Shown here one piece after another: positions 1-64,000 of a stretch of 64,000 nt of DNA. Positions within the stretch are counted from its first letter, which is position 1. Each line of letters opens with the position of its first letter. The position numbers were made by a program, and so were the translations under genes. Under the pieces are notes generated by a model, which saw only the letters and a list, made by a program, of their open reading frames with translations, was not told the origin of the DNA and ran no database searches. The stretch comes from Thunnus maccoyii (taxonomy: Eukaryota; Chordata; Actinopteri; Scombriformes; Scombridae), in contig NC_056537.1 in assembly GCF_910596095.1 (NCBI RefSeq), forward strand, positions 1,650,574 through 1,714,573, given 5' to 3'.

Positions 1-171
1 AACCACTACTTTTACTGCAATACTTTAACTACGTCAAGCTCATAATACTTATGTACTTTTACTGTAGGAGGATTTTTTCATGCAGGACTTTTACTTGTAA
101 TTGAGTATTTTTACGTTGTTGTATTGGTACTTTTACTGCAGTAAAGGATCTGAGTACTTCGTCCACCGCTG
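1..171 (+). repeat. Terminal part of a hAT-like interspersed repeat
   Basis: The window opens inside an interspersed repeat whose right end reads GTAAAGGATCTGAGTACTTC followed by a short CCACCGCTG terminus. The same terminal segment is seen in the complete copy at 59704-60734. Only one 47-bp unit (TTTTACTGCAATACTTTAAC onward) is present here, against five in the other copy. It lies downstream of kbtbd13, which runs on the opposite strand. Confidence 0.75.
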
Positions 172-1518
172 CCTGGTTTCACTCCTGGACTCGAGCTGGA
201 GGTTACTGGTCTGAGCGCTGTATCCCAGCCTGACCCCAGCCTCTCTCTTTATTCTGGGTCAGATTTAGCATGCTGCTGGCATCTCGCCCAGCAGCCCGTG
301 GTGCCTGGCTCTGCCTGCCGTTAACCTCCATCATCATCGCTCGGTGCCAACAGGAAACAGAGCCTGCCGCTTTCGGCAGCAGGAAACAGAAACAGAAGCT
401 CTGTGTGAGGACGGACATTGCGGCTCACATGGAGCTACAGTGCTGCTTTAAGTACGCTGCAGGCTGAGAGACACACTGACTGACATAATACATATATACA
501 AATAATTTACCTCTAATTTCTTTTGTACAAATCACATATTTATTCACACATGTGATTAAAAATGAATCTATAACGTTTTAGATGAAAATGTGGTAACTGA
601 TCATAAATCGCCTAGTTTTTCTGCTTTGTTTTCAAACTTTGCTGAACAAATAAGCTTTAACAGCATGAGAAAACATTACCTTTTGTTACGATTGGTCACC
701 TACACAAGTCCTCATCTTCAAAACTCTTCACACAGTCGAAACAACAGCAACAATTATGGATCAAACTGTGACACATTTGCATTGTTTTCACACAGAAAGC
801 GTTCAGTGACTACAGCCTTCAAATGTCCTCAATACTTTTCTCACTCAGACACAAACAAGCAACAAAACATTTTACATGTTTACATCCTCACTTCCAAACT
901 CTTCAGTTTATGTTCAAACACTAACATGTATTCATACAGATCATAACCACACTGAAGTACATCTATATTCAACCAAAAAACAAGACGTGCTGTCAGAAAT
1001 AAAGCCCACTGAAAGCTTTCCTGTAGATACACTGTAGTACGTTCTATAGAGAGCTACACATCTGACTGTATTTACACTCTATACACATGTATATACTATC
1101 AACCATCAAAACTACATATGCACAATAAAACACAGATGGCTGTAAAAAGATCCTCATGTGCTGCCTGTTGTCAGTGTTTTTATCTCAGTGTGTCTGATTT
1201 GAGTTGTTGTGTTTGGGTCTGCTGGAAGGATTTGCTTTTGTGTGTAAAGTGAGCTGCTGTGTCCAGCTGTGTGTTGGTAAAGTTCAACATGTGGACTCAG
1301 TGTTGAACCGTGCAAGGAATCAATCATAAACAGCATTAACATAAATACTTATTAACTTAATGATTACAATGTATTACCGATAGAAAAAAACACCAAAATA
1401 AGAAGAGATTTGTTATAAACCAGAATTATCCTTCAAATTTATCAAAGCAAAGGTGCAGAAAATACATGTTCGCATGCAAAAAGATGACAATCCAAAAATC
1501 ACAGAACAAATGAAGCTG
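172..1518. other. Non-coding stretch, probable kbtbd13 3' UTR in its right part
   Basis: No convincing coding region is seen. The AT-rich DNA directly left of the kbtbd13 stop is expected to hold its 3' UTR, as the gene runs on the minus strand. A minus-strand AATAAA would read TTTATT here, and one candidate lies near 538. The open frames at 270-467, 590-946 and 1154-1342 have no recognisable domains. Confidence 0.4.
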
Positions 1519-2985
1519 TTATTGCAGCATAAGAGCTTCTGGCAGCCGGAGCAGAAACGTCCACACAGATCCACTTCTGGGGAAACCCTTCATCTGCCGT
1601 CGGGGTTTCCAGGTTTTCCCATCGATGGCGTACTCCAGAGTCAGGCTCCTGTTGAGCGTGAGCACAGAGTCGCCTCTCACCACAGAGGTGAACAGCGAAC
1701 CTTTGCTGTTGGCGAAGTGTCCTGGCAGGGACGTCCACTGACCGGTGCTCAGATTATAACAGTCCATCAGGCATCTCAGGAAGTCGTCCGACGGCCCGTT
1801 TCTCATGATGTACAGGTTGTCCCTGTGGCCGACCATGCAGTGGCCATAACTCTGGTGCCTGATCAGCTTGGTAACGAGCTGCCACTCGTCTGTACCTGAG
1901 ATGTACTCATAGATCTCTGTGGTCTCCATCGGCCTCCACAAACACACAAATATCCTGCTCATGGTTTTGGTGCATGCTGCTCCCGCCGCCGGTCGAGGCA
2001 AGTGAGCGGCAAACGCCCACCTTCCGGTCTTGACATTGTATATTTCCACAGATGACATCATAATCCGCTCGTACTCTCCTCCGATGGCATAAAGACGACC
2101 GTCCACACCTACGAGGCTGAGATTGTAGCGCAGCTGTGCTGGACTGGCGATCTTGCTCCAACCATTGTTTTCAACACTGTAGCAGAAACAAGAGTCCACG
2201 GCTTGTTTATGGACTCCGTGAATTCCGCCAACGATGTAAAGTTTGTTGTCTAAAACAGTCACTCCAGCCATGGAGGTGCTGGCCTCCAGTGGAAGATCTG
2301 TCAGTGTTTTCCAGTTATTCCCAGTTTCATCCAGGTAGCAGACCGTCCTGGAGGCAGCATGAACAGTTTCACCTGTGCCACAGGTCACGTGGGCCCCCAC
2401 TGCCACGAAAACACTCGGGGTCAAAGACTCCACGTAGGAAATCAGCTCTGATGGTAAGGTATTCCTGACCTCCTCCTCCAGGTCAGTGTATATATTTCGG
2501 ATGAACAGTGCAGCAGCGTGGTAAAGGTCCATGAGACCAAAGGTTGCAGCGGTGTGAAACATGAGCAAGCAGTTGTCAGAGTCAATGAGGTTGATGAGAT
2601 GCTTTGTGAGCAGCGCTGCCTGCAAGAAAGCAGCACTTTCAATGGCCTCAACAATGTCATCGCCATCCAGGAAGGGCATCTCCCCTCGTAGAACCGCCAA
2701 GGCAATGAGGAAACCTCGAGCACGCAGAGACTTGAGGTGGATTTCTTCCTGCCGACATTCCCTCATTCCAGAGCGATACAAGGCTCGGAAATAGTCGCAG
2801 CTCTGAACGAGTAACGTCTTCTCTTCAGAGAAGTGCGTGTCTCCGACCACAACGGTTAATTTATCCGAGACGACACCGGAGGTAGAACATGGCAGATACC
2901 CTCCACCGTCTGCACCCTCACAGCTGCTGGTGTCCTCTGATTCACTGCTGTGCACCGACATTACTATACTCTGACAGTGACTCAC
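1519..2985 (-). CDS. kbtbd13: Kelch repeat and BTB domain-containing protein 13
   Basis: A single uninterrupted exon encodes 488 residues. KBTBD13 is a BTB-kelch substrate adaptor for CUL3 ubiquitin ligase in muscle, and human mutations cause nemaline myopathy type 6 (known for the family). The BTB fold covers about residues 42-140 and includes SCDYFRALYRSGMRE. A short BACK-like helical part follows, then kelch blades from about residue 215 to the end, with DNKLYIVGG, DGRLYAIGGE and the family-typical NGPSDDFL and SYGHCMVGHRDNLY. The mammalian gene is also intronless. The fish protein has about 30 extra Ser/Glu/Gly-rich residues before the BTB domain. A second in-frame Met at residue 9 could be the real start, as nothing in the sequence separates the two. 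Paralogue identity rests on remembered human KBTBD13, to which the kelch part is close; KLHL42 shares only the BTB motif. Confidence 0.93.
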   Translation of the reverse strand: MSHCQSIVMSVHSSESEDTSSCEGADGGGYLPCSTSGVVSDKLTVVVGDTHFSEEKTLLVQSCDYFRALYRSGMRECRQEEIHLKSLRARGFLIALAVLRGEMPFLDGDDIVEAIESAAFLQAALLTKHLINLIDSDNCLLMFHTAATFGLMDLYHAAALFIRNIYTDLEEEVRNTLPSELISYVESLTPSVFVAVGAHVTCGTGETVHAASRTVCYLDETGNNWKTLTDLPLEASTSMAGVTVLDNKLYIVGGIHGVHKQAVDSCFCYSVENNGWSKIASPAQLRYNLSLVGVDGRLYAIGGEYERIMMSSVEIYNVKTGRWAFAAHLPRPAAGAACTKTMSRIFVCLWRPMETTEIYEYISGTDEWQLVTKLIRHQSYGHCMVGHRDNLYIMRNGPSDDFLRCLMDCYNLSTGQWTSLPGHFANSKGSLFTSVVRGDSVLTLNRSLTLEYAIDGKTWKPRRQMKGFPRSGSVWTFLLRLPEALMLQ

Positions 2986-4553
2986 AAGAAAAAATCCTCC
3001 GTGAAAATGACATGAGACATTGACACGTTTCCAAAAGTCCTGAAGAGGAGCCGGAGAGAAGTGACTGAGTTTGAAGCTGTTTCACTCTTCAGGGAGACTC
3101 AATTCTTTCACAGCTTTCAAAATAGAAGCAGCTAAACATAGAAGAGAGCAGATGACCGGAGTGACATTCATGTTGTAGACAAGAGAGCAACAAGTGAACA
3201 CATGGTCAGTGATATCTGCTGCTGCAAACTTAAAGGATCACTCCACCCAAAACACAAAAGACAAAGAGTTTTGAGATCTCCACTACTGAGACATTTGCTT
3301 TTACCAGAATGCAATTGAGGTGGAAAGAATTTTGTTTGTGCAGAAAGACGACATAAATGGTCCATATCCTAAGATACTGACATCTTGTTCTCCGTATGGG
3401 AATTTGGGCATTTAGCAACCTACAAATATGAGAATGGCATCGACTTTCTCATTGAACTTTCTGCCAGGAAGCAAATAAGCACATTCACCAAACAATTCTT
3501 ATGAGGTGTAGCACATAAAAGAGTTAAAGGCTCAGCAATCTCGACAAATTCAACATAATATTCTTTTAATGTATTAAAACATCTGATTAATACAAATACA
3601 ACATTAAAAGTGAACTTGTGAGGGTGTGAAATTCTTCTGTGATAACGCAGATGAGAAGCAATACTTTTGAAATGCTGGAAATCTGAAAAAGGTCCAAATA
3701 TATCAAAAAAAGTTTTTATGCTTGGATGAGGTGGAAAAGTTTATGTATTAATAAAAGCAAAATGTGACAAAGTGCAATGGAAACAAATGATGTCGTACAG
3801 GAAGCATGTGACTTAAATGTCCCTGAAGCTTCCGCCCCACTGGAGAGACGAAACATGGCGGCAGATATTTTTCTTTCTTTTTTGTCTCTTCTTTGTCTTT
3901 ATGTGTCTGTATAACTGACACAGGGCTGTTATCAAAACGACAACCTACAGTGAATTTTCTAAATAATTGTTTACAAAGATTATTTTCTGAATAGTTGTTA
4001 AAAGAGTTCAGTGTTTCATGGAATCTTTCTGCTGACATGTATAGCTCTGTTTTCTTTGACTTTTAACCTCCCGATCATGGATGTGAGCTCAGATCAGTTT
4101 GAAGATGTTTGTCTCTTTACATTCACTTACAGTGAGGGAGGAGGGGCTGACCTAGATTTGGGCTCAGCGTGGCAGACATAATACAGCAGGTCATGTGACC
4201 CAGCCGCTCCCTCATCAGTCAAAACAATCCTACCCACCGCATCCATCTCTGAGCAGACAGAGGGGATTGTGGGAATGTTGGACTGCTACTTTGATCTGTG
4301 GGACCGACTTCAGGTGATGCTCCTCTGCTCTGCACAGTTACAGTCACAGTACAACACTGGCAAGGGGAAGGAAGCAGGAACAATACAAGTAGTAATACGA
4401 AGGGGAAAAGGGAGGCAAAGAAGTAACTTCAATCAATAATGTTTGGTTTTACAGCACATTTACTGTATGATTCATTCTTAGCATTTCAAGCAAAGCTCTC
4501 ATAAACTCATTGTACTCTACCTGCCCAACAAATAACAGACAGTTAGTGACGAG
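2986..4553. other. Intergenic DNA upstream of kbtbd13
   Basis: This stretch holds the kbtbd13 5' flank, which is AT-rich. No gene is supported. The segment at about 3231-3420 starts with AAAGGATCACTCCACCC, a phrase of the kind that opens fish interspersed repeats, but I cannot define its borders. The block at 4080-4330 is richer in GC and not obviously repetitive; it could be regulatory, which is inference only. Confidence 0.3.
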
Positions 4554-5038
4554 TAGTGGTGGAAAGTAAGTACATTTACTCAAGTACTGTACTTAAGATT
4601 TGACACAATGGATAATATAACAAGCTTTTAAAATACAACACATTGTTAAAGATGAAACCAGTGGTTTCCAACCTTTTTGGCTTTTGACGTCTTACAAAAA
4701 GCAGTGTGTAGTCGGGGTCACATTTCACATGTCTATGAGTTGTTAACAGCACCACCAAATAGTGATTTTTCCCTCTAAACTTCTCACATGCTTTCATTTC
4801 AATAAATGTTCAAATGATCCAATATTTCAGCAAAAATCAAAGATTAGAGAAAAAGTCCAAAAACTGAAAACAGATTTGTGTATCAGAACTTTGTTTTTTC
4901 TTCTTTCCTCTCCCATTAATCATCTCACCACCCCTCAGATTTATCTGCTGACCCTTTGGAGGGGCCCGACCCCTAGGTTGGGAACCACTGGACTAAAGTA
5001 GCTAACTGTATATAAAGTAGTTGAAACTAGCTCCACCT
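4554..5038 (+). mobile_element. Truncated copy of the composite hAT-like element
   Basis: It starts with a mutated terminus (TAGTGGTGGAAAGTAAG) and continues with ACATTTACTCAAGTACTG, as in the complete copy at 59704. It has lost roughly 100 bp of the internal region before GATTTGACACAATGG and stops after GCTCCACCTT. It contains the same nested 332-bp MITE at the same internal position as the other copy. Confidence 0.8.
4659..4990 (+). mobile_element. Nested 332-bp hAT-type MITE
   Basis: The terminal inverted repeats read CAGTGGTTTCCAACCTTTTT on the left and GGTTGGGAACCACTG on the right. This is the remembered style of hAT (Charlie-like) termini. The flanking octamers GATGAAAC and GACTAAAG look like a decayed 8-bp target duplication. 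The element has the same length and almost the same bases as 59930-60261; I see one difference. Confidence 0.75.
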
Positions 5039-6159
5039 TGTCTTTTCATGATTAAATTCATATTAATGAGGCTTCATTAGTGAGCTGGATCTCATTCAGT
5101 CTGCAGGCTTATGTAACACTGTGTAACACACACTGTCTTGCATAAGCTGAGGTTCAGACAATCCACAACAGAACCTCTCAAACGCCGAGTGACGGGACAG
5201 AAAGAGCAGAGAGCGGCAGAATATGCAATGAAGAACATCAGAAACAACAGAGAAGCATTTCCTGAGGAAAGAAGAAGAGCACTGCTGTCAGTAAGCACTG
5301 ATGCTGATTGGCTTGATGTTTGAAAATGACTGATAGCTACATCACCTGAAAACATCAGTGTACTGAGGCTGTTTGGCTTTAAAATAACTAACACACACTT
5401 AGGCTTTAATGCATTATATAACTCATAATTATTAATTAAATATAAATATCATAATTAGCTTATATCCTGTTGATCAATGTGCAATACTGAGCATTTTGGA
5501 ATATTAACTAAGTTTTTTCTGTATTTAATAAGATATAAATACAAGATGAAAGTTGCAAACCAAAAGTGCCTTAAAAAAATCATGTTTTTCAGGAACATTT
5601 GTGAACCTATTCAGGTTTTGTTAAAAATGCATATGAGCAATATTTTTTAGCATAAATGATTCACAGGTGAAAAAAAGGCATGGAAGAGGTATAAGAGGCA
5701 GTATGCATGAAAATATTTGATGATAGACAAATTAACCTGCCTCTATCAGTTCTCTGGGTGTTTCTGGGAAACGTAGGAAACCACTGAGTGAAGTAGATGA
5801 ATCAGACAGAGAGAAAATGGGTTCCCCAGAAATTAACTGCTGAGATTAATATTATTTCAGACTGATTCAAAATAAATCAGAAAACAATGTGCATAAGGTA
5901 TAGTGTTTTCAGACAAGCTTCATCCACTCTGAAACAACTGAACAACAGGAAAACTGTGAAATCTCTTTCAGTGGATAAACAACCAAACAGTTGATGGTCT
6001 CCAACATGTGTTGATTAGTAAGACAGACTCAGGTTTCTCTGCCAACCTCCTCCTGTTCGTTGTCATCAATGTGTTTTAAATACAACACACCCTGTGCATT
6101 AGTTATCATCAGTACTGAAAAATGAAAAATCAGAATCATCTCTATTGTCCTCATTCAAG

Positions 6160-6161
<2 letters not shown>
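5039..6161. other. Intergenic DNA without recognisable genes
   Basis: The sequence is AT-rich. Short open frames around 5092-5394 show no domain. I see no RNA gene. Confidence 0.3.
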
Positions 6162-6203
<42 letters not shown>

Positions 6204-6310
6204 TAGCGCCAAATCACAACAAAAGTCATCTCAAGGCATTTTTCACATAGAGCAGGTAAAGACTGTACTCTTTAATTTACAGAGACCCAACAATGAAATT
6301 ATAGTGCATC
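6162..6310 (-). repeat. (AATC)n tract with fish repeat tail
   Basis: A (CAAT)n run at 6161-6193 is followed by CTTTATTTATATAGCGCCAA, ATCACAACAAAAGTCATCTC and similar text. This is a widespread fish repeat of the type that ends non-LTR elements on a tetranucleotide tail. Read on the minus strand it would be the 3' end of such an element. Confidence 0.6.
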
Positions 6311-7014
6311 TCCCAACACATAGTGTTGATAAAAAGTAAGCACTAAACAAATCATAACAACAGTTAAAAAAAACAATAGTTAAAATATAAGATTACTAGA
6401 TTACTTATTCAAATATTGTGAGTGCATTTTTTAAGAAACTCTAGTTATCAGTTATTTAATTTTCACTGCAGGACTTTTTCATTGTAGTTCATTTCTACTA
6501 CAGTAAATTATCTGAATACTTCTTTCTTATCTACAAGCAAACTGCAAGACTTTAGAATCACCAGTCACACAATAATGTTGAGTGATGTTGGCTCAGTTTT
6601 AGTTATTAATGTTCCTATTAAAACTGATCATAAAGAGATTGTTATAATATTTACTCTTGTAGTATTTATTAGTCTTGTTTTGTTGTTATTAATATTTTAA
6701 TCAAACAGTATTTTCAGAATTATTTCACCAAGGCCTCAAAATATTTTAATGTCTATTTATCAATATAAATATATTTTTCGTGATTATTGGGGAAGCCTCT
6801 CCTTTCTGAAGAGCCGCAGCACAGCTGGAGTGGCGATCTGTGAATTCCTGCGCCTGTTCGCTACGTAAAACTAGTCCGCGTGTTTTCTCATTGGTTTAGG
6901 GTTAGTTTTTCACGTCATTGATTTCAAATTAGTCGTTAACCAATGCAACTCAGCTTTTCATCCTCATGTGTTGTTGTTGTGTTTGTGTGTGTGTGAAGCG
7001 TGTGGTGTTATTTG
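6311..7014. other. Upstream flank of the PIM kinase gene
   Basis: AT-rich to about 6790, then rising in GC. Reverse CCAAT boxes (ATTGG) near 6785 and 6891 and a forward CCAAT near 6940 could belong to the PIM promoter. No gene is supported. Confidence 0.3.
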
Positions 7015-7263
7015 ATGTTTAGGCGGAAGGATCTATGTTGTCTCCGCGTGTAAACAAACGGCGGCGGCGGCGGAGCAGAGCAGCAGAGTGGTCGAGTGGC
7101 GCGCTTTCTTCTGGGCGAAACAGCCGGTCTACCGATGGATTGTAACCGTGTTTCCGTTTTATTTCGCTCGTGAGAAGGGGCCGAGGATCCCCGCTGTTGT
7201 CTGAGGTCATTACGGCGATATTTTCCGGTGTGTTTTCGTGTTTTGGGAGGATTTACGGGCAGT
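7015..7263 (+). promoter_or_regulatory. GC-rich leader of the PIM kinase gene with short upstream frames
   Basis: The DNA just upstream of the PIM start is CpG-rich and contains a (CGG)5 run at about 7061-7075. Two short upstream reading frames are visible. One starts at 7018 and ends on the TAA at about 7052; the other is a 12-codon frame at 7135-7173. Long GC-rich leaders with translational control are known for PIM mRNAs. The transcription start cannot be placed from sequence. Confidence 0.5.
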
Positions 7264-10112
7264 ATGCTGCTCTGTAAACTGGGCTCCCTCTCCAACATCT
7301 CGTCCGGCGTGGATCTACCGGCGAAGCTACAGCTACAGCAAGGTAACGGTGTTAACGGGGGCAGGCCGGTGTTACGCCGTTTTCTGTGACCTGATTACTT
7401 TTCTCCTACCTAACCCAACCGGTCATCTTCTCCGTGACGCCGAAATAAGCACCTCCATGTGGCTGTTACAAGACTGAAATCAGGTCACATAACCCGACGG
7501 GTCACATAATACATCGTAACACGTGTGCCGGTGATACACAGTGTTTGGTGACCCATCAGATCCCGTGACCTGCATTGTTGGTTAGTTTTAGGCACGAGGG
7601 GTGAGATGGTTAGGGCAGGTCACAGAATCAAATGGTTCACCAAATACGGTGTAACACCGGCAAATAAACGAGGCAACCGGCGAAAATTAAAGTGCCTGAC
7701 CGCCATTTCATGTACTTTATTATTTACTAAAAATGTGTATACTTGTCAGTTCATTTAACAAGTCGTTATGACCGAATATTATCAGCAGATGTAGATATTA
7801 AATAAATTCAGCCGATAACATCAGAAGCATCACATCAAAGAGGACCAGATAAAATGTTGTTTTTTTATTGAATAAATTAAAATTATTGTTTTAAATTCGC
7901 ATATTTTCCAACAGTCCGGAGCAATTTTAAAGGCGAAATGTGTATCTTGTCATGAAAAGCGTTAAATTACGTGATTTCCATATTTTCAGTTTTCAGACAT
8001 GACATTTCTGTTTTGTGTTTTTGTAAAACAGCCTGTTTTATACGGTTAAGGTGCGGATTTATCATCTGAAGCTACACACTGCATCTGTTTATTATCAAGT
8101 CGCCTTCAATCGTTCAAAAAGAGTAGATGATGATTCTATCAACAGTCCGCCATTTTTAAACGGCAGAACAACAAGAGTAATCTGAGGACATTTGTTAACG
8201 TGCTCGTGTGTGTTCAACGAAGTTTTTTATTATTTTCTGGGAGAATTAAGGCGGTAATTTCCATTTAAATCCCTTAAATAAAGAGCTGAGTGTTGAGCTG
8301 AAGCGGAAAAACAACAAAGCGAGGACGTGTTGGGGGATTTGGGGTTGTTAATAAAACTATAACGTGTATTAATCCTGATGTTTGTGTGTTTGTGTTTTGT
8401 TTTTGTGTTTTTAGCTAAAGCGGAGAAGCCGCCGTTTGAGAAGCTGTACCGGCTGGACTCGGTGCTCGGCAGCGGGGGATTTGGTACCGTGTACTCCGCC
8501 GTCCGCTTGGCCGACGGGCAGCCGGTAAGAACCACGAGCCGCTTTGTTTTGGTCGCAGCACGTGGCCGGGGTGCGCGCTCAGCGTCAAGCTAAACAAAAC
8601 ACACAGCTGCGCTTCTGGTGTGGCTTTTCAAAATAAAAGCAACATTATAGTCTTCCATTATAATAATAATTAAATTTGTGCTGCAGTTTTCGTTCACAGC
8701 ATACATGCCAACGTTTAGATTTCAAAACACTGGAGATTTCTCAGTGGTGGAGGAGTGAAAGAGAGCTTAGTACTAGGGGTGCCATGGTGCAGAGCTCAGT
8801 ACTGGGGGTGCGGAGGAGCAAGCTGCTGGCAGATCTGAAGGTGTGGGTAGAGGTTTCTGGTGTGGTCAGTTCCTGTAACTTGACTTTGTAGTTCATTCTT
8901 GGCTACAGTTACAGATAAAACAATCTCACTACAACGTCCCTTTAGTGGCTATTGTGGCACTCTATCATATGGTCATCCACATGTAAAAAGTGTTTGCTCA
9001 GCTGTAAGAGCATTGTAAATATTAAAATATCAATTTTCTGTGCATTTTTGGGATTTCTTGTTCACGTTGGTTTAAATGTGTGAAACGGTTAAAAGTTCAT
9101 CGTTGTCTATAGAAAGAAACAGTCTCACTAGAGGTGCAATGATTATTAGTTGTCCACTATTAAATTAATTATCAGCTATTTTGATAACTGATTGCTTTGA
9201 TTCAATTTTTAGAAACAAAGGTCCAAATTATTTGATTCCAGTTTCACAAATGTGAATATTTTCTGGTTTCTTTAGTCCTCTGAAACAGTAAACTGACATT
9301 TTTTTTTGACAATTTACTTGAGAGCGTAATTAACAGATTAATTGATCTGTTCTAATTTAGAATATTTTCAGATTATCACAACTACTTTCTAATTATAACT
9401 GCTGCTTTAAGATTATCTCAGCTGCTGAACTCAGTAAGAACTCACGTTTTGACTTTGTGCTTTTATTTGGAAGGCTGTGTGTATTCCCTTCACTTCCTGT
9501 TTTTTTTGTTGTCAGCTGTGCAGCTTGATGGAGGACAGTCCTGTTTTCACAAAGCTTTACATTCAGCTCCAATTTAAACATATTCTTTTGTTTTAGCCTC
9601 TTTGGAAACAGGAAGTGATGACATGTTTCATAATATATTTATGACATCACATAATTTACGTAAACAAAGAAATGCAAAGAAAGGCCAAGGTAGATAACAA
9701 ATAGCTTAATGCTACTGTCAAGTTTTATTAATGGCTGCTCTTTATTCTGTGTTTTTTTTGTACAGAGCCTGTAAATGTCTATGTTCTATAAACTGTGTGG
9801 ATGCTGCATGTTAACGGTGTTAATGTTGTTTCCATGCAGGTGGCGGTGAAGCACGTGTGCAGGGACAGAGTGACGGAGTGGGGCTCTTTGGTGAGATTTA
9901 CCTGCAGATTAAGTTCCTGTCAACAACTTCCTGTCACTGCACAAAACATGCACAGTGTAAAAGCATCAACTCAACTTTATTTATAAAGCACTTTACACAA
10001 AACACAGTTGGTCCAAAGTGCTTTACAGCTCACACACAGGAAAACAACAGAAAGACGACAAAAACACAACACATGCAAAGACAAAAGTGACAACAAAAAC
10101 AGAGTGAAGAAC

Positions 10113-10147
<35 letters not shown>

Positions 10148-12378
10148 GGTACGTGGTCACAGAGACAACGCAGACGCACAAAGACTTTTTCTTTTTTATG
10201 TGTTTGTTTCTATGATGTATGAATTGTTCCTCCTGTGATTTTATGGACATGGAGTTGATATATTTTTAAATGTTTCCTTTGATACAGTCTCAGTGTGGCA
10301 CGGTCGTTCCCCTGGAGATCGTGCTGTTGAAGAAGGTGGGCGGGGCGTTTGGCGGCGTGGTGCGGCTGTTGGACTGGTGGGAGCGGGCGGACGGCTGGCT
10401 GATGGTGATGGAGCGTCCTGAGCCCGGGCAGGACCTGTTTGATTACATCACGGAGCGCGGCGCGCTGGACGAGGCGGCGGCGCGCAGCTTCTTCCTGCAG
10501 GTGCTGGAGGCGGTGCGTCACTGCTTCACCTGCGGCGTCGTCCACCGCGACATCAAGGACGAGAACCTGCTGGTGGACCTGAGGACCGGACAGATCAAAC
10601 TCATCGACTTCGGCTCAGGGGCCCTCCTCAAAGACGCCGCCTACACAGAGTTCGATGGTGAGTAAGAGTCCAGTATGACTGTTACATCCAGGGCGAGGAC
10701 AGAAAGCAGCATTTTGTTTTGGTCAGGAAGTATTTTCAGGAAATAAACTGCAGCCAGTGTTTTCCCACCACGCTCACTCTGACAAACTGTCATTCTGTTG
10801 TCATGACAACCGCATCAGTATTTATGAGCCTGTTTTATGCTGTCATGTATAAAACACCTAATGCTCCCCTCCCTCCCTCCAGGTACGCGGGTGTACAGTC
10901 CTCCAGAGTGGATCCGGTTCCGTCGGTATCACGGTCGCTCTGCCACCGTGTGGTCGCTCGGCGTGCTGCTGTATGACATGGTGTGTGGGGACATCCCCTT
11001 CGAACAGGACGAGGAGATCCTGACAGGACGGGTCTACTTCAGACGCAAAATCTCTACAGGTCAGTCTTGAATACTGCCGCGCCACAAAAATGTCATCATC
11101 AGTGTCTCTGCAGCCCATCAAACATAAACAACACTGACCTGAACTGTGTGGTGTTGGTAGTAAACTGCCAGGGAAGAGGCTCTGCCTGGAAGACTCAGCT
11201 CAGGGCAAAAAACAGCTTTATTCTGATGAGAGATGTGACTGTGTTTAACAGCTGCATCTGAATCACTCCGTCTTTAGTGTATAGTACTCTACACTTACCC
11301 TCCACCATTTTATAGGATATATATAAGTCTGAGAGCGTAAATGTATCCACTATATAGTGTCCAAGACGTTCGCTATACTGCACTGTCTGTGGCATGTACA
11401 CTACTAGTGTTCCTCTGTCGTTTTGGGGTAAGTTGCGTCAAGTCATGCTGCAAGTAGTCAAGCTGTGCTGGTACGCTGCCAGTGTTTTTACATCACAGCA
11501 GGGGGTAAAAGAAGTGTGGAAAGTGAACTGTTTGCAGAAAATGCAGTAGGCTGTTTGTCTTTGTACTCTTCCTCCCTGTGGTGTTTCTAACTGATCCACT
11601 CAACAAAGAGCTGCAAATATCTCCAGATCTTGTTGTGTCGTCCTGTTTTTATTAGAGAAAAGCGCAGCTAACTCAGTTATAAACACATGTAATTTCTTAT
11701 ATCTTCCTTCACCATAAAAAGACTCATGCCAGTTTGTCAGTGGAATGCTTTTATTATGAAGCAGCAATAGCAGGAAATGTTGGGTTTTCATCAGCAACAA
11801 CTTAACATGACTCTGAGGGAAAATACAGATGCAGGAATATAGGAAAGAAACTAAACTTCAAACCATAAAAAATCACTGAAGTTACAAAAGTGCTGAGAGC
11901 TGAACACAAACACTCGCTTGTTTGAGGGGGAGGAGGGGGTCCTCACAGGTCATCGCGGGGGTTACCACAGCGACAGACCCGGGCTGATGGAGGAACCCTG
12001 TACTGTCTTACAATCCCACAAGGCAGTATGAAGCACTTTATGTATCAGTTTACTGCTCACTACAGTGTTAACTACTGATTATTGATTCTATAGTGAATAA
12101 GCGATGTGATTTCAGACACAGCCTCAGTTTGATGTTTGGTGCTGCAGAGTGTCACTTCCTGTCAAGATTCTTCATCTCCTTGTGTTTCTGTCACAGAGTG
12201 CCAGCAGCTGATTGGCTGGTGTCTGAGCCAGCAGCCGTCCGACCGACCAACCCTGGAGCAGATCCTCCTTCACCCCTGGGTGACGAGCGGCGACAGTCAG
12301 GAGACGAACGACAGCAACATCACGCTCCACGCCATCACAACCGACTCCTCCTCCTCCTCGACTTCCTCCTCTAGCTAG
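7264..12378 (+). CDS. pim3: PIM-family serine/threonine kinase (pim3-like), six exons
   Basis: Exons are 7264-7342, 8415-8524, 9840-9890, 10288-10657, 10883-11059 and 12197-12378, with GT/AG borders and consistent phases, giving 322 residues. PIM kinases are constitutively active cytosolic survival kinases. Visible elements are the glycine loop GSGGFGTVY (45-53), the VAVK lysine (K67), the PIM-specific proline hinge ERPEP (122-126), HRDIKDEN with D168, DFG at 187-189, and VYSPPEWIR in the activation segment. The tail is a run of serines. The start MLLCKLGSL matches the conserved PIM N-terminus. [24 protein letters not shown] and [14 protein letters not shown] favour PIM3 over PIM1 or PIM2, but fish have several pim paralogues, so the symbol is less certain than the family. 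Intron 3 contains a repeat tail and a (TAA)n run. Confidence 0.93.
9131..9365 (+). repeat. Interspersed repeat (ATTAGTTGTCC/ATTAATTAT family) in PIM intron 2
   Basis: A diverged copy of a common fish repeat, with TGAATATTTTCTGGTTTCTT, TAGTCCTCTGAAACAGTAAA and a CTATTTTGATAACTGATTG start. Related copies lie at about 12780-13090 (reverse), 29220-29490 (reverse), 46757-46970 and 55122-55330. Confidence 0.7.
9962..10146 (-). repeat. LINE/SINE 3' tail and (TAA)n in PIM intron 3
   Basis: The phrase CAACTTTATTTATAAAGCAC and then CCAAAGTGCTTTACAGCTCA reads on the minus strand as the classic end of fish non-LTR elements. It is followed at 10110-10146 by a (TAA)n microsatellite. Confidence 0.6.
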
Positions 12379-13129
12379 CAGAGCCTCTGATTGGTCAACA
12401 GGACGCTGGCACAGACTTGATTGACAGCTGTCCTCTGGTGGTGTTTCCTGGTGGCAGAGTGAGTCGTGGTCACAGTTCATGACGAGGTCGCCCCCTCCCG
12501 TTCATAGACTATTGTTGTTTTCCGTCTTGTGTTTCAGTTTCTGAGTGCCTTGAGTTTAAAGCTGCTTTGGTTGCCACGGTAACAAAATGCCAAGGAGGAG
12601 TCAGTTTCTTCAGAGATCCCATTAATTTAGACAAAATTAGAGCTGCAAAGATTTATCAATTAATGGCACAAAAAGCAAAAATGGCAAAAATTTGCTGATG
12701 TTTTGCTGATTGTATTTGTTTTATGTCTTTGTCAACTTAATATTTTTGGTTTTGGACATTCTAAGACGTTCTAAGACATTAGGGCTGTAATGTCTTCTTT
12801 TCATTATCAATTAGTCGTTTGGTGTATAAAATTTAAGAAAATGGTGTAAAAATGTTGAACACTGTTTCCCAAAGTCCAAGATGACGTTATCAAATGTCTT
12901 GTTTTATCCACAACCCAAAGATACTCAGTTTACTGTTGTAGACACTAAAAAAACAGAAAATATTCACATTTGAAAAGCTGGAATCGGAGAATCTTGGAAT
13001 TTTCCTCTTCAAAATGACTCCAAATGATAAATTGACTATAAAAATATTTGGCAACCAATTGATTCATTGACTAATCGTTGCAGCTCTAATAGTAATAAAC
13101 AACCTTATTGCTGCAGTGAGCGGCCACAT
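12379..13129 (+). other. Probable PIM 3' UTR and flank with a reverse repeat copy
   Basis: The DNA downstream of the PIM stop codon shows no second gene. At about 12780-13090 a reverse-oriented copy of the ATTAGTTGTCC-type repeat is present (AGGGCTGTAATGTCTTC to GACTAATCGTTGCAGCTC). An AATAAA lies near 13093 and could end the transcript. Confidence 0.4.
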
Positions 13130-13580
13130 CGATGCAACAGAACAAAGGTGAACACACCTGACATGTTATCTGCAACTAACCGTTATTTTCATTGTTGATC
13201 AGCCTGTCACATGTTTGATCCATAAAATGGTGAAAATTTCCATCCAGAGAATTTTCTAGTTTGACAGACTCCACTGAGCATGTGCAGGAACGCGGCTCTG
13301 TTTGCAGCTTCACCAGCTTGTTATGCTACAGATCACAACCTTTGACTGAAGTTCTTGGAGAAATTTATAATTTAGTACAAAGTCAAGAGGTTGTGATATG
13401 TAACATAAGCAAGTGAAGCTGTAAACAGAACTGCATGTGCAGTGGACAGTTACTATCTTATTATTTTTACTCTTTGGAGCCATTCTAAAGAAACTAACGT
13501 GACCAAACTCTTCATGATGAAGGAACATGTCACCCAGTGCAGACACAGTGGAATACTTCAAACACATCCAGAACATGTCT
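13130..13580 (+). repeat. Diverged internal fragment of the foldback repeat seen at 53.3-53.9 kb
   Basis: Phrases such as TTTGGAGCCATTCTAAAGAA, GACCAAACTCTTCATGATGA and GGAACATGTCACCCAGTGCA match the interior of the element at 53284-53880 with substitutions. The outer arms are not recognisable here. Confidence 0.55.
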
Positions 13581-14061
13581 TTGATTTATTTTAACAAACG
13601 TGATGTATTTTACATCAAGTAAACATTCATAAATCAGTGTCACCAACTGTTGCGTAGCAGCTCAGATTACTGGATAAAACCAAAGAAAAAAAATAATAGT
13701 TACTAATATTCAAAAACAAGAAAATCAAAAAATTATAGAAATAAAAAAACATATGTTTATTTAATTAAAAAAAATAATTCTCCAACAACAGATGGATGAA
13801 ATAAGGCTCACACTTGATTCAGCTGTTTTCCTGCAGTTTCAGTTGTGCATTAAGTTGCCTTCAGCCTATCAAACAATGTTAACCAACAGCGTAACAGTTC
13901 ATCAACAGTCAACATATTTCCACCTTATCAGACTAAGCAACAGTTCACTTTAACTGACAAACAAATGACTGAAATGAACTGAAACCATGAAACAGAACTT
14001 TGAGTGTGTGAACTGACTGTTAATGGTGAGAATAACTGACAACATCTACAGGCCAAATGCA

Positions 14062-14605
14062 TCACACAGGAGTTGAATCGCTGCCATGGAAACAGTGCCT
14101 GCGTCGGGGCTGGGTCATTTGGCCGGTATGGTGGTCAGCGCCGTAGGGAGACTGGTGGGAGTGGGGTGGAGGGCAGCAGGGGCTCGGGGGGATGCTGTGG
14201 GTGAGAACCTGGACTGTTGGGTCACCGGTCGGCTGGGATGAGCTGTGCTGCAGCTCCAGGAGCTGCTCACATAAAGCTGCAGGTAGAGCAGCTGGGAATA
14301 GATAAGGCACGTTGGGGGTCTGTAGGGTCTCCTCACCCTCCTGTAGTAGTTCCACTTCTTCTCTAATATATCCTCAAATGTGGGGTCCAGCATGCAGCAG
14401 TTGCCCTTCCTGTCCCCTCCGCTCTCCTGGACACAAAACACTCATTTAGAGACAAACTGACTCTGATGCTAATTTTTCCAGCCTTTCTGATTCTCATTGG
14501 AGGGAACTTGGAGATGATGTAGTCATATATGGTCTCTTGTCATCTCTGCACCTTTGGGCTCAGACGGGGGCGAGTTGGAACTGATGTCATCTGTTTGAAA
14601 ATATT
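14062..14605 (-). pseudogene. foxl3: Forkhead (FoxL-type, foxl3-like) pseudogene
   Basis: The minus strand carries a degraded forkhead domain. Around 14520-14490 it encodes IYDYIISKFP, helix-3 region text of FOXL proteins. It then continues to SLSLNECFV and, after a small deletion with frameshift, to GGDRKGN, LDPTFEDILEK and RRVRRPYRPP, which is wing 2 and the basic tail. A second one-base frameshift follows, after which the frame reads NVPYLFPAALPAALCEQ. Upstream, SSNSPPSEPKG corresponds to the N-terminal linker, but the PYSYVALIAMAI part of helix 1 is deleted. Canonical YWTLDP has become CCMLDP. The tail does not resemble FOXL2, so foxl3 (a germline sex-determination factor in medaka) is the better guess. 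No intact coding path exists. Confidence 0.7.
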
Positions 14606-16468
14606 TTTATAATGAGGAAATGATAAAGTGAAGTAAACGTCAGACTCTGAGTTCTCTGTCCTCGCTGACGTCCTGCTCCTCTTCAGCTTCACTTCAGCTG
14701 GAAAATCTGAGGTTCATAAAGACAGTTTGACATAATCTGTTAGTTGTTTTGTTGATTGTTTTCTCAGTTTCTTGCTTCAAACTGGACTGAGTATTTTTTG
14801 AAATGTTTGGATGCCTGCATCATTACAATAACTAGTTTCAGTATTGATTGATTTTTGATGGGATCCATGTTTTTCTTGTGTCAGTCTGTCTCTAAACACT
14901 CAGCTGTCTCCTCAGTGTCATCGTGTCTCTGGCTGTAAAACGCACAGTCAATGCAAATGTTCACTTTTCTAGTTTGAATATATGAATTTTTTTACTTTTT
15001 TACATGTATATTTTGTACATTTGTTTTATTTATTTAGTAAAGAGACATTCCTCCTCATGTTTATTTATTTAAATTATCTTCTGTTAACTTTTTTTTCTAA
15101 AATGTTTTTGATTTTTATATTTTTTTTCTTCCTGTGAGCTGAAAACAACAAAATGAAGTTCAGGTTTGAGTTTAAGAGTTTAAACTAATTTTTCTGATTC
15201 TCATTTCATTTATTAGTTTTTTTTTTTTGGTGTTTTGAAATTTAAAATTCTGTCAGGAAAAAGTATTTTTTCACCAAAATTTTTCAAATTAAACCTTTTT
15301 TTGTATATAAACTGATTTCTGTGTGATGTTTTCTCTTTTCTGTGTACAGTTACATCAATGTCTCCTTGAATATCAAACCTCCTTTACATCAGTTCAATGA
15401 TTAATTATTAATCTTACATTATTGTTAAGAACACCTCAAACTCCCACATACAAAGTAACTGACAAAACATTAATGTGGGAGATTTAAAACAAGCAGAAAT
15501 TGAAGATATAAAAGACATAATGAAGGATGATATGATGGCTTCCTTTAATGAATTGTTACAATAAAGAAATTTGAAAAGGAATTCCTGAATTATGCCAGTC
15601 TTCAAAACATTATCAAGAGATCTTAATAATCTTAGACAACAAAAATTTGAATATGATGAGATACTAAGTGATACTGAGGAAAAGAATAAAAGACAAACTG
15701 TAAAAATCTGTTAAACATAGAAACACATAATACTCGTAACAAATGTGCAAATCAGTGGGTATCACTCATCAGTTTACTGATGGATTTACTGTTGATACAT
15801 GTGAACGGTTAGAAAAGTTGAAAGCTACAGAGTCTCTGTGGGATTTGAAGATCTTTCCTGCTGTTAAATCATCACATGACAATCAGTCAGAGCTCTCAGC
15901 TAAACACCTGCTGTGATTCCTGGACTTCAGCAGAGGTTCTGGTCTGTATAAAGACCACATGGTTACTAAACGTAATGATGCTTGTGTGAAATCAGAGCCA
16001 ATGATTTTTGGGATGCAGTCAGACTGATCTTAGAGCTCTGACAAAGATGAACTGATCAATTCTTTAGTGTTGAAATGAGAGAACAAACACTTTCAGATCA
16101 GATTTGATGGTAGGACAGTTTGATGATGAGGACCACTGTCTCTATACATCTTGTAAGGCTGTCAGTTGTAATCCAGCTTTATTTCCTGCAGACATCAACA
16201 CAACAACAACAGTCGTCTTCACATCAACTCCAACACATGATCACAACAAGCTTCTGGCTGATCTGATTGGCTGACTGTTCTCTCTCTCTCTGTCTTTCTG
16301 TCCAATCCTGAAGCCTGTCACCATTCTCCTCTCACAGCTTCACTGAGGAAAGCAGCCACTGAGAAGGTTGAAGGTTCACCAGGAAATACTGGATCTTTGC
16401 TTGATACTAACTGTGTTTAATACAATACTGCTGAAACCAGCACGGACTGACTCCAACCTTCTACTGAC
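14606..16468. other. AT-rich gene-free stretch
   Basis: No supported gene. ATTTA-rich sequence is present at about 15000-15070. The part at 15470-15720 is poor in stop codons in places but shows no domain. Confidence 0.3.
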
Positions 16469-16623
16469 CTCAGAGTCTCCAGTCCGGACTCTCCTGAAGA
16501 TCAGACAGCAGCTTCACATCTGAACTCATCAGGTTGTTTCCCTACAGATCCAGCTCTCTCAGATGGGATGAGGGGTTGGACTTCAGAGCTGAGGCCAGAG
16601 AATCACAGCTGATCTCTGACAAA
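16469..16623 (-). pseudogene. Leucine-rich-repeat exon of an NLRC3-like gene, broken
   Basis: Read on the minus strand after a CTGCAG acceptor, the exon encodes [19 protein letters not shown] and then HLRELDL, a typical fish NLRC3-like LRR. A TAG stop then replaces the usual serine codon before GNNL. The same frame continues through SSDVKLLSDLQESPD to a GTCAGT donor. The exon is 155 nt, shorter than the usual 174 nt LRR exon of this family (remembered figure). It has the same orientation as the NLR exon at 28049-28735 and is probably the 3' part of that broken gene. Confidence 0.75.
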
Positions 16624-16822
16624 CTGCAGTCCCCCAATCTGATGAAGAACAAATGACGTCACTTTAGAAAACAAAGTTCCTTTTTTAAATTATTCAAAGT
16701 TTCATAATCTGTTCAGATCTGAAGAAGGTTTAGAAGCTGCTGGAACAGCCTTCAGAGGATCTGAGAGCAGCTGAAAATATACATATTTTTGAACATAAAC
16801 TAAAAACCATCTGTTTATTCTG

Positions 16823-16834
16823 CACTGTAAAAAA
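16823..16834 (+). repeat. Left terminal inverted repeat of the CACTA-like element
   Basis: CACTGTAAAAAA, matching the reverse complement of 24135-24146. Confidence 0.75.
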
Positions 16835-17549
16835 TGACTGTGAAATTTACATAAAAACTATGTAAAATCCCTACAGAAAAGTATTGTAAACTCAAAAACA
16901 TATATTTTTTGTTTAAAGTACAGTGAATTTTTGGAAACTATTAAACAGAATGTTTTTGTTATATTTACAACAACAATATGTGATTACAATCAAATTTATT
17001 TGTTAAAACTACAAATATTGGTAACAAAAACAGAGAAATACTGTAATACTCATAACAAAACAATTTAGTTAATTTCACATGCAAATATTGTAAAAACTAT
17101 AGTTTTAGTCAGTTGTTTTAAAAAATACAAATATATGTAAGTCACTTTACAAGTTTATGCTGTAATTTTAACATGATTGATAAAATGATGCAAATTGACG
17201 TAGGCCTATTTAAAATGTTTTCACAAAAAAGTTTTATTGTGAACCTGAGAGGTTACCTATCTATTTAAATATAAAAAATATACAATTTTAATAACATTGC
17301 ATTTATAATTTAGGCTATTTGTAGCATATTGTAGAGTGTGTGTATAAGACATTCAAATTATTGATATATGCAAAGTAACACTGTTCAGTCCTAATCCTTG
17401 TATGCTTTATGTTTCTTTTAGTCTTTATCATTATCATTTTCACAGGCTAAACAACCTAACAGTGCCACCTCTAACCACTTGTACTTTTACTCTCTCATTG
17501 TGCACTGAGTCCTCCTAATTTTGAAATTTAAAAGTGCGCAGCTGAAGTT

Positions 17550-17737
17550 CGTCTCTGATTGGATAATGACGTGAGGGCGGGAGAAGCGCGAACCATTAGC
17601 CGTTAGCGTCACTAAGGAGCCAGTGTGCAGTCTGCAGAGCAGAGAACGGAGCAGAAATCTTCGGACCACTTCATTTTAAAAGATTTTAGGACAAATCTAC
17701 AAGTTTTTTGGAGGGTCTGTGGCTGTTCAATTGGAAG
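17550..17737 (+). promoter_or_regulatory. Transposon promoter and non-coding first exon
   Basis: This is the only GC-rich island in the 5' third of the element. It has ATTGG (reverse CCAAT), TGACGTGA (CRE-like) and a GGGCGG box at 17561-17579. A likely untranslated exon ends at AATTGGAAG with a GTAAGC donor at 17738. A CTTAATTCAG acceptor near 17867 would join it to the transposase exon. The TTTCTTCTTCAG acceptor ending at 20673 could join it to the SAM-gene exon instead. Confidence 0.5.
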
Positions 17738-17900
17738 GTAAGCTTCATATTTAGGCTACTCTTTTTTCGAGACCAGACGAAAATGTGTGCTGAAAGCTAG
17801 CTAGCTAGCACCAGTCCATATTTAAGACCAGTAACGTTAGCTCAATGTGTGATAACTTAATTCAGCTGAAAAGCACAGGCAAACATTTGAAATCCTAAAA

Positions 17901-20549
17901 ATGATCACCTGCGTCTTTTGTAAAAGCAAATTTGTTACATTAAGAGGCTATGTACTGCATTGCAGAGTACATAGGAATGAGCCTCATTGTCTTTTCAAAT
18001 GTGCTGGCGCCAACTGTAGTCAAACATTTACCACTTACTCAGCTTTCAAGGGCCATTTTTATCGTGTGCACAATGCACCTGCACCGCAAGCTGCTCCTAA
18101 AGCTGTTGTTGCGGATTTAAAATGCGCAGTTTCATTATGTGCCCGCAATTTACACACGGTGAAAGAGCTAGTGTCTCACTTAAATGATCATTTTGGAGAG
18201 GGCAGGTCTGTGTCATGTCCAGTAAGTGGTTGTAAGCATGTGTTTACAAAAAAGTCATCATTTACTTCTCACATGTGTAGGAAGCATAAAGCATGCTCCC
18301 CTGATGGTATTGATGACATGTACAAGGAAACTCGCCTTCAGCCCCCAAATGTCATTGCCAGTACAGATGATTCAGAAAGCACACATGAAGCCATGCCAAC
18401 AGCTAGTGCAGCCAGTGATATGCCAGAGAATGATAGTCAGTCTTATCTCAGAAACATGTGTCTCTTTTACCTTAAACTGCAAGGACAGCTGCTTATTCCT
18501 GCCTCTACTATACAGACTATTGTTGAGGAGATGCAAAATGTGCACGAGTTAGGTCAAGCCTACACAATAACTAAAGTAAGTTCTTTATTAAAAAATGATA
18601 TGAGCCTATCAGATGAAGCAGTCACTAAAATATGTGACTGCATTAAAGAGTCAGATTTGTTCTCTGCCTGTCATCAGGGACAATTAAGAACAACATACAC
18701 CAGAAATCAGACATTCACAAAAATGTTTAAGTACACGGAACCCCAAAAAGTGCTATTGGGAATGGATGAAAACATGACACAAAAATTTGCGTACTACATA
18801 CCAGTGGCAGAAACTCTGAAGAGCTTTTTGCACTCCCAGTTATGGAGGAATGCACAGCCACAACAGTTTGGAGATCCTGATGTAGAGGTTTTTACGGATT
18901 TATATGATGGAAAAATTTTCAAATGTCACCAGTTCTTTAATGAAAACCCTGAAAGCCTCAAACTGATTTTGTATCAAGATTCATTTGAAATTGTGAATCC
19001 CCTGGGTTCTGCTAAAAAGACACACAAAGTTCTTGCAGTTTATCTTTCATTAGCAAATTTACCCATTCATTTGCGTTCAAATACTGATAATATGTTTTTA
19101 GTCTTGTTGTGTGTTGAGAATGACTTAAAGCGTTTTGGAATAGCCAAAGTTTTCTCAGAGTTGTTGGCAGATCTGAAATCCTTGGAGACAGATGGAATAA
19201 ATGTAGATGGAAAAACAGTAAAAGGGGGTCTCTACTGCATTGCTGGGGATAACCTTGGTTCTCATTGCATAGGTGGGTTTACAGAGAACTTCAGCCGCTC
19301 TCAATATTTTTGCAGGTACTGTGACATCACGAGAAGTGAGTTTGAGGCTGATCCAAATGCCTGTGGTCCTCCACGCACCCCAGAGACGTATGACACAGCT
19401 GTTGCTGATCTCCAGGCTGAAAACATCCAAGACGTCAGAGGAATAAAGGTAAACTCTATCTTTAATACCCTTGAGTCTTTTCACGTATCCCAACCTGGTC
19501 TCCCGCCTTGTTTAGGTCATGACCTCTTTGAAGGAGTCTTGTCATATGATCTAGCACTGTACTTGAAGAACATTATAAAAATGAAAAAATGGTTCACATA
19601 CTCACTCTTAAACAGGCGCATCAAACAGTTTAAGTACAAAGGATCTGAAGCACTCACAAAGCCATGTGCTGTCAAACCTGACGGAGCCAAGTTATCAGGG
19701 CAAGCCATTCAAAACTGGAACCTTCTGAGATTGCTACCAGTTTTGATTGGTGACAAAGTGCAAAATCATGAGGATGAAGTATGGCAGTTAGCTCTCCAGC
19801 TAAAAGACATTGTGGATCTTATTTGTGCTCAGAACATTTCCTTGTCCCAGATAGCATATCTTGACATTTTGATCCAAGAATATTTGGAGTTGAGAAAGAT
19901 GATGTTTCCTGAAATTCAACTCAAACCCAAGCACCACTATTTGCGCCATTATTCAGCACTGTCGTTGAAATTTGGTCCATTGAGGAGATTATGGACGCTT
20001 AGGTTTGAAAGTAAACACAGTTATTTTAAAAGATGTGCCAGACACTTGAAAAACTTCAAAAATATTTGTCAAACATTGTCAGAGCGTCATCAGATGTATC
20101 AGGCATATCTTTTAGCTGGGCAAGAATGCAGTAAACTACTGCAAGTGAAGGACAGCTGTGCGTTTTATCCCAACCTCTACAGTGACGCTATTAAACATGC
20201 AGTCAGGGAGTTAGCCTTTTCAGAAAGCAATACCACAGTTGCCACAGATATTCAGTACAAGGGCACTGCATATAAAAAAGGACAGTTTCTTGTGTACAGA
20301 AATGATGAGTATATGGAGTTTGGTGAACTTCTACTCATCTTGATTCAAAATGACACATCTGTGTATGTTTTGATGGATATCCACAAAGGCATCTTCCTCT
20401 CAGAATACCATCTGTATTCTGTGACAAAGGACAGTCTTGGGTTACAATGTATCAACATTAATGACCTGCCTGATTTCTATCCTTTGGTATCATATATTCT
20501 TAATGGATTCCAAGTCATTCCACTAAAACACAGTATTGTGGCAAAATAA
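17901..20549 (+). CDS. Zinc-finger DDE-type transposase of the CACTA-like element
   Basis: One 882-residue open frame. The N-terminus has four C2H2 zinc fingers (C4/C7/H20/H24; C34/C39/H52/H57; C75/C80/H93/H97; C106/C111/H124/H129), likely for DNA binding. A linker follows, then a transposase-like core: LILYQDSFEIVNPLGS with D360, CIAGDNLGSHCIGGF with D450, a CRYC pair at 471-474, HDLFEGV at 540-546, KPKHHYLRHY at 675-684, and FGPLRRLWTLRFESKH at 691-706. D360, D450 and either E544 or E703 are candidates for the catalytic triad. Similar proteins are common in fish annotations as uncharacterised proteins next to SAMD3-like genes (remembered). The superfamily is inferred from these motifs together with the CACTG termini. 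The frame is intact, which suggests recent activity. The start is the first ATG after the probable splice acceptor and lies just before the first finger. Confidence 0.85.
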   Translation: MITCVFCKSKFVTLRGYVLHCRVHRNEPHCLFKCAGANCSQTFTTYSAFKGHFYRVHNAPAPQAAPKAVVADLKCAVSLCARNLHTVKELVSHLNDHFGEGRSVSCPVSGCKHVFTKKSSFTSHMCRKHKACSPDGIDDMYKETRLQPPNVIASTDDSESTHEAMPTASAASDMPENDSQSYLRNMCLFYLKLQGQLLIPASTIQTIVEEMQNVHELGQAYTITKVSSLLKNDMSLSDEAVTKICDCIKESDLFSACHQGQLRTTYTRNQTFTKMFKYTEPQKVLLGMDENMTQKFAYYIPVAETLKSFLHSQLWRNAQPQQFGDPDVEVFTDLYDGKIFKCHQFFNENPESLKLILYQDSFEIVNPLGSAKKTHKVLAVYLSLANLPIHLRSNTDNMFLVLLCVENDLKRFGIAKVFSELLADLKSLETDGINVDGKTVKGGLYCIAGDNLGSHCIGGFTENFSRSQYFCRYCDITRSEFEADPNACGPPRTPETYDTAVADLQAENIQDVRGIKVNSIFNTLESFHVSQPGLPPCLGHDLFEGVLSYDLALYLKNIIKMKKWFTYSLLNRRIKQFKYKGSEALTKPCAVKPDGAKLSGQAIQNWNLLRLLPVLIGDKVQNHEDEVWQLALQLKDIVDLICAQNISLSQIAYLDILIQEYLELRKMMFPEIQLKPKHHYLRHYSALSLKFGPLRRLWTLRFESKHSYFKRCARHLKNFKNICQTLSERHQMYQAYLLAGQECSKLLQVKDSCAFYPNLYSDAIKHAVRELAFSESNTTVATDIQYKGTAYKKGQFLVYRNDEYMEFGELLLILIQNDTSVYVLMDIHKGIFLSEYHLYSVTKDSLGLQCININDLPDFYPLVSYILNGFQVIPLKHSIVAK

Positions 20550-20680
20550 AGTCCAATTAAAGCTGTTAATTGGACTGTTAGTTTGACATTAATATAAGTG
20601 TTACCTGATGCATGTCCCTGTTCTGTTAAGTGTATGTACTGTATATTTTTTCTGTTCTGCATTTCTTCTTCAGTGTAAAT

Positions 20681-23148
20681 ATGAGTGACTCAGGGCGAAC
20701 CTTCCTAGATGTCGCCATCATGGAAGCCCTACCAGAACTTCAAGTAGTAAACAAAAACATCCTGGAAGAGCACTTGCAGTCCATTGGAGTCGAGACGTAT
20801 GATGATCTACGCTTCGTAACGGAGGCTGATTTGATGACAGTATTAAGACCTGTACAAGCCAGAAAGCTTCTTTCTGTTTGGAAACAGAAATGTAAGTAAA
20901 AACACCACAACACACAGCTATTCAACAGCAAAAGCAGACATGGACATTGTGTAATATTGTACAATGTGAATCATAATCTTATTTTTTTGTCATTTAAAGA
21001 CCAAACTCCCGAGAACAGCTCACTATCATCTGTGGAAGCCTCACCTACCCAACTGCTGTCATCGCTCTCTGTTTCACCCCAAAGTTCATCGTCAACCTCC
21101 TCCAGCAGCCTAGGACTTGACACACAGTGGGAAGACAACTTTGAAATTCCATGGAGTAAATTTCCTGAGGAAGTGATGGATTCTTTGGAGAGGGGAAAAA
21201 GGCCAGGCCCAAAACTGAGGAGGCAAATGGTCCGGATTGTTGTGACTGAGATGATGGAAAAATGCCCCCATGTAGGTAAAAAGCATTCAACTGATGTTGC
21301 AAAGCAAATGGTGGCAAAATATCCCAATTCTCTGCAAGATGTAATAGAGGGCGATATTGTTGGAACAGGCTACCATTCCCTTGTAAAACAGCTGCAAAAC
21401 AGAATCGAAAATGTGAGGCGCACTTCAACACCCAAAATAAGAAAAAGAAAACATCAGGCTGATGACTCAGACCACACAGATGAGATCCCATTAGAAGAGA
21501 GAGCAGCAATGCAGGACACTTACGGATGCATTAAATGGAATGTGAAATTTCTGCCCCGTGAAGAAACTCAAGAGAGCCAGCACCAAAAGAAGGAAAAACT
21601 CAAGGAGATGTTCCAACAATCTGATGCCAATCCAGAGGAGGTAAAATGTCTAATGAAGTCCACTTTTTACACACAGCGTCAACATGTCAACCAGGGAAAA
21701 AGTATCAAAAGCCTTCGAGAGGAGTGGCCATTTTGGTTTGACGAACTTGGCATGTCGGTCCACTTCAAGGAACTCACTGGGATTGACCTCAAAGAGACAT
21801 TCACGCGAAATTTGGATTTGAAGGGAAAAAGGCTTCTCAACTACATGACCACAGTTTATGTCACCAAGAGTAATAAGTTCCTTCAGACTTATGCAAGGCT
21901 TCAGAGGATGCGGGGACAGCAGAGTGGCTGCTCAGATGATGTGAAAGAGATGGTCCTGCTTCTGCTCAGCTACTTTGATGAGAAGGAGGAGTCCATGTTC
22001 TTCCATGTAGAAGATACCTGTCTGGCAGAAGAGGTCCAACTGGAGCAAGTGCCTCTGACACCTGCTGTTATTGTCTGTGGTAAGTCTGTTTCATATCTCT
22101 TTTTTTTAATTGCACTGTTTATAGAATCTGTCATGTGAGTGCAGCGCTTATTAATATAACCTGTTAAATAATTTGTTCATAGGACAGTCCTGCTATTCCT
22201 CAACAAGGTACATGCTGAGTCTGGATCGGAACCTCATCAACACAAACATCTCCTCCTTCATTTCTGCATTGTGCCTCATGTTCGGGAGCTACTTCTGTTT
22301 CAACATCCATTATCCATCTGAGCTGGCTTCAACTCTGGAGTTTCTTCAAAGGTGAGTAAACATGGCATGGCATTTCTCAGACCTGTACTTTAATTAAGCC
22401 TAAAATGGCTAAGCTACACAAAAACTGCCTTAATAGTTCCTAGGGCCAAAAACTGCCCCATTGAAACCCATTAAAACCACTATTTTTGATCCCACGTTTA
22501 TCTTGACAAAAACTAATGCATTCCTTTATGTTAAGATTTCGGTTTGGACCACAGGCTTTCAATTTGTAGTTTTTATATTTGTCCATCAGGTGGCACCACT
22601 TTTACCCATTCAAAGCATGCCGCAAAGTTTCACACTTTTTATTGTTTTCTGGAAGAAAAGTGTGTGTGCTATTGATGTCGGATAATGTTGTGTATGTGTA
22701 CTCACTAAATGCATTTAATGGAAATTATTTAGTTTTTTTTGTATAAAAACAGCATTATGTAGAGTTATGTAAACATACTGGCATTGAAAGGGTTAAAAAG
22801 CTAAAAATATAATTAATATTTGATATGTATATTTCAGACTCTAAAAGAGTGACATGTTTAAAGTAGAAAAAAATATCAAAATATACTATTTTTATAGCAG
22901 TTCATGGGAACAAGCCACGTTTTGGCTTTAAAAACATCCACGAAGTAAATAAGTTAAGAACACATGAAGTTTTTTTTTTTAACTGATCAATTAAAATGCT
23001 TAATATGCTTTTATTCTACAGGTGTTTTTTCTCGATAAACCCAGAAAAAGGAACTAAGGTGGAGAATAAAAACTCGAAGCGTCGTCTCAATCTGAACCCT
23101 CGAGTCCTCACCCTGATCCAGGACCTCTCCGATCACGAGTGGCGTTAA
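20681..23148 (+). CDS. SAM-domain (SAMD3-like) accessory protein of the CACTA-like element, four exons
   Basis: Exons 20681-20891, 21000-22079, 22183-22351 and 23022-23148 join in phase with GT/AG borders to give 528 residues. A SAM domain lies at about 5-70 (FLDVAIMEALPEL, HLQSIGVETYDDLRFVTEAD). A serine-rich linker follows (78-110). Next comes a conserved basic block from KRPGPKLRRQMVRIVV (137-152) to KQLQNRIENVR (about 210), then a lysine-rich KIRKRKH stretch. The long C-terminal part ends in NLNPRVLTLIQDLSDHEWR. Fish genomes carry many SAMD3-like genes with this architecture (remembered). Its role here is unknown; oligomerisation through SAM and DNA or transposase binding are reasonable guesses. 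It starts 131 bp after the transposase stop on the same strand. A pyrimidine tract and CAG just before the ATG suggest splicing from an upstream leader. Confidence 0.85.
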
Positions 23149-24134
23149 GCCTAAATATGGACTCCTTCTGTGCACTCTGACTGTTTGTTTGAGAAGAGGT
23201 ACTGTTACTTTTCGCTTTGTTCAATCCACAATGTGTATTATGGTAATTAAGGCACAACGTAATTTTTGTTATTTTGCAAAAATACCTTAACAAACGTGCA
23301 TTCTTATTTTGAGGGGGTACGCCTCTCCACAGATCTGACCTGTAACTTGGCCTGTTGGCATCACGTGATTGTCTCCATGGAGATAGATAAGTTTTATGCC
23401 ATACTGTGGAACATTCAGAATGTAAACAAAATTTTGATTGAATTGGGTTGTTGTTGTGTGCCTGACACTTAAACTTTGTTTGTTAAAGTTTGTTAAAAAT
23501 GTCCAGATTTAAAGAGGCTAATCTTCTGGAGTATCTCAACTTGGATTCAGTCATAGTTCAAGAACCATTATATGTAGCTTCTTTGCATGTTGTATCTGTT
23601 GAAAAAAATGCATCCAGTTGTTTACAACTATTATTGCTGTTAAATAAATTTCCCAAAAGTGATATTTTTCTCTCGTCTTTTCTCAAGATGTATTTTTGCA
23701 GGTTTATACGTAAATTTTACATTATAACTTGATTATTAAAACATAAAAACACAGCATATTTTGAAGAGATTTTATATATAATATACAGAACCATTCCATT
23801 TAAAATGCAGAGTTTTACTGTTGTTCTACCGGTTTAAATTAGTTTTTGTTTGATATTTCCCTGTTAATTTTATCATTTATTGATGCACAATTAGCAGTTA
23901 TTACATGTAAAAAATACAGGAAATGGTCTATTTATATACAACACCGTTATGTGAAATTAACAAAAAAAAATTGTAGACTTAACAGTTTTTTAATGTGATT
24001 CAGCCGTGATTTCATTCACTGTAAATCAATTTACATATTTCGTCTGTAAAGTTGTCTACTGTGCTGCTGTATTTTTTACAGGAATTCTCTGGTAACCACA
24101 GCTGCCAGCGTTTTCCTGTAAAAACAACAGTTTT

Positions 24135-24146
24135 TTTTTTACAGTG
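24135..24146 (-). repeat. Right terminal inverted repeat of the CACTA-like element
   Basis: TTTTTTACAGTG, the inverse of the left terminus. The preceding GCTGCCAGCGTTTTCCTGTA resembles the interior of a very abundant non-autonomous fish repeat (remembered). Confidence 0.75.
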
Positions 24147-24560
24147 TGGCTTTTATGTAGTGTTTTATTATTTTATGGTTTTATTATTTATACTTATTTT
24201 ATTTATCATCATTATTTATTTTATTCTATTTTGTTTTATCAACATTTTAATGTTGATCATTATGGATTATTTTATTTTATTTCATTTTTAATTAACATTT
24301 TACTATTTTACTAATCTATTTATGATGTGCAGTATTTGACAACTTTTTTGTCATTTTTATTGCTTGTATTATCTTTTATTATTTTTATTTTATTATCTTA
24401 ACTACACATTTTTAATGTTTTCTTATTCAATTAACCTTTCTCTAAGTCCATTTTTAACATCCTACGTTTTGTCAGTTGCTTGTGCAGCACTTTGAATTGC
24501 ATTTTATTTGTTTGAAAGGTGCTATATAAATAAAGTTTGATTGATTGATTGATTGATAGA
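24147..24560 (+). repeat. Non-LTR retrotransposon 3' end
   Basis: AT-rich sequence ending in GCACTTTGAATTGCATTTTA, GAAAGGTGCTATATAAATAA and a (GATT)n tail at about 24537-24556. This is the usual 3' terminus of fish L2-like elements. It begins directly after the right transposon end. Confidence 0.65.
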
Positions 24561-24689
24561 ATGTTGAAGTTTATAAAATGCAAACTCCAAACAGCTGAAC
24601 CCAACAGGATGCAGGTTAAAAACTGTCAAATACAGTGAAAAAGAGCTCTCATTAATATTAATGACAACATGCTGCTACTTCAATAAAGA

Positions 24690-24955
24690 CGTAATGACTT
24701 CACCTCTTAAACCCTTCTCTTGGACCTGATCCTCATGACTTCCATCTCTTTCTTTCTCTTTGGACAGTCTGCTTGCCTCATGTCTCCCCCCACACTGATT
24801 ACACTGGGGTTCGTTTTCACAGTTTCTGCTGCTGCACGTCTCATCTCCACATTGACAACATATCCCCAAATCATGTCTACACACAAGCCAGCTGTGTCCA
24901 AATTTCCAACAACGTCTGCACTGAATGGGTTTGGGAACAAACAGCCTTACTGGGT
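24690..24955 (-). pseudogene. Zinc-knuckle fragment of a LINE ORF1
   Basis: The minus strand encodes IQCRRCWKFGHSWLVCR, then ICCQCGDETCSSRNC and then PQCNQCGGRHEAS. These are CCHC-type zinc knuckles as found in gag-like ORF1 proteins of I/jockey-group LINEs. The part after the knuckles loses family resemblance. No reverse transcriptase is seen next to it. Confidence 0.55.
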
Positions 24956-27900
24956 AACTGATATGATCTCAGAATACTTTGTCAGGCAGGATTTCTGATT
25001 CAAAATGCAACACACCAGGGGCCAGATGCATAAAACTCTAGGTTCATGACTAAATCTGGCCCCTGGTCTTGTTTCAAACCTTTCTCCGTCACTCATCCTG
25101 ATCATTCAATGACTGTCAACAACTTACTGGAACTCTTCTATGAAGTGGGAAACATGACACCTGCTAACCATCTAACTCATATTTCCAACAACCTCTTCAG
25201 CTGTGTCTGTGAAACACATCCAACAATGATCAATCTATTTCTTTTAACATCAACTAAGTTGACATCGCCAAGTTTGTCCTTCCATAAAGTCCACAGTGAT
25301 TGCCTCTTATTTGTCTTAAATGTCTCCTTGCTTTGCTCACTTGAGTCGTATCCTTGTGTCTTAGTCCCTCTCACCTAAGATACAAGGGAGAGATGCAGGA
25401 AAATATGTGAGGGAAGAAGAATCATGGAAACATGTTTTTGGACGTCCTTTCCTTGCAGGCGTCATCTGAAGTGACGTCAGCTGTCAGTCTACAGGTGTTA
25501 ACAGCTCTTCAGTGTCTTTTAATATGCTGGAGTTAAATATGATGTACTGTCTAAAAAATGAATAGCGCACAGTTACCACTGCCAGCACAGTGATGTAGTG
25601 ATGTCCTCCAACATGACAAAAGACAATGTGAAATATCTCTGCATGTTTCTCCTGAAATAAACTGTTTGACAAACATCTGCATGTTATATTGTGAACAGAT
25701 CCATCAAACAGTTTGTAACTGCTCAGACACTGAATACACATTTCTACTGGCAGCAACTTTTTCTAAAATATATTTGTTATTTGCATCTGCATTCATTGAT
25801 ATTCTGTTTGTAAATTCATTATTTAATAATTCATGTTATGATGAGAATGTCTCGTAATTTGTAGGAATAATTTAAACTTGTAGGTTATATGTTTTAAAGA
25901 AAATATGTAAATATATCTCACATCAATGTTTACTTTCTACCTTGTCACAGTCTGGCTCTATGTATCTTCCTCTCAGCTCTGAGTGAGTCTGGCTCTACTA
26001 AGTTCACGTCTCACTCACACCAACTTTCTTCCTCACTGCTTTATGTGACTATCTAGTCATGTACAGTGCTGGTTATGGAGCAGCTTGTTTAGTGCTGGCT
26101 TAGTTACCCTTCATCTAGACATCACTCTGTTAGTTTGTATTTATCCATCGTCATTTATGTGTTACACTTCTGTTATCCAGTCCTTTTGCTCATGTAATTT
26201 TACTCATTCATACGATGAGTTGCCAGTTTTTATGAGCATCTTATTTCACCACAGTAGTGATGTCTGTATATAGTTTGTGTTCAACATTAGATGCACTATG
26301 CCACTCCCATCTGCCCTGCTATCACTGCAATCACCTCATTCCCCTCACCTGAGCTTCCCGCACATCTCCCTACACACAAACTATCAGGAGACAGTTTCAC
26401 CTTTCTCACTGCTGTTATATAGGAGCATGTGTTTAGTTTAAGGAATTGTAATAAGGAAAATGTAATCTGAGAGACTACTGCATTTTATTTTATAGGAACA
26501 TCATCTGTCTCATTGTGTTTTTTGTGTTTTTATTTTTCTGTTTGCTCTGTGTTTCCTTCCTGTGTTCATGTACTCCTCCCCAGCCTGCTTTTCCCTCCTC
26601 ACTTTCCCTCCACACCTGCCCTGCATCAGCCTCGTTAGTCCTGCCCTGCTCCCTGTGTCTTCACCAGCCAATCAGCTTCTTTCCTGTTCTCCTGCTCCAC
26701 CTGCACCTCATCCCCTCTTCAGTTTAGTTTTATTTAAGTCCTGGTTTTCAGTTCAGTCTTGTTGGATCCTTTGTTCTGTTCAGTTTTGTTCTGCCTGCAC
26801 TCAGACCAGATTTATACTTTAAGTTCCTGTTGCCTGCAGTCTCCTGTGTTTGGGTCCACAGGGATTTTCAACCTTTTAGAAACTGATATTTATTTAAAAT
26901 GTGTTTTCTGCTGACAGACAGCAGACTCACCTTCCCTCCTTGATTATATCATCCATGACACAGGTTAAATTAGGAGAAGGAATATGAAATTAAAAATCTG
27001 TTGATAGTGATGTAATATCAGATCAGTCCGATCAGCTGCTGATCGTATCAGAGCGTCTCCACAAAGTTCAAATGAAATTGTCTTGCTCATTAAACCTGAG
27101 CAGCTTCAAACTGAGTCTCTTCAATTATCAGCGTGCACTTATAGCAATTAAGTGTTATCAGCAGGAAGAGCTTTTCAGACTTTTATGCCCTGGGTTTCGC
27201 CTCTCAGGCTTCATACAAGCTGGTAGCTGCAGCAGATCACAGATATTACATGTATGTGTCTGTATATAAAATAAACAGACACATTATAGAAAGGTACAGC
27301 AGGTTCTGTCCACTGGAAAATACTGTTGTCTGTTGTGATGAAATAATGACTCTTTAAACATTTTCAACAAAAACTTGAAACCTGAAGATATTTTGCTGGA
27401 TTTGTATTAAACCCAAAGGAAGAAAACTAGAAGGTGAAAAATAAACTGTAAAATCATTATAAATAAACAGAATAACTGTGTTTACTAATGTGAGGTATAA
27501 ACACACCAACAATAATAAATTTTTCTTGCTCTCATAGCATTTGTAACATCTGAAAAACATTTGAAGTGAAGCACTATAAGTCAGAGTTGTTGTATTCACA
27601 TCCACAAACCCTCAGTGGGATAGGTGCTGGATACAAAATCTATTCAACTGTGATACAAGAAGAACTCACACACTGGAATCATAGCTGCATTTAAATTTAC
27701 TGGTAACTTATCAACCGACTAGTCTTCCTCAGACAAATACCCACAGGATGGAAATGAAGGATGTTTATATCAAAATGACCGGTGACATAATCAATGTGTC
27801 AAGATATCCTCATCACTATGAGAATAAAAACATTAATGTGAATAGAAATATGTTTTCCTTGTGATGAGGATATCGTGACACATGTGAATGTGCTTGCAGG

Positions 27901-28048
27901 TACTCCTTGTAATGAAGCACTACTCATGTATAACTTTGGCAACAAGCAGGTGTAACACATGTTTAACACTTTGATAGTGTGCATGTGTGAATCTTTACTG
28001 TAATACTGATGGCAGCTTTATAATGTTGATAATCACATCTGGACTTAC
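24956..28048. other. AT-rich repeat-laden stretch
   Basis: No gene is supported. It is probably NLR intron on the minus strand together with mobile-element debris. Confidence 0.3.
26500..26865 (+). repeat. Possible solo LTR
   Basis: A pyrimidine-rich segment with CAGCCAATCAGC, TTTATTTAAGTCCTGG, a TTCAGTTCAGTCTTGTTGG repeat and a TGTTTGGGTCCACA end. It resembles remembered fish Gypsy LTRs. The left border and target duplication were not found. Confidence 0.35.
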
Positions 28049-28735
28049 TGAGCCTTTCTGCAGTTCCTCACAGCTGGGATTTGTCTCCGTTGTCCCTCCC
28101 GTGATGTGTTGTACTTCTCCAGGTCCAACTCATCCAGAACCTCCTCTGACATCTGCAGCATGTAGGCCAGAGCTGAGCAGTGAATCACAGAGAGTTTCTT
28201 CTTTGATCTGTTCTCTGACTTCAGGAACTCTTGGATCTCCTGATGTACTGAGCGGTCGTTCATCTCCATCAGACAGTAGAAGATGTTGATGCTTCTGTCA
28301 GGAGAGTTATCCTCACTGTTCATCTCCTTCAGGTTGTTGATGGCTCTCTGGATGATTTCTGAACTGTTCTCTGTCTGACCCAGCAGGCCTCCTAAGAGAC
28401 TCTGGTTGGACTCCAGAGAGAGGCCATGAAGGAAGCGCACAAACAGGTCCAGATGGCCATTTTCACTTCTGAGAGATTTCTCCATGGCCCTCTTCAGGAA
28501 GTCATCCAGAGATGAGTAACTGTGTTCTTTTCCCAGGAAGTCCTCCATTACCTTTGTCTTCCTGTCCATGTAACGGTACATGTAGACTGCAGCCAGAAAC
28601 TCCTGAACGCTAAGATGAGCAAAGCAGTAGACTGTTTTCTGGAAGATCACACTCTCTCTTTTGAAGATCTCTGTAAATCTCTTCAATACTTTTCTGTCTT
28701 GATTGAACCATAAATGACAGCAATGTGACTGGCTA
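28049..28735 (-). pseudogene. NLRC3-like helical-domain exon, gene truncated
   Basis: The minus strand encodes about 230 residues typical of the post-NACHT region of fish NLRC3-like proteins: [84 protein letters not shown] and AVRNCRKA. The exon ends at an intact GTAAGT donor (28048-28043). In complete genes this part is continuous with a FISNA-NACHT exon at its 5' side. Here homology begins only at about FTEIFKRES and the NACHT ATPase is absent, so this is a fragment. Its orientation matches the LRR exon at 16469-16623. Confidence 0.8.
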
Positions 28736-28803
28736 AACAAACAAATGACACTTATGGCAGGAAATACAAAGTTTAATGGAGACAAAATGGAGGTCTCACC
28801 CAC

Positions 28804-30299
28804 TTTTTCACAGCCTCTAAAAACTATTCAGATAAAACAATCCTAGAACTACTTTCCTCCTCTGATCTTAAGATTTGATATATTTGATACTGACATAGTC
28901 AAAACTCTTTTTTTAACTAGGAAAAATTAAGCTAAATAGTTCGGTTTTAGATATAAATAGCTTGACTCAACCAGTGAATACTGAACTGTGTTACTATTGA
29001 ACATGCTGTATGTTTGTATGCTAAGTCCTTCATATATTTTAAGTTGTCATTTATATATGCATTGTCATTTATCTTTCCTCGTAGGCTCAAGTGAAACATG
29101 TGTGCTGAGGTTCCTTGAGCTTCAAAGAAATCTCAGTATGAAATACTGTTGGTATTGCTTGAATTATTCCAACGATTATTTCTTGACTTATCAATTAATT
29201 GTGTTGTCTATAAACTGCCAAAGCAAGAAAATACACCAATTTTAGTGTCATTTGCAGAAGCCCAAGGGAACTTCTTCAAATGTCTTGTTTCGTCCGACCA
29301 ACAGTCCCAAACCCCGAAATATTCAATTCACACTGTTGTAACATAAAGAAAAGCAGCAAATCCGCATATTTGAGAAGCAGGGACCAACACATTTGTGGCA
29401 TTTTTTCTTGTTAAACAATTATATAAAATTAAGATATTATCGCTGATTAATTTTCTATTGATCAACTTTATCAATTTAACATTGTAGCTCCACCTCAAAC
29501 CCTGCTCATATTACATTTGAAGTTTTTACTTGACTGTTATTTTGTAAACTAATCAAAAGTTCATATTCATGTGTTTTGTGCACATCTAGGACTAAATCAC
29601 TCACTCACCAGAAAGCAGCTATTGTATTGGTAAGTCAGATAAATATTTACATTTTGTATTTAAAAAATCACTTAAGCATTTCATTGTGAAGTCCTTGTTA
29701 ACTGGAATAATTAGCAATTATGACTGTAACACAAATTATTTCATATTTTTTGATAAATCTGTTCCCGCAGGATCAAACTGACAGTGACATTGCCCCTTGT
29801 ACAGCAATCAGAGGTATGTTTTAAATTTGATTTTCTCTGCATCAGGAGCAGTATATTTGTATATATGTATTGAATTATTCAAGAATATGTAGACTGAGTG
29901 CTTTTTATGTACTGAGCTATTACCAGACTGAATATCTGTCTGAACCCTGTTCAGACCAGAAATGGTCTGTATTAGTGTTGGCATATTGCTTCAGGTAGCA
30001 GTGAGATGATGAAATATGATACAAGAAGTCCAGTTCGAGGGATAGATCCATGCGTTTTGAGACTATTCAGATGCCAAAACACTGCATAGCACTTTATAAT
30101 ACTGCAAGTCAGTATTTTACAACCCTGGCAAGTTTGTAAAGTCTGGAAACACGACCGCAAACATTTTTATATATATAATTCTCAAACACTGGCTAGGGCA
30201 ACTATGGTTGTTTAAAAAAAAAATAAAACCATCATAATTATATTATTTTTTGGAAATTATATTAGTCGAACTGTTACACTGTTTTGTTCTTGATGTTTG
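28804..30299. other. Gene-free AT-rich stretch with a reverse repeat copy
   Basis: At about 29220-29490 there is a reverse copy of the ATTAGTTGTCC-type repeat. Nothing else is recognised. The NACHT exon expected upstream of the NLR fragment is not present. Confidence 0.4.
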
Positions 30300-30645
30300 A
30301 CGGTAAGTGTTTTTTTTTTACTTTTTTTTTTTTTTAACTTTTTTTAACTTTTTTTTTTACATTAAATTTAAAGTAAAAAAACAGAAAGTTGCCTTAATTT
30401 TACATTCAGTAATAGGATGTGTATTATTTGTATTTTTACATAGAATTCAATGTAACGTAACATTCAAGACCATTAAGTAATTGAAAAATCCTGTTATTAA
30501 AACTATAATATTCCATTATATTAATTTAAAGATTACAGCCTTTATTTTATGGTGAATATTTTTAATAAAAATAATTCACAACAACAAAAAAAACCTGTTA
30601 AATAATACAGTAAATTTCTGTTAAATAACTTTTTTTTTTACAGTG
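30300..30645 (+). mobile_element. Right end of a non-autonomous CACTA-like element
   Basis: The terminus TTTTTTTTTACAGTG (ending 30645) matches the right end of the 7.3 kb element. The interior is AT-rich with CTGTTAAATAA-type words. TRIM coding sequence begins at the next base. The left end was not found, so the extent is approximate. Confidence 0.5.
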
Positions 30646-30841
30646 CAGTGCAGACGTTACAGGGAACTTCTCCTGGTTTGGCAGCTTGTTGCTCTGAGCT
30701 GCTGCTGCTGGCTTCCTGTTGAGCTGACTGTCTAAACTGAGCAGCCATCTCAGAGTTGAAAGTGTTGACCTGCAGCTCAGGTCTTCTATAGAAAACCTTT
30801 TTACAGTTTGGACAGTCACACTGCACATTACTATTCCAGTG
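30646..30841 (-). pseudogene. Truncated TRIM copy (RING end and linker only)
   Basis: The minus strand encodes CPNCKKVFYRRPELQVNTF, EMAAQFRQSAQQEASSSSSE and EVPCNVCT, close to residues 52-105 of the complete TRIM at 33995-35587. The start codon, most of the RING and all downstream domains are missing. Its 3' side is cut by the CACTA-like terminus at 30645. Its 5' side jumps straight to sequence that in the intact locus lies upstream of the CDS (30846 onward matches 35828 onward). Confidence 0.8.
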
Positions 30842-30845
30842 CTTT

Positions 30846-31710
30846 CTGTTTGAAAGAAAAACTGTTGCAGCCTGTAGTCACTTCACAGTTCAGTGATGGT
30901 CAAGTTCCATTTCAAGTTTAATGAAAACAAACCAAAACTTCTCATCTACTATCTGTTTGCATTAAAGTATTCAGATATTGTGTTGCCCAGTTGCTCCATT
31001 ATTTGCTCCACAACATGATGTATTTCCCATTCAAAGCCATCAGTTTGCCCAGTCATCAATGAGTCACACACTAAATTCCAAACACGACAAACTGATCACC
31101 AAAGAATTGATCACAGAGTCTGACACACAGTAACAGAGTGAACTATCATTAAAACAAGTGTTTTAAAGTGGGAGGGTTTCCTTATTATAATAATGAACAT
31201 TTTCCATTCATCACCTCTGCGATTTGTGCAGTTTAAGGCACAAAAACAACTTCACATTAATCTTCTCATAAGCTGCCAGATGCCGCAGTTGCTCTACTGG
31301 CAAGACCTCAGGGCATCATGGGAAACGCCTTGCTGTCCCCTGAAAACTATCGTTTACTTATCATTTTATTTTATGTTCCTGCATGATTTAGACATTTAGA
31401 GTTTATTTTACTCCTCCTGCATTCACATAATTTGTTTCAGTATCAGACTGGTTGTTATTTATGAAGATCATGTCCTCATATGGCCTCAGACTGAAGTTTT
31501 TAATAAACTCCACCAGAGGGCGTCATCAGCTGTCACTGATTCCCTACAAACTCTGGTTTAGTGCTTATATCACCTGCTCAAGCTTTACATTACATTACAT
31601 AACCTTATAAACTGTGGATTATTTGACATTAGGTCAGTCTGTCTTCCATTTTGGTTGCATCTCTCTTCCCAAATTCCTGCATTTTGCAGGTGTTTTGGTT
31701 TTCATAACTG
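30846..31710 (-). repeat. Second copy of TRIM 5' flanking DNA
   Basis: 30846-31013 matches about 35828-35999, and 31390-31710 matches about 37406-37718, both with few differences. Together with the TRIM fragment this makes 30.65-31.71 kb a deleted copy of the 35.27-37.72 kb region. Confidence 0.75.
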
Positions 31711-33017
31711 AGAAATGTTCAACACAACTGTGTTCACCAGCAATGTGTGTGTTTTAATCACATGACTTAGTTGTCATTAGAAACACTATCAACTGTTTTT
31801 TCAAAGTATCTATCCAGTGGAGGCTAAATAATTTAATCAGACACAAAGACAACGTCCATTTGCTTTTGTTTATATCAAATTTCAAACATATGACAAACAC
31901 AGATCACAGATTTTTCCTTTTCATAAACAGGTCTTCAATAATTAATATAACACTTTTTATACACACAATGATCAGACCATATAAATGTTTGAATTCGGCA
32001 AGACATTTAAGGATGTTCACATACTTCTTATTTATGAGTACATAGTTTTCTGATTATTTAACAGTCTTGAAGGCAGGTTTTAAGATAAGGAAGACTACAT
32101 TAGATAATATCAATCAGTGTGGTAAAATTTGTGTGTTGTAGCAGAAAGAAGCAATGTGACACATCAAAGAAAATATTTACAGAAAAAAGTGCAAAAAAAA
32201 TGGATAGGAATCTGAAAAAACAAAGTATACACTGGAAATTACCACTCAATATACATGTATTTCATTAAATGCTAGTGAATCTACTTGTAGAAAAATAAAT
32301 GGTTATTCCTTCCCAGTGTGACTGGTCATTAACAGCCTTTTGCAACCCATAAATGAGATGTTGGAGTTGGAGTTAAGGAACAAAATGTTTGTGCTAATAT
32401 TGGTGAGAAAAGGTGCCGACAGTGATGAAAATCATGAAGAGGACTGTTCTTGTTGACCTAAAGTGGAATATTATAATTCATTTTCCAATGTAAGATTTTC
32501 TGAATGTTGTATATCTAGTAATATTTGACTAAGTTGGGAAGAGCACATTTTTTTAGCAAAGTTTTGGATTTGCCATACATGTAAATATTTTAGTTAAGGT
32601 TTCTTATTTCTTATAATATTATGTTGGCATGTTTTCACTCTCTGGAAGCATATTTAAATTAGCCAGTATGCTCAAATCAGTTAGGAGCAATAGAACGTAT
32701 CAAGGAAAAACATTATATAATAAAGAAAAGAGCAATACACATTGATCAAAATCTGCAGAAAAAAGTAAGTATGCACTGTACAACATTCTAATGATTGCCA
32801 TGGAGAGATAAATAAAAATAGAACTGTAAAAGTACATTAAACATCATAGCCATAGTTTACACTCATTTTTTTGTTTTGTTTTGTGTTGTTTGTTTCCTGC
32901 CTATATGTTTTGTTTTGTTATTTTCACATGTTTGAAATAAAAAAAATCTAATCTAATCTAATCTAATTACACAGCTTTGTTGAATACTCGATACTGATTG
33001 GTCAATTACACCTTTCT

Positions 33018-33047
33018 ATGGTCTGTTATTTCTGAATAACAGACCAT
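33018..33047. repeat. Perfect 13-bp hairpin
   Basis: ATGGTCTGTTATT and AATAACAGACCAT are separated by TCTG. It may be the end or centre of a palindromic mobile element. Confidence 0.7.
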
Positions 33048-33182
33048 TGCTAAGGACACAGTTATGTTCATAGACTGAGAAGGACTACGTCCAATCATAT
33101 CAATCCACAGAGAGAAGTCCGGTAAAATTACCAACTACAGCTCATTTGCGACATCTTGCGGCAAAAAAACCTGTTAGAGATA

Positions 33183-33303
33183 ATGTCTGTGACTAGGCAC
33201 AGATGTAACGGCAGCCTGAAGAGCTACTGGGCTCCAACCATTACAGAAATGGAAAAGTTTAGCAAGATCCTGTTCTCCAATCCAGGCAACGGCAGCAGAT
33301 CTG
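33183..33303 (+). other. Exon-like segment of unknown origin
   Basis: An ATG opens 40 codons ([20 protein letters not shown], then [10 protein letters not shown]) that end at a GGTGAGCG donor. No domain is recognised. It could be the first exon of a transposon gene or chance. Confidence 0.25.
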
Positions 33304-33789
33304 GTGAGCGCCTCACTTAGTTGTGCATTGCTACACACTAACTTAAGTGATAAGCAGTAGTGATAATAGTAATATTATTAATAGTTATAGCATTAGTAAC
33401 CATTGTGTTTCCAAGTGTGTCAACTGCAAAGTCCCGACAAGAAGGAAACGTAGAGATGAATGACAGAAAGATAGATATTTACGTTGCTATGCACACAGTT
33501 CCAACCACATAATCTAATAGACTATTTTTTAGCAGAAGCAATAAAATCATTTTTAAATCAATATTTTGTGTCAGATTTTTGATTTTATTTGGTAAATAGC
33601 CATGTGATAAGTGATATAATGTACAGTGAGCAGGTCATTATTGTGAAATGACCTGCTTACAAAGACACGCTATTGATGAATAACTGAAGCAGATTACATT
33701 ACATTATTTATTTGCTTTTTTTGTGTGTTTTTGTAGTTTATTTTATTTTTAAATCAGCTATGTTAAAATCTATGTTTCTACTCATTGCG

Positions 33790-33992
33790 AGTGTTGGGCA
33801 GTAATGCATTACTTTGTAACACATTACAGTGATACAATTACTTTTAATGAGTAGTGTAAGGGATTACAATTTGAAATTCAGTGAACTGGGTAATAAGTAA
33901 TAATTTAAGTGAATTGATTGAATAATTGATTGTACAGTGAGTAATGTATAATCAGTAATTAATTACAATTTTCAAGTAACTTGCCCAGCACT
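33790..33992 (+). mobile_element. About 203-bp MITE at the TRIM stop codon
   Basis: The ends read AGTGTTGGGCAGTAA and, inverted, AGTGCTGGGCAAGTTAC. This is a common fish MITE type. ACTCATTGC flanks it on both sides (about 33781-33788 plus upstream bases, and 33993-34001), an 8-9 bp target duplication. The right copy contains the TRIM stop codon (33995-33997). Confidence 0.75.
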
Positions 33993-33994
33993 AC

Positions 33995-35587
33995 TCATTG
34001 CAATACACACATTCCATGGTTGATGAATCTAAAACCATCATTCGGACAGGGACTGAAGTATGGATGAAGTTTCTCAGTGAAGGAGCATCCAGTAAAGGAG
34101 TAGATAGGAGCTGCAGCATCAACATCATAAAAGGAGACCAGACCCTCATCAAAATCCACAAACACCCCCACCTTCTCAGGCTTTGACTTCAGAGAGAGAC
34201 GGACTGGAGGGTCAGCAGGAGCGAAGTACTCACCGGATGACTTAGAACATACAGTCCAGTATCCATTTCCGGGACTCAGAGTGATTCCTCTGTTAATACG
34301 GGTCACCTTTCTAGCCACTCCTAGAGTCCATTTAGACCACCTGTTAACCTGAACCTGGAAGTAAAACCTTCCTGAAGAGAAACCCTGCTTTGATAAGACA
34401 CATCTACAGTCACTAAATTGATGATCATCTCTATCATTAGACTGGGTGGGTCTGGGATGTGCAATATCAGGATCGAGTGTCACATCTACTGCATACTGAT
34501 GGACCTTCTTCAGCTGTGCCTCAAACAGCTTCCTCAACAGTTCAGTGATTGTCTCCTCCAGTTGAGCCACAACTCTCACCACTGTCCCCTCACATGATGG
34601 TGGACGGACGCTGACCTCTGTCCAGTCTTTGGTGGGTGGAGCAACGTTCAGGGACGAGAAGCTTTGAAGGAGCTGGAGGTGGTCTTCAGAGTGTAAGAGC
34701 TGCTCAACCTCAGATCTTGTCTTCTTCAGCTCAGAGATTTCCTGTTCCAGAACTTTGATGAAGTCTTCAGCTTGTTTCTCTGTCTTTCTTTGCTCCTCTT
34801 TGATCGTCTTGATGAATTCAGCCTGGCTTCTCTCAACAGACTCCTTCAAAGCGGTGAAGACCTGAACACCATCTACTATCTCTCTGTCTGCATCTCTTTG
34901 CCTGAGCTCCACTGACTGTGTGATCTCCCAAATTTTTCGTTGTCTCTTCTGTATCATCTCCTGAACATCAGCCTTTGTCTTCCCCAGCTCTGCCTTCTTA
35001 CTTTCATATTCTTCTTTCAGAGGAACAACATCATGTGTCTTGTGGTCCAAAATGGTGCAGAGGGTGCACGCATACATCTGATCGGTTTTACAGAACAACT
35101 CCAGCAGTTTATTGTGCTTTGTACACATCCTGCCTTCCAGGTTCTTCACAGGGCCGATCAGCTGATGTCTCTTCAGGCCTGACAATGTCAGATGAGGCTC
35201 CAGGTGAGTCTCACAGTAGGAGGCCAGACACACCAGGCAGGACTTCAGGGCCTTCAGTTTGGTTCCAGTGCAGACGTCACAGGGAACTTCTACTGGTTTG
35301 GCAGCTTGTTGCTCTGAGCTGCTGCTGCTGGCTTTCTGTTGAGCTGACTGTCTGAACTGAGCAGCCACCTCAGAGATGAAAGTGTTGACCTGCAGCTCAG
35401 GTCTTGTGTTGTAAAACCTTTCACAGATGGGACACTGACACTGGACATTACTATTCCAGTGCTCAGTGATGCAGTTTTTGCAGAAGTTGTGTCCACATGG
35501 TATGGTGACTGGATTAGTGAACACATCCAGACAGATGGAGCAAAGAAACTGATCTTCAGTCAGCAGACAGCAGCTGGCAGCAGACAT
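33995..35587 (-). CDS. Bloodthirsty-type TRIM E3 ubiquitin ligase
   Basis: One coding exon of 530 residues. The C3HC4 RING uses C16, C19, C31, H33, C36, C39, C52 and C55. A serine/glutamine-rich linker follows (about 80-95), then two B-box-like parts (CDVCTGTKLKALKSCLVC; CTKHNKLLELFC with CTLC and DHKTHDVVPL at about 153-190), a long coiled coil (about 190-310) and a PRY-SPRY domain (about 365-530: LDPDIAHP, GFSSGRFYFQVQV, GNGYWTV, VGVFVDFDEGLVSFYDV). Such proteins are cytosolic ubiquitin ligases, many of them antiviral or stress-related in fish. The PRY part lacks about 15 residues found in relatives between the LDPDIAHP block and CRCVLSKQG. The SPRY end is shortened to GFRFINHGMCVLQ. It is probably expressed from the non-coding exon near 36386. 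The substrate is unknown. Confidence 0.88.
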   Translation of the reverse strand: MSAASCCLLTEDQFLCSICLDVFTNPVTIPCGHNFCKNCITEHWNSNVQCQCPICERFYNTRPELQVNTFISEVAAQFRQSAQQKASSSSSEQQAAKPVEVPCDVCTGTKLKALKSCLVCLASYCETHLEPHLTLSGLKRHQLIGPVKNLEGRMCTKHNKLLELFCKTDQMYACTLCTILDHKTHDVVPLKEEYESKKAELGKTKADVQEMIQKRQRKIWEITQSVELRQRDADREIVDGVQVFTALKESVERSQAEFIKTIKEEQRKTEKQAEDFIKVLEQEISELKKTRSEVEQLLHSEDHLQLLQSFSSLNVAPPTKDWTEVSVRPPSCEGTVVRVVAQLEETITELLRKLFEAQLKKVHQYAVDVTLDPDIAHPRPTQSNDRDDHQFSDCRCVLSKQGFSSGRFYFQVQVNRWSKWTLGVARKVTRINRGITLSPGNGYWTVCSKSSGEYFAPADPPVRLSLKSKPEKVGVFVDFDEGLVSFYDVDAAAPIYSFTGCSFTEKLHPYFSPCPNDGFRFINHGMCVLQ

Positions 35588-36530
35588 ATCTGCAGACTGA
35601 GAACAAATACAAAGTGTGAGACAGCAGTGTAATTACATGTCTTTTGATTATTAGCTTAATAAAATTAAACCATGAACCATGATTAGTAGAATATTAGAAG
35701 AGTAAACTCAAAATTTATTGTTAAATGGCATCCAATTGAGGGCCAAATTTAAGAGGAATTTTGAGGTGAAGATGGAGTGATATAATAACACAAATCAAAG
35801 AGAGACACACAGCCAAAAATGCACTTAAATGTTTGAAAGAAAAATTGTTGCAGCCTGTAGTCACTTCACAGTTCAGTGATGGTCAAGTTCCAATTCAAGT
35901 TTAATGAAAACAAACCAAAACTTCTCATCTACTATCTGTTTGCATTAAAGTATTCAGATATTGTGTCGCCCAGTTGCTCCATTATTTGCTCCACAAAACG
36001 ATCTTGACAAACGATCATCAAACCAGATGGGTTTTTTCTTCCACTTTATTGGTCTGGAGTCTGATTTTCCAACATAAATTAAAAAACATCTTTTCAACCA
36101 ACTATGTAGTTTAACATATATTTAATTGATAATATAAATTGGAATAATTAGCTTGTTACATAATAAAAAGACCATGCCACAAAGAACTAAACTGTGTGTA
36201 GTAACTAACCTAATGCCTAACACTGTGCTCTCTGTGGTCTGGAGGAAGAAATATTTCATATTAGCATGTTTTGAATGGCCACACACACAACTTCTGTTAT
36301 ATCATATTGTTAAAAACACAATACCAACACATATCAATTATTGAAACACTGTAAAAATCATCTGTAGCCTATCGGCTGTACTCACCAGTGTTTGCCAGAG
36401 CTGAGAGAAACCTGATTAACTTGATTTAATTCTTTAGAGTAGAATGAAAGATTTGTGCCGTTTGCATTTGAGGAAATGTGATGTTGAAACTTTTATCTCT
36501 CAGTGTCGCTCCACCTCTCAGTGTAGCTCT
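35588..36530 (-). promoter_or_regulatory. TRIM 5' UTR intron and non-coding first exon, copy 1
   Basis: On the minus strand, TTTGTTCTCAG just before CTGCAGATATG is a good 3' splice site for the coding exon. A matching donor (CACTG then GTGAGTACAG) lies at 36386/36385, so the first exon probably covers 36386 to about 36530. The block from about 35618 to 36530 is duplicated at 36537-37190. Confidence 0.55.
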
Positions 36531-36536
36531 GCTGTG

Positions 36537-37190
36537 AGACAGCAGTGTAATTACATGTCTTTTGATTATTTGTTTAATAAAATTAAACTATGATTAGTAG
36601 AATATTAGAAGAGTAAACCCAAAATTTAATGTTAAATGGCATCAAATTGAGGGCCAAGTTTAAGAGGAATTTTGAGGTGAAGATGGAGTGATATAATAAC
36701 ACAAATCAGAGAGAGAGCAGCAGGTCCAGCAGTTCTGAGCTGAGCTGGTGTGTAGTAACTAACCTACTGCCGAACACTGTGCTCTCTGTGGTTTGGAGGA
36801 AGAAATATTTCATATTAGCATGTTTTGAATGGCCACACACACACACACACAAACACAACCAACCACAAACCAACACATTTTCTCAGGGTGTCTGCCCACA
36901 CAATGGACTTCCTTAGCCTGCAACCAACACACAACTGAAAACAGTGGAACTTCCTGTCTAAGAAGTCGTGTGTTAACATTAATTAATGAAACACTATAAA
37001 AATCAACTGTAGCCTATCGGCTGTACTCACCGGTGTTTGCCAGAGCTGAGAGAAACCTGATTAACTTGGTTTAATTCTTTAGAGTAGAATGAAAGATTTG
37101 TGCCGTTTGCATTTGAGGAAATGTGATGTTGAAACCTTTATCTCTCAGTGTTGCTCCACCTCTCAGTGCAGCTCTGTGGGTGAGGTTTAT
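36537..37190 (-). repeat. Tandem duplicate of TRIM promoter and first exon, copy 2
   Basis: AGACAGCAGTGTAATTACAT at 36537 repeats that at about 35620. The first-exon/donor sequence recurs with its donor at 37030/37031. Compared with copy 1, part of the interior is missing and about 120 bp around 36840-36960 are new (CA-rich plus a templated insert). Confidence 0.75.
36878..36922 (-). repeat. 45-bp segment copied in inverse orientation from 41.4 kb
   Basis: This segment is a perfect reverse complement of 41446-41490. It is bordered by CCAACACA on the left and CCAACACACA on the right, inside CA-rich sequence that is absent from the other TRIM upstream copy. Confidence 0.85.
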
Positions 37191-39453
37191 TACCTCTTTG
37201 GAAATATATTTACATAGCTTTGGTACAAGATGAGTTCTTATTTTGTGTTTATTCTTCTTCTTCTACAATGGAAGTGTGCAACAGCCAAAGGATCACACAA
37301 GCACAAATAGACAACAAAACAGAAGAGGTCAGTGCAAGAGGAGAAACAACATACATTATATACCACACATACCACTCCCTTTATAATCCCTTTATAGTCC
37401 ATGATTTAGACATTTAGAGTTTATTTTACTCCTCCTGCATTCACATAATTTGTTTCAGTATCAGACTGGTTGTTATTTATGAAGATCATGTCCTCATATG
37501 GCCTCAGACTGAAGTTTTTAATAAACTCCACCAGAGGGCGTCATCAGCTGTCACTGATTCCCTACAAACTCTGGTTTAGTGCTTATATCACCTGCTTAAG
37601 CTTTACATTACATAACCTTATAAACTGTGAATTATTTGACATCTGTCTTCCATTTTGGTTACATCTCTTTTCCCAAACTCCTGCATTTTGCAGGTGTTTT
37701 GGTTTTCATAACTGAGAAATGTTCACCACCACTGGAGAGCAATGTCTATTTTTATTACGTTCTTACTTTCTATTTTCCTGTGAAATATTGAGTAGATTCG
37801 TCTTCAGGTGTCAAACTTAGTGTTTGTTACATTATGTCTTGTCTCTCCTGTTATGTATTTGTTCCGCTAATACAAAATAAGTATTTGTGGCTAACATGTT
37901 TACCAACAGCTTCCTACATCCACATCCAGCTGATACCGAGAAAATGCAACATGATCACCACTGATAATCTAACCTGCTGTAATCTGTGACCTGTTGGCCA
38001 TTTTATTATTATATGTTTTGTTTGGGGATTGTATGCTTTCATTTAGGAGTAGAGAGAAAATGAGTGGAGAGAATTAGGATATGATGTGTAATAAAGGTCA
38101 CCAGCTGGATGCAAACCAGTGACATTGCAGTTAATGACTGGACCTTCAGGACACCAGGGCACCACACAATTATGGTTTTAATAAGATGTTAAGTCTTGAA
38201 AATGGGGGAAGTTTGAGAATATGTTTTCACAGTTGACATGTGTCTCATCCTCCCACACTCAGCCAGCGGTTCTCACTTCCTTGTCCGACCAGTTTTCCCA
38301 AATTTAGATTTCCTGACTCTGTATCTGACAAAGATGGTGGTGAGCAGAAAACACAATCTCCAGGCTTCAAAATGACCCTTACACAGACAATACAGACAGA
38401 TTTATATTTGTGTTTTTCTTGGATTTAGATAAATACATTTTATTTTGCCAGTTCTTTGATAACAGTAATCATGGTTTTGCTCTTTTTATAGGATTTATTG
38501 ACAACAAAAATATAGAATATCTTTAATTTATCCTTTAACAGACTTTCTGATTTTCTTTCTTCTTACAGTTTTTAAAATAATTTGTCTATTTACATTCATT
38601 TGTCTATAAGTCTGAAATAACCAGGATGTCTGCAGCAGTATGTAAAAGCCATTTGACCTTTTTCTTCATGTTGGTCACTGGTTTACTTCAGCAGGATTCC
38701 AGAGGAGCGTTTCCATAATAAGTTTATCTTGTGCAACACAGCTTGTTTGGGCCCTTTTGAAACCTGCTGACAGTCAAATTCAATTAAAACATGATGCCAA
38801 CATCCCGGCAAACACTCCCTACTACTCTCAGAGAAACGCCGGCTTTCAAAGTCAATTGTGTCCGATGTGAAGAGCCGGCCTTCATGTCCCCGTCTGGAGC
38901 CTTTTCACGTGCTAAAATAAGAGTTTCCCCCTCTTTCCTCCAGTCGACATGAGCAAAGTGAGCACTGTGAAAGGCCCAGAGAGAGCTTCCATTTGATGAC
39001 TGGCAGCCTCGGGTCTTGTGTCTGTGTGACACTATGGGCCACGACAAAAGCCCGTCCTTTCTGCTGCTGCAGAACAACACAGAGAGAATAAAAGAGGTGG
39101 TGCATGATGGGGAGGAGGGGGGATTTTAGTAGAAAAAACGGGGGTCTGGCTTTTGAAACCAGCCCGGCGCAGATGTACAGGGCAGGAGGATTAGGCCGCG
39201 GGTGTTGGTGACGTTCACTCGGCTCGACTCTCCCTCCGTCGTGGCCCTTTGTGGCTCCCGGCAGCCTCGGGGTGGTAAGCTGCCGGTCGGTGTGCCAACG
39301 GGGCTCAATGTGCGCCCCGACAATGGCAGAGCGAACCCCACCACACCCCCACCAACCCCGAATCACATCTCATCCACTGGCGACTCCTCCACACACAGAG
39401 GATGTGATAGGGGAGCTAATGTCACCCCATCTGACCAGACAGCTTCAGGGTGG
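37191..39453. other. Gene-free stretch
   Basis: 37406-37718 is the partner of 31390-31710. 38700-39400 is low in repeats and fairly GC-rich but has no recognisable coding content. Open frames at 38784-39594 show no domains and include the GT repeat. Confidence 0.35.

Positions 39454-39495
<42 letters not shown>
39454..39495. repeat. (GT)n microsatellite
   Basis: An uninterrupted TG run of about 42 bp. Confidence 0.95.
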
Positions 39496-39497
<2 letters not shown>

Positions 39498-39641
39498 CAG
39501 GCATTACTCATGTTGTGGGGACATAAATCTGTTTACACAGTCACAGCCTTCCTTTTGGGGACAAAAAGCAAGTCCCCGTAGCGTAAATCATTAATTTTAG
39601 AGTGAAGAGGTTGAAGGTTAAGGTAAGGTCAGGCAAGTAGT

Positions 39642-40450
39642 GGTTAAAGGACGAGTTCACAATTTTTCAAGTGTGTCTTAAAACATCAGTTAGGAGCCCA
39701 AATGAACAGTAAAACATGTTTTTCTTGCTGTAATCATTCCTCCTGTTCATACTGACCATTAGAAGTTCCCTTCATAATGCACTTACAATGGAAGTGATGG
39801 GGGACAAAATCCACAGTCCTCCTTCTTATTTTCTTTTTTGGCTGGACCACAACAGCCCCTTAAATGCTAATGTCTCTTACTGACTGAGTGATGAAGTTAC
39901 ACCACTGGTCGGCCAAATGCTGCCACGTCCTGTATCCTTTTCCAATTAGAAACCTTCTAGTGTTTCACACACAGTCCAGCCATATACTAGTTCTTGACCT
40001 AATCTTGTTTAAGATTTTTTTGTGGAATTTTTGCCTTTACTGGATTGTAGGCAGTGAAGAGGAAGACGGGAAACATGCGACATACGACAAAGGTCCCTGG
40101 CTGGAATCGAACCAGGGTTGCAGTTATGCAGCAAGCGTACCCATTTGGCTACCGGGTCGCTCCCACAGTCCTCCTTCTGTCCAAAAATGTATTTAAAAGT
40201 TTATCTGAAGCTAATATGAAGCTTCAGCATCCAAATGAGTCAAATCAAGTAGATATCTTTCAACGTTACAGTCTTTTTAGCATCAAATTCCCTCTTTTTG
40301 TTACTATACTTCCACCGCAGCTCAACAGGGAAACAGCTGAATAGAAGCTTCACAGAGACTTTTAAATGACTGTGTGGACACACTGTGGATTTTGGCCTCC
40401 ATCACTTCCATTGAAAGCACATTTGAAGGAGATCTAAATATGTAACATTT
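39642..40450 (+). mobile_element. Foldback element interrupted by a SINE
   Basis: Outer sequence such as AGGAGCCCAAATGAACAGTA, GCTGTAATCATTCCTCCTG and GTATTTAAAAGTTTATCTGA matches the element at 55853-56380. That copy has inverted arms. Here the left half is complete, the right half is short, and a 336-bp SINE is inserted at 39827-40162. Confidence 0.7.
39827..40162 (-). mobile_element. tRNA-derived SINE with 16-bp target duplication
   Basis: CCACAGTCCTCCTTCT occurs at 39811-39826 and again at 40163-40178. Read on the minus strand from 40162, the element has a tRNA-like head: A box TAGCCAAATGG (40151-40141) and B box GGTTCGATTCC (40113-40103), followed by the GGACCTTTGTCGTATGTCGC phrase typical of a common fish SINE. 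Confidence 0.8.
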
Positions 40451-42539
40451 TCAATTATGATTTTCAGGACTATTTTAATTGGGTATTTCTATTTCTGCTC
40501 CTACTAATAAACAGTTAACGCTTTATTTTGCAGATCCATTCATTTTATACTAATTTCTTGGACATTTTCTGAGTTATTTGGAGGTATTAATGTTACAAGG
40601 GTGGTGGCACCAATTATCAGAAAAATCTGAAAAAAAATGTTAAATTGCTGTACCACCTAGCATAATCTAGCTAATCTAGCTAATCCATATTTGGATTCAT
40701 ATATTGCAAAATTTCTTAATAAATCCGATTCTTGACAATTCTTTAACTGACAGAACTTATTTAGTTTTTTAGTGTAGTTTTGTGTGACAAACTACATTTT
40801 AGCATATTATATTGTTTCTTAAAAACTCTATAATGGGCACATTTCCTGTATAATACTAAACTATATAACCCTGTCAAAGAAATGTTACAGTTACAGCAGC
40901 TGCTTTTAGACAATTATTGAATTAATCTAATAGGCTAATATATTGTTTAAGTCTTTTCTGTCAGTTAAAGACTGAATTTATTAAGAATTTTTGCAAATGA
41001 ACAACACGTATGAACCCAAATATAATGAGTGGGCACTTACTAACTAAACCAACTTACCACTTTTTTGTTTTTTCTTATAATTTGCACCAAAATGCATCAC
41101 GCTCTCTGTAAAATGTCCTAAAAATTTACTGTTAAATACCTGCAAATTACATTTCCATGATATTAGTATCAAATTAAAGCACTTCTAAAATAAAGCATTA
41201 CCAATAAACACATTTAATATCATGTCAGCTTGTGTTTTTCTCTTTTTAATGGTCTCCATTCTCATTTTTATTCAATTTGTTTAATTTTGACACAGGAATA
41301 TATCACTTCCTGATCCTCACACATCATCTCAATACATCATCCACCACTGAGGAAAGAGAGGGAGAAGCACATATTCTGGAAGTGCATTGTGGGGAGGAAT
41401 GCCATTGAATTTGGGTGTTTTTTTCATGCGCCAGCCTCCTTTGTGTGCAGGCTAAGGAAGTCCATTGTGTGGGCAGACACCCTGAGAAAAGAGGCGAGCT
41501 TGGAGCCGTTGTCTGCCGGTGCTTCTGCAGCCCTCGGGCCCTAAAAAGACCTGAATGAAGCTCTGCCATCGGAAGCAGCCGGCCCGAACCGGGAGACAAT
41601 GCCACTGAGCAACTTTGAAGACCAACAACAATTAAAAACGCAGCTTCACTATATTAATTATGCATTCATGCTTTTGTCTTGGGTTTTTTTTGTTGTTGGG
41701 TGGGGAGAATGGGGGAGCTGTGAGGTTTAAGATTCAACAGGTCTGAAGCAGAGAGCGAGATTACAATGAAAAAACAACACATGCAAATGGTTCTGCGAAT
41801 GCCGCCATTGGAAATTCATTGAGGGAGAAATGTGTGTGTGGTTGGATGTGAGGTTCAGGGGATTACGGACACTAACAGGAACTTGTGAAATAAAAAAAAA
41901 AAACACCCCAAACCAAACTTAGCTTCAGTAAGAAGACAGTAAAACAGCGCTGAATAAAAATCGGTTTCATCTTGCAGAGCATGTTGCTAGGAAACTCAGA
42001 GTTACAGCTTGGAGTTGCACTTTGCAGGCACTTCTTTCTTTAAGGCCTTTCTCCTCTCTCCTCCCTCGGTCGCAGGCAGAACACACATAAAGCAGCTTTC
42101 TGAAGGCATTGAGGTGGATTTTTGCTGGCCGGCGGCTCTGTCAGGTGGCTCTGTTGTGCTCGGAGTCGCCAGCAAATGGCTCCTTTTGGACCAGTGGGAA
42201 GGTTTATTCAGAAAAAGCCAACACTGCTTTGAAAAATCGCTCTGTTTGGGGGGAATTCATGTCTCATTTACAACAAGTCTTTTACACTGAGGACAGAAGA
42301 ACGTGGAATCACAGTGTCGCCCCCTGCTGGTCCAGAGACAAACTGCAAATGCAACAAATTTCAGGTTATTTATGTTTACATACATACAGGCAGAATCAGT
42401 AGGACTTTCTGAAAAAAAACAATTTATAGACTCATACAAAAATAATCCCTCTCTATCATCACTTATCACTCACCAATCTCAGAACCCATCAGCTATCGGT
42501 CTGATGATGATTTAACCTCTGGGGCAAAGGCTAATATTT
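40451..42539. other. Gene-free DNA with a low-repeat candidate regulatory stretch
   Basis: 40451-41290 is AT-rich with nothing recognised. 41300-42300 has few repeats and moderate GC. It contains TTAATTATGCATTCATG (about 41656-41672) and the octamer ATGCAAAT (41781-41788). This is suggestive of conserved enhancer DNA, which is inference only. Confidence 0.35.
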
Positions 42540-42573
42540 CAGATATTCAGATATGCAGATATCTGAATATCTG
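42540..42573. repeat. Perfect 15-bp hairpin
   Basis: CAGATATTCAGATAT and ATATCTGAATATCTG are separated by GCAG. A further CAGATATCTGG lies at about 42584, so the region is rich in CAGATAT words. Confidence 0.85.
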
Positions 42574-44066
42574 CATTCATGTTCAGATATCTGGTTATAG
42601 AGATTAATGGCCCATTAGAAGAGTTTGGCAGTGTCTGTATCTGTTGAAACTCTGCCTCTGCCTGTATTTTCTTATTTTGCTGTGTTTGGGACGTTCTGGG
42701 CGTCAACCTTTGAACAGTGGGTGTGTAGCCTCCAGCCAATAACAGCGCGCTGGATGTGAGGGCCTCTATAAGGGGACTCAATCAGAGTCCCCTTAAACCC
42801 AAATAAAAACGTAGTGATGTAGTGTGGCGAAATCCCTCCTCTTCCACTTTCCTTATAGTTAGGTTAAAGTTAGTTAAAGGCCACCACAGCTAAATGTTGA
42901 GGTTGTAATAGACGTACAAGGTTCATCTGACGGTCACTTGATGCTGCTCCAAGAAAAAAAAGACTATTGAATTGAACAGGAAATGCAAGAATTTCTCTCC
43001 AAAAATACAAACTGAGTTGGTTCATTGTAAGGAAATTTGACCAATGTCACTATTTGACAGATGTCTCAGCCTATCACACTCAGCTGTGGTGGTTGCTACT
43101 TGCTTTGGGCATTACATTGGGATTTGATCCGGAGTCGTCAGAGGTCAAGGTTACCGCTTTACCTCCCCGAACCTCCACCTGTTTGACATCCCAGTATTTG
43201 ACACTCACTCTGCTACACAGCACGACTCAGTTCAACCTGCTTATCTGAAAAACAACATGACAGGAAGCAGAGAGGAGAGGAGAAAGTGAACAGAGCAGTC
43301 AACAGTAAAACAGGTTTCTGTGTCACACACAGAAAACTACCAGAGATCAATTCTAATTAGCTTCAGGAGGTTTGTGGATGCAATAAACAAACGTTTGACA
43401 GACAGAGAAGTGGAGCAGAAACACAAAGCTGTAATCTGAGTGTTATTATGTTTCTCATTTCAAAAGTGTGAGGATGAACAGCGTCAGTGACCCGTGAAAT
43501 GTTATCGTGGCAACAAAGATTTCTGATGAAAACTGGTGGAAAAAAACCCAAATCATGCTAAAAAAAAAAAAAAAAGACGAGGAAAAATGAAAAAGTTTGT
43601 GATGCTCCGAAAAATGTATTCACTTTTTAAAAAATAATCGTGTAAAGGCAAAGTTTCTTGGGGATTAGTGGTTGTCATGTGACCTGCAATACCGACTGTG
43701 TCCACAACACTAAAATGTCTGCATGGCTCAGAGGTTTTGGATCCATCATACATGAAAAAAGGCAAGTTATAAGTTATAAAGCAAAAGGCAGTTTGATTGG
43801 ATGGGAGGTGCAGAGGGGTGGGAAAGTTCAAAAGTCAGTTTTGTGTTTTTATTGGCTTTAAATAGGTTCTGTTTTTTCATGTCTGTCTTAATACTGTACT
43901 GATGTGTCCATGTGTTCATCGAAATAGGTCAACCAACCTTTCTGGTGGGGACATGATCCGACCTCAATCTGAACAAACTAGTAGGTGAACTCTGCAAGTC
44001 TGAGCTAAATGCCTTCCATAGCCAGGTGTGCTTTGTATGCTGGGATGCATGAGTTTAATCAGCCAA
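42574..44066. other. Gene-free stretch
   Basis: Nothing recognised apart from a poly(A) run near 43560 and a short repeat at about 43990-44060 related to about 52120-52190 (GCTTTGTATGCTGGGATG and GCTTTGCATGCTGGGATG). Confidence 0.3.
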
Positions 44067-44647
44067 CTCTGTCTCCTAGAAATCACGTTCATATACGACT
44101 AAGCTGCAACAGCAAAAACATTTTGCTAGAAACGTAATGCTGCTGAATCACGTTTTCTCTCAGCATAATAAGAAAATTAGTGTATTTAAGTTCCAATGTT
44201 GAAATGTTCAGTGTCCTTTTTTCCTACCAAAATATCTGATGTTGCAGTAAAATATCCGGTAGTATAGAAATTCCAGCAGTATTAACATGTTTGTGGTTGT
44301 ATTCAGACTCTGGCAGCAGTTGGTTCAGGTCAGAGAAAGATCCTGGTCTCTGTTTAATACAGAAAAAAATCTCAGCATGTTTCTGAACATTTAAGCCATA
44401 GCAGCATCTTTCACTAACCTGAACCAAACCTGAACACACACAGGACTCAGGATGTGAACCCGGGTCTCTGCTGTCAGAGTCCTGCATCTTGTAGCCCCCC
44501 CATCCACCCCAAACACCCCCCCCCCCCCCACTGCAGAGACACATAGAAACGTTACCTGTGAACATCATCCAGGCAGAGATTATGTTTGTTAATACAGCGT
44601 AACTGGGAAAACAATTTAGTTGTATATGAACTTTCTAGGAGACAGAG
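44067..44647. mobile_element. Short non-autonomous element with 16-bp terminal inverted repeats
   Basis: CTCTGTCTCCTAGAAA at 44067-44082 and its reverse complement at 44632-44647; ATATAC-type similarity extends further inward. About 580 bp, no coding capacity, C-rich run at 44515-44530. Confidence 0.6.
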
Positions 44648-46097
44648 TTGAATCAACAGTTTCCGACCTGGATATACAGCTAAAAACTAAATATAATAAT
44701 ATAAATTCTTGATATTTGTGCAGATTGGACTATCTTCAGGACCTTCTTCCTGTGTTTCTCGCTCTCGCCTCAGACACATCTGACCAATGAACGGAGTGAA
44801 AGTTCTCACCTGGCTTTTAGTGATGCATTTTGGATTTTTTTACCAGCTCCTCCAGCGATTTGGACCAGAGCAAATGAACTATTGGTTTGAAAAATGGTTT
44901 AGTACCTCAGGGAAACATTCCCCTGCTGGACTAATGCTTTCTATCTTCAAAAAGTGTTTTTCCAAAAACAGGTGTTGGAAATATTCAGGCCAATGTGATA
45001 AGTTTTTGTTGATAGCTGCAGGAGAAAGATAACAGGAAATGAGAGGAGAGTGAGTCAGTATTTGAACACTTCAGCCACCAGAGAGCAAGAGTATGTGACC
45101 CTTTTTGACATAAAAAGTTGTGTGATTTGGGGCTATACTCTGAGTTGATCATAACCAAATTCAGCTTGAGACATTTACTTTCTGACTCAGTATTTCACCT
45201 TTTGTCAGGTAAACTTCAGGTGACAACTGAACAACTCTGATTTATGCTTTTTGTAAACTGACAAAATGACTTCAAGCTGCTGCAGTTTCTCCCCTCCGGC
45301 ACAAACAGATTCAACACAACATTCATGACGGTGTGTTGCAGAGTGCAGCAGAGGTCAGAGGTCACGTGTGTTGGCAGCGTGTAGCGCACCATGTGTTTTA
45401 AATACAGGCAGGACTGCATGAATGAATGGCTGCTGAATGCGAAGCTCATTAGTGCTGCAGGAGATTGTACAAAGAGAGTCAGAGATCGTATAGTTGGAGT
45501 GAACGCAGAAGAGCCTCAACACATTCCTGCCTCTTTATTAAGGTGATCTGTGACCCCGTCTGTCTCAAAATAGACTGTTTTTCCATTGTGTGCATGTGTG
45601 TGTGTGGTAGTAGAGGCTAATACAGAACATATCGGACCTCTTCTCTCCTAAAAAGGAACTTGTTGTCAGTTGAGAGACCACTTAGTGCTCTTATACTCTC
45701 GTCAGTGTGCAGATAAAAGCGAATCAGACCTGCTGTTCCCTGAAGCCTCCTCCACTGGAGAGGCTGTAGAGGAGCGTTTTGTTTCGCCGCTGGTATGCAG
45801 AGAGCTGCCCGGACGCACAAAGACGCCGGTAATAACAGTTAATCTTCGCAAAGGTTCAATGGCTGCCAACCATCCAACCAACCAACGGGCTGCGATTCAG
45901 AGTCGTCCCAACAATGGCAATGAAACATCAAAGTCGGAGGGAAGGCAGAGCGGCCGGTTCTCATCACCTAAATCAACAAGGCCTCGGCGGAAAGTAAACA
46001 TGTAGAGTTAACAGAGGGAGTTGCATTCATACGGATGTTACAGTCTGCATAAATCTGCCACAACACACATTTCCAACTTAATTAATCATCCAATTAC
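44648..46097. other. Gene-free stretch
   Basis: No supported gene. The frame at 45670-46005 is open but has no domain and no splice context. Confidence 0.3.
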
Positions 46098-46260
46098 CAG
46101 TGGTGGAAGAAGAATTCAGATTGTTTATTTAAGTCAAAGTAGAAATGCTGTAGTCTAAAAATACTCCATTACATGTAAAAGTCCTGAATTAAAAATGTTA
46201 CATCAGCACTTTGTAATTAAAATATCAAAAGTAAAAGTACTTATTATGCAGAATGGTTTA
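46098..46260 (-). repeat. Fragment of the CAGTGGTGGAA repeat family
   Basis: CCAGTGGTGGAAGAAGAATT through ATCAAAAGTAAAAGTACTTA is the reverse-oriented right end of the family present at 1-171 and 59704-60734. Confidence 0.65.
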
Positions 46261-46756
46261 TTTTAGAGTGTTATATTATTATAGTTTATTATATTGTTTG
46301 TTTTTTATCACTAACAAATGACAAAGCATTTTAATCCTGTAGTTCATCAATGTGGAGGCAATTTTAGATACTTTGGGTAGATTAATAGTAATACTGCATC
46401 ATTATCATCAGTACTCTGCAAGTTTGAGCTTAACGGCTTTACATTTAATACAAAAGGTGTTAAATGTAATAAAGGTGACCCAAGCTTGTGACCTACAGGA
46501 AAACTCTGTTTATTGACAGTATTTGATGTCATTATTTATTTGCCTCTTGGCCCAAATGTCCTGGATTAACATTAAACATCAGAACAAATACATCAACAAA
46601 ACGATGCTCTCCTGGATGTTACAGCTGTTTTCGCATTGTTCTCTCCGATTGATCATGAAATTCACTTCTAAGGAAAATCCTTAAATAGTAGAGGTTCATA
46701 ACGATAGCTTGACATTATCTGGAGCGTTCACAATCCCCGTGCAGTACACTCTTGTC

Positions 46757-46970
46757 TACAGCTGCAACGATAACTCGATTAGTTGCCAACTATTAAATTA
46801 ATCTTCAACAGTTTTGATAATCGATTAATTGATAATTCTGAGTCATTTTTTCAGAAGAAAATGTCCAAATACTCCGGTTTCAGCTTCTCAAATGTGAATA
46901 TTTTCTGGTTTCTTTAGTCCTTTATGACAGTAAACTGAATACCCAAACAACTTATTGATTAATTGATAAG
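46757..46970 (+). repeat. Interspersed repeat (CGATTAGTTGCCAAC family)
   Basis: TAACTCGATTAGTTGCCAAC, then TTTTGATAATCGATTAATTG and TGAATATTTTCTGGTTTCTT, as in the copies at about 9131 and 55122. Confidence 0.75.
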
Positions 46971-46984
46971 AAAGTAATACATAA

Positions 46985-48275
46985 GATGGTGCCTGCGCTG
47001 ATGATTCATAACAAGACACAAATATAAACAAGGTTGTATATATGACAGCCAGAATGGAGCAGGTCTGTAAGGTAGGAGCGGGCCTGGTTATGGAGGGCTT
47101 TGTGAGTGAGGAGAAGGACGTTGAATTGGATCCGCTGTGGGAGCTAGTGGAGGTTCTGGAGGACAGAGGTGATACGGTCACAGGAGTGGGAGTTGGTGAG
47201 CAGGCGGGCAGTAGGGTTCTGTATGTACTGGAGTTTATTTAGGACTTTGGATAACGTGCCATGAAGAACATTGATGCAGTGATCAATTCTGGATGTCATG
47301 AAAGCATGGATCAAAGTTTCAGCAGCAGAGAAGAGGAGTGATGGGCAGATACGAGCTATGTACTTTAGTTTAAGTAAGTTGGCTTGCATCCATGATTTAA
47401 TATCAGTGAGTGAGTTGCAGTGGTGATGGATTTATTGGCGATGTAGAACCAGATGTCATCGGCGTAGCAGCGGAAGTGGAGACCATGACGATGATGATGT
47501 TACCAAGGGGGAGCACGTAGAGAGCAAGCACCGAGCTCTGGGCGACGCCTTGGGACAGAGGAGCGGTGGAGGAGGAGCAGCTGTTGATGTTGACGAACTC
47601 TTGCCTGTTTGTGAGATATGACTTTAGCCAGGAGAGGGCAGTACCAGGTGATGTTAAGGGAGGATTCAAGGCGGAAGAGGAGAATTGTTTGGTTGATGGT
47701 GTGGAAAGCTGCAGGAGGATGAGAATGCCAAGGTGACCAGAGTCTGAGGAGAGGAGGAGGTTTCAGTGCTGTGCTGTGAGTGGAAACCGGATTGAAATGG
47801 TTCGAAAAGGTCATGGGAGATGAGGTGGGCTTTGAGTTTGGAGGCAACAACACATTCCAGTATTTTTCACAGAAAAGGGAGATTGGAGACAGGCCGCAAA
47901 TTGCTCAAGATATCAGGGTTGAGTCTGGGATTTTTGAGGATGGGGGTGACAGCAGCCAGTTTGAGTGTTTGGGGAACTAAACCAGAGCTGGAGGAGGACT
48001 TAATGATCTCTGTGATGAGTGAGGAGATAGCTGGGAGACAGTCCTTGACAAGATTGGATGGGATGGGATCCAGAACACAAGTGGAGCTCCTCATTCCTGC
48101 CATAAAGTTGGACATTATAGACACTGATGAGAACCGAGACAGGGACTGAGTGGTAAAGGGATGGAGGGGTTGGGGGGGGGCATACCAGGGAGCTGAGTGA
48201 GTGAATAAGACTGTTTTGGTTTTAATGGGAGCCAGCTGATCAAGATAGGAGGAGAGTGTGTCATTATAATAACAA
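46985..48275 (-). pseudogene. Decayed L2/CR1-like LINE reverse transcriptase
   Basis: Minus-strand fragments in several frames give the usual order of the family: LDPIPSNLVKDCLPAISSLI, TLKLAAVTPILKNPRLNPD, NLRPVSNLPFL, AFHTINQTILL, a RCYADDIWFYIA active-site box at about 47455-47475, HAFMTSRIDHCINVL, LNKLQYIQNPTARLL and HKALHNQARSYLTDLL. Frameshifts separate them, so it cannot be active. The endonuclease is not recognised. Confidence 0.8.
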
Positions 48276-48940
48276 TATAATAATAATAAGGAGCAGATTT
48301 GATCCTCTGAGCGTGCTCTGTTGTGAACTTGATTGATCGATTGATAGGACCGGCGCTTTGGGATGTGAGAGAAACATCATGTGTGGTCAATGAGGATCCC
48401 CAGAGGGCTCTGAACCTGCCTGCTGACTGTTACCAGCTCCAGAGCGTGACCTCTGACCTCTCTGGTAGCAGGAACGGGGGGTTATACAGTGAGCGTGTCA
48501 GCGGGGGGGGAGGGAGGTGTTTAATGACACCCCCGTCTGTTCTGAGTGACATGACCTCATTACCTCAATCCATGTATTGATAGAGGGGGAGATTATCCTC
48601 AGTCTGACAGCAAATTCAACTCCGCTGCTGCTGTTAAAGGGGCACTTCAAACAAATTATAAAATAAAATGTAGATATTTCTTCAGCAGAGTATTTGCAAT
48701 TAAATCTGTTGACAGTGGCAGTAAAGTTTAATTAACTGCATCGTATTAGAGGCAGATATCAAATAAAACCTCATATCTGAACAGACCACCAGAGTGAAGA
48801 ATGAAAATGTGTTTTTCTGTGTGAACTAATCCTTTAAAGGTGTTGATGCTCCGTTTTAAAATGCGTCATGTTGAATTTTAAATGGCTGCACTGGTGGTTT
48901 TACATGTATTTTCCCCTTTAAGTGCTGAAATAAAAGGCTT
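48276..48940. other. Gene-free stretch
   Basis: No supported gene or repeat, apart from a short ATAATAATAA run near 48270. Confidence 0.3.
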
Positions 48941-49420
48941 CGTTATTGTGTTATTGTTTTTGATTTTTTCTTTTGTCTTGTTTTTCTTTGATTTATTCTT
49001 TTTGTTTTTTTGTTTTTACTATTTTCCTTTGTCTAATTTTGATCTTTTTTTGTTTTGTTTGTTCCTGTTTTTATTTTCTTTTTACTTGTTTTTTCTTTTC
49101 ATAATCTTGCTTTTATTTTGTTTTATTTTTTCCATTTTTTTGCTTTTTTTTCTTGTTTTCTTTTTCTCATTTTTCTTTTTTCCTTCTTTTGATTTTCTTA
49201 TTATTTTCCTTTTGTCATCGTTATCCTTTTTCAGTTTTCTTGTTTTTCTTTTTTCTTTTTTTTTTTTTTTTTTACATTTTTATCCTTTTTTCTTTCTTTG
49301 TTCTGTTCTTGTTTTCTTTTTTGTTGTTGTGTTTCATTTATTTTTCTTATTATTATTTTCCTTTTTGTCATTTTTATCCTTTTTCCTGTTTTTATTTGTT
49401 TGTGGATATTTGGATGTGTA
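48941..49420. repeat. Polypyrimidine (T/C-rich) low-complexity tract
   Basis: Nearly 480 bp of T-rich, C-containing sequence with very few purines. It holds two imperfect repeats of TTATTATTTTCCTTTTGTCA at about 49198 and 49345. The long open frame across it encodes only Phe/Leu/Ser and is not a gene. Confidence 0.85.
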
Positions 49421-52400
49421 TTTTCAGTATGTTGTTTATAACATAATCAGATCAAAATATAATGTAAAATGTATTTAGCTAAATACAAACAAATAGTGAA
49501 AATATTATATAAAATATATTAAAGTCGTGCCTTTTAGATCACATCCCCAGTTATATTGTGCACCTGTTTAACAATATATGCCAAAAAAATTACAAAAAAA
49601 ATCTATTTCTTTGTATTGTTATATCCAAATCCAATCATGTTTTCTTCCTGTAAAACTAAATATGACGTGTGCTTACGTAGGCTTGAATCAACCAACCAAT
49701 TTCAAAAATATCATGACATCCACTCATCAATAAATAAATCGACTTTTAACACAGTAGAGCTAAGATTCATTATGACACGGCCACTTTTCAACATTCAAAT
49801 CAAATTCCTCCCAACATTGTGTTCGGCCTGTCTGTCCTGTTTCAATTTCATCTGGACTTTAAACTACATGCAAAGAAAAACAGAATGTAGGACACTGAAA
49901 AAACCTCTTTAGATGCAAAAAGGAGGTATAAACTGAAGGTATAACAAAGATCTATGTTAGAACAAAACGTTGCTCTGTTAGATGAAATTTGCTGGGAGCT
50001 TTTTGGGATCTTTCGTCTGACTTTTGACTACATGCAAGAAGATCGAAACATTCAGAGCAGATGAGGATCAGAACTCTCAGTGTTAGCTTTGTGTGAATGT
50101 GTTGACCTGCATGAAGGTACAGCAGGGTGGAGCTGGAGTGGCTCTCTGTAAAAAAAAAAAAAAAAAAGGTTAAAATCACATCAACAATAAAAACTGGATG
50201 TGTTTATCTTGATGACCTGAAAAACGCTCTGGGAACCTTCCCTTGGGGGATTTGTTGTGGTTCGTCCGTTTCAATGGCCGAGCCTTTTCCCATGTAACAT
50301 CATCTGAGGGTGGATCCTATCTGAGGGTCTGGTGACTGTGAGAGGAGACTGATTATCACCTCAACATCTCTTCTTCCATTAGTGTTGACACAGAGACGGA
50401 GGACCAACGAATTGTCTTGTAAACCTAATTTCTATCAGTAATATTAACATTTTACTCACAAACTTCATGGCTGAGATGCTGACAGACAAGTCAGATTATC
50501 TAGTTTATCCAGATTATCTAGTTTGGAAGTAAAACTGAAAGTGACGTGCAACTGAAATGTCACAACTATGCTCACAGCTACAGTAAGTAAAGGATGTCAA
50601 AGTTGAAGCATGAACAACATTAATATGAATAATCTTTATTTATACAGCAGCTATAATACACAAAATGTAGCTCAAAGAAGAGCAAGAAAAGAAAAGACAA
50701 TTTAAACAAGATATTAAAATACACTTAAAATGAGGAAGATGTAAAGTAATAAAAAGTTAAAACATTAATATATAATATATATATGTAATATATTACATAT
50801 ATATATTAGATTATATACATATATAATTGATATATATGTAAATATAACAGCAATTTATCAATGCCATAACCACTTTCTTTTGTATTTTATTTTACATACT
50901 ACAGGCTCCCATAACAGAAAACCTATCAATATATTGTTTGTCCCTCCCAAAGGTTTTGTTGGGGATGGACTGGTTGGTTTTCCTACTTGGTATGACTCGT
51001 TTGGGCAGATCTAAACACAATAATTGCACCCAGACGAAAAACAACTGCACTGAGACCGTTTACTTGATAGGTGGACTCTGATCCAAATAACAATTTAATC
51101 CAGACAGGGAACAAAATTTCACTGCAACCTGACCCAGACCACTTTTGACACATCGCTGTCATGTCACCTCAACGAGGTTGCTGCAGGACACTGAAGCTCC
51201 AGCTGATAAAGTAAAATGTTTTGTTCAAAACTAGAACTTTACAAAAAAAAGAAAGACATGTAAACGTGTTTTTGAGGATGAGACTACTCGTTCATTTTGC
51301 CGAGGGAAACATGAGACCATTGTGCTTGATTTGCAATGAAATAGTGGCTATAATGAAGAGTGGGAACATAAAACACCATTACTACACACTTCACATGCCC
51401 ATAAACGGCCATCCGTTATGTAGCATTGGTTGCTAAGCTTGTTGCTAAGGTTTTTCCATGTGTAATTTGTGTTGTCCACTGTCATATTTCGGATCAGATG
51501 TCGGCTTGAACATGTAGGTCTACGGATGTATTTATGAAGTTGACATTTTGTGTACAGAATGAGAAAAAAAAGTAGTGAAATCCTGCTGCTATAGTTTGTT
51601 TCATGGTTTATTGACGTAGCCTCCGCACTGGCTAGAAGTCAGCTTGGATGCAGCTTCTGGAAGCCGACCAATCAGAACAGAATGGGCTCATCAGGAGGCG
51701 GGGCCTTAAAGAGACAGGAGCTAAAACGGCCTGTTTCAGACAGAGGCTGAACTGAGGGGCTGCATAAAGGACCAGTAGAAGATAAATAAGGAATTTTTAA
51801 CTATAAATCATGCAGAGACATTTCAGTAGAGCCCCAGAATATAAATATAGACCTTGAAATGTGCAGAATATGTGGCCTTTAAGGACTTGGATACACAACA
51901 AAGCTGTAATATCTCCCATTAACACAGAAATGTTGTTCATGTACATAAATCTGGAGTTTTTGTACTGAAATATAATGTAACGTAGCTTTACTGGACCTTT
52001 GATGAGATGGAAATTTGTCAAGATTTGTATTTGAGTGCCCTGGTTTTAGTCCAGTCACGTACAAATTCTTGAGCAGTTTGTTTATGGCGGGAAAATTATC
52101 CAACCTCCGACTACAAGGCGAGTTTGAACTAAACGGCTCCTGTAGCCAGGAGCGCTTTGCATGCTGGGATGTTGATGAGTGAAATGAACAGCTGCTTCAT
52201 ATCTGGCTTCTTCAGGACCTTCTTCCTGTCATCTTCTGACACCCTTATAATCCCATATAATCTGAGCACTACAAGTGTTACATGACATCATAATCATATA
52301 AACCAATCAATCACACATCTGGAAGTTTGCCATGTAGTCCTAAACTGCAGCAGTTTGGTGTTTCAGTAAGTTATTGCTCCAGGCAGGATTCAAACCTGCA

Positions 52401-52739
52401 ACACTTCCATCAAAAACGCTCCGTTACGACATCCACTTCCTGTGCCAATTGGGTTGATTGATCAGTGGCTACGTCACTCTGCTCTCCCTGCAGGATCAAT
52501 AATCTGTGCAGGACTGTTCAAACCTCTGAACTACCAAACTGATTTATGCTTTTTTTCACAGCACCTTGTTTTGTCCTGGAAATATTGTCTGCTTGTGTTC
52601 TGCTGTTTGATCATGTGGGCTGGGCACTGTGAGAAAAGACTTTACTGAATGAGTCACATAGAAAATAGGTGAAAGAGAAAAAGATCTCACTATCTGGCCT
52701 GTTAGTTTCTCTCTAGAGATCATTTTAGGTCACGGGCTC
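49421..52739. other. Gene-free stretch
   Basis: Contains an AATCTTTATTTATACAGCAG-type repeat tail at about 50629-50720, an AT palindrome-rich patch at 50760-50845 and a short repeat at about 52120-52235. No coding region is supported. Confidence 0.3.
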
Positions 52740-53060
52740 GTGTTGGAGGGAAAAATCACTCTCAGCCTGAGTGCAGTTTGCAGGAAAGTCATGGAAAACT
52801 GTCCGAAAGCTCCCCAAAAATCCTTGAATGGGCGCTCTGTGGGAGTACAACTAATTTTATTAGCCCCTTTGGAAACATTCAACCTAACAAGTGGAAAGAC
52901 GTTTCTGCATAAATTAAAGATAATCCAGAGTAAATTATGCAAATATATTCGCTCAGATAAAGGAGGGGGCGGTGTGGTAGTTTATTGTGAGGTTAAAAAA
53001 TCTGAGCCAGTGGTTGAAACCGAACTGAGGGAAACTTATAAACGTTTGCTCGGCCTGTGA
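52740..53060 (+). other. Candidate conserved non-coding stretch
   Basis: A 321-bp open frame has no recognisable domain. The stretch is non-repetitive and contains CAACTAATTTTATTAGCC and the octamer ATGCAAAT (52937-52944), which suggests regulatory DNA about 4 kb upstream of the gene at 57162. Inference only. Confidence 0.3.
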
Positions 53061-53283
53061 GGAAACAACACAGGGAGGTTGCATCATCTGTGAATCACTG
53101 AGAGGAAGAATGAAGCTCTGATGACAGAAAATAACTAAATAACAAACAGAAAAAGCTGTTTGGTGAAGTTTTCATGGCGCAAAATGTTCATCCTGTCAGT
53201 TCTCAGATTGATTTCCGGGTTTTGAACCTGTAGAGACTTGAAACTTTGTGCAGAGAGAAAATCCACCGCAGTCGATATTTAGC

Positions 53284-53880
53284 TAAAGGATCATTCTGGT
53301 GATTTTCTATATTTTTCTTCTTGTCAATGAACTGATCTACTAACAAGTATTGTGTGTGTATCAAAGCCTGATATATGTGATTCCTCTGTGCCGTAGACCT
53401 CTGTTGTGAATTATGAATTTAGAAGAGTTTGGCCTCCGTGGATGCACGAGGACGCAGTTCTCTTTACAATAAACAGTCACCATTTTGTTCACGCTCACTG
53501 TATTGATCAGACTCTGATCCAGACATTGTACATTTCTCAAAGAAGTTTAGGACAAGTCAAGACTTTGTGATACGTAGCACAACAAGCCAGCAGAGCAGAC
53601 AGTGAAAACTTGACGCTGTTATTAGTCTTTGGAGCCGTTTCTAAACAAACTAAAGTAACCAAACTCTTCTTAATGAAGGAACGTGTCACCCAGTGCAGCG
53701 GTGAGACTCACTGACGTGTTTTTAATAGTTTCTGGACAACAAAGGAGGAATAAGATATATCAGGCTTTGATACACACACAATACTTGTTAGTAGATCAGT
53801 TCATTGTTGGTTTGGATCCAAACATGAGATTTGTTGACAATAGAAAAAAAACTTAGAAAATTGCCAACCATATCCTTTAA
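53284..53880. mobile_element. Foldback element with a perfect 52-bp inverted repeat
   Basis: 53325-53376 is the exact reverse complement of 53755-53806. The outermost TAAAGGAT also recurs inverted at the right end (ATCCTTTA). No coding capacity. Confidence 0.8.
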
Positions 53881-54710
53881 CTTATATATTTGGCAAAGCT
53901 GACAAAGAACATTCTGATCATGTTGTTCTGCAGTTGTGAGAGTTTTGAAACCAGAGCAAAAGTTTGCTGATGGGCCTCTAAAGAAGAAAGCTGGGATTTC
54001 TTCTGGGACCTGCAGCAGCAGAAGGATTCTTAGCATCTGCAAACTTATGTGTCTGAGTGCATCTGTATGTGTACTAAGATTATGTGCTAAAATAAACTTA
54101 ACTTAAGACATGCACCCCTTTACTTACATTATTATTGTAACGACACAAGTCTGAACTGAATGCTGTCAGAGTAACGTACAGACTACAGCAGCAGGTCAGA
54201 CATGCACAGAGAGAGAGAGAGAGCGTCTAGTTTGACCTTCTAACATCACTATAATACATTTATTATCTCCCATTTATTCATCTCATACGAACACAGCCGC
54301 AGCAGGCAGCTGTTTTCAGAGAAAAAGCTGTAAAAAGCCGCTGAACACTACCTGCTCACAGTTAGCTGTAGACTAGCTGGTGAACATAGTGGAGCATTTA
54401 GCAGCTAAAGAGCCAGATATTTCCCTCAGGAGTTGGTAGAGAGCAAAAACAGAGCTAAAAGAGAGTGAATATTGGACTCACATTCACCAGGTGGACAGAA
54501 ACACGACTCCACATGAATGATAATGTTGCTCCGTAACTGCTGGATGTGGAAACAAGTTCAACATATCAACTTAAAAGATGATGATGTTTCAGTTGTTTCT
54601 GATGAAAACCAATGGACAAAACATCAGTTAATTCAGGTTTAAGAGGTAATGAAGGCATCGAAATTTCAGATGCATCCTGTGATCCAAACCAACATTTCTT
54701 CATTCCTATA
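53881..54710. other. Gene-free stretch
   Basis: Nothing recognised apart from a (GA)n run near 54212. Confidence 0.3.
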
Positions 54711-54712
54711 CA

Positions 54713-54765
<53 letters not shown>

Positions 54766-54790
54766 CGCACACACACACACACACACGCAC
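54711..54790. repeat. (CA)n microsatellite
   Basis: About 80 bp of CA repeats, with CG interruptions in its right part. Confidence 0.95.
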
Positions 54791-55121
54791 TTGTCTCACA
54801 TTCCCGGAGTGAATTGTGATTTCTGGGTCACCGCTGATGTTCAGGTCTCCGTTTCAGTGTGAGGTGGAAGTGTCTCTCAGGGGGTCAGGAGGTTGGCGGC
54901 CCTGTGAACTCCACCACACACACTTAACAACAAAACAAAACAAAACAAAAAACACTCCTTTCTGACGTAGGTTGTGTTAATGGCTCCCTGCTGTCTGCAG
55001 GCTGCGAGTCACCGACTGCTGCTCCGCTTCACTCTGAGCCGTCTGGAAACTCTGACTTCAATGATTAAAGATAAGATTTTAATTATTTTACACCAGAGCA
55101 CAAGCTTTCTAGTCATTACAT

Positions 55122-55330
55122 CTGCAACGATTGGTCGATTAATCGATTAGTCGTCAATTAAATTAATAGGCAATGTGAATATTTTCTGGTTTCTTTAGTC
55201 CTCTGTGACAGTAAACTGAATATCTTTGGGTTGTGGACAAAACAAGACATTTGAGGACGTCATCTTGGACTTTTGGGAAAGAGATTGACATTTTTTATCA
55301 TTTTAATGGAGAAAATAATCAACAGATGTA
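55122..55330 (+). repeat. Interspersed repeat (CGATTAATCGATTAGTCG family)
   Basis: Contains ATTGGTCGATTAATCGATTA, TGAATATTTTCTGGTTTCTT and GACATTTGAGGACGTCATCT. It is the best preserved of the five copies in the window. Confidence 0.75.
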
Positions 55331-55852
55331 ATCCTGATGATGTCATAGAGATGTCACTGGAGGAGGGAGGGATGGGGGGGGGGTATTTATTTTTTTTATC
55401 ACAATTTTAGAGGGTGAAAGATGCTCTCAAGTTGCATTATGGGAACTGTAGGATATTGACCCATATTGGGGACCAGAGATTAGAATATCTTAAATAGCTG
55501 GAGTGTCCCTTTAATTGATTATTATTATGACAACATTCATTTACTGATTAATCTCATTTTTCATGGTTGTAATTACAGATGTATTGATTCAGTACAGCTA
55601 TTGGCGAGATGTGACCATTTCACATCAAATATAGTTTTTTTTGTCAATGTCATTATCAAATGTAGTGTTTCTGTCATCAGTCAGTCACAGCGGCTGTCGA
55701 CTCAGTTTTTAGAGCCACAATCATCCCTACATGGTATATATGAATGAAAATGATCCACATTACTTCCACGCAGTGATGCAGACGTTAAATATGGAGAAAA
55801 ATTAGCACTATAGTATCAGATAGGGAATCAGTATCAGCAGATAACTTGAGTT

Positions 55853-56380
55853 AAAGGACAGTTCACAGGAGCCCAAATGAACAGTGAAACCTGTTTTTCT
55901 TGCTGTAATCATTCCTCCTGTTCATACTGACCATTAGAAGATCCCTTCATAATGACCTTACAATGGAAGTGATGGGGGACAAAATCCACAGTCCTCCTTC
56001 TGTGCAAAAATGTATTTAAAAGTTTATCTGAAGCTAATATGAAGCTTCATTATCCAAATGAGTCAAATCAAGTAGATATCTTTCAACGTTACAGTCTTTT
56101 TAGTGCCAAAGTCCCTCTTTTTGTTACTATACTTCCACCTGCAGCTCAACAGGGAAACACTGTCCGAGGAAACACAAAGAGGGAATTTGATGCTAAAAAG
56201 ACTGTAAATGTGTCAGATATCCACTTGATATGACTAACTCAGACTGATGAAGCTGAATAGAAGCTTCACAGAGACTTTTAAATACATTTTTGCACAGAGG
56301 GAGGACATGTTTCAATGTTCATTTTGGGCTCCCGACTGTTGTTTTAAGACAAACTTGAAAAACTATGAACCCTTTAAGGT
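55853..56380. mobile_element. Foldback element, second copy
   Basis: The left arm (GGAGCCCAAATGAACAGTGA, GTCCTCCTTCTGTGCAAAAA, AGATATCTTTCAACGTTACA) recurs inverted in the right arm (TTTTTGCACAGAGGGAGGAC, TTCATTTTGGGCTCC) around a centre near 56150. The copy at 39642 is related. Confidence 0.75.
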
Positions 56381-56839
56381 ATCAGGAGAAAAAAAGTTGG
56401 TTCAGTGCAACCCGCCCTTGATTTTCTTTATGTTTTCATATGTTTGCATAACTAATTTTGGAATAACAGGAATTTAACATTAAAATGCAACTCAATTTGA
56501 AAAGATAAGTAAAATGAAATTAATTAGAATTTCTTGTTTTAGTTCCATCCTTGTTTCCTCTTCTACACTTTTTTCTTTTATTTTTTTGTCTTCTTTCCTT
56601 TTTTCCTACATCATCTTTTTTATGTTCTTCTCTGTTTTCATAATTTCCCTCATTCTCATCTTTTATTCCCCTTTTCTTTCCTTCTTCCTTTCTCTTTTTC
56701 CTTAATTCTCTAATTTCCTTTCCACATTTACACTAAAATCATTTAACACTGGCTGCATAAATAAATAAATACGAGCTAGAGAGTGAAATAATCTTTAAAA
56801 TATAATAACGTCAGTGTAGCTGTTCATCATCAGTGTCAG
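56381..56839. other. AT-rich stretch with a polypyrimidine patch
   Basis: T/C-rich low-complexity sequence at about 56530-56710. No gene. Confidence 0.4.
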
Positions 56840-57161
56840 TGGTTGTGTGGAGGAGGTGAGGCCGGTGTGGCTGCGGGCTGTGGGCGGCGCACAGCTTCAG
56901 TCTGGCGGCTCCTCTTCAGTCAGTCAGTCGGTGTGGAGGAGAGCGGACGGAGCGGCGCACCGGGACGCGGATCTGTACTGAACATACACTCAGAGAAAGA
57001 CCACAACAGACTAACCGACCGACCGACCGGCAGGCAGGAGCGTAGCGGGGCAGCATGGAGCTGTGAGGGCTGCGGGCCGACCGGGACCTGCTCCCCCCCC
57101 CAAAAAATATCACTGATTTGATTTGTTTATTTACGGCATCCGCGAGCTTTTCCCCCCCAAC
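56840..57161 (+). promoter_or_regulatory. GC-rich promoter and 5' leader
   Basis: An abrupt CpG-rich island with GGGCGG at about 56882 and a (CCGA)n run at 57017-57029. It leads directly into the signal-peptide exon at 57162 and has no clear TATA box. Confidence 0.6.
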
Positions 57162-57222
57162 ATGGAGACTACAGGCTGCTGGCTGCTGCTGGCTGCTCAC
57201 TTCATCCTCATCTGCCAACAAG
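57162..57222 (+). CDS. First coding exon of an unidentified secreted or membrane protein
   Basis: The ATG follows a CpG-rich leader. The exon encodes 20 residues, METTGCWLLLAAHFILICQQ, plus one base, and ends at a consensus GTAAGA donor (phase 1). The hydrophobic core WLLLAAHFILI and its position make it a signal peptide, so the protein enters the secretory pathway. A phase-1 intron after the signal peptide is common in immunoglobulin-superfamily and other receptor genes. I found no further exon before the end of the window, which implies a first intron longer than 6.7 kb. I do not recognise the gene, and the exon is too short to name it. Confidence 0.65.
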
Positions 57223-59703
57223 GTAAGACCTGCTGGCATCCGTGTTTTGTCCTCAGATGACACAGAAACGTTCATATCGGTTCATATGTGAATCGTTTAT
57301 TGAGACCGTGGTTTTCAACTTGCTGCACCAACTTAAAGGTGATTGATTGCGCAGCAGCTCCAGGTGAGCAGAGAGGGCATCTGTGTCCCAGACAAACCAA
57401 AGAAGAAGTCATGTAGCCTGTGAATTTGTGTTTTTTGTTACAATTAGAAATCTTCTGCTCTGTTTTATTCCCAGAATTGAACCCGCAGTGCGTAACGCGG
57501 TGTGCGTATTTGGAATCATTCAAGGAAACGCATCTAAAAACCTTCTTTTTTAAAATTTTCTGAATATCAAATCCACGTTGTCGTATGACTGCGAGACCTC
57601 TGGTGTTTTCTAGTTGATAATCAGCCTCAGAGCTCCTCTCCGGGTCTGTGGGATCGCAGATTAAAATGTTTGAGAGGCGCAGGGCGTCACATATCAGCTC
57701 CAAACCGGAGCTGTCAAGCATGAAAAGAGAAGTTTGGACACGGTAGTCTGACTGGCTTATTAAGAGTGTCAGAGGCTCCATATCTGGCAACAACAACAGC
57801 AGTAATCCTATAAGGCCACTTAGAAAGAGATTTAATTATATAGAAAACTGTAAAGCAACAGACATCTGTTTTATTTCACACACACTGAAGGATCTTATAC
57901 CAGTTTTGTGGTTGTAAGAGGAAAATAAGGTATTAAGAAAGGCTGGAAACACTTTAAATCCATGTAAAAACTAAACAGGAGGTCAAGTTAATGCCACTCA
58001 TTTAAGCTCCTGTAGGAAGATGGAGGTCTGTGATCAGAAGGAGATAATGAGACAGACATTTGTAGTGTTTCTGGAGACTTGTTGTGTCTGCTGTAAGAAA
58101 GAATTTCAGGTTTAAGTGGCGACTGTTTCAACCTGTCTGCTCGCAAAAATGAAGGGATGCAGGTTCAAAAAATAACATACTGAGAAGTCCAGGAGTCTTC
58201 AGGTTGCAGGTTTTCCTTCCAGCCAACATGCTTTTCGGTAGTAATGACTCACTTCTTATCTGGGCTAATTAGGAGCAAATAAACTTCCTTTTTTCAATGT
58301 ACAGTAGCTCCAGTCTCCCCTCTTTCCTATCGGGACAGTCAGTGTTGTAGATGTGACTTGAATCAGAAGTGATAATGTTCACTCTGCTGAATATGTCCAG
58401 GTAGCCTTCAGTTATTTCTATAAAACCGTTTTTTTGTGATTTAACAAAAGAAACCAAAGTTGTCAAAGGTTCAAGCAACCAGTCCAGAATCCCAAAACAG
58501 TGAAGATGCTTTCTGCTTCCAAAGGACTCGCAACTCTGTAAAATGCTTTCTGTTAAAGATGTTTTTCTTTAAAATGAGATTACAACATTTTGAGCCCTAA
58601 TTGGCTTTTTATCAGATACAGAGGCATCAAGAAAAGTCTCTAATGTTAAAGAGAAACGTTGGTATTTTTCAGCCTGGAGCCCATTTTCCCATCATTTTAT
58701 GTCTAAGTGACAATTCAACTCTCGCGATATTTCAGAGCGAGACTTGTTTAGACACAACAACAAGCAGACCGATGGTCCTTTCTATAATGTTATCAGACAC
58801 TTTTATAATAACAATCTGCAAAGGATTACATTACAGCTGTTTACATTACATTACATTACATTACATTACATTACAGCCTGTTTGTGACTGCCAGCTGCAG
58901 CGTTCTTGCTCAATACTGGACCGATTCAAAAAAATTGTCTCCATTAGTCACTGATGAGAAGATACGGTTGAAAAATACTGAAGTTTCCCTTTAAATGTTG
59001 TCTAAACATGAGCAGCCGTACATGAACTCACACTCAACAAAATGATTTAACTCTGAATTGAATCAGAGGCTGAAATTTGGTGTCAACTCACACATTTCCG
59101 TCAAAACCATAAAATATTGGTATTTAGGTTCAGTATCAAGCTGCATGGCTGAACTTGTACCAGTATGACAGGAAGAGTGGACACGTTGTCCTCAAGTGAA
59201 AGGTCACTGAACTTATCAGCCTTTAATCGCAGACTTTCAGAACAACAGATTCTTTGTTAAACGTCACAGAACATTTCTTAAACATCTCGTTTCCGATCAA
59301 ACACAGGATGATGCTGTCTCATGCTGCAGCTAATAATTATTATTTACCATGAGTCAACTTGGTCTTCTGTAAACAATGACCAACATTTTTCACCATTTTC
59401 TGATATTTTATAGATGAAAACAGACAATAGACAGATGAATCAATATGAAAATAACCCTACAGGCTGCAGTTTAGTAGTTGTTAGAGAACTTTTCACACTC
59501 TGCCTCAGGGTTTCTGTGCAGGTGAACGTCTCTGTTGTGTTGTTTTCTGTCAGAGTTCAGAGCTGCTCTGATGACACATCGTTGGCAGCTGGATTCATAT
59601 TTCTGTTCTGTTTCGGTTCTTCTGCTACTGACACGACTACATTTGTTGTGTTTTTGTCTGCTGCTTTCTGACAGCAGGACTTGAAGCTTAGTGGAGTGAA
59701 ATT
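57223..59703 (+). other. Intron 1 of the signal-peptide gene, left part
   Basis: No exon is recognised. The frame at 57272-57796 (minus) is open by chance. A (TTACA)n microsatellite lies at about 58840-58875. Confidence 0.4.
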
Positions 59704-59929
59704 CAGTGGTGGAAAGTAACTAAGTACATTTACTCAAGTACTGTTTGAGGTACTTGTACTTTACTGGAGTATTTCCATGTGATGCTACTTTCTACATTTC
59801 AGAGGGAAATATTGTACTTTCTACTCCACTACATTTATTTGACAGCTTTAGTTACTTTTCAGATGAAGATTTGACACAATGGATAATATAACAAGCTTTT
59901 AAAATACAACACATTGTTAAAGATGAAAC

Positions 59930-60261
59930 CAGTGGTTTCCAACCTTTTTGGCTTTTGACGTCTTACAAAAAGCAGTGTGTAGTCGGGGTCACATTTCACA
60001 TGTCTATGAGTTGTTAACAGCTCCACCAAATAGTGATTTTTCCCTCTAAACTTCTCACATGCTTTCATTTCAATAAATGTTCAAATGATCCAATATTTCA
60101 GCAAAAATCAAAGATTAGAGAAAAAGTCCAAAAACTGAAAACAGATTTGTGTATCAGAACTTTGTTTTTTCTTCTTTCCTCTCCCATTAATCATCTCACC
60201 ACCCCTCAGATTTATCTGCTGACCCTTTGGAGGGGCCCGACCCCTAGGTTGGGAACCACTG
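59930..60261 (+). mobile_element. Nested 332-bp hAT-type MITE, second copy
   Basis: Same termini and length as 4659-4990. The flanking octamers GATGAAAC and GACTAAAC fit a decayed target duplication. Confidence 0.8.
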
Positions 60262-60416
60262 GACTAAACTAGCTAACTGTATATAAAGTAGTGTAAACTA
60301 GCTCCACCTCCAGCAGCTACAACAGTAACATGCTGCTCTAACACTGATGCTTCACTATTAATAATCTAATGATGTCATATATAATAATATATCAGTCAGA
60401 GGGACCAAACCACTAC

Positions 60417-60651
60417 TTTTACTGCAATACTTTAACTACATCAAGCTCATAATACTTATGTACTTTTACTGCAATACTTTAACTACATCAAGCTCATAAT
60501 ACTTATGTACTTTTACTGCAATACTTTAACTACATCAAGCTCATAATACTTATGTACTTTTACTGCAATACTTTAACTACATCAAGCTCATAATACTTAT
60601 GTACTTTTACTGCAATACTTTAACTACATCAAGCTCATAATACTTATGTAC
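60417..60651 (+). repeat. Five perfect 47-bp tandem units
   Basis: Units begin at 60417, 60464, 60511, 60558 and 60605 with TTTTACTGCAATACTTTAAC and read identically. The homologous place at the window start (1-60) has one unit. Confidence 0.9.
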
Positions 60652-60742
60652 TTTTACTTGTAATGGAGTATTTGTACATTTCTGTATTGATGCTTTTACT
60701 GAAGTAAAGGATCTGAATATTTCTTCCTCTACTGGTGAAATT

Positions 60743-63700
60743 CTTCATTTTTGTGAATGAAACTCGCCCACATATGGAGTGAAACATGTCGCCTTATTTG
60801 GACGTTTAGGTGTGTTGATTATACTGATGATCAAACCTCATGAAAGCACTAATTTGTACAATTATTAGCATTTGGTGACTTGAAACATTTGTATGAGGAA
60901 AACCTCACAGAAACAAAGTTATAAAATAAATATTTAAATGTTGTTGTATGAGGCTCATTGTCTTCAAAATTCAACCTGACATATTTGGTATCTTCATGAT
61001 CTCTCGATTTTGAATACGTCTCTTGGTGAGGTTTTTGATCACACAGTGTGCGACAGACCCACCAGTGTGCTCTGCAGGATTGAGGAGCTTTAAGAAGTCA
61101 GTGGGAGATGAATCAGGATTTGTCGCCATAAGCCTGAACACTGGAAGGGTTTTCCAGCTCTTATCCTCTGGTTTGCCCTCCCAGCCTTACGGTACAGTCC
61201 GCAGCATGCCAGAGAGGACACTGATCTGCTTGGTTGAATCTTTTCAGGGGGTGAGACATGAAACAAAGATTAGGGGGGGAGAAGCTGGATGGAGCCAGTT
61301 TTTAGCTGAAGAGATGTGAAACCTTTTGTGCCCGGGCCAGTGCGTTTGGATCTGCGCTGCGATGGTTCGGTACCTGCAGAAAGCGCTCCGGGCTCCCTCA
61401 CGCCTCCTCCCTCCCCTTTTTCATTCGGGGCTTTTTTTTTTTTTTTTTTTTTGGAAATGAAGCTTTGATGAAACGTCGGGGCACAAAGGAGGTGCCAGCT
61501 CGCTGAGGAGGAGGAGGAGGCAGCGCAGGAATGGTTGATGGTGGAAGAAAAGACACATGAGGAGAAAAACCCAGCACCATCTGTCCGTCCTCCCAAAAGA
61601 TATTTGTGAATGGGCAGTGCCATCAGTACCCTGCGCTCCGTCTGGGCTCGCGGAGTCGCCGGGCCTCTTGTTGTCTAACAGGGAGTCTGCTGACAGATGG
61701 CCGTCACAGTCAGGCAGTCTGTCAGTCAAACACATGCAGGGGTCGGCTGTAGATGGGCACTGAGGATGCCAACGCCGCGCTGAGCTAAATATGACTAATA
61801 GTATTTATTGTCTGTCATTTTAATGATAATGTGCTTTTTTTTTTTTTTCTACCCCATTAGTGGCATCGCTTCAGATTAGCAGCCTGTTTGTCCAAAATGT
61901 TGCTGCTCAGTGAGACATCTCAACCACTACTGTCCTTCCCTAAAAGCATCTTAAGGCTGAAATGATCTTAAAATCCATCTTAAGAACCTTCTTAAGCTTA
62001 AGAGGTGTTTCCCAGAAACATTATGACTGGAGACGCTCTTAGAAATTAATTAAGAAATTAATGAGTAACTACTAAACACTTGTAGGAAGCTGAGAGCATC
62101 TTAAGAAGATCCGCAACCAAAAACTACGTTTTATTGAAGTTTTTAATTGTTTTGTACATTTTTAAGCCGATAGTCTTATCATGGACACTCTTGTTCTTTA
62201 AGATACATATTCATGAAACTTATAGGAACAGCTGTCGCTTCATTTTAGTTTTAATAGGAGCTTCGTTTGCCTCCAACAACAGTTAAATCAATCTTTACTT
62301 TGTTAATCCAGTTTCCACCCAGGAACATGAATTATAAAGACTGTTGTCTGTTTACTGCACATTAAGCTTCATTTTCATACTCAACAATTTCAAGTATAAA
62401 ACATTTATTTGTTTACAACATTTAGGCTTTGTCATGTGTGTTTTTTTCAATAAATATCACGGCTTATATCAGTTAAGTTGCTTTAAAATGTACTCAGCAT
62501 AATCTTTGACACTCCTAACGGCGTGCACGTGCACGTGCACTGACTCTTAAATACTGCTTTAGAGAACTCTCCTCACCTTAAACATCGATCGTTATTAGGA
62601 AACAAGGTCCAGATTACTGTGAACTGTGGATATTCGTGCTCCTCAGAGGATGAATCCTGATGATTTTAGTGAGTTCATCAGGAAAAATTCATACTTGTAC
62701 ACATGAAATATCACATTCGTCTCAATCTCAAAGTCATCAGACTAGTCATAGTGTTGCTGGTTCGTGTTTCCTGAAGTTTGTTACCAACGTTCTTACTTCA
62801 GAATTACAATAAGTCTCCTTTGTATGTTTAAATAAGAAACCTCCACAATTTTAATAATGAAAGTTAAATTATAGCTTAGCATCCTAATTAGTGTGTAACT
62901 TTTATTGATGCTGGTTTACTGTGTTGGTGTAAGTGTGTAAGTCTGAGACTTTATTATATCCTCCTTCTCATAGTTGTGTTTGATTTGCAGGTGAACATAC
63001 TTTTTCTCTCAGGATGTAATTTAAATTGTTCTCATGTGAGTCTAAGCGGACGTTTTCATCTCAGATCGTTGTTTTGTCGAGCAGATACTGAGACTTTAAA
63101 AAATGATTCGGTTTGAAGTGAGTTTGATGGATTGACGACTGTTTCAGTTTCAACATAGTTATCATAGTTTCTGCTCCACACATTTTTGACCAAATTAAGA
63201 TTTTCTGGCTCCAGGAATTCAAGATGGAGGCGAGCAGTAAACCCAAACCCTGACGACACACCAGGCGTCTTTTTCTACAATCTACAACATAAAATACAGA
63301 AAACTAAAACATAAAAGAGACTTATAGTAATATATTGTATATCAATATCAAATAAAAGCCCTTATATCTTAAAGTTCAACTTTACAGCGGCTGAACATCT
63401 TGTTTCCTCTCTGCAGTGATGTAGGAGTGTACTCAGGGGTGTGTCGGTACACCGTGATGTCACTGCTGGGTGTGGTTACTGGTGTCTGTCAGAGTTGAAA
63501 AAGACGCCACTTTTCAGTCTGGCTGGTTCAGTTACTCTTAAAAATAATACGTGTTGTTTTACATATCAGTACGACACAGAATATTTTGGAACTAGCATCA
63601 CTGGAGAAGAGTTCAAACTAAAGCTGGGCGCCAAATCATCCTTAAGACCTGAATTTCAATACTGGTACCAAAATGATACTTTATTGGACACGTAGCTTGA

Positions 63701-64000
63701 GAAATAACACCTTTTCCTCTATAAACTCTTATTTTTATTGAACAAAAGAAGCCATTATTGTCAAATATTAAACACAAGCAGCTGCACAAGAAGTTTGTTT
63801 TAATAAAATACAAACTAAAACTGTAAAAATGTACTTAAATCAGGAAGGATACTCCGTGTCGCTCCAGTCTTTACCGTCTTTACTGTTACAGTTTGTGGAC
63901 TCAGTTAAACTTTATTTTGAGAGTTAAATTCTGTCTTTAACCTCATTTGGATTCTGTCTGTCTGTTGAGGAGAGACTGTGGTCACCTCAGATGACCTTTT
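60743..64000 (+). other. Intron 1 of the signal-peptide gene, right part
   Basis: No exon is recognised. About 61020-61330 and 61480-61780 are non-repetitive and relatively GC-rich, and could be conserved regulatory DNA. T-runs lie at about 61433-61452 and 61837-61849. A GTGCACGTGCACGTGCAC palindrome lies near 62523-62540. Confidence 0.35.

Follow-up and report, generated by a model that had tools for sequence, protein, structure and literature searches.

A very recently mobile two-gene CACTA-type transposon of Thunnus maccoyii with a SAMD3-like second protein

The CMCT clade comprises CACTA/EnSpm, Mirage, Chapaev, Transib and their kin. In plants, En/Spm elements carry subterminal repeats and produce a 3-bp target duplication. 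According to the accessible part of PMC12730594, the clade is defined by a DDE, C(2)C, H(3)H signature and has CA..TG termini and target duplications of 2-5 bp; fungal EnSpm families show a 3-bp duplication, and Zisupton one of 8 bp. The maize Spm element is expressed as a single transcription unit that is alternatively spliced (accessible part of PMC1636069). In the open-licence literature searched, no SAMD3 or SAM/PB1 partner linked to CACTA elements was found, and the accessible parts of PMC3485254, PMC5753468 and PMC8945855 held nothing further on a second gene. Here we describe a two-gene animal CACTA-type element, of which the SAMD3-type partner with a SAM-like or PB1-like head is the new part.

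The window is a stretch of 64,000 nucleotides from contig NC_056537.1 of Thunnus maccoyii. An initial annotation had placed in it an intact CACTA-like transposon that pairs a zinc-finger transposase with a SAM-domain protein. An intact two-gene element is indeed found at 16823..24146, and 18 copies with the same borders bear out this view. We favor, with a probability of about 0.65, the reading that it is a full-length, very recently mobile CACTA/CMC cut-and-paste transposon, whose second gene (ORF2) would encode a protein that helps the transposase in assembly and multimerises via an interchangeable SAM/PB1 module. The features of the element are as follows.

16821..16822, no strand: left copy of the target duplication (TG), read from the sequence
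16823..16834, + strand: left terminal inverted repeat, CACTGTAAAAAA (left 400 bp complete at 18 loci)
16823..17472, no strand: left subterminal region enriched in TGTAAA/TTTACA, candidate binding sites
17620..17737, + strand: putative shared 5' leader exon, its start guessed, followed at 17738 by the consensus 5' splice site GTAAGC
17901..20549, + strand: transposase gene, 882 aa in one open exon (18 intact copies)
17910..18287, + strand: four C2H2-type zinc-finger patterns recognized by eye (Pfam zf-C2H2 in two stretches, below cut-off)
18978..20009, + strand: predicted catalytic region, with residues invariant in three families of the genome
18978..18980, 19248..19250 and 19311..19322, + strand: predicted catalytic residues D360, D450 and C471-x2-C474
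19518..19520, 19935..19949 and 20007..20009, + strand: predicted catalytic residues H540, H679-x3-H683 and E703
20545..20550, + strand: AATAAA overlapping the transposase stop codon, read from the sequence
20681..20891, + strand: ORF2 exon 1, predicted SAM-like five-helix domain, 3' splice site 7 nt before the ATG
21000..22079, + strand: ORF2 exon 2, linker followed by the conserved core, of putative SAMD3 type
22183..22351, + strand: ORF2 exon 3, C-terminal conserved block
23022..23148, + strand: ORF2 exon 4, ending in TAA
23497..24146, no strand: right subterminal region enriched in TGTAAA/TTTACA, candidate binding sites
23643..23648, + strand: candidate ORF2 polyadenylation signal AATAAA, read from the sequence
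24135..24146, - strand: right terminal inverted repeat (TTTTTTACAGTG), reverse complement of the left one (same border in 17/17 other copies)
24147..24148, no strand: right copy of the target duplication (TG), read from the sequence

The window element is one of at least 18 full-length copies, with about 100% identity, among the matches listed for the transposase in the species' own 782-Mb genome (54 contigs; 51 of 312 candidates scored). Over 16823-22046 (5,224 bp), 15 of the 17 other copies match the window copy exactly and two carry one substitution each. This makes 2 substitutions in 88,808 bp (17 x 5,224 bp, window copy as reference). Ten of the 17, the only ones covered from 22047 onward, were also compared over 19493-23590, and all 17 at the right end from about 24105; of the ten, nine were identical and one showed the site already counted. 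The right border is the same in all 17 other copies, one of which has one extra T. The copies sit at unrelated sites with different flanks, and every one of the 18 is framed by a 2-bp target duplication (14 TA, 3 TG and 1 CA). Substitutions accumulate at a rate near 5e-9 per site and year, so two changes in 88,808 bp would correspond to an age of thousands of years, not millions. The element is very young and was mobile very recently.

The left 400 bp are complete at 18 places of the genome; elsewhere, only three diverged matches (65-77%) were found, and this search, which skips very common words, returned no shortened derivatives. The sequence CACTGTAAAAAANGAC has 41 matches in the genome, of which 18 are the left ends of element copies, and the same pattern read backwards has 13. 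One copy (L015) lies inside a short repeat, uninterrupted relatives of which provide empty-site counterparts. Joining its flanks with one TA gave 40 listed places, one being the copy's own left flank and 39 crossing the join; the best of these is 92% identical over query positions 6-193 of 193. Such places are related to the insertion site but are not that very site in a second individual. TGTAAA/TTTACA occurs 7 times in the outer 650 bp on the left and 9 times in those on the right, as compared to means of 1.2 and 1.0 in base shuffles, the sole control used. The two gene regions contain 4 and 3 occurrences, for means of 2.5 and 2.2.

Residues D360, D450, C471xxC474, H540, H679xxxH683 and E703 are invariant in an alignment with two other transposases of the genome, 32% and 30% identical to that of the window. 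The catalytic part matches Pfam Transposase_21 best, but below the cut-off (E 0.01, 15.5 bits versus 28.6); for the whole protein this profile gives E 0.027. A search of PDB sequences with the transposase returned mainly zinc-finger proteins, all aligned to the finger region, and scans of viral contigs showed no relatives. Judged by the signature residues in the three transposases and by CACTG..CAGTG ends with a 2-bp duplication in 18/18 copies, the element is an animal CACTA-type (CMCT) transposon. We file it as CMCT and not as an EnSpm with a 3-bp duplication, since the duplication is 2 bp in 18/18 copies. An affinity with Zisupton (KDZ group) or with Kolobok, both named for comparison in the initial annotation, is also rejected on account of the duplication, which is 2 bp rather than 8 bp in 18/18 copies and consists of TA, TG or CA rather than the TTAA of Kolobok.

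Two sister families, B (L033-L036, with an 898-aa transposase) and C (L037), have a second open frame just downstream of the transposase on the same strand. The transposases of families A (that of the window), B and C are about 30-46% identical. Two copies of family B could be followed to both ends and show CACTGTAAAACC termini with TA duplications (2/2); the measured copy length is 8,727 bp. The likeness of L036 to L033 stops soon after the transposase. In family B, the junction placed between ORF2 exons 2 and 3 is out of frame, and exon 1 and the last exon were used separately. A genome search with ORF2 of family B gave 57 matches in 43 clusters. For 16 of the 43, the 12 best among them, a transposase piece on the same strand is listed upstream, a count based on 38 transposase pieces picked from two sets of matches rather than on every match (51 of 341 candidates scored in the second set). 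Two of the remaining 27 clusters were read upstream and both contain transposase remains.

The N-terminal head of ORF2 is PB1-like in B and C and SAM-like in A, while the core appears related across the three families. Pfam PB1 matches ORF2 of B with E 7.8e-5 (23.0 bits, just under the cut-off of 23.6) and that of C with E 4.2e-4 (20.7 bits, cut-off 23.6); a profile built from the B and C proteins reaches A at E 0.042 only. Since two other families carry a PB1-like head, the SAM module is, as far as these profiles tell, not a constant part of the second protein. Between B and C, codon differences at positions 1, 2 and 3 are 0.38, 0.26 and 0.65 for ORF2, and 0.45, 0.32 and 0.60 for the transposase. 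The ORF2 pattern has the appearance of a conserved protein, as for the transposase. Separately, three natural deletion derivatives appear to encode in-frame fusions between the zinc fingers of the transposase and ORF2.

In the window, ORF2 consists of four exons on the transposase strand, joined in frame to 528 aa. Residues 1-70 are predicted to adopt a five-helix fold with a middling match to the SAM fold; the best SAM-type profile gives E 0.077 (13.5 bits versus a cut-off of 25), and no Pfam cut-off is reached over these residues. The fold of the core is predicted with low confidence, and no PDB entry matched it with E <= 0.001. A PDB sequence search with ORF2 yielded weak matches only (E above 1). 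The ORF2 ATG is preceded by a pyrimidine-rich stretch and AG, at a distance of 7 nt in family A, 3 nt in B and 11 nt in C, and the two genes of family A both have a consensus 5' splice site upstream of them. Because of these splice sites and by analogy with maize Spm, a shared leader spliced to both genes is a reasonable inference.

ORF2 exons 1, 2, 3 and 4 are each found at 18/18 intact loci (82 of 145 ORF2 candidates scored). Beyond these, degraded ORF2 pieces form at least 18 further clusters. Six of them adjoin a listed same-strand transposase piece. Six more were read upstream: four contain transposase remains (C11:11639957, C19:10093551, C19:3090878 and C19:29750800, the last with a single short zinc-finger piece) and two (C11:10648878 and C10:33227035) have no transposase within 2.5 kb. 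Hence, 10 of the 12 degraded loci with data lie beside transposase remains; the other six clusters of the 18 are at C3:3599196, C1:25531833, C10:24009388, C21:1503215, C11:27569354 and C16:12704932. At C3:3599196, a diverged left end is located 1.3 kb upstream of the ORF2 piece, leaving too little room for a transposase. In L032, a diverged transposase is followed downstream by one more piece of ORF2, and the transposase pieces L028/L031, L029/L030, L036 and L038 have no type-A ORF2 in the flanks examined. Overall, ORF2 is a standing part of the element; the 18/18 coupling and the two sister families lead us to reject an origin as host debris. This agrees with the initial annotation, which had proposed that the SAM gene is selected as part of the element. 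Neither of the observations that it held to be contrary, a border not shared by other copies or copies of the SAM gene regularly at conserved syntenic positions without transposase or termini, was made among the loci examined: the borders are common to all 18 copies, and 2 of the 12 degraded loci lack transposase remains within 2.5 kb.

Vertebrate SAMD3 contains a SAM domain and is a host gene not known to be accompanied by a transposase or termini, whereas ORF2 sits in an element. As query we used a 520-aa sequence that we take to be that of human SAMD3 and that was fixed independently of the B and C proteins. It matches ORF2 of A, B and C with E 2e-4, 2e-9 and 2e-7. When the three transposon proteins are combined into a profile, the query is recovered at E 2e-13, and up to E 100 the matches include neither the reversed query, nor any of 200 shuffles, nor both transposases. 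The A core compared with this presumed human protein gives z 12.4, and SAM, core and C-terminal block are colinear in the two. In the species' own genome, the query gives one small piece above threshold. The SAMD3 type of ORF2, already suggested by the initial annotation, is thus supported, as judged against this presumed human sequence. We tentatively extend this, at rather less than even odds, to a general scheme in which the second protein of animal CACTA-type elements would combine a constant SAMD3-type core with an interchangeable N-terminal polymerisation module (SAM or PB1), the polymer would hold both ends, and vertebrate SAMD3 would be a domesticated copy.

Our preferred reading starts from the borders, the duplications, the presence of both genes in each intact copy, the catalytic residues, the shared core and the different heads, all read from the DNA and its translations. 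The zinc-finger transposase would bind the ends, cut at the CAC..GTG termini and insert the element at YR dinucleotides, mostly TA, giving 2-bp duplications. ORF2 would probably be expressed from the transposase promoter by alternative splicing, the shared leader being joined to the 3' splice site that closely precedes the ORF2 ATG. The ORF2 product may be an end-binding or assembly partner that transposition needs. SAM and DIX/PB1 are folds that polymerise head-to-tail (accessible part of PMC7614096), which is why we suppose that the partner multimerises via its N-terminal module, SAM-like in A and PB1-like in B and C.

ORF2 could instead be a passenger with no role in transposition, derived from a SAMD3-like host gene by a single capture. 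Transposons are known in general to carry genes, and a SAMD3 host gene exists in vertebrates. This is nevertheless unlikely, as three transposase families only about 30-46% identical keep ORF2 at the same place and on the same strand, its codon pattern between B and C resembles that of a conserved protein, and it is open in 18/18 intact copies. Somewhat less doubtful, though still improbable in our view, is that ORF2 targets not the ends but the host or the expression of the element, through escape from silencing, control of the promoter or repression. Maize TnpA can act either way on a promoter, reactivating it when methylated and repressing it when unmethylated (accessible part of PMC1636069), SAM domains also occur in transcriptional silencing complexes (accessible part of PMC7614096), and the three apparent in-frame zinc-finger fusions are what a repressor might look like. 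On the other hand, the enriched terminal motifs offer an obvious target at the ends.

Two further explanations concern the element itself. The extreme identity, with 2 substitutions in all when 17 copies are compared over 5,224 bp, might betray an assembly artefact or segmental duplications. However, the flanks differ, which leads us to reject assembly duplicates, each copy has its own 2-bp duplication, and uninterrupted relatives of one insertion site exist, making this explanation highly improbable. That two host genes lie by chance between unrelated CACTG motifs is less credible still: CACTGTAAAAAANGAC does occur 41 times in the genome with only 18 of these at element ends, but this possibility is refuted by 18 identical units that share their borders and each occupy a different site.

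These observations provide a vertebrate CACTA-type element that seems to have moved very recently and for which the ends, the target preference and both genes are defined, such that the function of ORF2 is open to direct testing. The constant core with a swappable, possibly polymerising head may be a clue to how CACTA-type ends are joined outside plants. Our results also suggest that fish genes annotated as SAMD3-like may in many cases belong to transposons, and where vertebrate SAMD3 came from becomes a question for a tree.

The 3-bp duplication of plant En/Spm differs from the 2 bp found here. Plant En/Spm nevertheless has two proteins per element, TnpA and TnpD, one of which is the transposase, as well as alternative splicing (accessible part of PMC1636069). 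SmTRC1, a Schistosoma mansoni element that has relatives in Danio rerio, shares with ours a CACTA-type DDE transposase, inverted termini and alternative splicing, which is predicted here; 2-bp duplications were seen in 7/14 SmTRC1 copies, as compared to 18/18 here, and a CCC core was proposed for its termini, in contrast to the CACTG start of the present element (same source). The initial annotation had suggested that a SAM-domain partner would be a distinct solution. Within the literature searched, this may hold for the SAMD3-type partner; on the other hand, the SAM head is not constant, and the two-protein layout itself was already noted for zebrafish CMC-EnSpm, likewise a large CACTA-type element of a fish, which is described with "two full proteins" and has a terminus, CACTCAAAAAAAT, similar to the present one (accessible part of PMC11202377).

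After the 18 identical transposases of the element, the next ones in G000, the genome containing the window, show at most about 73% protein identity among the matches listed, and no copy of intermediate age was found among the transposase matches listed there (51 of 312 candidates scored). In addition, a search of G000 with the left 400 bp of the element, in which very common words were skipped, found no shortened derivatives. The lack of both intermediate and shortened copies would fit a recent arrival of the element in this genome, perhaps by horizontal transfer.

Two of the 18 insertions are located in or beside other CACTG-type sequences:
G000 C18:5992849, copy L016, immediately following a TTTTTTTACAGTG end
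G000 C16:17586155, copy L015, within a short repeat whose end is ACAGTG

The window itself carries an additional CACTGTAAAAAA end on the minus strand (30600-30645), which abuts exactly the start of a 198-bp stretch that is 91% like window 35266-35463. This terminus probably forms the right boundary of a different element that was inserted into one member of a pair of similar host stretches; a left end partnering it was not found. Other repeats are observed in the window:
20550-20576, inverted repeat AGTCCAATTAA..TTAATTGGACT, directly 3' of the stop codon that ends the transposase frame and of the AATAAA overlapping it
4595-5038 and 59866-60309, direct repeat of 444 bp, 99% identity, 55 kb between copies

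In the sister family B, the zinc-finger part of the transposase and ORF2, the second gene, seem to be joined in a single open frame in three derivatives, as judged from match tables only:
G000 C1:14819367-14820701, + strand, 451 aa
G000 C21:26872120-26873529, - strand, 476 aa
G000 C6:34180540-34181769, + strand, 416 aa

According to these tables, the catalytic part of the transposase appears to be absent from all three derivatives, and their breakpoints seem to differ.
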